The notes under the pieces are model-generated. The model was not told the DNA's origin. It saw nothing but the letters and a program-made list of their open reading frames with translations, and made no database searches. This document shows, piece after piece, positions 1 to 44,303 of a stretch of DNA of 44,303 bases (position 1 is the stretch's first letter; each line of letters starts with the position of its first letter). This stretch comes from Verrucomicrobiota bacterium (GTDB taxonomy: Bacteria; Verrucomicrobiota; Verrucomicrobiia; Opitutales; Opitutaceae). A program made the translations under genes and the position numbers. The DNA lies in NCBI GenBank assembly GCA_016235555.1, contig JACRKC010000078.1:1-44303 (forward strand), read 5' to 3'.

Positions 1-71
1 CGCCGAACCCCGCCGCTGGGCGAACGGGGAATCCGGTTTCGAATCGGCGGGGTTCGGCGACCCCGCCCTAC
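1..71 (-). repeat. GTAGGGC-type palindromic repeat at the 3' end of the esterase gene
   Basis: Read on the minus strand, this begins GTAGGGCGGGG and forms a hairpin (GGCGGGGT, loop, ACCCCGCC), then a second GC-rich inverted section that runs off the window edge. Its leading TAG is the stop codon of the esterase at 68-964. Related elements occur at 1744-1828, 16336-16361 and 19491-19599. The hairpin directly after the stop may also act in termination or mRNA 3'-end protection (inference). Confidence 0.7.
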
Positions 72-964
72 AGCAGCCGCAGCTTCGCCAGAAACGCCCG
101 CGTCATCTCGCGCGTTTTCTCCCGCCACTCCGGCATCTCGCCGCCGTAGTTGTGCGAGCCGCCCGGCACGCTCACGAACTCGCACGTGTTGCCCGTCGCG
201 CGGTATTTTTCGTCGAGCGCGATCGACTGACGCTGCGGCACCGTCTTGTCGGCGTCGCCGTGGAACAGCAGCAGCGGCGGCATCTGCGCGTCGAGCTGGT
301 GCACCGGCGAGAGCGCCTCGGCATCGTCTCCGAAGCGCTGCGGCGTGTAGCCCGTCGCCTTCGACGTGTCGCTCACGGGCGCCGTGAGCACGAGCGCGGC
401 CGGCTTCACGAGCGGAGATTCCTTCGCGTCGGAGCCCGGCGGCGCCTTCGCGATGCCGGTCCACAGCGCGACGTGACCGCCGGCGGAGTTGCCGCCGACC
501 ACCACCTTCGCCGGATCGATGCCCAGCTCGGCGGCATGTTTCTGCACCCACTGGACGGCAGCCCGCGCATCGGCGACCGACGCGTGCGGCGGCGTGTCGT
601 GCCGGCCCTTGGTGCGATAGTCGGGCGCGATCGCCACCATGCCCCAGCCCGCGGCGATCTTCGCCCAGTAGGCGGCGTTGGCCGGCGTGCCCGTCGTCCA
701 GCCGCCGCCGAAAAACCACACGAACACCGGACGCCGGTCGCCCGCGCGCCAGCCGGCGGGCTTGAAGACATGCAGCCTCATCTCGCCCTGCGGCGTAGCG
801 TGAAATACGTGCGTCTCGGCGCCGTCGAGCGTGAGCGGGGTCACGTCGGGCGGGCGTTTGGCGGCGGGCGCCTTCGCCGCCTCCTGCGCCGGCAGCGGCG
901 CGATCGATCGGGAAAAAACGAAAATCAGCGATAGCAGGTTGAAGAGCGTGATTTTTTTGCGCAT
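68..964 (-). CDS. Secreted alpha/beta hydrolase (esterase/lipase-like)
   Basis: A 298-aa hydrolase. I start it at the ATG at 964 because MRKK followed by a hydrophobic run to about residue 26 makes a good signal peptide; an upstream in-frame ATG at 1033 would bury it. The core shows an FGGGW oxyanion region near residue 85, the nucleophile motif GNSAG (Ser160), HGDADKTVP with the probable catalytic Asp239, and GGSHN with His271. This is the layout of small carboxylesterases of the BD-FAE/HSL type, which cleave acyl or acetyl esters, often from plant polysaccharides. The product is probably periplasmic or secreted. Its ATG overlaps an in-frame ATG of the divergent gene within the bases CATG at 962-965. 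The stop codon TAG is donated by an adjoining repeat. Family is confident; the substrate is unknown. Confidence 0.88.
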   Translation of the reverse strand: MRKKITLFNLLSLIFVFSRSIAPLPAQEAAKAPAAKRPPDVTPLTLDGAETHVFHATPQGEMRLHVFKPAGWRAGDRRPVFVWFFGGGWTTGTPANAAYWAKIAAGWGMVAIAPDYRTKGRHDTPPHASVADARAAVQWVQKHAAELGIDPAKVVVGGNSAGGHVALWTGIAKAPPGSDAKESPLVKPAALVLTAPVSDTSKATGYTPQRFGDDAEALSPVHQLDAQMPPLLLFHGDADKTVPQRQSIALDEKYRATGNTCEFVSVPGGSHNYGGEMPEWREKTREMTRAFLAKLRLL

Positions 965-995
965 GGAAACAGCCTCGGCCGCCCCAGCCGATGCC

Positions 996-1739
996 ATGCG
1001 TCCCCGGCCTGCAACTCCGTTTCCCCACCGCACGCTGCTGGCCGTCGCGTTCGTCCTCCTCGCCGGCGCCCCGCTGATCGCCGCCGAGGTGCAGCGTCAC
1101 GGTCTGGTCTTCGAGGAATGGGTGCGCGATACGTTTTTCGCCGGCTACCGTCCGCCCGGCTACACGCAGCCGTGGGACATCCCCGCCAGCGCGAACCGCG
1201 ACCACGGCGGAGTCCCGGTCAACCCCAAGGCCGTGAAATGGGGCACGCCGCTCGACCTCGGCGACGCGTTGCGCCAGTTCAAAATCGACGAGCCGTTCCT
1301 GCTGGTCGTCGGCTACTGGCAGCAGGCCGGCGACGAGAAACAGTTCGTGCACATCCTCGCCCCGCGCATCGAGCCCCCGCTCTGGCGCCGCCTCTGGCAT
1401 CCGATCACCCGCGCGGACCTCGAGCGGCTCGACGCCGTGATCAAGGACCGTTCGCTCACTCCCGAGCAGGCCCGCGCCGCCGCGCAAAAGATCAAGAACG
1501 CCCCGCCGTTCACCCAGGCGGTCATCCAGGTGAATCCGAAGATCGATTCGCGCACGCAGCGCCGCCTGCAATGCAGCCTGCGCTTCGACGAGGTGTTCAA
1601 GGAACTCGCTCCCGATGCCGTGAAAGCGCCGCAGACGCCCGCGGCACTTTGGGGCATCGAGTTCCCGCAACCGATCGCATCGAAAGCGCGGGAGTTCAGC
1701 CGCGACAAGAACGAGGCGAAGGAGAAACAGCGGAAGTGA
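996..1739 (+). CDS. Secreted protein with a PD-(D/E)XK-nuclease-like core (tentative)
   Basis: A protein of 247 aa from the ATG at 996, or 258 aa from the ATG at 963. I prefer 996 because a signal peptide (HRTLLAVAFVLLAGAPLIAA) follows at once. After cleavage the pattern is GLVFEEW (about 37-42), WDIPA (Asp61), VPVNPK (76-78), then LDLGDALRQF and a strand-rich PFLLVVGYWQQ. The order acidic helix, Asp, x-x-Lys and hydrophobic strands resembles restriction-endonuclease-like folds, except that Asn76 stands where Asp/Glu is usual before x-Lys. A secreted nuclease-like protein would be unusual, and it may be catalytically dead or have another role. The C-terminus (EAKEKQRK) is charged. It is divergent from the esterase with almost no promoter space. 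That it is a gene is well supported by codon use; the nuclease link is a hypothesis. Confidence 0.7.
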   Translation: MRPRPATPFPHRTLLAVAFVLLAGAPLIAAEVQRHGLVFEEWVRDTFFAGYRPPGYTQPWDIPASANRDHGGVPVNPKAVKWGTPLDLGDALRQFKIDEPFLLVVGYWQQAGDEKQFVHILAPRIEPPLWRRLWHPITRADLERLDAVIKDRSLTPEQARAAAQKIKNAPPFTQAVIQVNPKIDSRTQRRLQCSLRFDEVFKELAPDAVKAPQTPAALWGIEFPQPIASKAREFSRDKNEAKEKQRK

Positions 1740-1743
1740 ACAT

Positions 1744-1828
1744 GGTGGGGCCGGTTCTCCGAACCGGCCTGGGTTCCAGTTCGCGAATCGCCCTCAAACC
1801 CAGGCCCGCTCGGAGAGCGGGCCCTACC
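1744..1828. repeat. GGTRGGGCC-type palindromic repeat between convergent genes
   Basis: An 85-bp element bounded by GGTGGGGCC and its near inverse GGGCCCTACC. Inside are two hairpins (GGCCGGTTC/GAACCGGCC and GGCCCGCTC/GAGCGGGCC) and a central AAACCCAGGC/GCCTGGGTTC inverted pair. The CTA at 1824-1826 is the reverse complement of the TAG stop of the oxidoreductase gene, so the repeat end supplies that stop. The same outline returns at 19491-19599. Confidence 0.8.
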
Positions 1829-3167
1829 CCGGATACTCCCAGCCCTTCCGATACGCGCGGCGCAGCAGTTTGTTCGCCTCGGGATCCCCGGTGATCGTTT
1901 CCTTCGCGGCGTTCCAATTGAGGCTGCGGCCGACCTTCATGCTCAACACCGCGAGCAGCGAACAGTTCGTCGAGAGGTGGCCCGCCTCGATGTCACTCAC
2001 GGGACGGCGGCCCGTCCTGATCGCCTCGAGAAAATCCGCCCACAGCTCGCGAATGTTCTGTCCGTCGGGCTGGTTGAGTTTCGCGGCCTCGTGCAGCACC
2101 GGCTCCCCCGGGTTGGCCGGAAAAAACGTCCAGCCGCCGCGCCAGCCCACCTGGAAGACGCCCTTCGTGCCGTAGAAATTCGCGCCGGCGTTGTCGCCTT
2201 TCTCGCCGGTGTGGCCGGCGAACTGGCGCGACTCCCACGTCATCGTGAATTTCTCAAACTCGAACGTCGCCGCCTGGTGATCCGGCGCATCCGTCGTCTG
2301 CTCGTTGGGCGTGAGCACCGGCGGCCCCTTGACCGGCCGCCCGCCCGCGGCGAACACGCGCCGCGGCGCCTGCTCGCCGGTGATCCACAACACCTGATCG
2401 AACCAGTGGATGCCCCAGTCGCCGAGCGTGCCGTTGGCGTAGTCGAGATACTGCCGGAAACCGCGCGGGTGGATGCCGCGGTGGTCAGCGGTGCCGTTGA
2501 ACGGTCGCAGCGGCGCCGGCCCGCACCACCCGTCCCAGTCGAGCTCCGGCGGCACGGGCATGGTGGGCAGCGGTTTCTCGGGGCCGCCGCCACTGGTGTT
2601 GACGAAGCAGCGGATCATGCCGATCTCGCCCGCCTTGCCGGAGCGGATCAACTCGCGCGCCTGGATCGTGTGCGGCGAGGTGCGGCGGTGCGTGCCGACC
2701 TGCACGACGCGGTTGGCCGCGCGCGCCGCGTTCACCATCGCGCGTCCCTCGGCGATCGTGTGGGCGATCGGTTTTTCAACGTAGACGTGCGCGCCGGCCT
2801 TCACCGCGGCAATCGTCGGCAGCGCATGCCAGTGGTCCGGTGTCGCGACGATCACGATCTCGGGTTTTTCCTTTTCGAGCAGCTCGCGGTAGTCGCGGTA
2901 TTTCCGCGGCTGGTCGCCCGTGCCCTGGGCGACCTGCCCGACCTTCGCCGCGAATTGCCGCGCATCGACGTCGCAGAGCCCGACGATTTCGCAGGCGCCG
3001 CTCGCCATGGCCTCGCCGAGGATGTTGCCGCCCCACCAGCCGCAGCCGACGAGGGCCGTGCGGAATCTGCGGCCGGATTTCTCGGCGGCGCGGGTTTTGA
3101 CGGCGAACGGCAGCGCGGCGAGCGTGCCCGCGGCGGCGCTGGTGTGGAGGAACGTGCGGCGGTTCAT
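1824..3167 (-). CDS. Gfo/Idh/MocA family oxidoreductase, Tat-exported
   Basis: A 447-aa NAD(P)-dependent oxidoreductase-like protein. The N-terminus MNRRTFLHTSAAAGTLAALP is a twin-arginine (Tat) signal, so it is probably exported folded with cofactor. The Rossmann core shows LVGCGWWG (GxGxxG) from about residue 38, then ATPDHWH and VEKPIAHT (the EKP motif of the family). Later come HRRTSPHT and DWGIHWFDQVLWITGE, typical of the exported 'sugar dehydrogenase' paralogues abundant in Verrucomicrobiota and Planctomycetes. Substrates are probably sugars or sugar acids, but the sequence does not say which. The stop codon lies in a palindromic repeat. It is divergent from the APC permease, with a MITE between the two starts. 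Family is confident. Confidence 0.93.
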   Translation of the reverse strand: MNRRTFLHTSAAAGTLAALPFAVKTRAAEKSGRRFRTALVGCGWWGGNILGEAMASGACEIVGLCDVDARQFAAKVGQVAQGTGDQPRKYRDYRELLEKEKPEIVIVATPDHWHALPTIAAVKAGAHVYVEKPIAHTIAEGRAMVNAARAANRVVQVGTHRRTSPHTIQARELIRSGKAGEIGMIRCFVNTSGGGPEKPLPTMPVPPELDWDGWCGPAPLRPFNGTADHRGIHPRGFRQYLDYANGTLGDWGIHWFDQVLWITGEQAPRRVFAAGGRPVKGPPVLTPNEQTTDAPDHQAATFEFEKFTMTWESRQFAGHTGEKGDNAGANFYGTKGVFQVGWRGGWTFFPANPGEPVLHEAAKLNQPDGQNIRELWADFLEAIRTGRRPVSDIEAGHLSTNCSLLAVLSMKVGRSLNWNAAKETITGDPEANKLLRRAYRKGWEYPG

Positions 3168-3212
3168 GGGGCGCGACCAAGTGGAGCAATTTGCCCGCGC
3201 AGCGCAACGCCC

Positions 3213-3323
3213 CGTTCCCGATGGCGCATCTCACTCTTCTGCAATCGACGAGGCGGGACGCCTCGTCCACGTGGCTGAGGCGTCCCGCCTCAGTCAGAAA
3301 AGTGAGATGCGCCCGTTCCCGAT
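3213..3323. mobile_element. MITE-like element, family A copy 1, with target-site duplication
   Basis: The element at about 3223-3313 (91 bp) has terminal inverted repeats GGCGCATCTCACTCTTCTG (left) and, read inverted, GGCGCATCTCACTTTTCTG (right), one mismatch in 19. Inside are two perfect 15-bp inverted arms, GAGGCGGGACGCCTC and GAGGCGTCCCGCCTC. Flanking it is the direct repeat CGTTCCCGAT at 3213-3222 and 3314-3323, which I read as a target-site duplication. It has no coding potential. It lies between the divergent starts of the oxidoreductase and the permease, so it may affect their promoters. Copy 2 is at 42372-42483. Confidence 0.85.
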
Positions 3324-3402
3324 CCGCGGGGGAGTTCGCCCTTGCGCGGTAGGAGGTGGCGGGCAGGCTCGCCGCACTCGTTCTGCTGAGGTCGCCCCGC
3401 CC

Positions 3403-4695
3403 ATGCCCGAAGAATCATCGCAGCCCCAACTCGTGCGCGCGCTCGGACGCTGGTCGATGGTGGCCCTCGTGCTCAACGGCATCATCGGCAGCGGCATTTT
3501 CGCGCTCCCGGCGAAAGTCGACGCCCTGATCGGGCGCGCCGCGCTCGCGGGCTACCTGCTCGCCGCGCTCGCCATGGCGGCCCTCGTGGGCGTCGTCGCG
3601 GAACTCAGCTCGCAATTCCGCGAGGCCGGCGGGCCGTATCTTTATGCGCGCACCGCCCTGGGGCGCTTCGCCGGCATCCAGGTCGGCTGGTTTCTGTGGC
3701 TGATGCGGCTGACGGCGGCCGCGGCGGTGCTCGATGTGTTTCCGACGTATCTCGCCGAGTTCTGGCCGGGCGCGACGGCACCGGTCGCCCGCGCGGCGAT
3801 CATGGTCACGCTCATCGGCGGCCTGGCGGCGATCAACTACCGCGGCGTGCGTTCAGGCGCGGGCCTGTCGAACGTCGTGACGATCGCAAAGGTCGCGACG
3901 CTCGGCGTGTTCATCGTCGCCGGCCTGCTGCTCGCGCGCGGCACTCCGCCCGCCGCACCGGCCGCCACCGCGTCGGCCTCCCAGTGGATCGAAGCGCTCG
4001 TGCTGCTCGTGTATGCGTATGGCGGCTTTGAGACCGCGCTCATTCCCGGCGGCGAGACCAAGGATCCGCGTCGCGACATGCCGTTCGCGTTGTTGGGCGG
4101 GCTCGCGGTCGTGACGGCCGCCTATCTGGCGATTCACTACGTCGCCATGATCGCGTTGCCGGACCTCGCGCACAGCCAGCGGCCGCTGGCGGACGCCGCC
4201 CGGGCGTTTGCCGGCGACCACGGCGCCGCGATCATCACCCTCGGCGCGCTGCTCTCGATCTTCGGCTGGCTGGCCGCCCAGTTGCTCAGCGCGCCGCGCC
4301 TGACCTTTGCCCTGGCGGAAGGCGGCGATTTTCCCGCCGTGTTTGCGCGGGTGCATCCGCAGTTCCGCACGCCCCACGTGTCGATCGTGGTCTGGGCGGC
4401 GCTGGCGCTGGGCCTTTCCATCTACGGCAACTTCATGTGGAACGCCGTGCTCTCCGCGGCCGCGCGCCTCGTCACCTTCATGGCCGTCTGCACCTCCCTC
4501 ATGGTCTTGCGCCGTCAGCAACCCGCCGCCGATGCGTGGCGCGCGCCGGGCGGTCCGGCCCTGGCGGTGTTTGGCATCGGGTTCTGTGCGTTGTTGATTT
4601 CGCGCCTCGCGGGCCAGCATGTCGCGATCATCGCCCTGGTGGCCGGCCTCGCCGCGGTGAACTGGCTCGCCGTGCGGCCGCGCGCGTCGGCTTGA
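3403..4695 (+). CDS. APC-superfamily amino acid permease
   Basis: A 430-aa protein of about 12 hydrophobic segments. TM1 carries the glycine-rich NGIIGSGIFALP typical of amino acid/polyamine/organocation transporters, and the middle shows YGGFETALIPGGETKDPRRDMP, matching the family's GFE...E.K.P.R region. It is predicted to move an amino acid or polyamine across the inner membrane by proton symport or antiport; the substrate cannot be read. I start at the ATG at 3403 because residues from there match the short charged N-terminus of the family. Upstream in-frame sequence runs through the family A repeat and is not coding. Downstream, 37 bp after the stop, is a family C MITE. Confidence 0.92.
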   Translation: MPEESSQPQLVRALGRWSMVALVLNGIIGSGIFALPAKVDALIGRAALAGYLLAALAMAALVGVVAELSSQFREAGGPYLYARTALGRFAGIQVGWFLWLMRLTAAAAVLDVFPTYLAEFWPGATAPVARAAIMVTLIGGLAAINYRGVRSGAGLSNVVTIAKVATLGVFIVAGLLLARGTPPAAPAATASASQWIEALVLLVYAYGGFETALIPGGETKDPRRDMPFALLGGLAVVTAAYLAIHYVAMIALPDLAHSQRPLADAARAFAGDHGAAIITLGALLSIFGWLAAQLLSAPRLTFALAEGGDFPAVFARVHPQFRTPHVSIVVWAALALGLSIYGNFMWNAVLSAAARLVTFMAVCTSLMVLRRQQPAADAWRAPGGPALAVFGIGFCALLISRLAGQHVAIIALVAGLAAVNWLAVRPRASA

Positions 4696-4723
4696 GCCGC
4701 GCGCCGCCCCTCCCCGCCGCGAA

Positions 4724-4862
4724 GGCGACGAGGGGTGTGACTCAAACCGAGGTCAGGAAACGGCGAAAAGCCTGCCCAAGGCACGCGCTCACCCGCGCCG
4801 GCTCGGCGTAGCGGCGAGGCCTTCGAGCACTGACCTCAGTTTGAGTTGCACCCGGCGACGAG
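4724..4862. mobile_element. MITE-like element, family C copy 1, with 9-bp target-site duplication
   Basis: The element at 4733-4853 (121 bp) has 24-bp terminal inverted repeats: left GGGTGTGACTCAAACCGAGG..., right (inverted) GGGTGCAACTCAAACTGAGG..., 21 of 24 matching. It is flanked by the exact 9-bp direct repeat GGCGACGAG at 4724-4732 and 4854-4862. A 9-bp duplication is typical of some DDE transposases. There is no ORF inside. The larger copy at 37227-37407 is in the opposite orientation. Confidence 0.9.
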
Positions 4863-4938
4863 ACGGCAAATCGAAACCCGCTTGTGCCGCTGCCGCCGCG
4901 CGGTCACGGTTTCCCACCTGCCGTCCAACCGTCATCCA

Positions 4939-6630
4939 ATGATTTCCTCTCCCACCGATCGCCTGGCCCGCCGTTGGCCGCGCCTCGTGCCGTGGGTGCT
5001 GATCGCGGCGGCCGCGCTGCCGGTCGGCTGGATGGCGCTGCGGGTGGCGGCGACGCTGCGCAACGTCGCCTACTGGGATGAGATCGACAGCGCCCTGCAG
5101 CTGCTGCTGCGGCTCCACGACCAGCCGGGCTGGCGGCAGGTGCTCAACGACCTGTTTGCGATCACGAACGAGCACCGCACCGTCACGAGCCGGCTGCTCT
5201 TCGCGGGCAGCTACTGGCTGACGGGCACGGTCAACTTCACCGCCATCGGTCTGATGGGCAACGCCTTCATCTGCGGGTTGTGCGCCCTGGTGGTCTTCGA
5301 GGCCGGCGCGGCGGCGCGGCGTATCCGGATGCTGGTGTTGCTCGCGGGCCTGCTCTTCCAGCTCCAGCACTACGAGAATTTCCAGTGGTCCGGCGGCTCG
5401 ATCGACCATTTCCAAATCGTGCTGCTGGCCGGCGCCTGCGTGGCGGGGCTCACGCGGGGCTCCCGGACCGGCTTTCTGGCCGCCAGCTTGTTCGCCCTCC
5501 TCGCCACCTTCACACTGGCTCACGGGATCGTGCTGTGGCCGCTGGGCGCCCTTCTGCTCGGGCTGGAACAGCGGTGGCGCCGGCTGGCCGGATGGGCCGT
5601 CGTCGCCGCGGCCTCCCTCGCGTTTTTCCTGTCCGGCTTCGGCGCCAACCCCGGCCACCAGATCGCGCTGCACGCCGGCGCGCTCGGGCACATGCTGCGT
5701 TACTGGCTCGAGATCCTCGGCGCCCCCCTGGCGCTCGGCGCAGGAGCGGCCGGACCGTTTCTGGGGATCGCACTGCTGGTCCTGTTCGGCCGGTTGCTCG
5801 TCAAAGGGGCGTGGCGGCGGGAGAAACCGGCGGTTGCCCTGGCGCTCTGGGCCATCGGCTCCGCGGCCTTGATCGCGGTGGGACGGGCCGAACTCGCCCA
5901 CGGGCTGGTGTATTCGCGCTACTACGTGCTCAGCGGTCTCGCGTGGGCGCTGGTGTTGTTCATCCAGTTCGAGGAGTGGACCGATCCGGCCCGACCCCAC
6001 CTGGTCACGCTCCGCGCCCTGCCGCTGCTCGCGCTCTTCAATATCGTCGCCAACATCCGTGCGGCCCACGACGCCCGGAGCTGGGTGATCTGCCGGGACA
6101 ACGCCGCGGAATACTACGGGCACTACGGTCGCGACGGCGTCGGCCGCTTCAGCCTCTATCCCGACCCGGCGCGGGCCACGAAGATCATCCGCGAAGTCGA
6201 GCAGGCCGGCCTTTATCGCATGCCGGAGCCCTGCCGGCCGCGCCAGTTCCCCCGCGCCACGCCGGCGGCGAGTTTCAGCTATTTTGTCGACCGCATCACG
6301 GTCGACGACGCCCTCGTCGCGATCGAAGGCTGGGCCGCCGTCCCCGGCCGGGCGGCCACGGCGGGAAAAATCCACGTGATCCTCCAGTCGCCGCGCTCGC
6401 GCCTGATCTTCACCACCCTGCCGATGCCGCGCCCGGATGTGGCGGCGGTGCACACCGGCGAACGCTGGCTCGACGCCGGCTTCCGCTTCCAACGCCGCCG
6501 CTGGCTGCTGCCGAAGGAAAACTTCCAGGTGGGCCTGCTGATCGAGTCGGAGTCCGGCGCCGAGTTCATGATGACCGCGCACCGCCTCGACATGACCGGC
6601 AAGGGCGTCGGTCTCATCGCCGGCGAGTGA
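4939..6630 (+). CDS. Polytopic membrane protein, GT-C-like paralogue 1
   Basis: A 563-aa protein with about 10-11 hydrophobic segments, then a soluble C-terminal region of roughly 150 residues. The ATG at 4939 is chosen because the motif W-D-E-I-D then falls at residues 46-50, exactly where the two paralogues have it. An acidic pair after TM1, in the first outer loop, fits membrane glycosyltransferases of fold GT-C, but I do not recognise a named family. Blocks shared by all three copies are: D-E-x-D (47-50); N/D/S-EHR...SRL about 35 residues on; WSGxSIDHF; a HG...WPxGAL segment; and a C-terminal EGWAAxPxxxxxxGxxHxxLxS domain. The likely role is modification of a cell-envelope glycan or lipid (inference). 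There is no clear operon partner, and palindromic repeats flank it on both sides. Confidence 0.8.
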   Translation: MISSPTDRLARRWPRLVPWVLIAAAALPVGWMALRVAATLRNVAYWDEIDSALQLLLRLHDQPGWRQVLNDLFAITNEHRTVTSRLLFAGSYWLTGTVNFTAIGLMGNAFICGLCALVVFEAGAAARRIRMLVLLAGLLFQLQHYENFQWSGGSIDHFQIVLLAGACVAGLTRGSRTGFLAASLFALLATFTLAHGIVLWPLGALLLGLEQRWRRLAGWAVVAAASLAFFLSGFGANPGHQIALHAGALGHMLRYWLEILGAPLALGAGAAGPFLGIALLVLFGRLLVKGAWRREKPAVALALWAIGSAALIAVGRAELAHGLVYSRYYVLSGLAWALVLFIQFEEWTDPARPHLVTLRALPLLALFNIVANIRAAHDARSWVICRDNAAEYYGHYGRDGVGRFSLYPDPARATKIIREVEQAGLYRMPEPCRPRQFPRATPAASFSYFVDRITVDDALVAIEGWAAVPGRAATAGKIHVILQSPRSRLIFTTLPMPRPDVAAVHTGERWLDAGFRFQRRRWLLPKENFQVGLLIESESGAEFMMTAHRLDMTGKGVGLIAGE

Positions 6631-6663
6631 TCGGTGCGGCGGGGCGCGACGCGCAGCGCCGGG

Positions 6664-6780
6664 GTGTAACACCAATGTCACCTTGCTTTTGGACTGCAGC
6701 CCGGCCGGTGGCCGGGCTGCCCGCCCAGCGGGCGGGCCTGCAACGGAAAGTCTGAAAGCTACGACCCGTTGGTATCACAC
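6664..6780. mobile_element. Palindromic repeat, family D copy 1
   Basis: About 115 bp with imperfect terminal inverted repeats (GTGTAACACCAATG and, inverted, GTGTGATACCAACG). The inner stretch TTTTGGACTGCAGCCCGGCC...CCTGCAACGGAAAGTCTGAA recurs inverted at 37109-37222 and, diverged, from 44236 to the window end. It is non-coding. I found no convincing target-site duplication. Confidence 0.75.
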
Positions 6781-6781
6781 G

Positions 6782-6938
6782 AACCGAGGACAACCCCGGA
6801 GCGGTCGGGTCGCACGATGGGCGTGGGGTGGGTGGGCACGTCCCTGTGCCCGCATTTCGACTGGCACAGGCACTCCGCTCATACGGACACGGGGACCTGC
6901 CCGCCCACCTCGAAAACACCGACCCGTTGTCCTCGGTT
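6782..6938. repeat. 157-bp palindromic element with perfect 13-bp ends
   Basis: The ends are AACCGAGGACAAC at 6782-6794 and its exact inverse GTTGTCCTCGGTT at 6926-6938. Inner arms GTGGGTGGGCACGTCCCTG and, inverted, GTGGGCGGGCAGGTCCCCG extend the fold. As RNA it would form one long stem. It abuts family D copy 1 with one base between. No second copy is seen in this window. Confidence 0.75.
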
Positions 6939-7043
6939 GGGGTTGCGCCCCGCCGGCGCGCGAACCGCGAAAAGCGGCTTGTGCCGCCGGGGCCGGCCGC
7001 GGAGCATCGGACGCGGGTCCGTCGTTCGGTCCCGACTCCGGCC

Positions 7044-8732
7044 ATGTTTCTCCACCCCACCCTCCGCCGCAGTTCCGCGTGGCCGCGGCTCGCGCCCTGC
7101 CTGCTGGCGATCGTGGCCGCGCTGCCGGTGGGATGGATCGCCGCCCAAGTGGCCGGCGCGCTGCGCGACATCGCCTACCGCGACGAGATCGACACGGCGC
7201 TGGCCCTGTTGGTGCGGATCGACTCCGGCGGCGGTTTCCTCGATTTCCTGCGCCACTTTTTCAGCGGCGACGAGCACCGCCGGATCACGAGCCGGCTGAT
7301 TTTCGCAGGCGGTTACTGGCTGGACGGCTCGGTGGATTTCCGCTGGCTCACCGTGATCGGCAACAGCTTTCTCCTGGTCGCGTGTGCCCTCTTGATCGCG
7401 GCGGTGGAGGGCGAGGTCCGGCGTCTGCGGCTGGCCGCCGTCCTGGCGTTGGTCGTCTTTCAGCTCGAAAACTACGAGAGCTTTTTCTGGTCCGGCTCGT
7501 CGATCGACCACTTCCAGATCGTGGCGCTGGCGGTCGGCGCGGTGGTGGCCCTCGCGCGGCGTTCGCGGTGGTCGCTGGGCGTCGCCGCGATCTGCGGCCT
7601 GCTGGCCACGGCCACGCTGACGCATGGGTTCGCAGTGTGGCCGATGGGGGCCTTGATGCTCCTGCGGGACCGCCGGTGGCGGGCGCTCGGCGCGTGGTGC
7701 GGCGTCGCGCTCGCCGCGGTGGCGGGGCTGCTCTGGGGCGCAGGACCGCATCAGGCGTTTTTCGCCGCCGCGCTCACCAGCTCCCGCGTGGTGGCGGCGG
7801 TGCAACATGGGTGCACCCTGCTCGGCGCGCCTCTCGCCCTGGGCCAGCTCAAACTCGCGCCCTGGTTTGGCGCCGGGTTCGTGGTCGCGGCGGCGGTCTG
7901 GTCCTGGCGGGGCGACTGGCCCCGCCACCGCGTGACCCTGCCGCTCGTCTGGTTCGTGCTGGGGGCGGCCGCGCTGATCGCCGTGGGCCAGGCCGGTTCA
8001 GCGCCGGAGATTCAGTCGCGTCACCTCGTGCTCGGCGGACTCGCCTGGGCGCTCCTCGTCTTCGCCGCCATCGAACGCGGGAGTTCGGAACGGCAGCCGT
8101 TCGGTTTGGTGCTGTGCTGCCTGCCGGTGCTGGCCGCGTTCAACCTCGCCGCCAACCAGGCGTATCGCGAGCGCGCCGAGACGTTCGTCGAACACCGCGA
8201 TCGCGCGGCCCTCCGCTTCCGGCAGAATCTCGCGGATGGCCGGGGCCCGGTCGCGCTGCACGCGCTGCCACCGCGCGCCACCGCGGTCCTGACCGAAGCC
8301 GCGCGGCGCGGCCTCTACCGGATTCCCCGGCTGTGCGTGCGGCGCGACTTTCCCCTCGCCACGGCCAGCACGCGCATCGCCTACGCCGTGGACGAACTCA
8401 ACGTCACCCAGCAGGCCGTGTATCTCGCCGGCTGGGCGGCGATCCCCGACCACGCCGCCCGCCGCGGCGAGCTGCACGTCGTGCTGCGTTCGGCGACCGA
8501 CTTTCTCATCTACACCACCGTGCCGGTGCGCCGGTCGGATGTCGGGCACGCCGCCCACGAGCCGCGCTGGCGCATGGCGGGCTTTCGCTTCGTCGCCCGC
8601 CGCTCCCGCATCCCGCCCGGCGATTACCAGATCGGTTTCCTGATCGGCCATCAGGCGGGCGCGGAATACATTCTCACGCCGCACCAGCTGAAGCTGGAGG
8701 GCGCGGGCGACCCCGCGCTGCTCGGGCAGTGA
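7044..8732 (+). CDS. Polytopic membrane protein, GT-C-like paralogue 2
   Basis: A 562-aa paralogue of the genes at 4939 and 10139, with the same order of parts: charged N-terminus with TM1 ending LPVGW, R-D-E-I-D at residues 46-50, DEHRRITSRL, FFWSGSSIDHFQIV, THGFAVWPMGAL, and a soluble C-terminal domain (LAGWAAIPDHAARRGELHVV). The ATG at 7044 is supported by this alignment; upstream in-frame sequence runs into repeats. The Trp before D-E in copies 1 and 3 is Arg here, so the acidic residues rather than the Trp seem to be constrained. Copy-specific substrates are possible. It ends 25 bp from the convergent stop of the next gene. Confidence 0.8.
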   Translation: MFLHPTLRRSSAWPRLAPCLLAIVAALPVGWIAAQVAGALRDIAYRDEIDTALALLVRIDSGGGFLDFLRHFFSGDEHRRITSRLIFAGGYWLDGSVDFRWLTVIGNSFLLVACALLIAAVEGEVRRLRLAAVLALVVFQLENYESFFWSGSSIDHFQIVALAVGAVVALARRSRWSLGVAAICGLLATATLTHGFAVWPMGALMLLRDRRWRALGAWCGVALAAVAGLLWGAGPHQAFFAAALTSSRVVAAVQHGCTLLGAPLALGQLKLAPWFGAGFVVAAAVWSWRGDWPRHRVTLPLVWFVLGAAALIAVGQAGSAPEIQSRHLVLGGLAWALLVFAAIERGSSERQPFGLVLCCLPVLAAFNLAANQAYRERAETFVEHRDRAALRFRQNLADGRGPVALHALPPRATAVLTEAARRGLYRIPRLCVRRDFPLATASTRIAYAVDELNVTQQAVYLAGWAAIPDHAARRGELHVVLRSATDFLIYTTVPVRRSDVGHAAHEPRWRMAGFRFVARRSRIPPGDYQIGFLIGHQAGAEYILTPHQLKLEGAGDPALLGQ

Positions 8733-8757
8733 CGGAACGGAGCCCGCCGGACACCGC

Positions 8758-9978
8758 TTACGCGGACGCTCCGGCTGGCGCCGATTTGACACCGAGCAGT
8801 TCCTTCAAGGCACTCCACGCCTTCCGCAGCCCCGCCTCGCGCACGCCGCCCAACTGGTAGGCCCGCGCGAGCGTGTCCTCGTGACCTCGATACCGGGGCG
8901 GCAGCACGAACCACGCACCGCCGGAGGCCGCATCGATCGTCGAGAAAAACAGTCCGCGCCCGACCGCCAGCTCGCGGCCCGTCAGGCCCACCTTCGCACT
9001 GCGCTCCGGCAGCACCAGCCAGGGCCGGTAGTAGAACTCCAGGTCGCCGGAAGTGCGCAACACGAGGCGGCCATACGTGCGCACCGGCACGCCGGCCAGG
9101 CCGCTGCTGCTGAACAGCCGGTTGTCGTTCTCCGTGGGGCTGAAGCGGTTTTTCCGGCCGGACAAAAACTCCCAGCAGAACACCGAGCCGAACACCGTCA
9201 GCCGGAACGCCCAGCCCGCCACCAGATAAGCCACGACGATCACCACCAGCGACAGCACCGCACCCAGCCACGGATTGATCGTCGCGCTCAGCGTCAACAA
9301 ACCGAGCAGGCCCGTGCGCGCCGCCTTGAGCGCCGCATCGATCGCACCCCACGGGCTCAGCAGGATCAGCACGTTGATCGCGTGCGACGCCATCCACACC
9401 AGCGCAAACATGGCGACCCCGAACGGCACGGTCGCGAGGTTGAGCAGCCACGACAGATCCGCCGCGCCGAGCGGCAACATCGCGAGGCCGCCGGTCTGCG
9501 CCCCATGCTCCACCGCGGCGGTGCCGCCGCCGAGGACCATTTTCGAGACCGCGCTCATCGTCAGCGGCACGACGGCTCCGGCCGCCACCAGGCCGGTCGC
9601 CTTGTTCTCGATCGTCTCCAACACATCGAGCGGCTTTTTCAGACCGGGCGGCACCACCGACCCCAGGGCGTCTTTCGCCGCACAGGCGCCGACGAGCAAC
9701 AACGCCGGGCCGAAGAAACTCCACTGCGCATACCACGGCAGCGCGGCCTTCTCCGCCTCGGTTTTCGCCTGCATCCATTGATACGCCCCGAAGGCCCCGG
9801 TGCCGAGCAGCGGCGAAATCGCGATGCCCGTCACGGTCGACACCGCCGCGGCTAGCGGCGCGGCCGGCGACTTGTCCTTCGGCGCGGAGGCGGCCGGCGC
9901 CGCGGCGGCAAACGCCAGCGGCGCGAGGACCAACGCAAAGGCCAGAGCCAGCAGGAGCGGAGAGGTGAGGCGTTTCAT
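8758..9978 (-). CDS. Membrane protein of unknown function
   Basis: A 406-aa protein I do not recognise. It begins with a signal-like segment (MKRLTSPLLLALAFALVLAPLAFA), then an Ala/Pro-rich linker, about six hydrophobic helices (between residues 45 and 265), and a soluble C-terminal part from about residue 275. That part includes PVRTYGRLVLRTSGDLEFYYRP, WLVLPERS and WFVLPPRYRGHEDTLARAY. The tail looks like a beta-rich cytoplasmic or periplasmic domain. It sits convergent between GT-C-like copies 2 and 3, and its minus-strand promoter must lie in the 160-bp gap shared with copy 3. The start at 9978 is set by the signal segment. Function unknown. Confidence 0.72.
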   Translation of the reverse strand: MKRLTSPLLLALAFALVLAPLAFAAAAPAASAPKDKSPAAPLAAAVSTVTGIAISPLLGTGAFGAYQWMQAKTEAEKAALPWYAQWSFFGPALLLVGACAAKDALGSVVPPGLKKPLDVLETIENKATGLVAAGAVVPLTMSAVSKMVLGGGTAAVEHGAQTGGLAMLPLGAADLSWLLNLATVPFGVAMFALVWMASHAINVLILLSPWGAIDAALKAARTGLLGLLTLSATINPWLGAVLSLVVIVVAYLVAGWAFRLTVFGSVFCWEFLSGRKNRFSPTENDNRLFSSSGLAGVPVRTYGRLVLRTSGDLEFYYRPWLVLPERSAKVGLTGRELAVGRGLFFSTIDAASGGAWFVLPPRYRGHEDTLARAYQLGGVREAGLRKAWSALKELLGVKSAPAGASA

Positions 9979-10138
9979 GCCGGCAATGTAGCACCCGGCC
10001 GCCCCGCAAAGTCAAAACGATGTCCGCCCCCCGCTGCTTTTCCGTAACAGTTTGATCAGAAAGCGCGCCTTGCACCGGGAAATTTTCCCGTTTGTCCTAG
10101 GAAAGTCTCCTTCCCCCGCAAAAGTAGTCTGATCTGGC
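9979..10138. promoter_or_regulatory. Divergent promoter gap with a 15-bp inverted repeat
   Basis: The 160-bp gap separates the divergent starts at 9978 and 10139. It is less GC-rich than the genes and contains CGGGAAATTTTCCCG at 10076-10090, a perfect inverted repeat around one base that could bind a dimeric regulator. I could not place -35/-10 boxes with confidence. Confidence 0.35.
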
Positions 10139-11842
10139 ATGACCGATAACCCTGCGCTGACGGGCCCGGCCCGGCGCCACCGCATGTTCCCCGCACTGCT
10201 GGTGATCGCCGCCGCCGTGCCTGTGATCTTTGTCGCGGCCCGCATCGCGGGCGCCTGCCGCAACCTCCCGTTCTGGGACGAGTTCGACAGTGTGCTGGCG
10301 CTGCTGCTGCGCCTCGACTCCGGACCGGGCTGGCGCGAGTTCTTCTCGCAGCTCTTCCAGCTCGACAGCGAGCATCGCACCGTCGTGAGCCGGCTGATCG
10401 TGGCGGCGGGGTTCGGCTTCACGGGCGGCGTCAATTTCGACGTGCTCTGCGTGCTCGGCAACCTGTCGCTCGTGCTCATGTGCGGCCTGCTGCTCGCGAC
10501 CCTGCCCGCCGCCGCGTCGCGGGTGCGCCTCGGCGTGGTGCTGGCCTTCGGGTTGTTTCATCTGGAGCACTACGAGGCGTTCCTGTGGTCCGGGGCCTCG
10601 ATCGACCACTTCATGGTGCTGATGATGGTGGCGGCGGCCCTGGCCGCGCTGCACCAGGGCGGCCGGTTTGCGCTCGCCGGGGCCGGATTGTTCGCCGTGC
10701 TCGCCACGTTCACGCTCGCCCACGGCTGCGTCGTCTGGCCGATCGGCGCCGTGCTGCTGTGGTCCGCCGGCCGCCGGCGCGCCTGTGCGGCGTGGTGCAG
10801 CCTGGCGGTGCTGGCGCTCGTCGTGTTCTTTCACGGTTTCCACATCCAAAACGCGCACCAGATCCGCGATTTCTCCCCCGCGGGCCTCGCGCGGCTCGGG
10901 CAGTTCTGGCTCGCGCTCCTGGGCGGGCCGCTGACGTTCGGCGCCCGCCAGCACGCCCCGCTCTTCGGCCTCGCCCTGCTCGGCCTGCTGGGCTGGACGG
11001 CGGCGCGGGGTGTGGTGCGGCGCCATCCGGCGCTGGCGGCGATGGTGGCCTTTGCGCTCGCCTCGCTCGCGCTGATCGCCTTCGGCCGGCTCGAAGTGGC
11101 GCCGGCCCACATCCAGTCGCGCTACCTCATCCTCGGTTCGCTCGTGTGGTCGCTCGCCGTGTTTCTCGTCGTCGAGGAGCTCACGCGCGCGACCCGCCCC
11201 TACCGGGTGCTCGCGTGGAGCCTTCCCGCGCTCGGCGGCTTCAATCTCGCCGCCACCCACCAGTCGCTGCACGACGCCGACACCTTCGTGTGGTCCCGCG
11301 AGTATCCGGCCGTGCGCTTCAAGCAATACGGCGAGGAGGGCCACGCCCACGGCTTCCGCCTGCATCCCGGCCCGGACACGGCCCGGACCATCCTCAACCA
11401 GGTGGCCGCGCGCGGGATCTACCAACTGCCGCGCCTCTGTCATGAAGTAACCGTGCCGGAGCCGCAGCCGAATCCCGCCATGGTCACCTACGTGACGGAC
11501 CTCACCGCGGACCAGAACGCCGTGGGCTTCGAAGGCTGGGCCATGCTGCCCAACCGCCGCTCCCGGCGCGGCGAAATCCACGCCCTCCTCCGCTCCGAGC
11601 ACCGGACCCTCGTCATGACCACCTACAGCGTCGCCCGCCCCGACGTGGCCAAGGCGCTCAAGGAACCGCTCTGGCGCTACTGCGGCTATAATTTCGTTCT
11701 CCGCCGCCACCGGCTGCCGCAGGAGGATTATCAAATCGGACTGGTCATCACCGACGGCGACACCTCCACGCTGAAGATGACCGACCACTGGCTCCGGCTC
11801 GACCCCCGCCACGATCCGCGCCTGCTTGCCACCAGCCAGTGA
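10139..11842 (+). CDS. Polytopic membrane protein, GT-C-like paralogue 3
   Basis: A 567-aa third copy of the family. Starting at 10139 places F-W-D-E-F-D at residues 45-50, the same position as in copies 1 and 2, which supports this ATG over the internal one at residue 16. It keeps SEHRTVVSRLIV, FLWSGASIDHFMVL, AHGCVVWPIGAV and the C-terminal EGWAMLPNRRSRRGEIHALL domain. It is followed after 19 bp by the RNA methyltransferase gene, so the two may be cotranscribed. As in the other copies, the acidic residues after TM1 fit a GT-C glycosyltransferase, which remains inference. Confidence 0.8.
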   Translation: MTDNPALTGPARRHRMFPALLVIAAAVPVIFVAARIAGACRNLPFWDEFDSVLALLLRLDSGPGWREFFSQLFQLDSEHRTVVSRLIVAAGFGFTGGVNFDVLCVLGNLSLVLMCGLLLATLPAAASRVRLGVVLAFGLFHLEHYEAFLWSGASIDHFMVLMMVAAALAALHQGGRFALAGAGLFAVLATFTLAHGCVVWPIGAVLLWSAGRRRACAAWCSLAVLALVVFFHGFHIQNAHQIRDFSPAGLARLGQFWLALLGGPLTFGARQHAPLFGLALLGLLGWTAARGVVRRHPALAAMVAFALASLALIAFGRLEVAPAHIQSRYLILGSLVWSLAVFLVVEELTRATRPYRVLAWSLPALGGFNLAATHQSLHDADTFVWSREYPAVRFKQYGEEGHAHGFRLHPGPDTARTILNQVAARGIYQLPRLCHEVTVPEPQPNPAMVTYVTDLTADQNAVGFEGWAMLPNRRSRRGEIHALLRSEHRTLVMTTYSVARPDVAKALKEPLWRYCGYNFVLRRHRLPQEDYQIGLVITDGDTSTLKMTDHWLRLDPRHDPRLLATSQ

Positions 11843-11861
11843 CTCCGCCGAGCATCCGGCC

Positions 11862-12614
11862 ATGCTGACCAAGGCCGGGCTTCAACGCCTCCGCTCGCTC
11901 CGCGAAAAGCCACACCGCGAGGCGCTCGGACTCTTCGTCGTCGAAGGCGGGAAAGTCGTCGCCGAACTGGTTGCCGCGAAATTTCCCTTCATGGAAATCT
12001 ACGGCACACCCGCGTGGACCGGGGCCAAAACCCACGCCGTCACCGACGCCGAGATGGCGCGCATCTCGCACTTCCCCACGCCCTCACCGGTGCTCGCCGT
12101 CGGCCGGATCACCCGGTCGCCCCTCGTCCCCGCCGCCCTCGCCCGCGGCCTCACGCTCGCACTCGATGGCGTGCAGGACGCCGGCAACGTCGGCACACTG
12201 CTGCGCATCGCCGACTGGTTCGGTTTCGACCGCGTTGTGCTCTCGCCCGATTGCGCCGACCTCTTCCACCAGAAAGTCATCAATGCCAGCATGGGCTCCT
12301 TCGCCCGCGTGCGCGCCCACACCGCCGACCTTGCCGCCGCGCTCCGCGACGCCCACGTGCCGATCCTCGGCTGCGATCTCGCGGGCACCGACGTGCACAC
12401 CCTCCCGCCGCTGCGCGACGCCATCGTCGTCATCGGCAGCGAAGGCCGCGGCCTTTCCCCCGCCGTCCGGCCGTTTGTAACGTCTTTCGTTACAATCCCG
12501 AAGTTCGGCGCGGCCGAGTCGCTCAACGCCGCCGCCGCCGCCGCCGTCGTCTGCGATAACCTCCGCCGCGCTCACGGTGACCCATCCGCGCGCGGCGCCG
12601 AGCCTCCCCGGTGA
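11862..12614 (+). CDS. TrmH/SpoU-family RNA 2'-O-methyltransferase
   Basis: A 250-aa SPOUT methyltransferase that uses S-adenosylmethionine to 2'-O-methylate rRNA or tRNA. The N-terminal part (KAGLQRLRSLREKPHREALGL, FVVEGGK) is the substrate-binding extension of SpoU proteins. The trefoil-knot core shows motif 1 LDGVQDAGNVGTLLRIAD (Asn109), motif 2 VVIGSEGRGLS (190-199) and motif 3 VTIPKFGAAESLNAAAAAAV (210-229). I start at 11862 rather than the in-frame ATG at 11826, which lies inside the upstream gene and precedes no conserved sequence. It leads a close string with the TPR and phosphatase genes (3- and 6-bp gaps). Family certain; the modified nucleotide is unknown. Confidence 0.93.
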   Translation: MLTKAGLQRLRSLREKPHREALGLFVVEGGKVVAELVAAKFPFMEIYGTPAWTGAKTHAVTDAEMARISHFPTPSPVLAVGRITRSPLVPAALARGLTLALDGVQDAGNVGTLLRIADWFGFDRVVLSPDCADLFHQKVINASMGSFARVRAHTADLAAALRDAHVPILGCDLAGTDVHTLPPLRDAIVVIGSEGRGLSPAVRPFVTSFVTIPKFGAAESLNAAAAAAVVCDNLRRAHGDPSARGAEPPR

Positions 12615-12617
12615 TTC

Positions 12618-13433
12618 ATGGCTCTCCGTTCGCGCAGTCGATCCGTCGTGATGCTGCTGGCCCTCGCCGCGGCGCCCCTCGGCGCGCATCCCGAGACTCC
12701 GGAAGCCCGCGCGGAATTCGACCGCTTGATCGCCGAGTTTCCCAACGAGCCCGACCTGCGCCTGCGCCGCGCCGAACACCGCATCGAAAGCCGCGAGTTT
12801 GACGCCGCCGAGTCCGACCTCCGCCACGCCCGCCTCCTCGCGCCGCGCGATCCGCGCATCCTCGTCGCCTACGCCAGCCTCGCCCTCGCGCGCGAGCAGC
12901 CCGAAGTCGCCCGCCAGCGCCTCGCCGTCGCCCTTTCCCTCGCCCCCGGCGATCCCAGCGCGCACATCCTCCGGGCCCGCGCCTCGGCCCGGCTCGGCGA
13001 GGCGGCCGCGGCCCACGCCGATTACTCGGCCGCCCTCGCGGCCCTGCCGGAGCCGAGCCCCGATCTTTATCTCGCCCGAGCCGCCCTCCCGGTCGCGCCG
13101 GAGTTGGCCCTGCGCGGGCTCGACGAGGGCATCGCCCGGCTCGGCCCCGCCGCCGCGCTCGTCGAACGCGCCCTGGCCCTCGAGCTTCAGCTCGGCCGCA
13201 CCGATGCCGCTCTCGCCCGCCTCGACGCACTCGCCGCCGGCGCCGAACGCAAAGAAACTTTCCTCAAACGCCGCGGCGATATCCTCGCCGCCGCCGGCCG
13301 GGCCGCCGACGCCCGGGTCGCCTATTCCCGCGCCCTCGATCTCATCGCCGCCCAGCCCCAGTGGCTGCGCGAATCTCCCGCCACGGCGCAACTCGCCGCC
13401 GAACTCCGTCGTCTCATCTCCCCTTCACGCTAA
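12618..13433 (+). CDS. Exported tetratricopeptide-repeat (TPR) protein
   Basis: A 271-aa protein with a signal peptide (VVMLLALAAAPLGAHP) followed by an almost wholly alpha-helical, Ala/Leu/Arg-rich body. Repeats of about 34 residues can be made out, for example LRLRRAEHRIESREFDAAESDLRHA, ARLGEAAAAHADYSAALAAL and RLDALAAGAERKETFLKRRGDIL, consistent with TPR scaffolds. It probably works in the periplasm as a protein-binding scaffold. It starts three bases after the methyltransferase stop and ends six bases before the phosphatase ATG, so cotranscription is likely. A role beside the phosphatase is possible but unproven. Confidence 0.8.
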   Translation: MALRSRSRSVVMLLALAAAPLGAHPETPEARAEFDRLIAEFPNEPDLRLRRAEHRIESREFDAAESDLRHARLLAPRDPRILVAYASLALAREQPEVARQRLAVALSLAPGDPSAHILRARASARLGEAAAAHADYSAALAALPEPSPDLYLARAALPVAPELALRGLDEGIARLGPAAALVERALALELQLGRTDAALARLDALAAGAERKETFLKRRGDILAAAGRAADARVAYSRALDLIAAQPQWLRESPATAQLAAELRRLISPSR

Positions 13434-13439
13434 CTCACC

Positions 13440-14825
13440 ATGCTGCCCCGTCTCGTCCTCTCCACCGCCTTCGTGCTCACCGGCACCTCGGTCTTCGCCG
13501 CCACCACGATCACCCGCGGTCCGTATCTCCAGATCGCCACGCCCACGAGCATGGTCGTCCGCTGGCGCACCGACGCGGCCGAGATCTCCACCGTCACCTA
13601 CGGACTCGAGCGCGAAAAACTCACCGCGGCCGCAGCCAAAGGTGATGGCACTGCCGCCACCAAGATCGAAGGCGTCCTCACCGCCAAGGCCGAGGGCGTC
13701 TCCACCGAGCACATCGTCCACCTCAAGGACCTCAAACCCGACACCCGCTATTTCTACCGCGTCGGCACCGGCCTCGAAAAGGCCCCCTCCGCCACCGCCG
13801 AGGACGCCCCCGGCGTGCCCGCCATCAACACCTTCACCACCCCGCCGCTCGTCGGTCCCGCCAAGCCCACCCGCATCTGGGTCCTCGGCGACCCCGGCAC
13901 CAAGAACGACACCCAGCGCGCCGTCCGCGACGTCTATTACAAGTTCACCGGCAAACGCGCCACCGACCTCTGGCTCCTCCTCGGCGACAACGCCTACCCC
14001 GACGGCACCGACACCGATTACCAGAAAGCCATCTTCGAAATGTATCCCGAGACGCTCCGCACTTCACCGCTGTGGCCCGCCCTCGGCAACCACGACGGCA
14101 AGAGCGCCAACTCCATCACGCAGTCCGGCGTCTACTACGACATCTTCACGCTGCCCACGATGGGCCAGGCCGGCGGCGTCCCCTCCGGCACCGAGGCCTA
14201 CTATTCCTTCGACCACGCCAACATCCACTTCGTCTGCCTCGACTCCCACGACACCGTGCGCACCGCCGACGGTGCCATGCTGCAATGGCTCAAGGCCGAC
14301 CTCGCCGCCACCCAGCGCGACTGGATCATCGCCTACTTCCACCATCCGACCTACACCAAGGGCACGCACGACTCCGACAAGGACAGCGACTCCGGCGGCC
14401 GCATGAACGACATGCGCGCCATCTTCCTCCCCGTGCTCGAAGCCGGCGGCGTGGACGTCATCCTCACCGGTCACTCCCACGTCTACGAACGCTCCCCGCT
14501 CCTCGACGGTCACTACGGCAAGAGCCCGACCTTCGACGCCGCCAGGCACGTGAAACAAAAAGGCAACGGCCGCCCCGAGCGCGACGGCGTCTACGTGAAG
14601 CCCCGCACCCGCGCTGCCCACGCCGGCGAAGTCTCCGTCGTCACCGGCAGCGCCGGCCACGCCGGCTCCAAGACCAAGCCGCCTCCGCTCAACCACCCCG
14701 CGATGATCGTCAGCTACAACGACCCCGGCTCGAGCGTGATCGACATCGACGGCCTCCGCCTCGACCTCACCTTCCTCAACGACAAAGGCGAGAAGCGCGA
14801 CTGGTTCACGATCCAGAAAAAGTAG
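13440..14825 (+). CDS. Secreted purple-acid-phosphatase-like metallophosphoesterase
   Basis: A 461-aa exported enzyme. Signal peptide to about residue 20 (VFAA), then an N-terminal fibronectin-like domain of the purple acid phosphatase type (TRGPYLQIATPTSMVVRWRT). The metallophosphatase core carries the dinuclear-metal motifs in order: GDPG (150), GDNAY (182), GNHD (216), FHHPTY, and GHSHVYERS (344). It likely hydrolyses phosphomonoesters or diesters outside the inner membrane; specificity is unknown. It is the last gene of the close string starting at 11862. Its TAG stop is followed six bases later by a short perfect hairpin at 14832-14850, shared with the convergent LapA-like gene. Confidence 0.92.
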   Translation: MLPRLVLSTAFVLTGTSVFAATTITRGPYLQIATPTSMVVRWRTDAAEISTVTYGLEREKLTAAAAKGDGTAATKIEGVLTAKAEGVSTEHIVHLKDLKPDTRYFYRVGTGLEKAPSATAEDAPGVPAINTFTTPPLVGPAKPTRIWVLGDPGTKNDTQRAVRDVYYKFTGKRATDLWLLLGDNAYPDGTDTDYQKAIFEMYPETLRTSPLWPALGNHDGKSANSITQSGVYYDIFTLPTMGQAGGVPSGTEAYYSFDHANIHFVCLDSHDTVRTADGAMLQWLKADLAATQRDWIIAYFHHPTYTKGTHDSDKDSDSGGRMNDMRAIFLPVLEAGGVDVILTGHSHVYERSPLLDGHYGKSPTFDAARHVKQKGNGRPERDGVYVKPRTRAAHAGEVSVVTGSAGHAGSKTKPPPLNHPAMIVSYNDPGSSVIDIDGLRLDLTFLNDKGEKRDWFTIQKK

Positions 14826-14831
14826 TCGTGG

Positions 14832-14850
14832 ACGAGGCGGGACGCCTCGT
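14832..14850. terminator. Short hairpin between convergent genes
   Basis: ACGAGGCG-GGA-CGCCTCGT is a perfect 8-bp stem with a 3-base loop. It matches the inner arm of the family A MITE and may be a remnant of one. It has no T tract, so any terminator role is weak. It sits between the convergent stops at 14825 and 14862. Confidence 0.45.
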
Positions 14851-14861
14851 GGCGCCGCCGC

Positions 14862-15122
14862 TCACTTCTCTTTCGCGGCGCCGCTGTTCTTCTTGCCACC
14901 ACCGCCGCTGCCGCCGCCGAAGTGCAGCAACGTCCCCGCGAGCACGCCGATCGCGAAGATGCCGAAATAGATCAGCGCCGCCGTCGTGTGCAGCGGCTTC
15001 TTGTCGGTCAAACCGGCGATCGGAAACCGAAAGTCGATCTCGTGGGTGTTGTTCATCCCCACATAGAGGATGATGAAAAGAATCGCGAGCAGCGCGAGGG
15101 TCTTGATGACAGCTTTGAACAT
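14862..15122 (-). CDS. LapA-domain small membrane protein
   Basis: An 86-aa protein with two hydrophobic segments (about 6-23 and 47-67) separated by a short loop (MNNTHEIDFRFPIAGLTDKK), the layout of LapA/DUF1049 proteins. In Escherichia coli LapA takes part in lipopolysaccharide assembly control. The C-terminus is a Gly/Lys-rich tail (FGGGSGGGGKKNSGAAKEK). The start at 15122 is chosen because the family begins with a short charged segment before TM1; the frame stays open upstream but does not look coding. The function in this organism is inferred only from the domain. Confidence 0.8.
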   Translation of the reverse strand: MFKAVIKTLALLAILFIILYVGMNNTHEIDFRFPIAGLTDKKPLHTTAALIYFGIFAIGVLAGTLLHFGGGSGGGGKKNSGAAKEK

Positions 15123-15339
15123 GGCAAATTTCTCCCGTGCGCTGAGGGCTAGCGCCGCCCTCCCGGTCGTGCAACGGATTTCTCCTTTCCGCTTCGCCCG
15201 CCGTGCCTGAATCTCCGGCCATGTCCGCTGCCCCCACGCCCTCGCCACCGCCACCGCCGGCCCCGCGCCGGTCGACGGGTGGCTCACGCTCGCGGGAACG
15301 TGCGCCGAAAAAATCGCCCCGCTCCTCGGCGCCGCCCCC

Positions 15340-15375
15340 GCCCAAACTATGTCGCAATTGCGACATAGTTTGGGC
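15340..15375. repeat. 36-bp perfect palindrome
   Basis: GCCCAAACTATGTCGCAATT is the first part; the second half is its exact inverse, centred on CAATTG. It is an uninterrupted inverted repeat of 18 + 18 bases, noticeably more AT-rich than its surroundings. It overlaps the first ATG of the ORF at 15349. It could be an operator for a dimeric regulator or a tiny inserted palindrome. Confidence 0.85.
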
Positions 15376-15624
15376 ACGTCTCGCGCGGTCATCCTTGGCG
15401 ACGCGCTCAACTTCGCCTCCGACACCGACGCGCTCGCCTCGCACCTCCGCCTCCACGGCCTCGATCCGGCCGCCGCGCTCCACATCGGCACGCCGCACAT
15501 TCTCTCGCTCGCACCGCTGCTCGGCTTGCTCAACCTCATCGCCGAGGCCGTCACCCGCCTTCAGCACATCCTCCTCACCCGCGTCCACGAAACTTTTCCC
15601 GACACCCGCACGCTCGTGACCTGA
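15349..15624 (+). CDS. Hypothetical protein, start uncertain (possible frameshifted gene)
   Basis: From the ATG at 15349 this frame encodes about 91 residues (MSQLRHSLGTSRAVILGD...) with strong G/C third positions and no homology I recognise. The same frame is open and codon-biased further upstream (back to about 15211, reading ...VDGWLTLAGTCAEKIAPLLG), but has no ATG, GTG or TTG there. A GTG (15203) and an ATG (15221) exist only in another frame. The gene may therefore be longer with an unusual start, frameshifted, or interrupted by the 36-bp palindrome at 15340-15375, which spans its only ATG. Unknown function. Confidence 0.4.
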   Translation: MSQLRHSLGTSRAVILGDALNFASDTDALASHLRLHGLDPAAALHIGTPHILSLAPLLGLLNLIAEAVTRLQHILLTRVHETFPDTRTLVT

Positions 15625-15630
15625 ATTATT

Positions 15631-15703
15631 GAACAGGAAGAACGGAAAGGCCGGGAAGAAACTCGTCTCGTCATCCTTCCCGCTCTTCCCGGCCTTCCTG
15701 TTC
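15631..15703. repeat. Palindromic repeat just upstream of the cyclase gene
   Basis: GAACAGGAAG (15631-15640) pairs with CTTCCTGTTC (15694-15703), and AAGGCCGGGAAG (15647-15658) pairs with CTTCCCGGCCTT (15685-15696). It ends 15 bases before the cyclase ATG, so its stem would lie in that mRNA's leader. Confidence 0.65.
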
Positions 15704-15718
15704 GAAACCGAACTCCTC

Positions 15719-16339
15719 ATGCCCCTCATCGACATCACCCACCCGCTCTCCAACGCCACCGCTCCGTGGCCCGGCGACACACAGTTCCACTTCGAGTTCG
15801 TCTGCCGCATCAGCCCGGGCATCGCCGCCAACGTCGGCAAATTCACCAGCGGCATCCACAGCGGCACGCACATGGACGCCCCGCTGCACTACAACAACTC
15901 CGGCGTCTCCATCGACCGCCTCGATCTCGACATCCTGCTCGGCCCCGCCCGCGTGTTCCTCGCCCAGAACACCCTGACCCTCACCCGCGAGCACTTCGCC
16001 GGCCTCGACGCCCGCGCCACCCCGCGCGTGCTGGTCCGCACCAACCACTGCGACGACAAAACGAAATTCCCCGCGCGCATCCCCATCCTCGCCCCCGACG
16101 TGCCCGCGTGGCTCGGCGAGCAAGGCGTCCGCCTCATCGGCCTCGACCTCCCGTCCGTCGATCAGACCGACGACCCGTCGATGCAGATCCACCACCGCCT
16201 CGAAAAGGCGAACATCATCATCCTCGAAAACCTCGACCTCCGCGCCGCCGCCCCCGGCATCTACGAACTCATCGCCCTCCCCTTGAAAATCGCCGGCGCC
16301 GAAGGCTCACCCATCCGCGCCGTGTTGCGCACTCCGTAG
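15719..16339 (+). CDS. Cyclase-family / kynurenine-formamidase-like hydrolase
   Basis: A 206-aa metal-dependent hydrolase. From the ATG at 15719 it reads MPLIDITHPLSNATAPWPGD, the usual family start; the in-frame ATG 30 codons upstream lies in a repeat. The metal-binding signature HSGTHMDAPLHY is at residues 47-58 (His47, His51, Asp53, His57). Known relatives hydrolyse N-formylkynurenine or isatin, but many cyclase-family proteins act on other amides or lactones. There are no other kynurenine-pathway genes here, so the substrate is open. Its TAG stop is the first part of a GTAGGGC hairpin repeat. Confidence 0.9.
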   Translation: MPLIDITHPLSNATAPWPGDTQFHFEFVCRISPGIAANVGKFTSGIHSGTHMDAPLHYNNSGVSIDRLDLDILLGPARVFLAQNTLTLTREHFAGLDARATPRVLVRTNHCDDKTKFPARIPILAPDVPAWLGEQGVRLIGLDLPSVDQTDDPSMQIHHRLEKANIIILENLDLRAAAPGIYELIALPLKIAGAEGSPIRAVLRTP

Positions 16340-16361
16340 GGCCGGCGCTTGCCGCCGGCCC
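16336..16361 (+). repeat. GTAGGGC hairpin repeat at the cyclase stop codon
   Basis: The TAG stop at 16337-16339 leads straight into a 9-bp perfect stem (GGGCCGGCG at 16339-16347 with CGCCGGCCC at 16353-16361, loop CTTGC). The G of the stop codon is already in the stem. Same type as at 1-71 and 1744-1828. Confidence 0.7.
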
Positions 16362-16411
16362 GCCGCCTGTTCACATCTTCCCCGCTTTACTCCTCCAACC
16401 CCACGCGCCCC

Positions 16412-19400
16412 ATGAAAGCATTCGCGTTCCTGCTTGCCCTGTTTGCTTCGTTCACGCTCGCCCACGCCAACGAAACCGGCGTCCGCCTCCGTTTCGGCCT
16501 CACCGATCAGTCCAACACCAAGTGGGACGGCACCGTCTCCGTCTCTCCCGGACGCGTCGACAGCATCAGCGGCTGGCGTTTTCAGCAGAGCGACAAGGTC
16601 GAGGGCATCACCGGCTGGAAAGCCGAGACCCGGCCCCTCACCGTCCGCCGCACCAACGCGCAGAAACAGAAACAAAAAGCCGGCGGCGGAAAAAAGAAGG
16701 GCAAGGCCGCGGCCGCCGCCGAGGGACCGATCGCCGACAACGGCGTCATCCTCCACCTCGTCGACGTGACCGAGGATTCCGAAGTGAGCGTCACCACCCC
16801 GCAGGGCAGGTTCTCCTTCAAACTCTCCGAGATCCCCTACGGCAAAGTCGCCGAAAAGCTCGGCGGCGCCGTCGACCTCGAGCGCACCGCCGCCACGCGC
16901 ACGCTCACCAAGGCGCGCACCGACGACGATTATCCCGCCGTCGCCGTCGCGCCCGACGGCACGACCTACGTCGCGCACATCAGCTTCACGCCCGGCATCG
17001 ATCGCGATGAGCGCGTGCGCCAGTGGACGAAAGCGCCCGCCGATTTCGCGTTCCTCGCCACTCCGCCCGGCGGCGACCAACTCTGGCTGCGCGTCGTGAA
17101 AAACGGCCGGCCGGGCGAACCCATCGCCGTGACCCCGGGCAAGGGCGACATCTACAAAGTCGCCCTCGCCGTCGATGGCCGCGGCGTCGCGTGGATCGTC
17201 TGGAGCGAAAACGCCGCGTGGCAGAATCCCGCCGCGCCCGCGAATTTCGAAATCTGGGCGCGCTCCTTCTCCGCCGGCACCCTCTCCGCGCCGGTCAACC
17301 TGTCCAACCACGCCGGCTCCGACACCAACGCGGTCGCCGCCACCGACGCATCCGGCCGCGTGTGGATCGCGTGGCAGGGCGCGCGCGACGGCGCGTTTCG
17401 CATTCTATCGCGTCACCAAACCGCCAGCGGCTGGTCCGAGACCGAGCGCGTCTCGACGCAAACGCGCACATGCTGGACGCCCGCGATCGCCACCGCCGCC
17501 GATGGGCGCGTCGCTATCGCGTGGGACACCTACGAGAAGGGCGACTACGACGTCTGGCTCCGCGAATTCGACGCCGCCGGCAAAGCGGGCCCGGCCCAGC
17601 CCGTGACATCCTCGCCGCAATACGAAGCCCGCCCCGCCCTCACCTACGATCGGCAAAACCGCCTCTGGGTTTGCTGGGAGCTAAGCGGCCCCACGTGGGG
17701 CAAGGATTGGGGCGCCCTCGTGCGCGACGAAGGCATCGGCCTCTACCGCGACCGCCAGATCGGCATGAGGATTCTCGAGGCGGGCAAGTGGCTCGCCCCC
17801 GACGCCGCCGTCGCCACCGGCCTGCCCGGCGCGCGGATGCGTCGCGGCCCCGCCGCGCTGCCCGTGCGCCGCCCCGAAGCCGAGGCCATCGCGCGCACCG
17901 CCGGCGAAGAGGCCGACGAAGCCGGCGCCGGCATCTACAACAATCTCGGCCGCATCGTCTGCGATCGCGACGGCCGCATCTGGCTGCTCGCGCGCTCCCG
18001 CGAGGGCAACTTCCACACGCCCCAAGGCACCGTCTGGATGAACTACGCGACGTATTTCGACGGCGCGAAATGGACCGGCCCCATCCTCCTGCCGCATTCC
18101 GACAACCTCCTCTACAACCTCCCCGCCGTCGCCACCCACCCCGCCGGTGGCCTCGTGATCGCGCACTCCAGCGACCACCGCCAGGGGCGCCACGTCCAGC
18201 AATTCCGCGCCGGCAGCGACACCGACCGCGATCCCTTCGACAACGACGTGTTCCTCTCGCGCCTCGAATTCCCCGCCACCGCCAAAGTCGCCGCCACCCT
18301 CAAGCCCGCGCGGGCCACGCCCAACGCCGCCGCGAAAGCCACGCCCACGACCGAACGCGAACGCCGCGACATCGCCGCCGCCCGCGCCTACCGCTTCGCC
18401 CACGAGGGCAAGTCGCTCCGCATCGTCCGCGGCGAGTTCCACCGTCACACCGAGATCTCCGGCGACGGCGGCAACGACGGCCCGCTCGAAGACATGTGGC
18501 GCTACGCGATCGACGTCGCCGGCATGGACTGGCTCGGCAACGGCGATCACGACAACGGCCAGGGCCGCGAATACACCTGGTGGCTCACGCAGAAAACCAC
18601 CGATGCCTTCCGCATCCCCGGCGTGTTCGAGCCGCCGTTCACCTATGAACGCAGCGTGCGTTTCCCCGAGGGCCACCGCAACGCCGTCTTCGAGCAGCGC
18701 GGCGTGCGCACCCTCCCGCGCCTCCCGATCAGCGAGCGCAGCCCCGAGGTCCACGCGCCCGACACGCTCATGTTCTTCGACTACCTGAAACAGTTAAACG
18801 GCGTGTGCGCCTCGCACACCTCCGCCACGAGCATGGGCACCGACTGGCGCGACTGGGGCGGCGCCGTCGAGCCGATGGTCGAGATCTACCAGGGCGCGCG
18901 CCAGAACTACGAACGCCCCGGCGCTCCCCGCAGCCCCACCGCCGCCGACGCCATCGGCGGCTGGGAGCCCACCGGCTTCGTCAACCTCGCGTTCAAGCGC
19001 GGCTACCGCTTCTCGTTCCAGTCGAGCAGCGACCACGGCTCCACCCATATCAGCTACGCGCTCGTGCTCGCCGAGGACAACTCGCGCGCCGCACTCCTCA
19101 AGGCCATGCGCCAGCGCCACACCTACGCCGCCACCGACAACATCATCGCCGAATACACCTGCACCACCGGCGGCCGCACCTACCTGATGGGCGACGAGTT
19201 CACGAGCGCCACGCCGCCCACCGTGCGCGTGAAATTCGCCGGCACCGCACCCTTCAAGAAAGTCACGCTCGTGAAGGACGACGTGGAAATCGTCCTCGGC
19301 GAACCGAACAAGACCGAGGTCGACTACACCTGGACCGATCCGAACCCCGTCGCCGGCAAAACCAGCTACTACTACGTGCGCGGCGAGCAATCGGCGGGCG

Positions 19401-19468
19401 AAGGCGAAACCGTCGGCGAACTCGTCTGGGCCTCACCCATGTGGATCAAATACGAGCCGAAGCGTTGA
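16412..19468 (+). CDS. Large secreted protein: beta-propeller-like repeats plus PHP-like metallohydrolase domain
   Basis: A 1018-aa exported protein. Signal peptide to about residue 20 (AFAFLLALFASFTLAHA), a beta-rich N-terminal domain with a Lys/Gly-rich insert (about 85-105), then propeller-type repeats up to about residue 640. Repeated phrases are VAVAPDGTTYVAHI, DGRGVAWIVWSE, DASGRVWIAWQG, DGRVAIAWDTYEKGDYDVW and DRQNRLWVCWEL. From about residue 670 comes a PHP-like (DUF3604/CehA-type) metal site: GEFHRHTEISGDGG (His677, His679), NGDHDNG (Asp712, His713, Asp714), HTSATSMG (His802) and SSDHGS (Asp874, His875). A C-terminal beta domain (VRVKFAGTAPFKKVTLVKDD) closes it. It may cleave a phospho- or ester bond in a polymer recognised by the propeller. 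The start at 16412 is set by the signal peptide. Substrate unknown. Confidence 0.85.
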   Translation: MKAFAFLLALFASFTLAHANETGVRLRFGLTDQSNTKWDGTVSVSPGRVDSISGWRFQQSDKVEGITGWKAETRPLTVRRTNAQKQKQKAGGGKKKGKAAAAAEGPIADNGVILHLVDVTEDSEVSVTTPQGRFSFKLSEIPYGKVAEKLGGAVDLERTAATRTLTKARTDDDYPAVAVAPDGTTYVAHISFTPGIDRDERVRQWTKAPADFAFLATPPGGDQLWLRVVKNGRPGEPIAVTPGKGDIYKVALAVDGRGVAWIVWSENAAWQNPAAPANFEIWARSFSAGTLSAPVNLSNHAGSDTNAVAATDASGRVWIAWQGARDGAFRILSRHQTASGWSETERVSTQTRTCWTPAIATAADGRVAIAWDTYEKGDYDVWLREFDAAGKAGPAQPVTSSPQYEARPALTYDRQNRLWVCWELSGPTWGKDWGALVRDEGIGLYRDRQIGMRILEAGKWLAPDAAVATGLPGARMRRGPAALPVRRPEAEAIARTAGEEADEAGAGIYNNLGRIVCDRDGRIWLLARSREGNFHTPQGTVWMNYATYFDGAKWTGPILLPHSDNLLYNLPAVATHPAGGLVIAHSSDHRQGRHVQQFRAGSDTDRDPFDNDVFLSRLEFPATAKVAATLKPARATPNAAAKATPTTERERRDIAAARAYRFAHEGKSLRIVRGEFHRHTEISGDGGNDGPLEDMWRYAIDVAGMDWLGNGDHDNGQGREYTWWLTQKTTDAFRIPGVFEPPFTYERSVRFPEGHRNAVFEQRGVRTLPRLPISERSPEVHAPDTLMFFDYLKQLNGVCASHTSATSMGTDWRDWGGAVEPMVEIYQGARQNYERPGAPRSPTAADAIGGWEPTGFVNLAFKRGYRFSFQSSSDHGSTHISYALVLAEDNSRAALLKAMRQRHTYAATDNIIAEYTCTTGGRTYLMGDEFTSATPPTVRVKFAGTAPFKKVTLVKDDVEIVLGEPNKTEVDYTWTDPNPVAGKTSYYYVRGEQSAGEGETVGELVWASPMWIKYEPKR

Positions 19469-19490
19469 GCGAACGCCTCGCTTTCTTTGG

Positions 19491-19599
19491 TAGGGCCGCC
19501 TCTCCGAGGCGGCCTGAGTTCCAAGCCGGTCCTCACTCGAGGCCACCGGGCCACTTTTCGACGTTAAACCCAGGCCGGCTGTGGAGAGCCGGCCCCACC
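19491..19599. repeat. GGTRGGGCC-type palindromic repeat overrunning the HupE-like gene start
   Basis: About 109 bp, opening GGTAGGGCCGCCTCTCCGAG and closing with the inverse GCCGGCCCCACC. It shares the inner AAACCCAGGC and TGAGTTCC blocks with the element at 1744-1828, plus about 25 extra central bases. Its right end reaches into the reading frame of the gene that follows. Confidence 0.75.
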
Positions 19600-20703
19600 G
19601 CGGGCTTCGCTCTGCTCGCCCTCCTGCTCGCGCCGCTCGTGGCCCGCGCGCACAACCCCGACACCAGCTACGCCCGCGTCGAGATCGCCGCGCCGGAACT
19701 CCGCTTCCGCTTCACCTACGATCTTTTCACGCTCCAAAAAATCGCGCCGCTCGACACCGACCGCGACGGCCGCATCTCCCGCGCCGAGTTGCAGCGAGGC
19801 CTCCCGGCCATCGAGGCCTTCCTCCATCGCGCCATCGCCGTCGAGATCGACGGGACCGATGCCGACTTCGGCACCTTCACCGCGTTCGTCTGGCCGCCCG
19901 ATGCGCCCGACGCGATCCCCGAAACCGACTACCACACCGCCAGCGGCCTCATCCATTTCGATTTCCGCCGGCCCGCGACCGCCCCGCCGGAAAACATCGT
20001 GCTCGCCTTCCGCTTCATCGCGCCGCTCAGCGAACGCCACACCGTGCTCGGCTCGTTCGACTACGCCGGCGCCAAGCACGAGGTCACGTTCACGCGCTTC
20101 GAACCCGACTACGACTACGTGACCGGCTACGAGCCGCCGCTCTGGCAACGCCTCTGGCAATTCCTCCGCCTCGGCGTCGGCCACATCTGGATCGGCTACG
20201 ATCACCTCTGCTTCCTGCTCGCGCTCATCCTCGCGAGCCGGCTGCGCGAACTCGTGTGGATCGTCACGTCGTTCACGATCGCGCACAGCCTCACCCTCAT
20301 CCTCGCCGCCCTCGACGTCGTGCGCCTGCCCGTGCGCCTCGTCGAGACGGGCATCGCCGCCACGATCATCTACGTCGCCGTGCAAAATCTCCGCGGCGCC
20401 CCGACCGAGAAACGCTGGCTGCTCACGTTTTGCTTCGGCCTGATCCACGGCTTCGGCTTCGCGAACGTGCTCGGCGAAATGAACCTTCCCACGACCGGCC
20501 TCGTGCGCTGCCTCCTCTCGTTCAACGTCGGCGTGGAACTTGGCCAGCTCGCCTTCGTCGCCGCCGCCTTCCCGCTCGTGCTTTGGCTCCGGAAATCCAA
20601 ACACGCCCCTCGCATCGCGGCGACGCTCTCCACCCTCCTCGCCCTCTTCGGCACCGCCTGGTTCGCCGACCGCGCCTTCGCGCTGGGCTGGATGCCGTTC
20701 TGA
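19579..20703 (+). CDS. HupE/UreJ-like membrane protein, start codon uncertain
   Basis: About 375 aa. The mature part begins AHNPDTSYARVEI after a signal-like run (GFALLALLLAPLVARA). Next is a soluble domain holding an EF-hand-like loop DTDRDGRISRAEL, then a membrane domain with WIGYDHLCFLLALILASRL, FTIAHSLTLILAALD and LTFCFGLIHGFGFANVLGE. These His-rich helices are typical of HupE/UreJ proteins, which are linked to nickel or cobalt uptake. No ATG, GTG or TTG precedes the signal in frame within a sensible distance. The nearest candidate is CTG at 19579, which lies inside the repeat ending at 19599. The original start may have been displaced by the repeat. No hydrogenase or urease gene is nearby. 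Confidence 0.8.
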   Translation: MWRAGPTAGFALLALLLAPLVARAHNPDTSYARVEIAAPELRFRFTYDLFTLQKIAPLDTDRDGRISRAELQRGLPAIEAFLHRAIAVEIDGTDADFGTFTAFVWPPDAPDAIPETDYHTASGLIHFDFRRPATAPPENIVLAFRFIAPLSERHTVLGSFDYAGAKHEVTFTRFEPDYDYVTGYEPPLWQRLWQFLRLGVGHIWIGYDHLCFLLALILASRLRELVWIVTSFTIAHSLTLILAALDVVRLPVRLVETGIAATIIYVAVQNLRGAPTEKRWLLTFCFGLIHGFGFANVLGEMNLPTTGLVRCLLSFNVGVELGQLAFVAAAFPLVLWLRKSKHAPRIAATLSTLLALFGTAWFADRAFALGWMPF

Positions 20704-20712
20704 CGCGTCGGA

Positions 20713-21279
20713 CTACCGGGGCGGCGCGGCGTATTTCTTGAGCAGCGCGTTCAATTCTGTCGCGGCCTTTGGGTCGAACGAGGGCTTGAGCCGCGTGGAG
20801 GTCTCCACTTTGCGCCGGGCGAGGTCGGACAGGGACGGCTCAACGCGCAACTTCTCCATCGCGGCGACCAGCTGTTCATTGCTGGCGGTCGTCCGCGAAA
20901 CCGCCTCGTGCAGTTTCCGCGCATCGGCGAGCAGCTGGGCGTTCTCGGCGGCGGCCTTCTGCACCGTTTGCACGGCCACGCGCTCGCGGTCGATCGCGGC
21001 CGCGGCCCTGGTCTCGGCGACCGTCGTTTTGCGGCTGTTGTTGATCGCCAGCGCCACGCTCGCCGCGGCCGAAACCAACAACACCACGCCGCACAGCGCC
21101 ATGAACCAACGCACGAGTGCGATCTTGGCCGCGCTGACGACGGGCGCATCCATGATGCCTTTCACCAGCCAGAATGAGACCGCGATCGCAAAGGCGGCCA
21201 GCGACCCCGTGGTCGCTCCGACTCCCACGAGAAACTTCTCGGAGAAGAGCGGCGAAAAATCGATTTCGGCGATGGGCAT
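20713..21279 (-). CDS. Membrane-anchored coiled-coil protein, last gene of the four-gene operon
   Basis: A 188-aa protein I do not recognise. Two hydrophobic segments (about 19-42 and 55-78) are followed by a long charged helical stretch rich in Ala/Glu/Arg (TRAAAAIDRERVAVQTVQKA...NAQLLADARKLHEAV) likely to form a coiled coil. It is the fourth gene of a minus-strand operon, starting 12 bases after the hydrolase stop. Its stop is nine bases from the convergent HupE-like stop. It may tether or oligomerise a complex at the inner membrane. Function unknown. Confidence 0.72.
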   Translation of the reverse strand: MPIAEIDFSPLFSEKFLVGVGATTGSLAAFAIAVSFWLVKGIMDAPVVSAAKIALVRWFMALCGVVLLVSAAASVALAINNSRKTTVAETRAAAAIDRERVAVQTVQKAAAENAQLLADARKLHEAVSRTTASNEQLVAAMEKLRVEPSLSDLARRKVETSTRLKPSFDPKAATELNALLKKYAAPPR

Positions 21280-21291
21280 GGCGGGCCGGCG

Positions 21292-22263
21292 TCACGCCAG
21301 TGAAAAGCGGTTTTCCCCGGCGATCTGCCGTCCTGGAATCGCCGCCCGGTCGAGACCGCCGTGCAACGTCTCGGCGAGATCCTTCGTGAATCCGAGATCG
21401 CCGAAATGCCACGAATGGCAGAACGCCCCGACCGCGAGCCGTCGCTGGGCCTCGTCGAGTTTCCGCCAGTAGGCGGTGCAATCCACGTTCACCGCCGATG
21501 CGGGGGCGTCCGCCGGCAAACCCACGCGGCCGGCCCGCGGCGCGGCGCCGAATCGCTTCAGATTGGAGATCTGCAGGACCTCGTCGTTGCCATTGGAGTA
21601 GTTGGTCAACCGCGCGCAGTGGCGGTAGATCGAGACCGACGAGTCGCTGTCGCCGAGCGATCCGCCGGACACATCGGCGGCGATGAAGGCGCACTGCCCG
21701 ACGCCCCAGACCTGCCCGCGCAGCACGGCATTGTCGTCCGCATGGTCGAACGCCTCCCGCACCACATACGCGCCCGTCGAGTGCGCCAGCAGGTGGACCG
21801 CGAGGTTGCACCCGACACGCTGCGTCGCGGCCAGCAACCGGATGCCGCCGCGCACGAGCGCAAACGCGGTCGCCTTCGCGTCCGCGCGGTCCTCGAGGTA
21901 GTTCAACGCGCAGCTCGCACTGGGCCAGTCGTAGCTCACGACCACTCCCTTCCAGCCCACGGCCGCCAGATCCACCTGCAACTGGCGGTGCCGAGCGAGC
22001 ACCGCCTCGGTGCTGTTGTTGTAACCATGCACAAACACCAGCACGGCGCCGTGCTTTTCGCCACCGGCGGCCAGTTGGGCCGAAGCCCCGCCCACGGCCA
22101 GCTGCTGCACCTCCTGGGTCCAGAGCGTCGATTCGATTTCCGCCGTCGGCGTGATCGTCCCGTCGTCCGGCACGCGCAGGTAGCGCACCTGAGCGGCGGC
22201 ATCCGGTTCGCTGACGAATTCGCCGCGCATGATGCCGCGGGTGGTGAAGACATAGGATGGCAT
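21292..22263 (-). CDS. DUF900-type alpha/beta hydrolase
   Basis: A 323-aa protein with no signal peptide, so probably cytoplasmic. It shows VLVFVHGYNNS (75-84), VVVSYDWPSA (107-116) and HLLAHSTGAYVV (157-168) with the nucleophile Ser162 in A-H-S-T-G. These are the hallmarks of DUF900-type hydrolases. A C-terminal CHSWHFGD may supply the catalytic His. The start at 22263 gives MPSYVFTTRG; the longer open frame upstream overlaps the previous gene and is not coding. Third gene of a close operon (11 and 12 bp gaps) with three membrane or exported proteins. The substrate is unknown; acyl esters of lipids or small molecules are plausible. Confidence 0.85.
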   Translation of the reverse strand: MPSYVFTTRGIMRGEFVSEPDAAAQVRYLRVPDDGTITPTAEIESTLWTQEVQQLAVGGASAQLAAGGEKHGAVLVFVHGYNNSTEAVLARHRQLQVDLAAVGWKGVVVSYDWPSASCALNYLEDRADAKATAFALVRGGIRLLAATQRVGCNLAVHLLAHSTGAYVVREAFDHADDNAVLRGQVWGVGQCAFIAADVSGGSLGDSDSSVSIYRHCARLTNYSNGNDEVLQISNLKRFGAAPRAGRVGLPADAPASAVNVDCTAYWRKLDEAQRRLAVGAFCHSWHFGDLGFTKDLAETLHGGLDRAAIPGRQIAGENRFSLA

Positions 22264-22274
22264 GATCGTTCGGG

Positions 22275-22847
22275 TTAAGGGTTTTTCTTCGCCGGTCCGC
22301 CAAACGCCTCGAAGGCCGAGCGGAATTGGTTCACCGCATACGGCACAAACAGCGAGCTGCCGCCGGCGAGAAATTTGAGCAGTTCCGTCGTGCCGCCTTC
22401 GTTCAGCCGCCCTTGGAAAGCGACCCACACGACGTAGTTGGCGAGTCCGACGAACACCACCATCACCGCGAGCATTCCGATGAACGCGATCAGCCGGCTT
22501 GAACTCGGCTCGCATCGTGGCTCCGCCGCCTGGCCCTCCCCGCCGGCAGCGACGCCCGCGCCTTTCACCTGCACCCCCGCCGCGCCCAGCGTCGCGCCCG
22601 AGCCGGAGGCGTCCGGCCAGGAAATATTCTCGGCCAGCGCATGCGCCAGCGACCACGAGGAATCCCGGCGCAAAGTCGCACTCACCAAAATGAGACAGAG
22701 CAGAAAAACGAGGTCGATGAACGCGATGGTCCACAACGCCAGCCAGGTCGTCCGGCCGGCGTCCGACGAGGCCGACGATGACGCGCCTTCGGCCAGCGCG
22801 AGGGAAGCGCTGGCAGCAAAAAAAATCAGGTAACGCAGAAGTTTCAT
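22275..22847 (-). CDS. Inner-membrane protein of unknown function (operon gene 2)
   Basis: A 190-aa protein. MKLLRYLIFFAASASLALAEG looks like a signal peptide or first helix. It is followed by helices at about 33-58 (TTWLALWTIAFIDLVFLLCLILV) and 118-145 (LIAFIGMLAVMVVFVGLANYVVWVAF), and a Gly/Ala-rich soluble loop between them (about 70-115). The tail contains ELLKFLAGGSSLFVPYAVNQFRSAFE. No recognised family. It starts 15 bases after the exported protein's stop and is followed 11 bases later by the hydrolase. Likely a membrane partner of that operon. Confidence 0.72.
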   Translation of the reverse strand: MKLLRYLIFFAASASLALAEGASSSASSDAGRTTWLALWTIAFIDLVFLLCLILVSATLRRDSSWSLAHALAENISWPDASGSGATLGAAGVQVKGAGVAAGGEGQAAEPRCEPSSSRLIAFIGMLAVMVVFVGLANYVVWVAFQGRLNEGGTTELLKFLAGGSSLFVPYAVNQFRSAFEAFGGPAKKNP

Positions 22848-22862
22848 GAGTTTGAGTTGGGG

Positions 22863-24185
22863 TTATTTCGGGAAAAGTGCGCCCGCGGCTTTCGAGAAGG
22901 GCGTCGTGATACCGATGTAAATCGACCAGGGAGACAGGGAGTCGTCGGACACGCGGTAGGCGCGTGCCCCGAACGTCACGAACGACTGCAGCCCGAACGG
23001 GTAGAACATCTCCGCCTCAAGCGCCGATCCCTTGGCGAGGGAGAAGCGGGGAATCCCCGGGCTGATCGTGCGCAGCGTCAGCGGCGGCACGCCGGCACCG
23101 TGCAGAAAACGCGCGCTATCCACATAGGCCCAGCCCGCCCGCACATTGAACAGGGCCTTCCGCGGCTGGGCACTTTCGCTGGGAAGTGGATCGTCAAATG
23201 CGAGGTTGAAACTCGGGCCGTAGACGTAGCGGGGATGCACGCGCAAGGAGGCTTTGTCGGTGGTAGCGCCAACGGTTCCGCCGAGATTGAAGCAGTAAGC
23301 GTTCCCCCCGACCCACCCGCGCACGATGTGTTTGTCGATGGCGATCTCGGCGTTAAAGTCACCGGCGCCCGCAATCGCACTCGCACTGGGAGCATCGCCG
23401 CCCCCGAAGTTAAACGCCAGGCGAGTGGTGAAATCCCACCCTCCGCTCCAATCGGAAATCGCGCTGAGCCACGGCTGGGGCAGATCCCGCTCCAAGGCGA
23501 GTTTCTCGGCCGCATCGGCCGCCGTGGCGGCATCAGTGAGCGACTTTCCCCGTTTGATCTCGTTGTCGAACGCCTGTTTCCTTGCCGAGCTGGTTTTCGC
23601 CGCCACCACCCGCTTGGGCCGCCATGCCCAGACATCGGTGTAGATAAACTCAAGATAGCCCCCGGTCGTGGTGGACGAATTGTCCACCGTGCTGGCGCCA
23701 GTCACATGATAGGGCGCGAGCATCCGAAGGCCGGTATGGAAAAACGCGTGGTAATCCGTCACCGGCTTGGTGGCCTGTTCCGCCAGCTTAACCGCTTCCC
23801 GCAGATGGGCCGGCAGCTTGGCCACGTTAGACTTGGTCTCCAAATCAGCTGCGTTTACCTCCGCGTTCGAGTTACCGGCGGGCACCCCAGCTACGCTTAC
23901 CTCGGTCTTCGTGTCGACGAGCCGGGCCAGCTTCACCTCGATCTCTCCAAGCGTCTTCAGCCGCGCCTCCCGCCGGGCCTCGTCTCGCTTGCGATCGGCA
24001 TCGGCCGGGTCGCCTACTGCGTCGATCAACCGCTGTAGGGCCGCAATCTCAGCGAGCAGGTCTTTCTTCCTGGCCTCCACACTGGCCCGCGTTTCGTCGC
24101 CGGCACCGGCCACGACGGCACAACATAGAAGGGTGGTCGCCAAGCCGCCGGCGATCATGCGTGAGGAGAGGAGCAGTGGTTTCAT
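22863..24185 (-). CDS. Exported coiled-coil plus barrel-like protein (operon gene 1)
   Basis: A 440-aa protein. An N-terminal signal (MIAGGLATTLLCCAVVAGAG) precedes a charged coiled coil (about 30-90; KKDLLAEIAALQRLIDAV, KTLGEIEVKLARLVD). From about residue 150 it turns beta-rich with alternating aromatic residues: GGYLEFIYTDVWAW, WDFTTRLAFNFGGGD, ALFNVRAGWAYVDSARF, QSFVTFGARAYRVSD and WSIYIGITTPF near the C-terminus. This suggests an outer-membrane barrel ending in beta strands. Base composition is visibly lower in GC than the flanking genes, hinting at transfer. It leads the operon and is divergent from the ECF sigma gene. Function unknown. Confidence 0.7.
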   Translation of the reverse strand: MKPLLLSSRMIAGGLATTLLCCAVVAGAGDETRASVEARKKDLLAEIAALQRLIDAVGDPADADRKRDEARREARLKTLGEIEVKLARLVDTKTEVSVAGVPAGNSNAEVNAADLETKSNVAKLPAHLREAVKLAEQATKPVTDYHAFFHTGLRMLAPYHVTGASTVDNSSTTTGGYLEFIYTDVWAWRPKRVVAAKTSSARKQAFDNEIKRGKSLTDAATAADAAEKLALERDLPQPWLSAISDWSGGWDFTTRLAFNFGGGDAPSASAIAGAGDFNAEIAIDKHIVRGWVGGNAYCFNLGGTVGATTDKASLRVHPRYVYGPSFNLAFDDPLPSESAQPRKALFNVRAGWAYVDSARFLHGAGVPPLTLRTISPGIPRFSLAKGSALEAEMFYPFGLQSFVTFGARAYRVSDDSLSPWSIYIGITTPFSKAAGALFPK

Positions 24186-24194
24186 GGAGGTTTC

Positions 24195-24310
24195 GCCGCA
24201 CGAAACGCCCCCGCCCCTTCCGTTCTTTCACCCTTCGCGCAGAAAAATTTTCGCTCCGCCTTGCGCCCGATTTTTGCAAGATCACCGCCCGTCCCGCCGT
24301 TTCGTGCGGC
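24195..24310. promoter_or_regulatory. Divergent promoter region with matched 13-bp inverted sites
   Basis: GCCGCACGAAACG at 24195-24207 and its exact inverse CGTTTCGTGCGGC at 24298-24310 lie just inside the two divergent start codons (24185 and 24313). Symmetric placement suggests that both the operon and the sigma factor could be read by one factor. The middle (AGAAAAATTTTCG, TTTTTGCAAG) is AT-rich for this genome, as expected of promoters. Confidence 0.45.
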
Positions 24311-24312
24311 AA

Positions 24313-24963
24313 ATGATCATGGACCCCGAACCTTCCGCCCACGGCCACTCCGTCCACACCCGTCCCAGCCTGCTCTTCCGGCTGCGCGACTGGCGCGATG
24401 CCGCCAGTTGGGAGGAATTTTACCGGCTCTACCACAAACTCGTCTCCAGCCTCGCCCTGCGCTCCGGCCTCACGCGCGTCGAGGCCGAGGAGGTCACGCA
24501 GGACGTCTTCAAGCGCGTCGCCGAAAAAATCCACGAATTCGAATCCAACCCCGAGCGCGGCACCTTCCGCGGCTGGCTGATGAACCTCACCCGCTGGCGC
24601 GTGACCGACAAGCTGCGCGAGCGCCAGCGCGTCGAGCAACACCGCGCCCCGCGCAATCCGGAACCCGCCGACGATCGCACCGGCACCATCGAGCGCGTGC
24701 CCGACGCCCACCCGCCCTTCTCCGACGCCGGCTGGGAGGACGAGTGGCAGCGCCATGTGCTCGACGCGGCCCTTGAGCGCCTCGCCCGCCGCGTGCCTGC
24801 GAAGCATTTTCAGGCCTTCGAACTCTACACGCGCCAGGACTGGCCGGTGCTGAAAATTTCCCGCGAACTCGAGCTCAACCCCGCCACCGTCTACGTGATC
24901 AGCCACCGCCTGACGAAACAGCTCAAGGCCGAGGTGGCGCGCCTGCAGGAACAGCTGCGCTGA
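24313..24963 (+). CDS. ECF-type sigma-70 family sigma factor
   Basis: A 216-aa sigma factor. Region 2 runs through DAASWEEFYRLYHKLVSSLALRSG, VEAEEVTQDVFKRVAEKI (core RNA polymerase contact) and FRGWLMNLTRWRVTDKLRER (the -10 recognition part). After a variable linker, region 4 is ALERLARRVPAKHFQAFELY...SRELELNPATVYVISHRLTKQLK, a helix-turn-helix for -35 recognition. Two ATGs, 24313 and 24319, are possible. The next gene, 57 bp on, is a Ser/Thr kinase; sigma-kinase pairs are known in Planctomycetes and Verrucomicrobia, where phosphorylation may replace an anti-sigma factor. No anti-sigma gene is adjacent. It is divergent from the four-gene operon, a possible target. Confidence 0.9.
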   Translation: MIMDPEPSAHGHSVHTRPSLLFRLRDWRDAASWEEFYRLYHKLVSSLALRSGLTRVEAEEVTQDVFKRVAEKIHEFESNPERGTFRGWLMNLTRWRVTDKLRERQRVEQHRAPRNPEPADDRTGTIERVPDAHPPFSDAGWEDEWQRHVLDAALERLARRVPAKHFQAFELYTRQDWPVLKISRELELNPATVYVISHRLTKQLKAEVARLQEQLR

Positions 24964-25020
24964 CACCCCGCGCGTCGTTTTGCCGTCGACGGTCGCCCGC
25001 GCGTCTGCCTCCTTTCCGGC

Positions 25021-27600
25021 GTGACGCCGGCCGTTTCGTTCCCCGCTCCGGTCATCCCCGACTACGAACTGCTGCGCCTCGTCGGCCGGGGCAGCTACGG
25101 CGATGTCTGGCTCGCCCGCGGCGTCACCGGAATTTTCCGCGCCGTGAAGATCGTCTGGCGCGACCGCTTCGCCGATCCGCAGCCATTCGAGCGCGAATTT
25201 CGCGGGCTGAAGGAATTTGCCACCGTCTCGCTCACCGAGTCGCGCCAACTCGCCCTCCTCCACGTCGGTCGCCACGACGAGGCCGGTTTTTTCTACTACG
25301 TGATGGAACTGGCCGACGACGCGACGCGCGGCCGTGAGATCGACCCCGCCTCCTACACGCCCAACAGCCTGCGGGAGGTGCGCGCGCGGCGCGGCCGCCT
25401 GCCCGCCACGGAAGTCGTCGCCCTCGGCACCGAACTCGCCCGCGGCCTCGCCGGCCTGCACACGCGCGGACTCGTCCACCGCGACATCAAACCCTCCAAC
25501 GTCATTTTCGTCGGCGGCCAGCCCAAGCTCGCCGACATCGGCCTGGTCGCCAGCGCGAGCGCGGCGCTAACCTTCGTCGGCACCGAAGGCTACGTGCCGC
25601 CCGAAGGCCCCGGCGCGCCGGCGGCGGACGTGTTTTCCCTCGGCAAGCTGCTCTACGAACTCGCCACCGGGCTCGACCGCCACGACTACCCGCGCCTGCC
25701 GCCCGACTTCCACACGCTCGCCGACCGCAAGGAACTGCTCGAGCTCAACGAAGTCCTCATCCGCGCCTGCGAACCCATCGCCGCAAAGCGCCACCGCGAC
25801 GCCACCGCACTGCTCGACGATCTGCTCCTCCTCCAAGCGGGCAAATCGGTCCGCGCCCGAATGCGGTGGCGTCGTGCGCGCAGGCGCGTTGCCGTCCTCT
25901 CGGCGATCCTGGCGCTGGGCGTGGTCATCCAGGGTAAGTGGCCTGCCTTGAAAAACGCCGCCCACGCGTTCGCTTCCCAACGGTCGGGTCTTCTCGTGGC
26001 CATCTTGCCGCTGGAGTCCGCGGCCACCGAGCCGAACCTCGCGACACTGAGTGCCGGCCTGCAGGATGAACTCGCGGCCACGTTGCTCCGCCTGAGTGAT
26101 GCCCGGGTGCTGACCGCCGCTTCGGTGCGGGCCAGCAAAATCGGCCGCGGAGATTTCAGCGAGGCCAGAAGCAAGCTCGGCGCCGATGCCGTGCTCACCG
26201 GCAGCATCCAGAAGTCGCACGATCTGCTGCGCTTCACGTTTCAGTTGGTGGACACGCGCGACGGCACGGCCCAATGGACCAAACGCTACGAGCGCCGCGA
26301 GACCGACCTCTTCAATCTGCAAACGGACATCGCGACCGACGTCGCCCTGCAATTGGACGCCAAGGCGCACTCCTCGCCGGCCCGGCGCCACATCGGCACC
26401 GCTTCGACGAACCCCACCGCGCAACGGCTGTTTCTGACCGGACGCGCGCTCGCCAGCGACGCGAGTAGCGCCAACACCGACCTGTTGAAAGCCCGCGATT
26501 GCTTTGCCGAGGCCGCCAAACTCGACCCGGAATTCGCGTTGGCCCTCGCGCACCAGTCGCTGGTCGACACCCGGCTTTATCTGTGGCGCCACGACCAGAA
26601 GAGCGGCCGACTTGAACAGGGACTGGAGGCCGCACAGCAGGCATTGCGAATCAACCCGGACCTCGCAGAGGCGCAGGCTGCACTGGGGCTCTACTACTAT
26701 CGTCGCTCGCGCGACTACACCTCGGCCCGGGGACCAATCGATCGCGCTTTCGCGTTGGCGCCCAACAATCCCGAGGTGCGCTCAGCCCTGGCCGCGTTGG
26801 AACGGCGCAGCGGGGCGTTTGCAGGCGCAGCTTCACACTATCAGGCCGCGCTCGAACTCGATCCTTTCAACGGCACTCTCGCCTACAACGCCGCCGACAC
26901 TTTCCTCCGCTTGCGCCGATACCCGGAGGCCGAGGCCATCGTCACCCGGTCCTTGGAGCGTTTGCCGGGCAACGTTCCCCTGATCAAACTTCGTGGCGAT
27001 CTCTATGTTCTGTGGCGTGGCGACTTGTCTGCGATGCGCGCCGATTTGACGACCCGCGATCCCGCTCAGCCGACACCCGAGATCTATTTGATGCACAAGA
27101 TCGACTGGCTCGTGCTGGAAGGCCGCATCGGTGATGCGCTCGCGGCATTGCGCGCCAGTTCACTCGACGTGCTCGATGCCCAATCCGTCTACCTCAACCG
27201 CGAGGGCTATGAGGCGCTGCTTTTGTGGCTGGCTGGCGACCACGTCGCTGCGCGGAAGGCCGCGGAAAAAGCCCTCGCGCGACTGGAACGCGAGTTGGCG
27301 AGGTTTCCGGACAGCAGTCGCTTGCTTCTGCATACGGGCCAACTCTGGGCGATCTTGGGCGACATCCAGAAGGGCGAGCGCCTCATTCGCAGGACGATCA
27401 CCAAGGGCGACGCCGCACAGGTTGACGCCTTTGATCGAGCGTATTTCCTTAGGGCGCTCGCGCTCACCCTCGCATCCGCCGGAGAGCACGGCAAAGCCGT
27501 CGAAGTTCTCCGCGAAGCCTTGCGTGAACCGGGGCAAATCTCCGTCCCTTACATCAGGCTGCACCCCGGGCTTTCGCGATACGCCAACGACAACCTGTAA
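25021..27600 (+). CDS. Transmembrane Ser/Thr protein kinase with TPR sensor region
   Basis: An 859-aa protein from a GTG at 25021. The kinase domain (about 13-275) has LVGRGSYGDVWLAR (P-loop), AVKIV (Lys43), HRDIKPSN (catalytic loop at 153-160) and LADIGLV, in which the usual DFG is DIG. There is one membrane helix at about 288-307 (RVAVLSAILALGVVIQGKW). Outside follows a TolB/CsgG-N-like domain (VAILPLESAATEPNLATLSAGLQDEL...LGADAVLTGSIQ) to about residue 450, then a series of TPRs to the C-terminus. The outer part probably senses a ligand or partner and the kinase acts inside, possibly on the sigma factor encoded 57 bp upstream. DIG in place of DFG occurs in active kinases, so activity is likely. 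Confidence 0.92.
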   Translation: MTPAVSFPAPVIPDYELLRLVGRGSYGDVWLARGVTGIFRAVKIVWRDRFADPQPFEREFRGLKEFATVSLTESRQLALLHVGRHDEAGFFYYVMELADDATRGREIDPASYTPNSLREVRARRGRLPATEVVALGTELARGLAGLHTRGLVHRDIKPSNVIFVGGQPKLADIGLVASASAALTFVGTEGYVPPEGPGAPAADVFSLGKLLYELATGLDRHDYPRLPPDFHTLADRKELLELNEVLIRACEPIAAKRHRDATALLDDLLLLQAGKSVRARMRWRRARRRVAVLSAILALGVVIQGKWPALKNAAHAFASQRSGLLVAILPLESAATEPNLATLSAGLQDELAATLLRLSDARVLTAASVRASKIGRGDFSEARSKLGADAVLTGSIQKSHDLLRFTFQLVDTRDGTAQWTKRYERRETDLFNLQTDIATDVALQLDAKAHSSPARRHIGTASTNPTAQRLFLTGRALASDASSANTDLLKARDCFAEAAKLDPEFALALAHQSLVDTRLYLWRHDQKSGRLEQGLEAAQQALRINPDLAEAQAALGLYYYRRSRDYTSARGPIDRAFALAPNNPEVRSALAALERRSGAFAGAASHYQAALELDPFNGTLAYNAADTFLRLRRYPEAEAIVTRSLERLPGNVPLIKLRGDLYVLWRGDLSAMRADLTTRDPAQPTPEIYLMHKIDWLVLEGRIGDALAALRASSLDVLDAQSVYLNREGYEALLLWLAGDHVAARKAAEKALARLERELARFPDSSRLLLHTGQLWAILGDIQKGERLIRRTITKGDAAQVDAFDRAYFLRALALTLASAGEHGKAVEVLREALREPGQISVPYIRLHPGLSRYANDNL

Positions 27601-27687
27601 CCAACCCCGAAAAAAACGGCTTCCTCACCTGAAAGAACCGGTCGGCAGCTTTCGTTATGTGCTTTAGGCCTGAACAGTCCCTCAGGC

Positions 27688-28110
27688 ATGCGAACAAAAA
27701 CCAAACAAACCAAAATGAAAAAAAAGACCCCCGATGGCGGAAAAGATACATGCAACAGCCTGCTCGGTGATGGAACCTGGAACGATGAGGAACGCGTGAT
27801 CCTGACGGATCTTGGAACAGCCGCTGTAGTAAGGTCGCGCAGACACCTCGCCCATAGAGGTTCGTTGACCCGAGACGAGTTCGAAGCGCTGAGGGCTGCG
27901 CTCCGAAACCCAACCGCCGCCGATTCCCGCGCCCTGATTGCAGCTCGCGTGCGGACACTATTGGTCAACGGCGACGAATCCACCACGACCTTGGCCGCTA
28001 GTATCGAAGCCGGCAGAGTCGCTGGTTGGAATATTGAGTTGGTCGACGACAAGCACGCGGGCAATCCCTTCAGGAGATATTTGGAGATCTGGAAATACAC
28101 CGACATCTGA
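27688..28110 (+). CDS. Hypothetical orphan protein
   Basis: Up to 140 aa from the ATG at 27688, or 131 aa from the ATG at 27715 (MKKKTPDGGKD), which is more natural. The product is charged and soluble, with no signal or membrane segment and no recognised motif; the C-terminus reads RRYLEIWKYTDI. Third-position G/C bias is weaker than in the neighbours, and the whole 27600-28235 stretch is visibly less GC-rich. That suggests a recently acquired gene or a non-coding stretch. The opposite strand also has an open frame of 185 codons, so the call is moderate. Confidence 0.45.
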   Translation: MRTKTKQTKMKKKTPDGGKDTCNSLLGDGTWNDEERVILTDLGTAAVVRSRRHLAHRGSLTRDEFEALRAALRNPTAADSRALIAARVRTLLVNGDESTTTLAASIEAGRVAGWNIELVDDKHAGNPFRRYLEIWKYTDI

Positions 28111-28235
28111 ATTTATCGGTCGAGTTCGTTGTCTCGGCCGCTGCTGAGATGGATCGATGCAAGCCCGAATCCGGGTCAGCCTGCTGCCGGCCCGGATGGC
28201 CATAGGTTCAAAAACTCCGGAGAGATCCCAGCGAG

Positions 28236-29168
28236 CTAGGACTTCGCCTCTGCCAATTCGTCGTAAGCCGAGCCCAGATTGCTCGCGAGGCGGTTGGGTA
28301 ACGGTTGGTGGAAATCAGGAAAACCCGGCAGGTTTTCCAGGGCGGCGGTTTCTGATTTCGGTTTGCCGGCGGCGATTTGCTTTTGCACGTGCTCCAGCAC
28401 GGCGGTCCAGTAGTCGCGCAGCACGAGCAAGTCGCTGCGTTTTCCGGTGGCGCCGAACTTCGGGTTGCCGTGGCCGAAGAGGTAGATCGCGTCGGCGGGA
28501 TACGTTTTCGCCGCTTCCTCGAGCACCTTGATCCAGCCGGCGATGCGCGCGCCTGACGGGCGGTCGATCACGGGATACATGCGGTTGAACATCAGGTCGC
28601 CCATGTGCACGACGTTGGCTTTCTCGAAAAGCACGATCACATCGCCGCTCGTGTGCGCGGGGCCGTGGTATTGCGCGGTGACGATCTCGCCGCCGAGTTC
28701 GCGGCGCCACACGTCGGGGAAAGTCGTGTCGGCGTAGACCTGCTTGTCGAGCGTGCCGGCCTTCTCGGCGGCGGCGAACTGCAACTTCGGCACGTTGGCG
28801 TGCGCGACGATGGTTTTGGCCGCGGGCTTGAACACCGGATTGCCGCCCGTGTGGTCGCCGTGGTGATGCGTGTTGATCACGACGTCGACCTTGCGATCCG
28901 CCCGGCCGGGCAGGCCCGTGAGACAGGTGGCGGCAGTGTCGGGAAACTGCGTGTCGACGACCACGAGCGCGTCCTTGTTGGCCAGCCAGCCGATCGAACC
29001 GCCGCGGCCGGTGAAGATGCCGACGTCGCGGCGCAGCGGTTTGAACTCGGTGACGACGGGCGCGGCCGGCGCCTTGGGTGCGGCGGCCTGGGCCAGCAGA
29101 CGGGGACGGACCAGCAAGCCGGCGGAGGCGAGGACCGAGGAGCGGACGAGGAAGTCGCGGCGATTCAT
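28236..29168 (-). CDS. Exported metallo-beta-lactamase-fold hydrolase
   Basis: A 310-aa enzyme with a Tat-like signal (MNRRDFLVRSSVLASAGLLV). The metal-binding signature THHHGDHTGG is at 100-109 (His101, His103, Asp105, His106), followed by GPAHTSGDVIV (third metal His) and VVHMGDLMFNRMYP (bridging Asp), then LFGHGNPKFG (final His). This is a complete dinuclear MBL site. The long form with these motifs resembles periplasmic MBL hydrolases of the glyoxalase-II/SoxH type rather than antibiotic lactamases. The substrate is unknown. The upstream gap (29169-29386) holds a widespread type of direct/inverted repeat. Confidence 0.9.
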   Translation of the reverse strand: MNRRDFLVRSSVLASAGLLVRPRLLAQAAAPKAPAAPVVTEFKPLRRDVGIFTGRGGSIGWLANKDALVVVDTQFPDTAATCLTGLPGRADRKVDVVINTHHHGDHTGGNPVFKPAAKTIVAHANVPKLQFAAAEKAGTLDKQVYADTTFPDVWRRELGGEIVTAQYHGPAHTSGDVIVLFEKANVVHMGDLMFNRMYPVIDRPSGARIAGWIKVLEEAAKTYPADAIYLFGHGNPKFGATGKRSDLLVLRDYWTAVLEHVQKQIAAGKPKSETAALENLPGFPDFHQPLPNRLASNLGSAYDELAEAKS

Positions 29169-29176
29169 GGGGAAAG

Positions 29177-29366
29177 GTTAACCACTTATGCACACTGACG
29201 GACACTTATTTTCTCATCAGTGCCAGTGAGTGAAAATCCGTGGTTCAAATTTTCTGTAACCCTTGCCCCCCCCGGCCAGTTTCCCCGGGCAACACCAACC
29301 CATGTCCTGCCGCCGTGATTGCCGCCCTCGAAGAAATCCGTGTTCATCCGAGTCCACCCGTGGTTG
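29177..29366. repeat. AACCAC/GTGGTT repeat tract upstream of the ECF sigma gene
   Basis: Minus-strand reading of 29177-29246 gives AACCACGGATTTTCACTCAC, then CACTGATGAGAAAATAAGTG and ends GTGGTTAACC. This is a periodic 'GATxxxCACTGAT' repeat of a type common between genes in environmental Gram-negatives. A second partial copy (GAAATCCGTGTTCATCCGAG...GTGGTTG) lies at 29333-29366. Both sit between the divergent starts at 29168 and 29387. Confidence 0.6.
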
Positions 29367-29386
29367 ATAGACCGCGTCTCCGTCCC

Positions 29387-29962
29387 GTGGACTCCGCCGC
29401 CGAACAACGCTCCGATCACGCCCTCATGCTCGCCGTGCGCGACGGCGAACTCGACGCCCTGGGCGAACTCTTCGAGCGCCACCACGCGCCGTTGTTCGGG
29501 TTTCTCGCGAAATTCACGGGCGACCGCGCCGCGGCCGAGGACATCGCGCAGACGGTCTTCCAGCGGATGCTCAAATACCGCCACACCTACCGCGACGATG
29601 GCCGCTTCACGGCGTGGATGTATCACCTCGCGCGCCGCTGCGCCGCGGATCATTTCCGCCGCGCCCACGCCGCCCCGCACGCCACCGATCCGGCGGATTT
29701 GCAGGACCACGCCGACGACACGCCGCACGCCGCGCAGCACGCCAGCAAACGCGACGACCACGCGCTCCTGCACACCGCCCTTGCCCGCCTCGATCGCGAT
29801 GACCGCGAGGTGCTGTTGCTCGCGCGCTTCCAGGAACTCTCGTTCGCCGAGATCGCCGGCATCCTCGAGTGCTCTGTCGGCGCCGCCAAGGTCCGCGCCC
29901 ACCGCGCCCTGCGCGAACTGCGCGACATCTATTTCAAACTGCAGAAGGAGCCTCTCTCCTGA
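29387..29962 (+). CDS. ECF-type sigma-70 family sigma factor
   Basis: A 191-aa sigma factor. I choose the GTG at 29387 because upstream in-frame sequence is repeat. Region 2 shows DGELDALGELFERHHAPLFGFLAKF, AAAEDIAQTVFQRMLKYRHTY and FTAWMYHLARRCAADHFRR. Region 4 reads ALARLDRDDREVLLLARFQELSFAEIAGILECSVGAAKVRAHRALRELR and carries the helix-turn-helix. It is followed at 30027 by a zinc-type anti-sigma factor and then a DUF4097-like exported protein, so the set is a typical envelope-stress unit. It probably activates its own operon. Confidence 0.92.
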   Translation: MDSAAEQRSDHALMLAVRDGELDALGELFERHHAPLFGFLAKFTGDRAAAEDIAQTVFQRMLKYRHTYRDDGRFTAWMYHLARRCAADHFRRAHAAPHATDPADLQDHADDTPHAAQHASKRDDHALLHTALARLDRDDREVLLLARFQELSFAEIAGILECSVGAAKVRAHRALRELRDIYFKLQKEPLS

Positions 29963-30026
29963 ATCCGCCTTCGCGCCGCAGCCCGGCCCTCAACTCTCAT
30001 CACTCAACTCTCAACTTCTTCGCGCC

Positions 30027-30842
30027 ATGAACTGCACCAGCGCCCGCGCCACGTTCCCCGCCCTCCTCGACCACCGCACCACGGCGACGGAGCACCTCGA
30101 AGCGCGCACCCACCTCGCGTCGTGCCCGGATTGCCAGCGCGAGTTCGCCGAGCTCAGCCGCACCCTCACCGCCCTCGACACCATGCCCGCGCCCACGCCT
30201 TCCCCGCGCCTCCGCCAGAATTTCTACGCCATGCTCGAAGAGGAGAAAAACTCCGCGGCCAGCGTGCGCGTGGCCGCCGAGCGCGACCGTCGCGTGCGAC
30301 GCATCTCCCTCTGGGGCTGGGTGCTCTCGCCGCTCGCCGCCGCCGCGCTCGTCGCGCTCGGTTTCCATGTCGGCCAGCGGCAGGCGCCGCCCGCCGCCGC
30401 ACCCGCCCCCTCCTCCGAGGTCGCCGCGATGCGCAACGAGCTCAAGGAGCTGCGCCAGCTCGTCGGCATCTCGATCCTCCAGCAGCAGCGCGGCCCCGTC
30501 AGCTCCCGCCTCCAGGAAGTGCTCGCCGCCGCCAAAAGCGATCAACCCACCGAGAAAACCCTCACCGACTTGGTGAACGCCCTCGCGTTCGACCCCAGCG
30601 TCAATGTCCGCCTGCGCGCCCTCGAGGCGCTGTTTCCGCACGCGGAAAACAAGCTCGTCAGCGACGGCGTGCTCACCGCGCTGCCCCGCGAACAGGATCC
30701 CCTCGTGCTGGTCGAGTTGATCGACTTCCTGGCGGCCTCCGGCAATCGCGACGCCGCCCCCGAGCTGGAAAAAATGACCCAAAACGAGGCGATCGACCGC
30801 AGCGTCCGCGACGCCGCGCGCCGCGCGCTCGCCCAGCTCTGA
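30027..30842 (+). CDS. Zinc-type anti-sigma factor with HEAT-like C-terminal region
   Basis: A 271-aa protein. The N-terminal zinc anti-sigma motif H-x3-C-x2-C is clear (His29, Cys33, Cys36; with Cys3). One membrane helix lies at about 95-117 (GWVLSPLAAAALVALGFHVG). The outer part has a short coiled coil (SSEVAAMRNELKELRQLVGI), then alpha-helical repeats resembling HEAT units (VNVRLRALEALFPHAE, DPLVLVELIDFLAASGNRDA, DRSVRDAARRAL). The cytoplasmic zinc domain should hold the sigma factor encoded 64 bp upstream, and the outer repeats may sense an envelope signal. HEAT-like repeats on an anti-sigma factor are not the commonest arrangement. Confidence 0.88.
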   Translation: MNCTSARATFPALLDHRTTATEHLEARTHLASCPDCQREFAELSRTLTALDTMPAPTPSPRLRQNFYAMLEEEKNSAASVRVAAERDRRVRRISLWGWVLSPLAAAALVALGFHVGQRQAPPAAAPAPSSEVAAMRNELKELRQLVGISILQQQRGPVSSRLQEVLAAAKSDQPTEKTLTDLVNALAFDPSVNVRLRALEALFPHAENKLVSDGVLTALPREQDPLVLVELIDFLAASGNRDAAPELEKMTQNEAIDRSVRDAARRALAQL

Positions 30843-30920
30843 ACCCTTTTCACAACCACCCCGACTGATGACTGCGGACGCACGGTCCGTTTCAACCACC
30901 ATCAACCTCCCGACCCTTCC

Positions 30921-31940
30921 ATGAAATCATTCCGATTGTTTTCGTCCGGCCTCGCGGCGGCGCTCCTCTGGTGCAGCGCGGCCCGCGCCGAGGACACCAC
31001 CGCCAGCATCAAGTTCTCCGATCCCGCCAAACCCGGCACGCTCAAGGTCGCGCTCATGCGGGGCGATCTGCGCATCAAAGCCGTCGACACCGCCGAGATC
31101 GCCGTCACCTCCGAGACCAAGCCCCAGAAGCAGGTGCGCAAAGACGGCCTCCGCGTGATCAGCCAGTCGTCGAGCTATGCGCTCACGGAAAAAGACAACG
31201 TCATCACGCTCGACGCGCGCTCTGACGGCTGGGGCAAGGGCACGCCCACGGATTTCCGTGTCACCGTGCCGCGCGCGACCAACATCATCGTCGAAAGTTC
31301 GTTCGGCGGCGACATCGCGTGCACCGGCCTCTCCGGCGACCTCGAGATCAAGAGCATGCAGGGCGAAATCCGGCTCGACGACGTGGCCGGCGGCGTCGTG
31401 GTCACGACCACCAACGGCGAAATCCGCGCCAACATCCGTGAACTGAAGGACGGCAAACCGCTCTCTTTCACCTCGTTTAACGGCGAAGTCGTCGTGCGCG
31501 TGGCCCCCGAGGCCAAAGCCAACGTCCGGCTCCGCACGCAAAACGGCTCCGTGCTCACCGACTTCGACGAAAAATCCCTCGTCACGAAAACCGAGAGCTC
31601 GCCGCGCACCTCCCGCCGGCCCGCCAAGACCGTCACCGTCGGCGGCTCGCACCCAGAAATCCAGCAGGTCGTGCGCGAGGCGGTGCGCGTGAGTGTCGAG
31701 GCCGCCCGCGAAGTCGCCGTCGCCGCCAAGGAAGCCGCCGAGGCGGCCCGCGCCGGCGCCGCCGAAGCCCGCGGTGAAACGCCTCCCACGCCGCCCGTGC
31801 CCCCGATGCCGAAGATGCCGCCCATCCCTCCCATGACCGGCGGTCAGCTCGTCACCGGCACTCTCAACGGCGGCGGCACCGAAATCTCCGTCGCCACCAT
31901 GAACGGCGACGTGACCCTGCGGAAACTCGAGTCGCAGTAA
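30921..31940 (+). CDS. Exported DUF4097-like protein
   Basis: A 339-aa protein. Signal peptide to about residue 23 (SFRLFSSGLAAALLWCSAARA), then a repetitive beta-strand domain of the DUF4097 (putative adhesin) type: TPTDFRVTVPRATNIIVESSFGGDIACTGLSGDLEIKSMQGEIRLDDVAGGVVVTTTNGEI. After about residue 235 there is an Ala/Glu-rich helical stretch, then a Pro-rich segment (TPPVPPMPKMPPIPP), and a last beta unit (TGTLNGGGTEISVATMNGDV) that resumes the same repeat. It is third in the sigma/anti-sigma set and likely a target. A strong terminator follows at 31976. Confidence 0.85.
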   Translation: MKSFRLFSSGLAAALLWCSAARAEDTTASIKFSDPAKPGTLKVALMRGDLRIKAVDTAEIAVTSETKPQKQVRKDGLRVISQSSSYALTEKDNVITLDARSDGWGKGTPTDFRVTVPRATNIIVESSFGGDIACTGLSGDLEIKSMQGEIRLDDVAGGVVVTTTNGEIRANIRELKDGKPLSFTSFNGEVVVRVAPEAKANVRLRTQNGSVLTDFDEKSLVTKTESSPRTSRRPAKTVTVGGSHPEIQQVVREAVRVSVEAAREVAVAAKEAAEAARAGAAEARGETPPTPPVPPMPKMPPIPPMTGGQLVTGTLNGGGTEISVATMNGDVTLRKLESQ

Positions 31941-31975
31941 CCCCCACGGTTGGCTCCCCGCCCCGCCCGCCCGCC

Positions 31976-32009
31976 GACGCCGCGCCTTCCCGCGCGGCGT
32001 CTCGCTTTT
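31976..32009 (+). terminator. Rho-independent terminator after the sigma/anti-sigma/DUF4097 set
   Basis: A perfect 10-bp stem GACGCCGCGC (31976-31985) with GCGCGGCGTC (31992-32001), a 6-base loop, then TCGCTTTT. It ends the plus-strand unit 35 bases after the stop at 31940. Confidence 0.85.
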
Positions 32010-32161
32010 GTCGGACCCGACCAGGCGCTCTCCCTCGGAGCCCCCATTAGCGCGGACCTCTATGACAATTGTGCATCTGTTATCCGCAGGTCTGCGTATT
32101 CCCTTTTCCCGGAAACAATCTATCTTCGGACGTTTCCACACCACCTGACCTTTCCCACGCC

Positions 32162-32248
32162 ATGTTGCCTGTCGTCATCGTGCTCGTCCTGATCGTCGCC
32201 TTGGTGGCGACCGAATCGCCGACCTCCGGCGGCAACGATCGCCGCTGA
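32162..32248 (+). CDS. Possible 28-aa single-span membrane peptide
   Basis: The frame reads MLPVVIVLVLIVALVATESP and ends in NDRR: a hydrophobic helix of about 16 residues with a short polar, positively charged tail. Upstream (32041-32150) is AT-rich for this genome, as expected of a promoter. It could be a small membrane regulator or an untranslated coincidence. There is no recognised family and no clear Shine-Dalgarno sequence. Confidence 0.3.
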   Translation: MLPVVIVLVLIVALVATESPTSGGNDRR

Positions 32249-32584
32249 ACTTGATTGGACCGCCTCCGGCCGGAGCCGGTCCGAGCGACCCACCGCGGCG
32301 GTCTCCGCAGCCCGGCTCGGTGTATCGCCGCTCGCCCCCGTGTGACCGCCAGCTCCGGCCGCCGCACCCGGCTTCCCGTCCAAGCCGGCGGTCAAATCGA
32401 GCCTGAACTTGATCCAGCTCAAGGTCGCGGACGTTTTTTCCCCGCGGCCGCCTCAAGCCGCGGGAAAACGGCTCCGATAAGAGAGTGTCCACGTCCATTG
32501 GTCACCCAAGACCGATGTGCTGCACATCACCATGCAACGCCGCATCAACGCTCCCCGACCCACGGCCCCGCGGCCATCCTTATC
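32249..32584. other. 336-bp gap before the chemoreceptor gene
   Basis: I see no gene here. It holds small GC-rich inverted repeats, the clearest around 32435-32470 (TTTTCCCCGCGG and CCGCGGGAAAA with a one-base bulge), which could lie in the chemoreceptor leader. There is no T tract for a terminator in either direction. Confidence 0.5.
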
Positions 32585-34501
32585 ATGAAGACGCGCGCCC
32601 TCTCCGCCCGCCTCGCGCTGCTGATCGCCATCCCGATGGTCGGACTGCTGTTCTTCGGCTTCCGCAGCACGCTCGAAAAATGGCGGACTTATCAAGCGAT
32701 CGTCACCCTCGAGCGAAATTCCGCCGTGCTGCAGCAAATCGGCCACACCGTGCACGAGCTCCAGAAGGAACGCGGCCGGTCGGCCGGCTTCCTCGGCAGC
32801 AAAGGCAGGCAATTCGGCGCGGAGTTGCGGCAGCAGCGCACCCAGACCGATGCCGCCATGGCGCGCCTCGACACCCTGCTGGCCAATTTCGACGCCAGTC
32901 AGTTCGGCCCGTTGTTCGCCGCGGGCTTCCGCGACGGACGCCTGGCGCTGGCGGAGGTGCCCGCCAAGCGCAACGCCGTCGATACGGTCACCCTCGCGCC
33001 GACCGAATCCACCGCGTATTACACCAAGGTGATCGCGACGCTGCTGGACGTCATCGTCGCCATGTCCCACCTGAGCAACGACGCCGAGATCGCCAACGGC
33101 ATCTCCTGCTACGTCAACTTCCTCCAAGCCAAGGAACAGGCCGGCATCGAACGCGCCACGCTCTCCGGCGCCTTTTCCGCCAACGCGTTCACGCCCGAGT
33201 CCGCCCGGGCCTTCAGCCGGATCTCCGCGACCCAGGACACCTATCTGCGGGTGTTCGACTCGTTCGCCTCCGAAGCGCAGCGGCGCTTCCTCGTCGAGAA
33301 GGTGTCCGGTCCGGCCATCGCGGCCGTGGCGCAGATGCGCCAGGTCGCCGCCGACAAGGCCGCCACCGGCGGCTTCGGCATCAACGCCGGCGCCTGGTTC
33401 GACGCCGCCACCCTGCGCATCGATCTGATGAAGGAAGTCGAAGACCAGGTGGGCCTCGACTACGCGCAACTCGCCGACGCCAACAAGCGCGGCGCCTGGC
33501 GTGCCCTGACGGGCTTCGCCCTCACGACCGTCGTGATCCTGCTTGGGACCACGGTGTTCGCCTGGCGGATGACCCGGGGCATCTCCGTGCAACTCCTCGG
33601 CATCGCCAGCACGATTTCCGAGGGTTCCAGCGAATTGACGGCCGCCGCCACGCAGGTGTCAGCCGCCAGCCAGGCCTCGGCCGCCGGCGCGAACGAGGAG
33701 GCCGCCTCGCTGCAGCAGACCGTCACCTCGCTCGGTCAGGTCGCCAGCATGACGCAACGCAACGCCACCGCCGCCACCGAAGCCAAGGAACTCTCGGCCC
33801 AAACCCGCAACGCCGCGGACTCCGGCGCCCACGAAATGGAAGCCATGAAGCAGGCGATGGACGACCTCAAGGCCTCCTCGGCCCGGATCGCCCAGGTCGT
33901 CAAGTCGATCGATGAGATCGCCTTTCAGACCAACATCCTCGCGCTCAACGCCGCCGTCGAAGCCGCCCGCGCCGGCGAGGCCGGGGCCGGATTCGCAGTC
34001 GTCGCCGAAGAAGTCCGCGCCCTCGCTCAACGCTCCGCCCAGGCCGCCCGCGAAACCGCCCAGATGATCGAAGAGTCCGTGAACAACAGCGAGCGCGGCG
34101 TCGAACTCTCCGCCCGCGTCGGCCGGCACCTCGCCGAGATCGTCACCAAAGCCCATCACGTCGATCAGCTGGTGGGCGAGATCGCCACCGCCTCCGCGCA
34201 GCAGACGCAGGGCATCGATCACGTCAACGGCGTGGTCGCGCAAATGGATCGGATTACGCAGTCCACCGCGGCCGGCGCCGAGGAGACCGCCGCGCAGGCG
34301 GAGGAACTCAACGCCCAGGCCGCCGAGCTGACGAAAACCGTCGCGCACCTCATGGCGATTGTCGGCGGCCGGCGCGCAAACGACGGGGCCGGCCTGCCGG
34401 GCGCGCCGCTGCCCAACGGCCGCCGCACCCTCGACCTCGCCGCCCCGTCCGGGCGTCCGCCGGCCGCGCTCGTCCGGCCCGTGATCGCCGCCGCTTCCTA
34501 G
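32585..34501 (+). CDS. Methyl-accepting chemotaxis protein with NIT sensor domain
   Basis: A 638-aa transmembrane chemoreceptor. TM1 is at about 7-25. The periplasmic sensor (about 30-300) contains [18 protein letters not shown] (57-74), the signature of the NIT (nitrate/nitrite-sensing) domain. TM2 is at about 308-327, and a short HAMP-like linker follows. The cytoplasmic signalling tip is [20 protein letters not shown] plus [20 protein letters not shown] (about 440-480), which binds CheA and CheW. No CheR-tethering pentapeptide is at the C-terminus. No che genes are in the window, so it is an orphan receptor acting through a pathway elsewhere. The ligand (nitrate/nitrite or another small anion) is inferred only from the domain. 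Confidence 0.93.
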
Positions 34502-34650
34502 CGCAGCGACACTGAAATTTCGTCGGGTGTAGCCGCGCGTGAGCAAGTGGTTTCGAGAATCCCGTAGCCGTTGGTGTAGGTCGGGGTTGATCCCCGACGC
34601 GTCGGGCGTAAAGCCCGACCTGCGCGCCGAGCGCGGCTACCCGTCAACTT

Positions 34651-34831
34651 ACTGAGGCTCGCATAATTGAGTGACCCGCGGTGGTTCGGGGAGCGCCCGC
34701 GTCCCGCGGGCTGTCCTCGGCGTCTCGCCGAGGACTTCGGAGGTGCCGGCGAGACGCCGGCACCAGCACCCCAGACGGGTGCGCTCCGCGAACCACCGAA
34801 CTCTTTGTCACCCTATTTCGCGAGACTCAGT
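34651..34831 (+). mobile_element. Palindromic element, family B copy 1 (181 bp)
   Basis: The ends ACTGAGGCTCGCATAATTGA and, inverted, ACTGAGTCTCGCGAAATAGG are diverged inverted repeats. Inside are hairpins TCCTCGGCGTCTCGCCGAGGA and GGTGCCGGCGAGACGCCGGC (partly shown), bracketed by GGTTCGGGGAGCGC and GCGCTCCGCGAACC. An equally long copy in the opposite orientation is at 44047-44227. No target-site duplication was found. Confidence 0.8.
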
Positions 34832-34861
34832 AAGCCGCTCCAGGCTCCGAATCCCTCCGCG

Positions 34862-34903
34862 GAAAATTAACAGGGGCGCCCCCGCTCAGCAGAGGCGCCC
34901 CTG
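34862..34903 (-). terminator. Rho-independent terminator of the TonB-type gene
   Basis: On the minus strand, after the TAA stop at 34913, a stem CAGGGGCGCC...GGCGCCCCTG (34871-34903, loop about 13 bases) is followed by TTAATTTT. This is a good intrinsic terminator. Confidence 0.8.
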
Positions 34904-34912
34904 GTGGTTTGC

Positions 34913-35308
34913 TTATTTCGCCGCGTCGCTGTTCAGCAGCACGTAGTCGTCGACGATCGTGACCGGCAGGGAGACTTTCGTCGCCACCGGCGAACCATCA
35001 CGCTCCGCGGGCTTGAACCGCCACTGTTTCACCGCGTCCACGACGGCCCGCGAGAGCATGAAATCCGGGGAGGATTTCACGTTCAGGTCGGCGGGCTTGC
35101 CCGTCGTGTCCACCGTGAACTCGAGCTGCACCGTGGCTCCGACATGCTCGGGGCCGACGCTGGGGCTGACCACCGCGACGGGGACCGGCACACCGGGGCC
35201 CTTCAGGCACGACTCGAGGTAGGCTTGCTCGTCCGTCTTCGCGGAAGCGATGACGGCGGCGAACAGGCCCAGGCTGAGCCGGACGGCGAGTTTATTGACT
35301 GCTTTCAT
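34913..35308 (-). CDS. TonB C-terminal-domain protein
   Basis: A 131-aa protein. The start at 35308 (MKAVNKLAVRLSLGLFAAVIASA) gives a signal peptide; the open frame continues upstream but is not codon-biased. The remaining ~105 residues form one TonB C-terminal fold: VGPEHVGATVQLEFTVDTTGKPADLNVKSSPDFMLSRAVVDAVKQWRFKPA. It lacks the long Pro-rich spacer and the firm membrane anchor of energy-transducing TonB. It is therefore probably a free periplasmic 'energy transducer-like' protein that may bind TonB boxes or peptidoglycan rather than transmit force. Opitutaceae carry many such short paralogues. A weak hairpin (AACTCCGC/GCGGAGAGTT) lies in the leader. Confidence 0.85.
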   Translation of the reverse strand: MKAVNKLAVRLSLGLFAAVIASAKTDEQAYLESCLKGPGVPVPVAVVSPSVGPEHVGATVQLEFTVDTTGKPADLNVKSSPDFMLSRAVVDAVKQWRFKPAERDGSPVATKVSLPVTIVDDYVLLNSDAAK

Positions 35309-35746
35309 GGTATTAAACTCCGCGGTTTTGGCGGAGAGTTTGGTTTTCTCTTTCGGGTTGGGAACGCCTCCGCGCCGCCGGCTCAAAAACGCCGGCGCCA
35401 CTCGGGCGGGCTCCGGCCGCACGGCGCGATGAAGCGCCGCATGACCGAAATTCATCCATATCGGGGCAGCCATCAGCGCGACGCTCACTCGCGCGCACAT
35501 CGCACCGGATCCACCGGGCCGCGGGGATTATTCCCCGGCTCGCGGCCGACTCAAAGAACGGCTTGGGGCGTTCCTCGAAAGCACCCGCCTAAGAGCAGGT
35601 GCCGTGCCGCCGCGTCAACCCGCATCCTCCCCCGTCGTCCCATCGTAACATCCACCCGGGCGATACGCATCCATCCGCCGGTTTTTTCCGAAACGGCGGC
35701 TTGCCCGCGTCCCGCCAAACGCTTTCGTCGGACCTTTTCCCTCCTC
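35309..35746. other. 438-bp divergent gap
   Basis: This separates the divergent TonB-type and desaturase genes and must hold both promoters. I see a leader hairpin at about 35315-35340 on the minus strand and scattered GC-rich stems (for example around 35510-35560). I cannot support a gene, riboswitch or known repeat here. Confidence 0.5.
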
Positions 35747-36949
35747 ATGTCCGCCGCCACCGCCGGTCCCACCGGTTCCCTTCTCCGCCGCACGCTCTCG
35801 CGCTTCGTCCAATGGTTCGACGCCGACTACATCCCCGAAGGCCGCGAGGCCCTCTGGGCTGAAGCCGACAAAGTGGACTGGATGCGCTGCCTCCCCTTCA
35901 TCGTGCTGCACGGCGGTTGCTTCGCGATCATCTGGGTGGGCTGGAGCCCCATCGCGGTGTGGACCGCCGTCGCGCTCTATCTTGGGCGGATGTTTGCCGT
36001 CACGGGCATCCACCACCGCTATTTCTCCCACAAGAGCTACGCGACCTCGCGCTTCGGCCAGTTTCTCCTCGCCGTCTTCGCCGCCACCGCGGTCCAGCGC
36101 GGCTCGCTCTGGTGGGCCTATCACCACCGCCACCATCACCAACACAGCGACGGCCCCGAAGACGCCCACTCCCCGCACGTCCACGGCTTCTGGTGGTCGC
36201 ACATCGGCTGGATCACCAGCCGCCGCAATTTTCCCACGGACTACACGAAAATCCGCGACCTCGCGAAATACCCCGAGCTCGTGTTCCTCAATCGCTTCGA
36301 CCTGATCGTGCCCCTGCTCTTCGCCGCCGCGATCTACGGCGCGGGCGAACTCCTGGCGCACGCGAGCCCCGCGCTCGGCACCAACGGCCCGCAGCTCCTC
36401 GTCTGGGGCTTCTTCGTCAGCACCACCGTGCTCTTCCACGGCACCGCGTGCATCAACTCCTTCACCCACCTCTTCGGCAGGCGCCGCTTCCACACCTCCG
36501 ACGATTCCCGCAACAGCCTCCTCCTCGCCCTCATCACCCTCGGCGAAGGCTGGCACAACAACCACCACCGCTACCAATCGTCCACCCGCCAGGGTTTCTA
36601 CTGGTGGGAAATCGACCTCACCTACTACGGCCTCAAGGCGCTTTCGTGGACCGGTTTCATCTGGGGCCTCAAACCCGTGCCGCAGTCCATCTACGACGAG
36701 GCGGCCCGCACCGATCACGACCACTCCGTCGCGGCCGCCCAACACGCCGCCGCGCACCATGGCGATTACTCGCTCGCCACCTTGAAAAAAGTCGTCCCCA
36801 CCGCCGCCGCCATGGCCGTGGCCACCGCCGCGAGCGCCCAGGCCACCGCGCCGAAAAAAGCCGTTGGTCCCGCGATCCATCAGGACACGACCGGGCAACT
36901 CGCCGATCGGCTCGCGGAGCAGCCGGACCATCCGACCGGACCAAAGTGA
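35747..36949 (+). CDS. Membrane fatty acid (acyl-CoA) desaturase, delta-9 type
   Basis: A 400-aa di-iron desaturase. The three His boxes are complete: HHRYFSH (89-95), HHRHHHQH (126-133) and GWHNNHHRY (from His270). Hydrophobic pairs lie on both sides of box 1 and between boxes 2 and 3. It introduces a cis double bond into saturated acyl chains and so controls membrane fluidity, using O2 and a reductase not encoded here. After the enzyme ends at about residue 320 there is an unusual C-terminal extension of ~80 residues. It contains a His/Ala-rich stretch (DHDHSVAAAQHAAAHHGDY) and a low-complexity Ala region, which do not belong to the catalytic fold. The start is at 35747. Confidence 0.93.
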   Translation: MSAATAGPTGSLLRRTLSRFVQWFDADYIPEGREALWAEADKVDWMRCLPFIVLHGGCFAIIWVGWSPIAVWTAVALYLGRMFAVTGIHHRYFSHKSYATSRFGQFLLAVFAATAVQRGSLWWAYHHRHHHQHSDGPEDAHSPHVHGFWWSHIGWITSRRNFPTDYTKIRDLAKYPELVFLNRFDLIVPLLFAAAIYGAGELLAHASPALGTNGPQLLVWGFFVSTTVLFHGTACINSFTHLFGRRRFHTSDDSRNSLLLALITLGEGWHNNHHRYQSSTRQGFYWWEIDLTYYGLKALSWTGFIWGLKPVPQSIYDEAARTDHDHSVAAAQHAAAHHGDYSLATLKKVVPTAAAMAVATAASAQATAPKKAVGPAIHQDTTGQLADRLAEQPDHPTGPK

Positions 36950-37108
36950 GTCCGCGCGCCGGTCCCGTGCGGCACCGGAATCACCCGTTCACGCACGACT
37001 CGCAATCACCGGCGCCGGCGGCCCCGACCTCGGCTGCGCGCACCTCCGCCAACCCGACCACGGCCGCACGGCCGTCCGTCGTGAGCGCGCTCATCCTCGC
37101 GTCGGGGA

Positions 37109-37222
37109 GTAACCCCAACGTCCCGTAGCTTTCAGACTTTCCGTTGCAGGCCCACTCGCTGAGCGGGCAGCCCGGTCACCGGCCTGGCCTGCAGTCCAAA
37201 AGCAAGGTGACGTTGGTGTCAC
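37109..37222. mobile_element. Palindromic repeat, family D copy 2
   Basis: The ends GTAACCCCAACGTCCC and, inverted, GTGACACCAACGTCAC are clear inverted repeats. The inner part (CTTTCAGACTTTCCGTTGCA, then GGCCTGCAGTCCAAAAGCAA) is the inverse of copy 1 at 6664-6780. It abuts family C copy 2 with only four bases between. Confidence 0.8.
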
Positions 37223-37226
37223 AGGC

Positions 37227-37407
37227 GGGCGCAACTCAAACTGAGGTCAGTGCTCGAATGCCTCGGTTGTAGCGGCCCCCCGACGGATCGGGCGAAAGTC
37301 CTGAACCGGCGGGCAGGGACGCCCACCGCTACGCTGAGCCGGCGCGGATGAGCGCGCGCCTTGGGCAGGCTTTTCGCCGTTTCCTGACCTCAGTTTGAGT
37401 CACACCC
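37227..37407. mobile_element. MITE-like element, family C copy 2, carrying a 60-bp insertion
   Basis: The 24-bp ends GGGCGCAACTCAAACTGAGG... and, inverted, GGGTGTGACTCAAACTGAGG... match copy 1 at 4733-4853. It is 181 bp against 121 because 60 bp (37270-37329) are added after CCTCG. The added block begins GTTGTAGCGGCC and faces CCGCTAC, making a smaller palindrome. No clean target-site duplication remains. Confidence 0.85.
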
Positions 37408-37544
37408 TATAACAGGCAGTGAGGTCAGTAATCAGATGCCTTGATTGCGGCGGCCTCACTTCCTGCTACGCCCCACATGCCGCCGCGATCGCACTCGCCA
37501 ATCCGCCCGCTTCTCCTCAAGCCTCCCGCCTCACCCCGTAGCGC

Positions 37545-38150
37545 ATGGCTCCCGTCGCCTCCCGGTTCATCCGCCGCTCGCACATGTATCTGGCGCTGTT
37601 TCTCACGCCTTGGATGATCATCTACGCGCTGAGCGGACTCATCCTGAACCGCTTCGACACCGTGCGGAACCTCTGGGGCGGAAAATATTCCGACTTCGAA
37701 AAAATCGAGGAGCGCCCCTACACCGCCGCGTCCTCCGCCGACGCCAGCCCGCGCCAGATCGGCGAACAACTGCTCGCCGACCTCGGCCTCGCCGGCTCCT
37801 TCAACGTCAACCCCGCCTCCAACGCCTCGCGCCTCGTCCTGATGCGCAGCGCGCTGCTCACCGTGCATCGCGTCACCTACTTCCGCGCCGAGCACCGCGT
37901 GCTCATCGAGCGCCAGCGCCTCGACGCCCCCGTCGCGCTCAACCGCGCGCATTTCCGCCACGGCTACGAGCAGCCCTACCTCGCGGGAAAAATCTGGGGC
38001 GCGATCGTCGATCTCGCCGTGCTCGGCATGGTGTTCTGGGCCGTATCCGGCGTCCTGCTCTGGTGGGAAATCAAGCCCGCGCGCGCCTGGGGCGCGCTGT
38101 GCCTCCTCGCCGGCGGCAGCATCTTCGGCGTGTTGCTCGCGACGATCTGA
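37545..38150 (+). CDS. PepSY-associated transmembrane protein, copy 1
   Basis: A 201-aa protein with a membrane helix at about 12-33 (RSHMYLALFLTPWMIIYALSGLIL), a soluble periplasmic domain, and helices at about 148-170 (WGAIVDLAVLGMVFWAVSGVLLWW) and 182-200. The SHMYLALFLTPWMIIYALSG and WAVSGVLLWWEIK segments match PepSY-associated TM domains of iron-regulated membrane proteins. It is followed by a paralogue 12 bases on and then a sulfatase; the three may form an operon. PepSY proteins are tied to peptidase inhibition or iron-reductase chemistry, but the exact role here is unknown. Confidence 0.82.
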   Translation: MAPVASRFIRRSHMYLALFLTPWMIIYALSGLILNRFDTVRNLWGGKYSDFEKIEERPYTAASSADASPRQIGEQLLADLGLAGSFNVNPASNASRLVLMRSALLTVHRVTYFRAEHRVLIERQRLDAPVALNRAHFRHGYEQPYLAGKIWGAIVDLAVLGMVFWAVSGVLLWWEIKPARAWGALCLLAGGSIFGVLLATI

Positions 38151-38162
38151 CCGGAGTCCACC

Positions 38163-38759
38163 ATGCCCAACTGGAATCTCCTTCTCCGCCGCGTGCATCT
38201 CTACCTCGGGCTCCTGCTGCTGCCGTGGATGCTCGTCTACGGGTTCTCGACGTTCATGTTCAACCACGCGGAACATTTCCGCCCCTATCGCGCCGACCCG
38301 AAGTGGGCCCTCCTCTGGGAAAAGGACTACACGATCGCCGCGCCCGCTGCCGACGATCCCGCCGCGCTCCAGGCCACCACCCAACGCCTGCTCGCCGACC
38401 ACGGCCTCCGCGGCGCCTTCATCGTCCGCCGCCAGGGCCAGCGCCTGAACATCAACGTGCCCAACTTCTGGCACCCGCGCCGCCTCGCCTACGATTTCAC
38501 CACGAAGAAACTTCGCGCCGAGGAACGCCCCACCACGCCCTTCGACGTGCTCGCCCGCCTGCACGAACGCACCAACTACGACCGCGGCGGCCTCAACGAC
38601 CTCTGGGCCTTCATCGTCGACCTCTTCTGCATCAGCACCCTCGCCTGGATCGCGACCGGCCTCTTCCTCTGGTGGAAAATCGACGGGATCCGCCGCTCCG
38701 GTTTTCTCGCTCTCGGCGGCGGCTTTGTCACGATCGCATTGCTCGCCCTCACGTTGTGA
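38163..38759 (+). CDS. PepSY-associated transmembrane protein, copy 2
   Basis: A 198-aa paralogue of the preceding gene with the same plan: RVHLYLGLLLLPWMLVYGFSTFMFNH (helix 1), a soluble part with a PepSY-like unit (LQATTQRLLADHGLRGAFIVRRQGQRLNINV), DLWAFIVDLFCISTLAWIATGLFLWWKID (helix 2) and a last helix. The pair probably arose by tandem duplication and may form a heterodimer. The sulfatase ATG is 53 bases downstream. Confidence 0.82.
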   Translation: MPNWNLLLRRVHLYLGLLLLPWMLVYGFSTFMFNHAEHFRPYRADPKWALLWEKDYTIAAPAADDPAALQATTQRLLADHGLRGAFIVRRQGQRLNINVPNFWHPRRLAYDFTTKKLRAEERPTTPFDVLARLHERTNYDRGGLNDLWAFIVDLFCISTLAWIATGLFLWWKIDGIRRSGFLALGGGFVTIALLALTL

Positions 38760-38812
38760 GCGGGCTGCGGCGCCGCCGGTTGCTCCGCCGCCACTCCTCG
38801 ATTTTCCCGCGC

Positions 38813-40267
38813 ATGAAAAACACCGCCGCCCTCGCCGTCTTCCTTGCCCTGCTGCTCGCCCCGCTGTCCGCGGCGACGAAGCCGCACATCGTCTTCGTCA
38901 TGGCCGACGACATGGGCTGGGGCGAAACCGGCTACAACGGCCACCCCGTCCTGAAGACGCCCAACCTCGACGCCATGGCCGCCGCCGGCCTGCGCTTCGA
39001 TCGCTTCTACGCCGGCGGCCCCGTGTGCTCGCCCACGCGCGCCGCCGTGCTCACCGGCCGCTCGCATGACCGCACCGGCGTGCTCAGCCACGGCTACGCG
39101 CTGCGCTTGCAGGAAAAAACCATCGCGCAGGCGCTCCGCGGCGCCGGCTACGTGACCGGCCACTTCGGCAAATGGCACCTCAACGGCCACAAGGGCCCCG
39201 GCGCGCCCATCCTCGCCAGCGACCCGCGCCACCCCGGTGCCTTCGGCTTCGACGAATGGCTCTCCGTCTCGAACTTCTTCGACCTCGATCCGCTCATGAG
39301 CCGCGGCGGCAAGTTCGAGCAGATGAAGGGCGACTCCTCCGAGATCATCGTCGACGAGGCCGTGAAGTTCCTCGCGAAACACCGCGACAGCGGCCGTCCG
39401 ATGTTCGCCGTCGTGTGGTATGGCTCGCCCCACGCCCCGTTTCGCGCCCGCGACCTCGACAAGGCGGACTTCGCCGCGCTCGCCGATCTCTCCGCCCACC
39501 ACTACGGCGAACTCGTCGCGCTTGACCGCAGCGTCGGCACGCTCCGCCGCAAGCTCCGCGAACTCGGCCTCGCCGACGACACGCTGCTCGTTTTCTGCAG
39601 CGACAACGGCGGGCTCCCCGAAATCCGCCCCACCACCGTCGGCGATCTCCGCGGCAACAAAGGCAGCGTCTTCGAAGGCGGCCTCCGCGTGCCCGGCATC
39701 ATCGAGTGGCCGCGTGTCATCTCGCCGCGCATCACCCAGTTTCCCGCTTGCGTGATGGACCTGTTTCCCACCGTCGCCGAGATCGTCGGCCTGCCCGCCA
39801 GCACGATGCTCCAGCCGCTCGACGGTCGCAGCCTCCGTCCGCTGTTTGATCGCGAGCTCGGCCCGCGCGGTCAGCCGATCGGCTTCCGCTATCACGCCGC
39901 ACGCGCGCTCATCGACGACCGCTACAAGCTCGTCACCACCAACCTCGCCGCCGGCCAGTTCCAACTCTTCGACCTCCTCGCCGACCGCTCCGAAAAAAGG
40001 GACGTCAGCGCCGACCAACCCGCCGTCGCCGCGCGCCTGAAGGAACAGCTACTCGCCTGGAACGCCTCGATGGACGCGAGCTTCGCCGGCCGCGATTATC
40101 CCGAAGGCAAGGTCTCGCCCCCTGATCCCGAGTCCGTGAGTTGGTTCGAAACCCCGCAGTATCAACCCTACCTCGCCGAGTGGAAGACGCGCTGGGAATA
40201 CCAGAACTACCTCGATCCCGCGTCCTCCCCGAAAAAAGGCGGCAAGAAAAAGCAGGCTGCCAAATAG
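38813..40267 (+). CDS. Secreted sulfatase (type I, Cys-type)
   Basis: A 484-aa exported sulfatase. Signal peptide to about residue 20. Metal ligands start with HIVFVMADDMGWGETGYNG (Asp30-Asp31 region). The formylglycine site is CSPTR at 72-76, where Cys72 would be oxidised by a maturase (anaerobic SME or FGE, not in the window). Later come YGSPHAPFRA, LLVFCSDNGG (Asp-Asn metal pair), and LRGNKGSVFEGGLRVPGIIEWP. It removes sulfate from a sulfated polysaccharide or small ester, typical of algal-glycan users. The C-terminus is Lys-rich (PKKGGKKKQAAK). A membrane partnership with the two PepSY genes is unproven. Confidence 0.93.
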   Translation: MKNTAALAVFLALLLAPLSAATKPHIVFVMADDMGWGETGYNGHPVLKTPNLDAMAAAGLRFDRFYAGGPVCSPTRAAVLTGRSHDRTGVLSHGYALRLQEKTIAQALRGAGYVTGHFGKWHLNGHKGPGAPILASDPRHPGAFGFDEWLSVSNFFDLDPLMSRGGKFEQMKGDSSEIIVDEAVKFLAKHRDSGRPMFAVVWYGSPHAPFRARDLDKADFAALADLSAHHYGELVALDRSVGTLRRKLRELGLADDTLLVFCSDNGGLPEIRPTTVGDLRGNKGSVFEGGLRVPGIIEWPRVISPRITQFPACVMDLFPTVAEIVGLPASTMLQPLDGRSLRPLFDRELGPRGQPIGFRYHAARALIDDRYKLVTTNLAAGQFQLFDLLADRSEKRDVSADQPAVAARLKEQLLAWNASMDASFAGRDYPEGKVSPPDPESVSWFETPQYQPYLAEWKTRWEYQNYLDPASSPKKGGKKKQAAK

Positions 40268-40633
40268 CGACGTCAGTCCTCGGGTGGGCCGTGCGCTCCG
40301 CGCGCGGCCATCCGCGCCTCTGGTGCGGCACACCGAGATTGCGCGGGGTGCAGCCGCGAGCGTGACAGACTGTGTGAGAACGCGACGGCTTTCGTTCAGC
40401 CGCGCGAAGTGTAGCGGAAACCGTGAGGTTTTCGTGGGATTTGGCCCGCGTTCGGGCGAAAAGCTCACGCTTTCCGCTACCACCGTCGCGTTTTCACACA
40501 GTCTGGTGAGCGAGTGGTTCCCGGGCGAGCCACAGCTACCCGGCGTTACGATGACACGTTTCTTCCGGAGCGCTGCATTGGAATGATCTATCGGCCGCGC
40601 CCGGAGCGCACGGCCCACCTCGCCGTCGCGAGC
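40268..40633. repeat. Gene-free gap made of nested palindromic elements
   Basis: The 366-bp gap is almost wholly inverted repeat. Outer arms GTGGGCCGTGCGCTCCG...GGCC (40284-40310) and the inverse (40592-40618) match at 25 of 27. Within is a unit resembling the element at 34529-34640, and inside that a separate element at 40366-40505 (own entry). Confidence 0.8.
40362..40509. mobile_element. 140-bp palindromic element nested in another repeat, with GTGA duplication
   Basis: The element at 40366-40505 has ends CAGACTGTGTGAGAACGCGA... and, inverted, CAGACTGTGTGAAAACGCGA... (21 of 22 match). Inner arms GTAGCGGAAACCGTGAGG and, inverted, GTAGCGGAAAGCGTGAGC extend the palindrome. It is flanked by GTGA at 40362-40365 and 40506-40509. 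Removing the element and one GTGA gives GCAGCCGCGAGCGTGAGCGA followed by GTGGTT, which closely matches the uninterrupted GTAGCCGCGCGTGAGCAAGT at 34529-34548 followed by GGTT. It is thus an insertion with a visible related empty site. Confidence 0.85.
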
Positions 40634-42283
40634 CTACTTCCCCACCCGCACGTCCGCCGCGGTGACGATGCCCTTCGCGTCGACGTGGTAGGTGTAGCTC
40701 ACCGGCCGCCCCGCCTCGTCGATCGTGTATTCGAGATAGGCCGTCGTCTTGGTTTCGGACGGCCCGAATAGCTCCCACACCCGGTCCGCCGTTTCGCCGA
40801 GCCGCACGCCGCCGACGCTCTCCGCGTAGCCCTTCCACGCGAGCACCCGCACCACCTTGCGCGTCGCTTCGCTGCTGTAGAACCGCAGCATCCCGCCGGC
40901 CGCCGAGACGAAATGCGGCCCATACGAGGTGATGAGCAAGTCGCCGTGCAAGGTGCTCTTGAATTCCTGACCCGCTGTCAGATCCGGAAACGCCGCCTGC
41001 AATTCCTCACGGGTTTTTCCCAGCCAGCGCCCGAGGTTTTCCACCGGCGGCCGCTGCGCTCTCAGCGCGTCCAACGCCACCTGCGCCCGCGCCGTGAGCG
41101 CCGAGTCGCCCGCCGCTTCCGCCAGCATCAACGCCGTGCGCGGCCGACCCGCTTGCAGCGCCGCCGCAGCCGCCGGTGCCAACGACGCGCGCGTCGCGGA
41201 TGGCAACTTCGCCAGTCCGGCGAGCAACCGCTGTCGCGCATGAGGCCACGGCGTCGCAACACCCCGCGAAAATACTCCTCCGTCCGCCACCGACGCGCTG
41301 GCCGCCAGCGCCGTCGCCGCCTCGTTCGCCTGCAGCACATCGGTCCCGGTGAGCGCCGCCAGAACTTGGGCGCGCCCGCGGGGATGCGGCGAATGCCACA
41401 GCCCCTTCGTCGCCAGCCGCGTGACCGCCTCGCCGCGACGCTTGTCGGCGGCGAGTCGCTCCAGCGTCGCCACCGCCTGCTCCTCACCCGTGCGCCCGAG
41501 CGCGATGGCGGCCGCTTCGATCGTGTGAGTGTTGTTGGCACTCAGGCAGGCCGTGAATTTCGGAATACCCGCCGGCGTCGGAAAATGCCCCAGCACCTCG
41601 AGCGCGAGCTTCCCCCGCTCCTCCGCAAGCCGCGCACCCGGATCGCGCCGGCCCGTCGCGGCAGCGGCCGGCGGCACCGGCTGACGACTTTTTCTCGCCG
41701 GAGCCGGCACCGGCTCGGCTGGCATCGGCAGCGTTTCCAGCACGATCGCCGCACCCGCCTCGTTGAGCACGCGCGGGAGCGCGGTCGCCGCGGCGCGCAG
41801 CAGCCCCATGTCCTGCGTTGTCGCAAAAAACTGCGCAAACTTCACCGCCTCCGCCGGCCCACCCCACTTCGCAAACACCCGCGCGATCGCCTCGATCTCC
41901 TTCGGCCAGAGCGCCCGGTCCAAATGCCCCGCCAGCGCCGCCACGATGCGTTCGTGCTGCCCGGGCCAGTCGGCGAGCAGCTGCACGGCGTCGTTCCGCG
42001 CGACGATCTGCTGCGCTTCGAGCGCAAGGAGCCCGAGGCAAAACTCCAGCGCCTCCACGCTGCGATCGGCCCCGAGCGCACGCACGGCGCCGCCGTGGTC
42101 TTTGCGTTCCAGACGCTGCTGCGCCTCCGCCACCGGCGACACTCGCGCCTTGGTTTCGGGTTTCACCGCCACCCGGGGCGCCGCGCTTTCCCCGGCGGCC
42201 GCCGGTCTTTCCCCGCTGCAAGCGACTGACCCCAGCACTGCGGCCAATACCGCGATCACCACGGGCATCGGAGTTCGGGACAT
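40634..42283 (-). CDS. Putative lipoprotein with HEAT-like helical repeats
   Basis: A 549-aa protein from the ATG at 42283 (553 aa from 42295). The N-terminus MSRTPMPVVIAVLAAVLGSVAC ends in a probable lipobox with Cys22, so it is likely lipid-anchored. Alpha-helical repeats rich in Ala/Leu follow (GGAVRALGADRSVEALEFCLGLLAL, AAIALGRTGEEQAVATLERLAAD, LAALTGTDVLQANEAATALAAS), resembling HEAT or TPR-like scaffolds. The C-terminal ~130 residues are different and beta-rich (GDLLITSYGPHFVSAAGGMLRFY, RLGETADRVWELFGPSETKTTAYLEYTIDEAGRPVSYTYHVDAKG). No catalytic motif is seen. It is convergent with the sulfatase across the nested repeats. Confidence 0.75.
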   Translation of the reverse strand: MSRTPMPVVIAVLAAVLGSVACSGERPAAAGESAAPRVAVKPETKARVSPVAEAQQRLERKDHGGAVRALGADRSVEALEFCLGLLALEAQQIVARNDAVQLLADWPGQHERIVAALAGHLDRALWPKEIEAIARVFAKWGGPAEAVKFAQFFATTQDMGLLRAAATALPRVLNEAGAAIVLETLPMPAEPVPAPARKSRQPVPPAAAATGRRDPGARLAEERGKLALEVLGHFPTPAGIPKFTACLSANNTHTIEAAAIALGRTGEEQAVATLERLAADKRRGEAVTRLATKGLWHSPHPRGRAQVLAALTGTDVLQANEAATALAASASVADGGVFSRGVATPWPHARQRLLAGLAKLPSATRASLAPAAAAALQAGRPRTALMLAEAAGDSALTARAQVALDALRAQRPPVENLGRWLGKTREELQAAFPDLTAGQEFKSTLHGDLLITSYGPHFVSAAGGMLRFYSSEATRKVVRVLAWKGYAESVGGVRLGETADRVWELFGPSETKTTAYLEYTIDEAGRPVSYTYHVDAKGIVTAADVRVGK

Positions 42284-42371
42284 GGGGCGAAGCACGCCGG
42301 CCAGATTCCGCGGCCGGCTCGTTTGCCCGGAGGTTCGCGCTCAGGCCGCCGTCCGGCAATTCCCAAAACGT

Positions 42372-42483
42372 CCCGAAACCGGGCGCAGCTCACTTTTCTG
42401 ATTGAGGCGGGACGCCTCAGCCGCGTGGACGAGGCGTCCCGCCTCGTCGATTGCAGAAAAGCGCGATGCGCCCCCCGAAACCG
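42372..42483. mobile_element. MITE-like element, family A copy 2, with target-site duplication
   Basis: The element at about 42382-42473 has ends GGCGCAGCTCACTTTTCTG and, inverted, GGCGCATCGCGCTTTTCTG, with inner arms GAGGCGGGACGCCTC and GAGGCGTCCCGCCTC as in copy 1 at 3223-3313. The direct repeat CCCGAAACCG stands at 42372-42381 and 42474-42483. It lies between the divergent starts of the lipoprotein and the propeller gene, just as copy 1 lies between divergent genes. Confidence 0.85.
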
Positions 42484-42540
42484 CGCACCTTCCCGCGCCT
42501 TGACGCCCGGCCCCCGCCGCGCGGCAATGCCACCCACCCC

Positions 42541-43983
42541 ATGCACCTTCTCCGCCTGCTCGCCCCGGCCACGCTGTTCACCGCAATCATTTCGCTCCAC
42601 GCCGCGCCGCCCATCGCCCTCGGCACACGTTGGGAGTTGTTCGTCGATGAGTTTCTCGTCGCCACGAAAAACGGCGCCACCCTCAAACTCCACGAACCGG
42701 TGCGCCGCGAGATCGTGCTCACCACCGACCAACCGTGGGAAGGGCCGACGTCGGCGTATTTTTCTGTCATTCAAGACGGCCGCAAGGTCCGCCTCTACTA
42801 CCGCGGCTTCGCCGGCACCGGGCCCGGCGGCGATCACAGCGATGCGCAGGTCACCTGCGTCGCCGAAAGCGACGACGGCATCCATTTCACGCGCCCGTCC
42901 CTCGGCCTCATCGAAGCGCACGGCTCCAAGTCCAATAACATCGTCTGGCGCGGCGTCGAGTCGCACAACTTCGCGCCGTTCCTCGACACCAATCCCGCCA
43001 CGCCGCCCGACGCCCGCTACAAGGCCCTCGGTGGCATCAAGGAGCCCGGCAAGAACTGGCACCAAGGCGCCACGCCCGGCGGCCTCTACGCCTTCGCCTC
43101 CGCCGACGGCATCCACTGGCGCAAACTGAAGAACGAACCCGTCATCACCAAGGGCGCGTTCGACTCGCAGAACCTTGCGCTCTGGGACGCCGGGCGCGGC
43201 CGCTACGCGTGCTTCAGCCGCATCTTCGAAAAAGGTGTGCGCGCCATCCAGAGCAGCACCTCCGCCGACTTCCTCGCGTGGAGCGACAGCGTCTCGCACC
43301 GCTACGCCGCCGGCGTGCCGCTGGAGCATTTCTACACCTCCGCCACCATCGCGTGCCCGACCGCGCCGCACCTCTTTCTCTCGTTTCCCAAACGCTTCGA
43401 TCCCAAGCGCACCAAGTTTCCCGGCCTGCCCGGCGGCCCCGGCGTGAGCGACGCCGTCTTCATGTCGAGCCGCGACGGCGTGAATTGGGACCGTCCGTTC
43501 CTCGACGCGTGGGTCCGCCCCGGCCCCGACCCGAAAAACTGGACCGAGCGCAGCAACATGACCGCCTGCGGCCTCTACGACGGCGGCGACGGTGAGTGGT
43601 CCCTCTACATCAGCGAGCACTACCGTCAGGCCGATCACCGCATCCGCCGCCTCACCGTGCGCCAGCAAGGATTCGCCTCCATGCACGCCGGCGCCGCCGG
43701 AGGCGAATTCACCACGCCGCCCCTCACCTTCGCGGGAAAAAAACTCCAGCTCAACTACGCCACGTCCATCGCCGGCAGCGTGCGCATCGAAATCCAGGAC
43801 GAACAGGGCCGGCCGCTCCCCGGCTTCGCGTTCGCTGATTTTCCCGAACTCTACGGCGACGAGCTCATCGCCACCGCGAAATGGAAGTCCGGCGTCGATC
43901 TCAGCGCCCTGCGCGGCCAGCCCGTCCGGCTCCGCATCCGCCTGAAAGACGCCGATCTCTACGCCCTGCGCTTCGCCGAGTGA
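42541..43983 (+). CDS. Secreted GH43/GH32-like five-bladed-propeller protein
   Basis: A 480-aa exported protein. Signal peptide to about residue 21 (LLAPATLFTAIISLHA). Then come blade-like units common in glycoside-hydrolase-like proteins of Planctomycetes and Verrucomicrobia: WELFVDEFLVATKNGATLKLHEP, SAYFSVIQDGRKVRLYYRG, AESDDGIHFTRPSLGLIE, YAFASADGIHWRKLKNEPVI and FMSSRDGVNWDRPF. A C-terminal beta-sandwich (KLQLNYATSIAGSVRIEIQDEQGRPLPGF) may bind carbohydrate. I cannot assign catalytic acids with certainty, so the enzyme class is inference. The start at 42541 is fixed by the signal; the MITE ends 58 bp upstream. Confidence 0.83.
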   Translation: MHLLRLLAPATLFTAIISLHAAPPIALGTRWELFVDEFLVATKNGATLKLHEPVRREIVLTTDQPWEGPTSAYFSVIQDGRKVRLYYRGFAGTGPGGDHSDAQVTCVAESDDGIHFTRPSLGLIEAHGSKSNNIVWRGVESHNFAPFLDTNPATPPDARYKALGGIKEPGKNWHQGATPGGLYAFASADGIHWRKLKNEPVITKGAFDSQNLALWDAGRGRYACFSRIFEKGVRAIQSSTSADFLAWSDSVSHRYAAGVPLEHFYTSATIACPTAPHLFLSFPKRFDPKRTKFPGLPGGPGVSDAVFMSSRDGVNWDRPFLDAWVRPGPDPKNWTERSNMTACGLYDGGDGEWSLYISEHYRQADHRIRRLTVRQQGFASMHAGAAGGEFTTPPLTFAGKKLQLNYATSIAGSVRIEIQDEQGRPLPGFAFADFPELYGDELIATAKWKSGVDLSALRGQPVRLRIRLKDADLYALRFAE

Positions 43984-44046
43984 GTGGATCCGCTCCGCTG
44001 GCCTCAGCACCGGCGTGACGGTCGATTGGAGGCCGGCGCCGGTTTT

Positions 44047-44227
44047 ACTGAGTCTCGCGAAATAGGGTGACAAAGAGCTTGATGGTTCGGGGAGCGCACC
44101 CGTCTCGGGTGCTGGGGCCGGCGTCTCGCCGGCACCTCCGAGGTCCTCGGCGAGACGCCGAGGACAGCCCGCGGGACGCGGGCGCTCCCCGAACCACCGC
44201 GTGTCACTCAATTATGCGAGCCTCAGT
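44047..44227 (-). mobile_element. Palindromic element, family B copy 2 (181 bp, inverted)
   Basis: Inverse of the element at 34651-34831 and exactly as long. It opens ACTGAGTCTCGCGAAATAGG and ends ATTATGCGAGCCTCAGT, with the same inner hairpins (GCCGGCGTCTCGCCGGC, TCCTCGGCGAGACGCCGAGGA partly shown). No protein gene lies between 43984 and the window end. Confidence 0.8.
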
Positions 44228-44229
44228 AG

Positions 44230-44303
44230 GTTCATACTTTCCATGGCAGGCCCGTCCGGTGGGCGGGCTGTCCGGCCACCGGCCGGGCCTACCGTCCGAA
44301 AGC
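44230..44303. mobile_element. Palindromic repeat, family D copy 3, cut by the window edge
   Basis: CATACTTTCCATGGCAGGCC, then GGGCGGGCTGTCCGGCCACC and GGCCGGGCCTACCGTCCGAA, match the inner part of family D copy 2 at 37130-37205 with changes. It directly follows family B copy 2. Confidence 0.65.

What the first reader, a model, noticed from the sequence alone, without database searches (positions are those of the whole stretch)
1744..1828. A repeat family supplies the stop codons of several genes
The TAG of the esterase (68-70), the oxidoreductase (1824-1826) and the cyclase (16337-16339) is in each case the TAG of a GTAGGGC repeat that leads at once into an 8-9-bp hairpin. Three of three such gene ends in one window is unlikely to be chance. 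The repeats have either inserted across native stops, trimming the C-termini, or are favoured there because they give a stop plus a protecting hairpin.
Basis: partly seen in the sequence, partly recalled or inferred. Interest (0 to 1): 0.68.

Follow-up and report, generated by a model that had tools for sequence, protein, structure and literature searches.

The report
Mobile palindromes that supply stop codons
Short palindromic repeats of a known mobile kind sit exactly on the ends of several genes, where their own TAG ends the protein at about its usual place; this habit of the repeat class is already described in print.

Summary
The three TAGs are real; each belongs to a GTAG head followed at once by an 8-9 bp hairpin. 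"Three of three" is too strong: a fourth GTAGGGC-hairpin copy (19490) lies 21 bases past a TGA. These are GTAG-type REPs (repetitive extragenic palindromes) of an Opitutaceae-like genome. The genome carries RAYT transposase genes; one is flanked by copies identical to the esterase's repeat.

In 1.6 Mb (20% of the genome) 15 of 198 GTAG REPs supply the stop of a called gene, against about one per base position just downstream.

C-termini are not clearly trimmed: for the 7 of 15 such genes that I could compare, the nearest orthologue (79-90% identical) stops within two codons of ours. The esterase could not be judged.

Best explanation: RAYT-mobilised REPs land at gene ends. A copy that hits the stop survives when its TAG is in frame, since protein length is kept. 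Out-of-frame insertions would extend the protein (median 34 residues in simulation); none was seen among GTAG REPs.

Di Nocera et al. 2013 (PMC3733652) already state that GTAG REP termini often provide the TAG stop of flanking ORFs. New member of a known kind; a protecting or regulatory role is untested.

The parts
46..71 (-). GTAG REP, 26 nt (family B); its TAG at 68-70 is the esterase stop
   Evidence: identical hairpin flanks a RAYT gene in L009
68..1033 (-). esterase / alpha-beta hydrolase ORF, 321 aa, ends on the REP's TAG
   Evidence: Pfam BD-FAE E 1e-28; missed by my gene caller
1..20 (+). probable inverted partner of the repeat at 46-71, cut by the start of the contig
   Evidence: sequence and fold; not scored by the finder
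1803..1827 (-). GTAG REP, 25 nt (family A); its TAG at 1824-1826 is the oxidoreductase stop
1745..1769 (+). GTGG-headed REP, inverted partner in the same dimer between two convergent genes
   Evidence: the dimer folds as one long hairpin
1824..3167 (-). Gfo/Idh/MocA-type oxidoreductase, 447 aa
   Evidence: orthologues
16336..16360 (+). GTAG REP, 25 nt (loop CTTGC); its TAG at 16337-16339 is the cyclase stop
15629..16339 (+). cyclase / arylformamidase-like gene, 236 aa as given by the first TTG
   Evidence: Pfam Cyclase E 7e-20; orthologues
19490..19514 (+). GTAG REP (family A) that does not supply a stop: 21 bases past the TGA at 19466-19468

Best explanation
The repeats are GTAG-type REPs, short single-strand-folding palindromes mobilised by RAYT (REP-associated tyrosine transposase) enzymes encoded in the same genome. 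They settle mostly outside genes and often close to gene ends. When a copy lands on or just before a native stop so that its head reads xxG-TAG in frame, the element's own amber codon replaces the native stop and the protein keeps its length, so the insertion is tolerated. Copies in the two other frames would be read through and lengthen the protein, and are lost. Shown here: identity as GTAG REPs, RAYT genes flanked by REPs, excess of TAG on stops, near-unchanged C-termini, absence of out-of-frame GTAG copies near stops. Inferred: that RAYTs moved these copies, that the TAG came with the element, and that selection on protein ends is the filter.
For: Head and hairpin: GTAG before an 8-bp hairpin 138 vs 3.95 expected, GTGG 102 vs 8.8. 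Genome-wide copies: 50 matches of one family's pattern against 11 of the reversed control. RAYTs: 10 Y1_Tnp matches; 5 of 10 have REPs within 1.5 kb, three on both sides. The two I tested score 108 bits on NCBIfam REP_Tyr_transpos, cut-off 80. One RAYT (L009) is flanked by copies identical to the esterase's repeat. Another (L167) has a left REP that is itself the stop of a 1113-aa gene. Position: 15 of 198 GTAG REPs on a stop, 37 in the 37 positions 3-39 downstream. C-termini, nearest orthologue minus ours: 0, -1, 0, +2, 0, +2, 0 in 7 genes. Frame: in simulated insertion one position in three gives a TAG stop and the other two give read-through, median +34 aa. 0 of 198 GTAG heads were found inside a called gene within 250 nt of its stop. 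Family B has T before GTAG in 10 of 10 and family A has G in 96% of 57.
Against: The excess on stops (15 of 24 near-stop copies) is somewhat above blind insertion with frame filter (0.4 expected, binomial P 0.02), so some preference may exist. GTGG REPs do occur inside gene ends (5 within 250 nt), so read-through insertions are not always lost. Two of the 7 nearest orthologues have GTAG at the stop without a repeat, which would also fit insertion beside a pre-existing GTAG. No closely related strain with an empty site exists in the data. For the YebC-like gene 5 of 8 relatives are 7-10 residues longer, though the nearest is equal. The second-nearest orthologue of the L022 gene is 7 longer. I tested 7 of the 15 called genes.
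Confidence: 0.78

Rival explanations
1. Target choice: the element inserts beside a pre-existing GTAG, as IS200/IS605 elements insert beside a fixed target tetranucleotide, and G-TAG stops are simply common GTAG sites near gene ends.
For: Non-REP GTAGs near gene ends are mostly stops: 130 at the stop, 8 at distances 3-9, 77 at 10-39. The nearest orthologue of the oxidoreductase (ACGTAG) and of the L167 gene (TGGTAG) has GTAG at the same codon without a repeat. It predicts unchanged C-termini.
Against: The other 5 of 7 nearest orthologues end in TGA; but stop identity is poorly kept anyway (2 of 9 non-REP TAG genes keep TAG), so this says little. At an intragenic family-B copy (L020) none of 6 relatives (57-73% identical) has GTAG at the empty place. 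Biochemistry in PMC8266576 (passages) treats GTAG as the guide carried by the REP, with cleavage at CT or CA.
Confidence: 0.12
2. Adaptive use: copies at stops are kept because a hairpin starting directly after the stop protects the mRNA 3' end or tunes translation.
For: REPs of both heads crowd the first bases after stops: 9 GTAG and 22 GTGG at distances 3-9. Passages of PMC12306157 report that E. coli REPs within 15 nt of a stop stall ribosomes and lower translation. An orthologue in another Opitutae genome (L225) also has a GTAG hairpin exactly on the stop of the L167 gene.
Against: Blind insertion with a frame filter gives most of the excess. The genes are of mixed function. No RNA data. 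Strict REPs are scarce in the fetched relatives: 29 in 1.07 Mb of partly overlapping loci. So these sites are mostly not conserved, as lasting benefit would predict.
Confidence: 0.15
3. Trimming: the repeats inserted within coding ends and cut off native C-termini.
For: Three of 7 genes differ from the nearest orthologue by one or two codons, two of them shorter.
Against: 0 to 2 codons in 7 of 7 nearest comparisons, like non-REP genes (25 of 30 within two). Profiles are matched close to their ends, e.g. TIGR01033 to 238 of 238.
Confidence: 0.04
4. Chance coincidence of a common heptamer with stop codons.
For: GTAGGGC alone is only modestly enriched in the window (6 vs 2.37).
Against: GTAG plus hairpin is 35-fold enriched and piles up at the stop in two separate samples: 10 of 139 and 5 of 59.
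Confidence: 0.01

Closest known systems
GTAG-type REPs (Di Nocera et al. 2013, PMC3733652; section 15 read, other passages seen)
   Same: GTAG or GTGG head, 6-9 bp stem, dimers in opposite orientation, location after genes; the paper says REP termini often provide the TAG stop of flanking ORFs and that Opitutus terrae is rich in them
   Different: Here counted with a local control and compared with orthologues; the families' consensus was not compared with the paper's figure, which is not held
RAYTs and REPtrons (Nunvar et al. 2010, PMC2817692; passages seen)
   Same: Y1 transposase gene flanked by REPs, HUH and tyrosine motifs, NF047646 above cut-off for two
   Different: No activity shown here; 5 of 10 Y1_Tnp matches had no REP within 1.5 kb
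IS200/IS605 insertion sequences
   Same: Related Y1 transposase and hairpin ends
   Different: The two tested proteins are below the NF033573 IS200/IS605 cut-off (26.4 and 21.5 vs 55 bits)
REPINs (Bertels and Rainey 2011, PMC3116915; passages seen)
   Same: Inverted pairs of REPs with a short spacer, as at 1745-1827
   Different: Excision was not examined here

Membership tests
GTAG-type REP | GTAG/GTRG tetranucleotide directly 5' of a palindrome | tested here: met
   138 vs 3.95 expected for GTAG, 102 vs 8.8 for GTGG
GTAG-type REP | 20-40 bp, high copy number | tested here: met
   25-26 nt; 198 GTAG and 178 GTGG copies in 1.595 Mb
GTAG-type REP | Predominantly extragenic, near gene 3' ends | tested here: met
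   176 of 198 GTAG copies outside called genes; distances
GTAG-type REP | Dimers in opposite orientation | tested here: met
   window 1745-1827 and many paired places
RAYT-REP system (REPtron) | RAYT gene in the genome flanked by REPs of the same type | tested here: met
   L009, L167 and L039 flanked on both sides; two of them score above NF047646 cut-off, L039 not scored
RAYT-REP system (REPtron) | RAYT cleaves and moves the REP | not testable with these tools
   needs protein and DNA in vitro or population sequencing
IS200/IS605 element | Transposase above the family cut-off | tested here: not met
   26.4 and 21.5 bits against 55, two proteins tested
Intrinsic terminator | Hairpin followed by a T run | tested here: not met
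   read in the sequence after the three stop-supplying hairpins: at most three T in a row; no terminator scan was run

The most novel reading that the evidence does not exclude
RAYT-driven insertion, or its retention, prefers stop codons beyond what frame filtering explains, so that this REP class acts as a portable stop-plus-hairpin cassette that converts gene ends to a standard 3' end without changing protein length.
Probability: 0.15. Interest if true: 0.5.

Novelty: new member of a known kind. Interest (0 to 1): 0.27.

Why it matters
It shows that a mobile element can take over a stop codon without altering the protein. It also gives a countable test of how REP insertions are filtered at gene ends: in-frame TAG copies kept, out-of-frame copies absent. 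For annotation, TAG stops sitting in a REP head need not mean a truncated gene. It supports, with numbers and orthologues, a statement made in print in 2013.

Tried and rejected
A first pattern (GTAGGGCN{5,25}GGGGTC) found 2 places against 5 of the reversed control and was dropped as unspecific. One search failed on a file name; only wrote a module. In one search the fourth query used wrong coordinates (strand confusion), gave no family and was dropped. Stop-codon identity as a test of pre-existing TAG was dropped because it is poorly conserved in general (2 of 9). One row (window_13 against L085) is a match to the own genome and was not counted. The intragenic copies in L042 and the dimer in L020 lie in variable linkers and could not fix the insertion point. 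The alignment of L237 ends at a contig end and was not counted. The copy at 34576 has a 7-bp stem and was below the finder's threshold, as was the L225 hairpin (7 bp).

A search for papers holding both Opitutus terrae and 'repetitive extragenic' gave none, although PMC3733652 writes 'O. terrae'. I make no claim that anything is not in print.

Full report
What was checked. Each is part of GTAGGGC and is followed directly by a perfect stem of 8, 9 and 8 bp. GTAGGGC occurs six times in the window, 2.37 expected, and 3 of 100 shuffles reach six. Four copies head a hairpin; three of them supply a stop and one (19490 +) has 21 bases between it and a TGA. So it is three of four, not three of three.

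What it is. In a first sample of 802 kb (40 stretches chosen around repeat or transposase matches, plus the window) GTAG stands directly before an 8-bp hairpin 138 times against 3.95 expected, and GTGG 102 against 8.8. One family pattern alone has 50 places in the 8.03-Mb genome against 11 for the reversed control. Many places come in inverted pairs. A second sample of 793 kb was chosen without regard to repeats, though on contigs that had already come up. Together the 1.595 Mb hold 198 GTAG and 178 GTGG copies. Ten places in the genome match the Y1_Tnp family. Five of the ten have REPs within 1.5 kb, three on both sides, and five have none. The two of these proteins that I scored pass the NCBIfam REP_Tyr_transpos cut-off (108.1 and 108.5 against 80 bits). 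The L009 RAYT is flanked by copies identical to the esterase's 26-nt repeat.

Is the overlap with stops more than chance? With my own simple gene caller (558 and 644 genes), 10 of 139 and 5 of 59 GTAG copies have their TAG as a gene's stop. At distances 3-9 and 10-39 downstream there are 9 and 28, about one per position, so the stop position holds roughly fifteen times as many. One of the 15 genes (L053, score 24, built of repeat sequence) is doubtful, and the window's esterase is a sixteenth case that the caller missed. Most GTAG copies, 183 of 198, supply no called stop. GTGG copies, which cannot supply one, crowd the first bases after stops (22 at distances 3-9).

Are proteins trimmed? For 7 of the 15 genes I found orthologues of 79-90% identity. 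Nearest orthologue minus ours, in codons: oxidoreductase 0, cyclase -1, threonine ammonia-lyase-like (L024) 0, L029 +2, YebC-like (L139) 0, L022 (14975) +2, L167 (1113 aa) 0. Other relatives vary more. For the YebC-like gene 5 of 8 are 7-10 longer and 3 of 8 equal. For L022 the second-nearest is 7 longer and a distant one equal. The esterase's nearest orthologue is only 65% identical and 15 longer, the next two +1 and +6, so it cannot be judged. Of 30 gene pairs without a REP on the stop, 17 have equal length and 25 lie within two codons. So trimming beyond one or two residues is not seen in the compared genes.

How it most likely works. If a GTAG REP is placed blindly around a native stop, one position in three puts its TAG in frame, with a length change of +1, 0, -1, -2 and so on; the other two positions read through the repeat, with a median of 34 added residues. 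Not one of the 198 GTAG heads lies inside a called gene within 250 nt of its stop, while five GTGG heads do. In-frame TAG copies therefore survive and out-of-frame ones do not. Allowing four in-frame positions against six downstream ones, 15 of 24 is a little more than the 0.4 expected (P about 0.02), so a further preference for stops is possible but not established.

Element-borne or pre-existing GTAG? Every family keeps a characteristic base before the head: T in 10 of 10 family-B copies, G in 96% of 57 family-A copies. An extended target would give the same pattern, so this alone does not decide. At the intragenic family-B copy in a helicase gene (L020) none of 6 relatives (57-73% identical) has GTAG at the empty place. 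At stops, the nearest orthologue has GTAG without a repeat in 2 of 7 genes. Passages of PMC8266576 describe GTAG as the guide carried by the REP, with cleavage at CT or CA. I therefore favour an element-borne TAG, but the data here do not exclude target choice.

What is known. [quoted passage not shown] it is amber). The same paper says that O. [quoted passage not shown] The phenomenon is thus in print; the counts, the frame test and the orthologue comparison in this genome are what I add. Passages of PMC12306157 cite work that REPs within 15 nt of a stop stall ribosomes in E. coli; a hairpin that starts directly after the stop would be the extreme case, but no RNA or protein data exist here.

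Verdict. A real and non-random feature, correctly seen, with an interpretation that needs mending: known mobile palindromes that take over stop codons without clear change of the protein end.

Noticed in passing
window 1-71 and 44226-44292: The contig starts inside a REP dimer and ends beside GTAG palindromes, so assembly breaks probably fall on these repeats.
   Followed up: no
L020 9049-11760 (-): A helicase gene (Pfam Helicase_C_2 and DEAD_2) carries a REP dimer near residue 588 and a single REP near residue 818 as in-frame inserts compared with relatives.
   Followed up: partly
L167 14207-14871: A RAYT gene with REPs on both sides directly follows a 1113-aa gene, whose stop is the TAG of the left REP.
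   Followed up: partly
L225, end of the match: In another Opitutae genome the orthologue of the L167 1113-aa gene also ends TGG-TAG with a 7-bp hairpin directly after the TAG, with a different stem.
   Followed up: partly
window 34646-34833/44045-44232; 3209-3315/42380-42486; 4733-4814/37326-37407: Long inverted repeat pairs (188 nt at 95%, 107 nt at 89%, 82 nt at 95%) that are larger than the REPs.
   Followed up: no
several loci, e.g. window 14820-14850, L031, L143, L150: The GTGG family with core GAGGCGTCCCGCCTC often follows a stop at the same short distance (TAGTC before GTGG in 5 copies of 46), so another family may also abut stops in a fixed way.
   Followed up: partly
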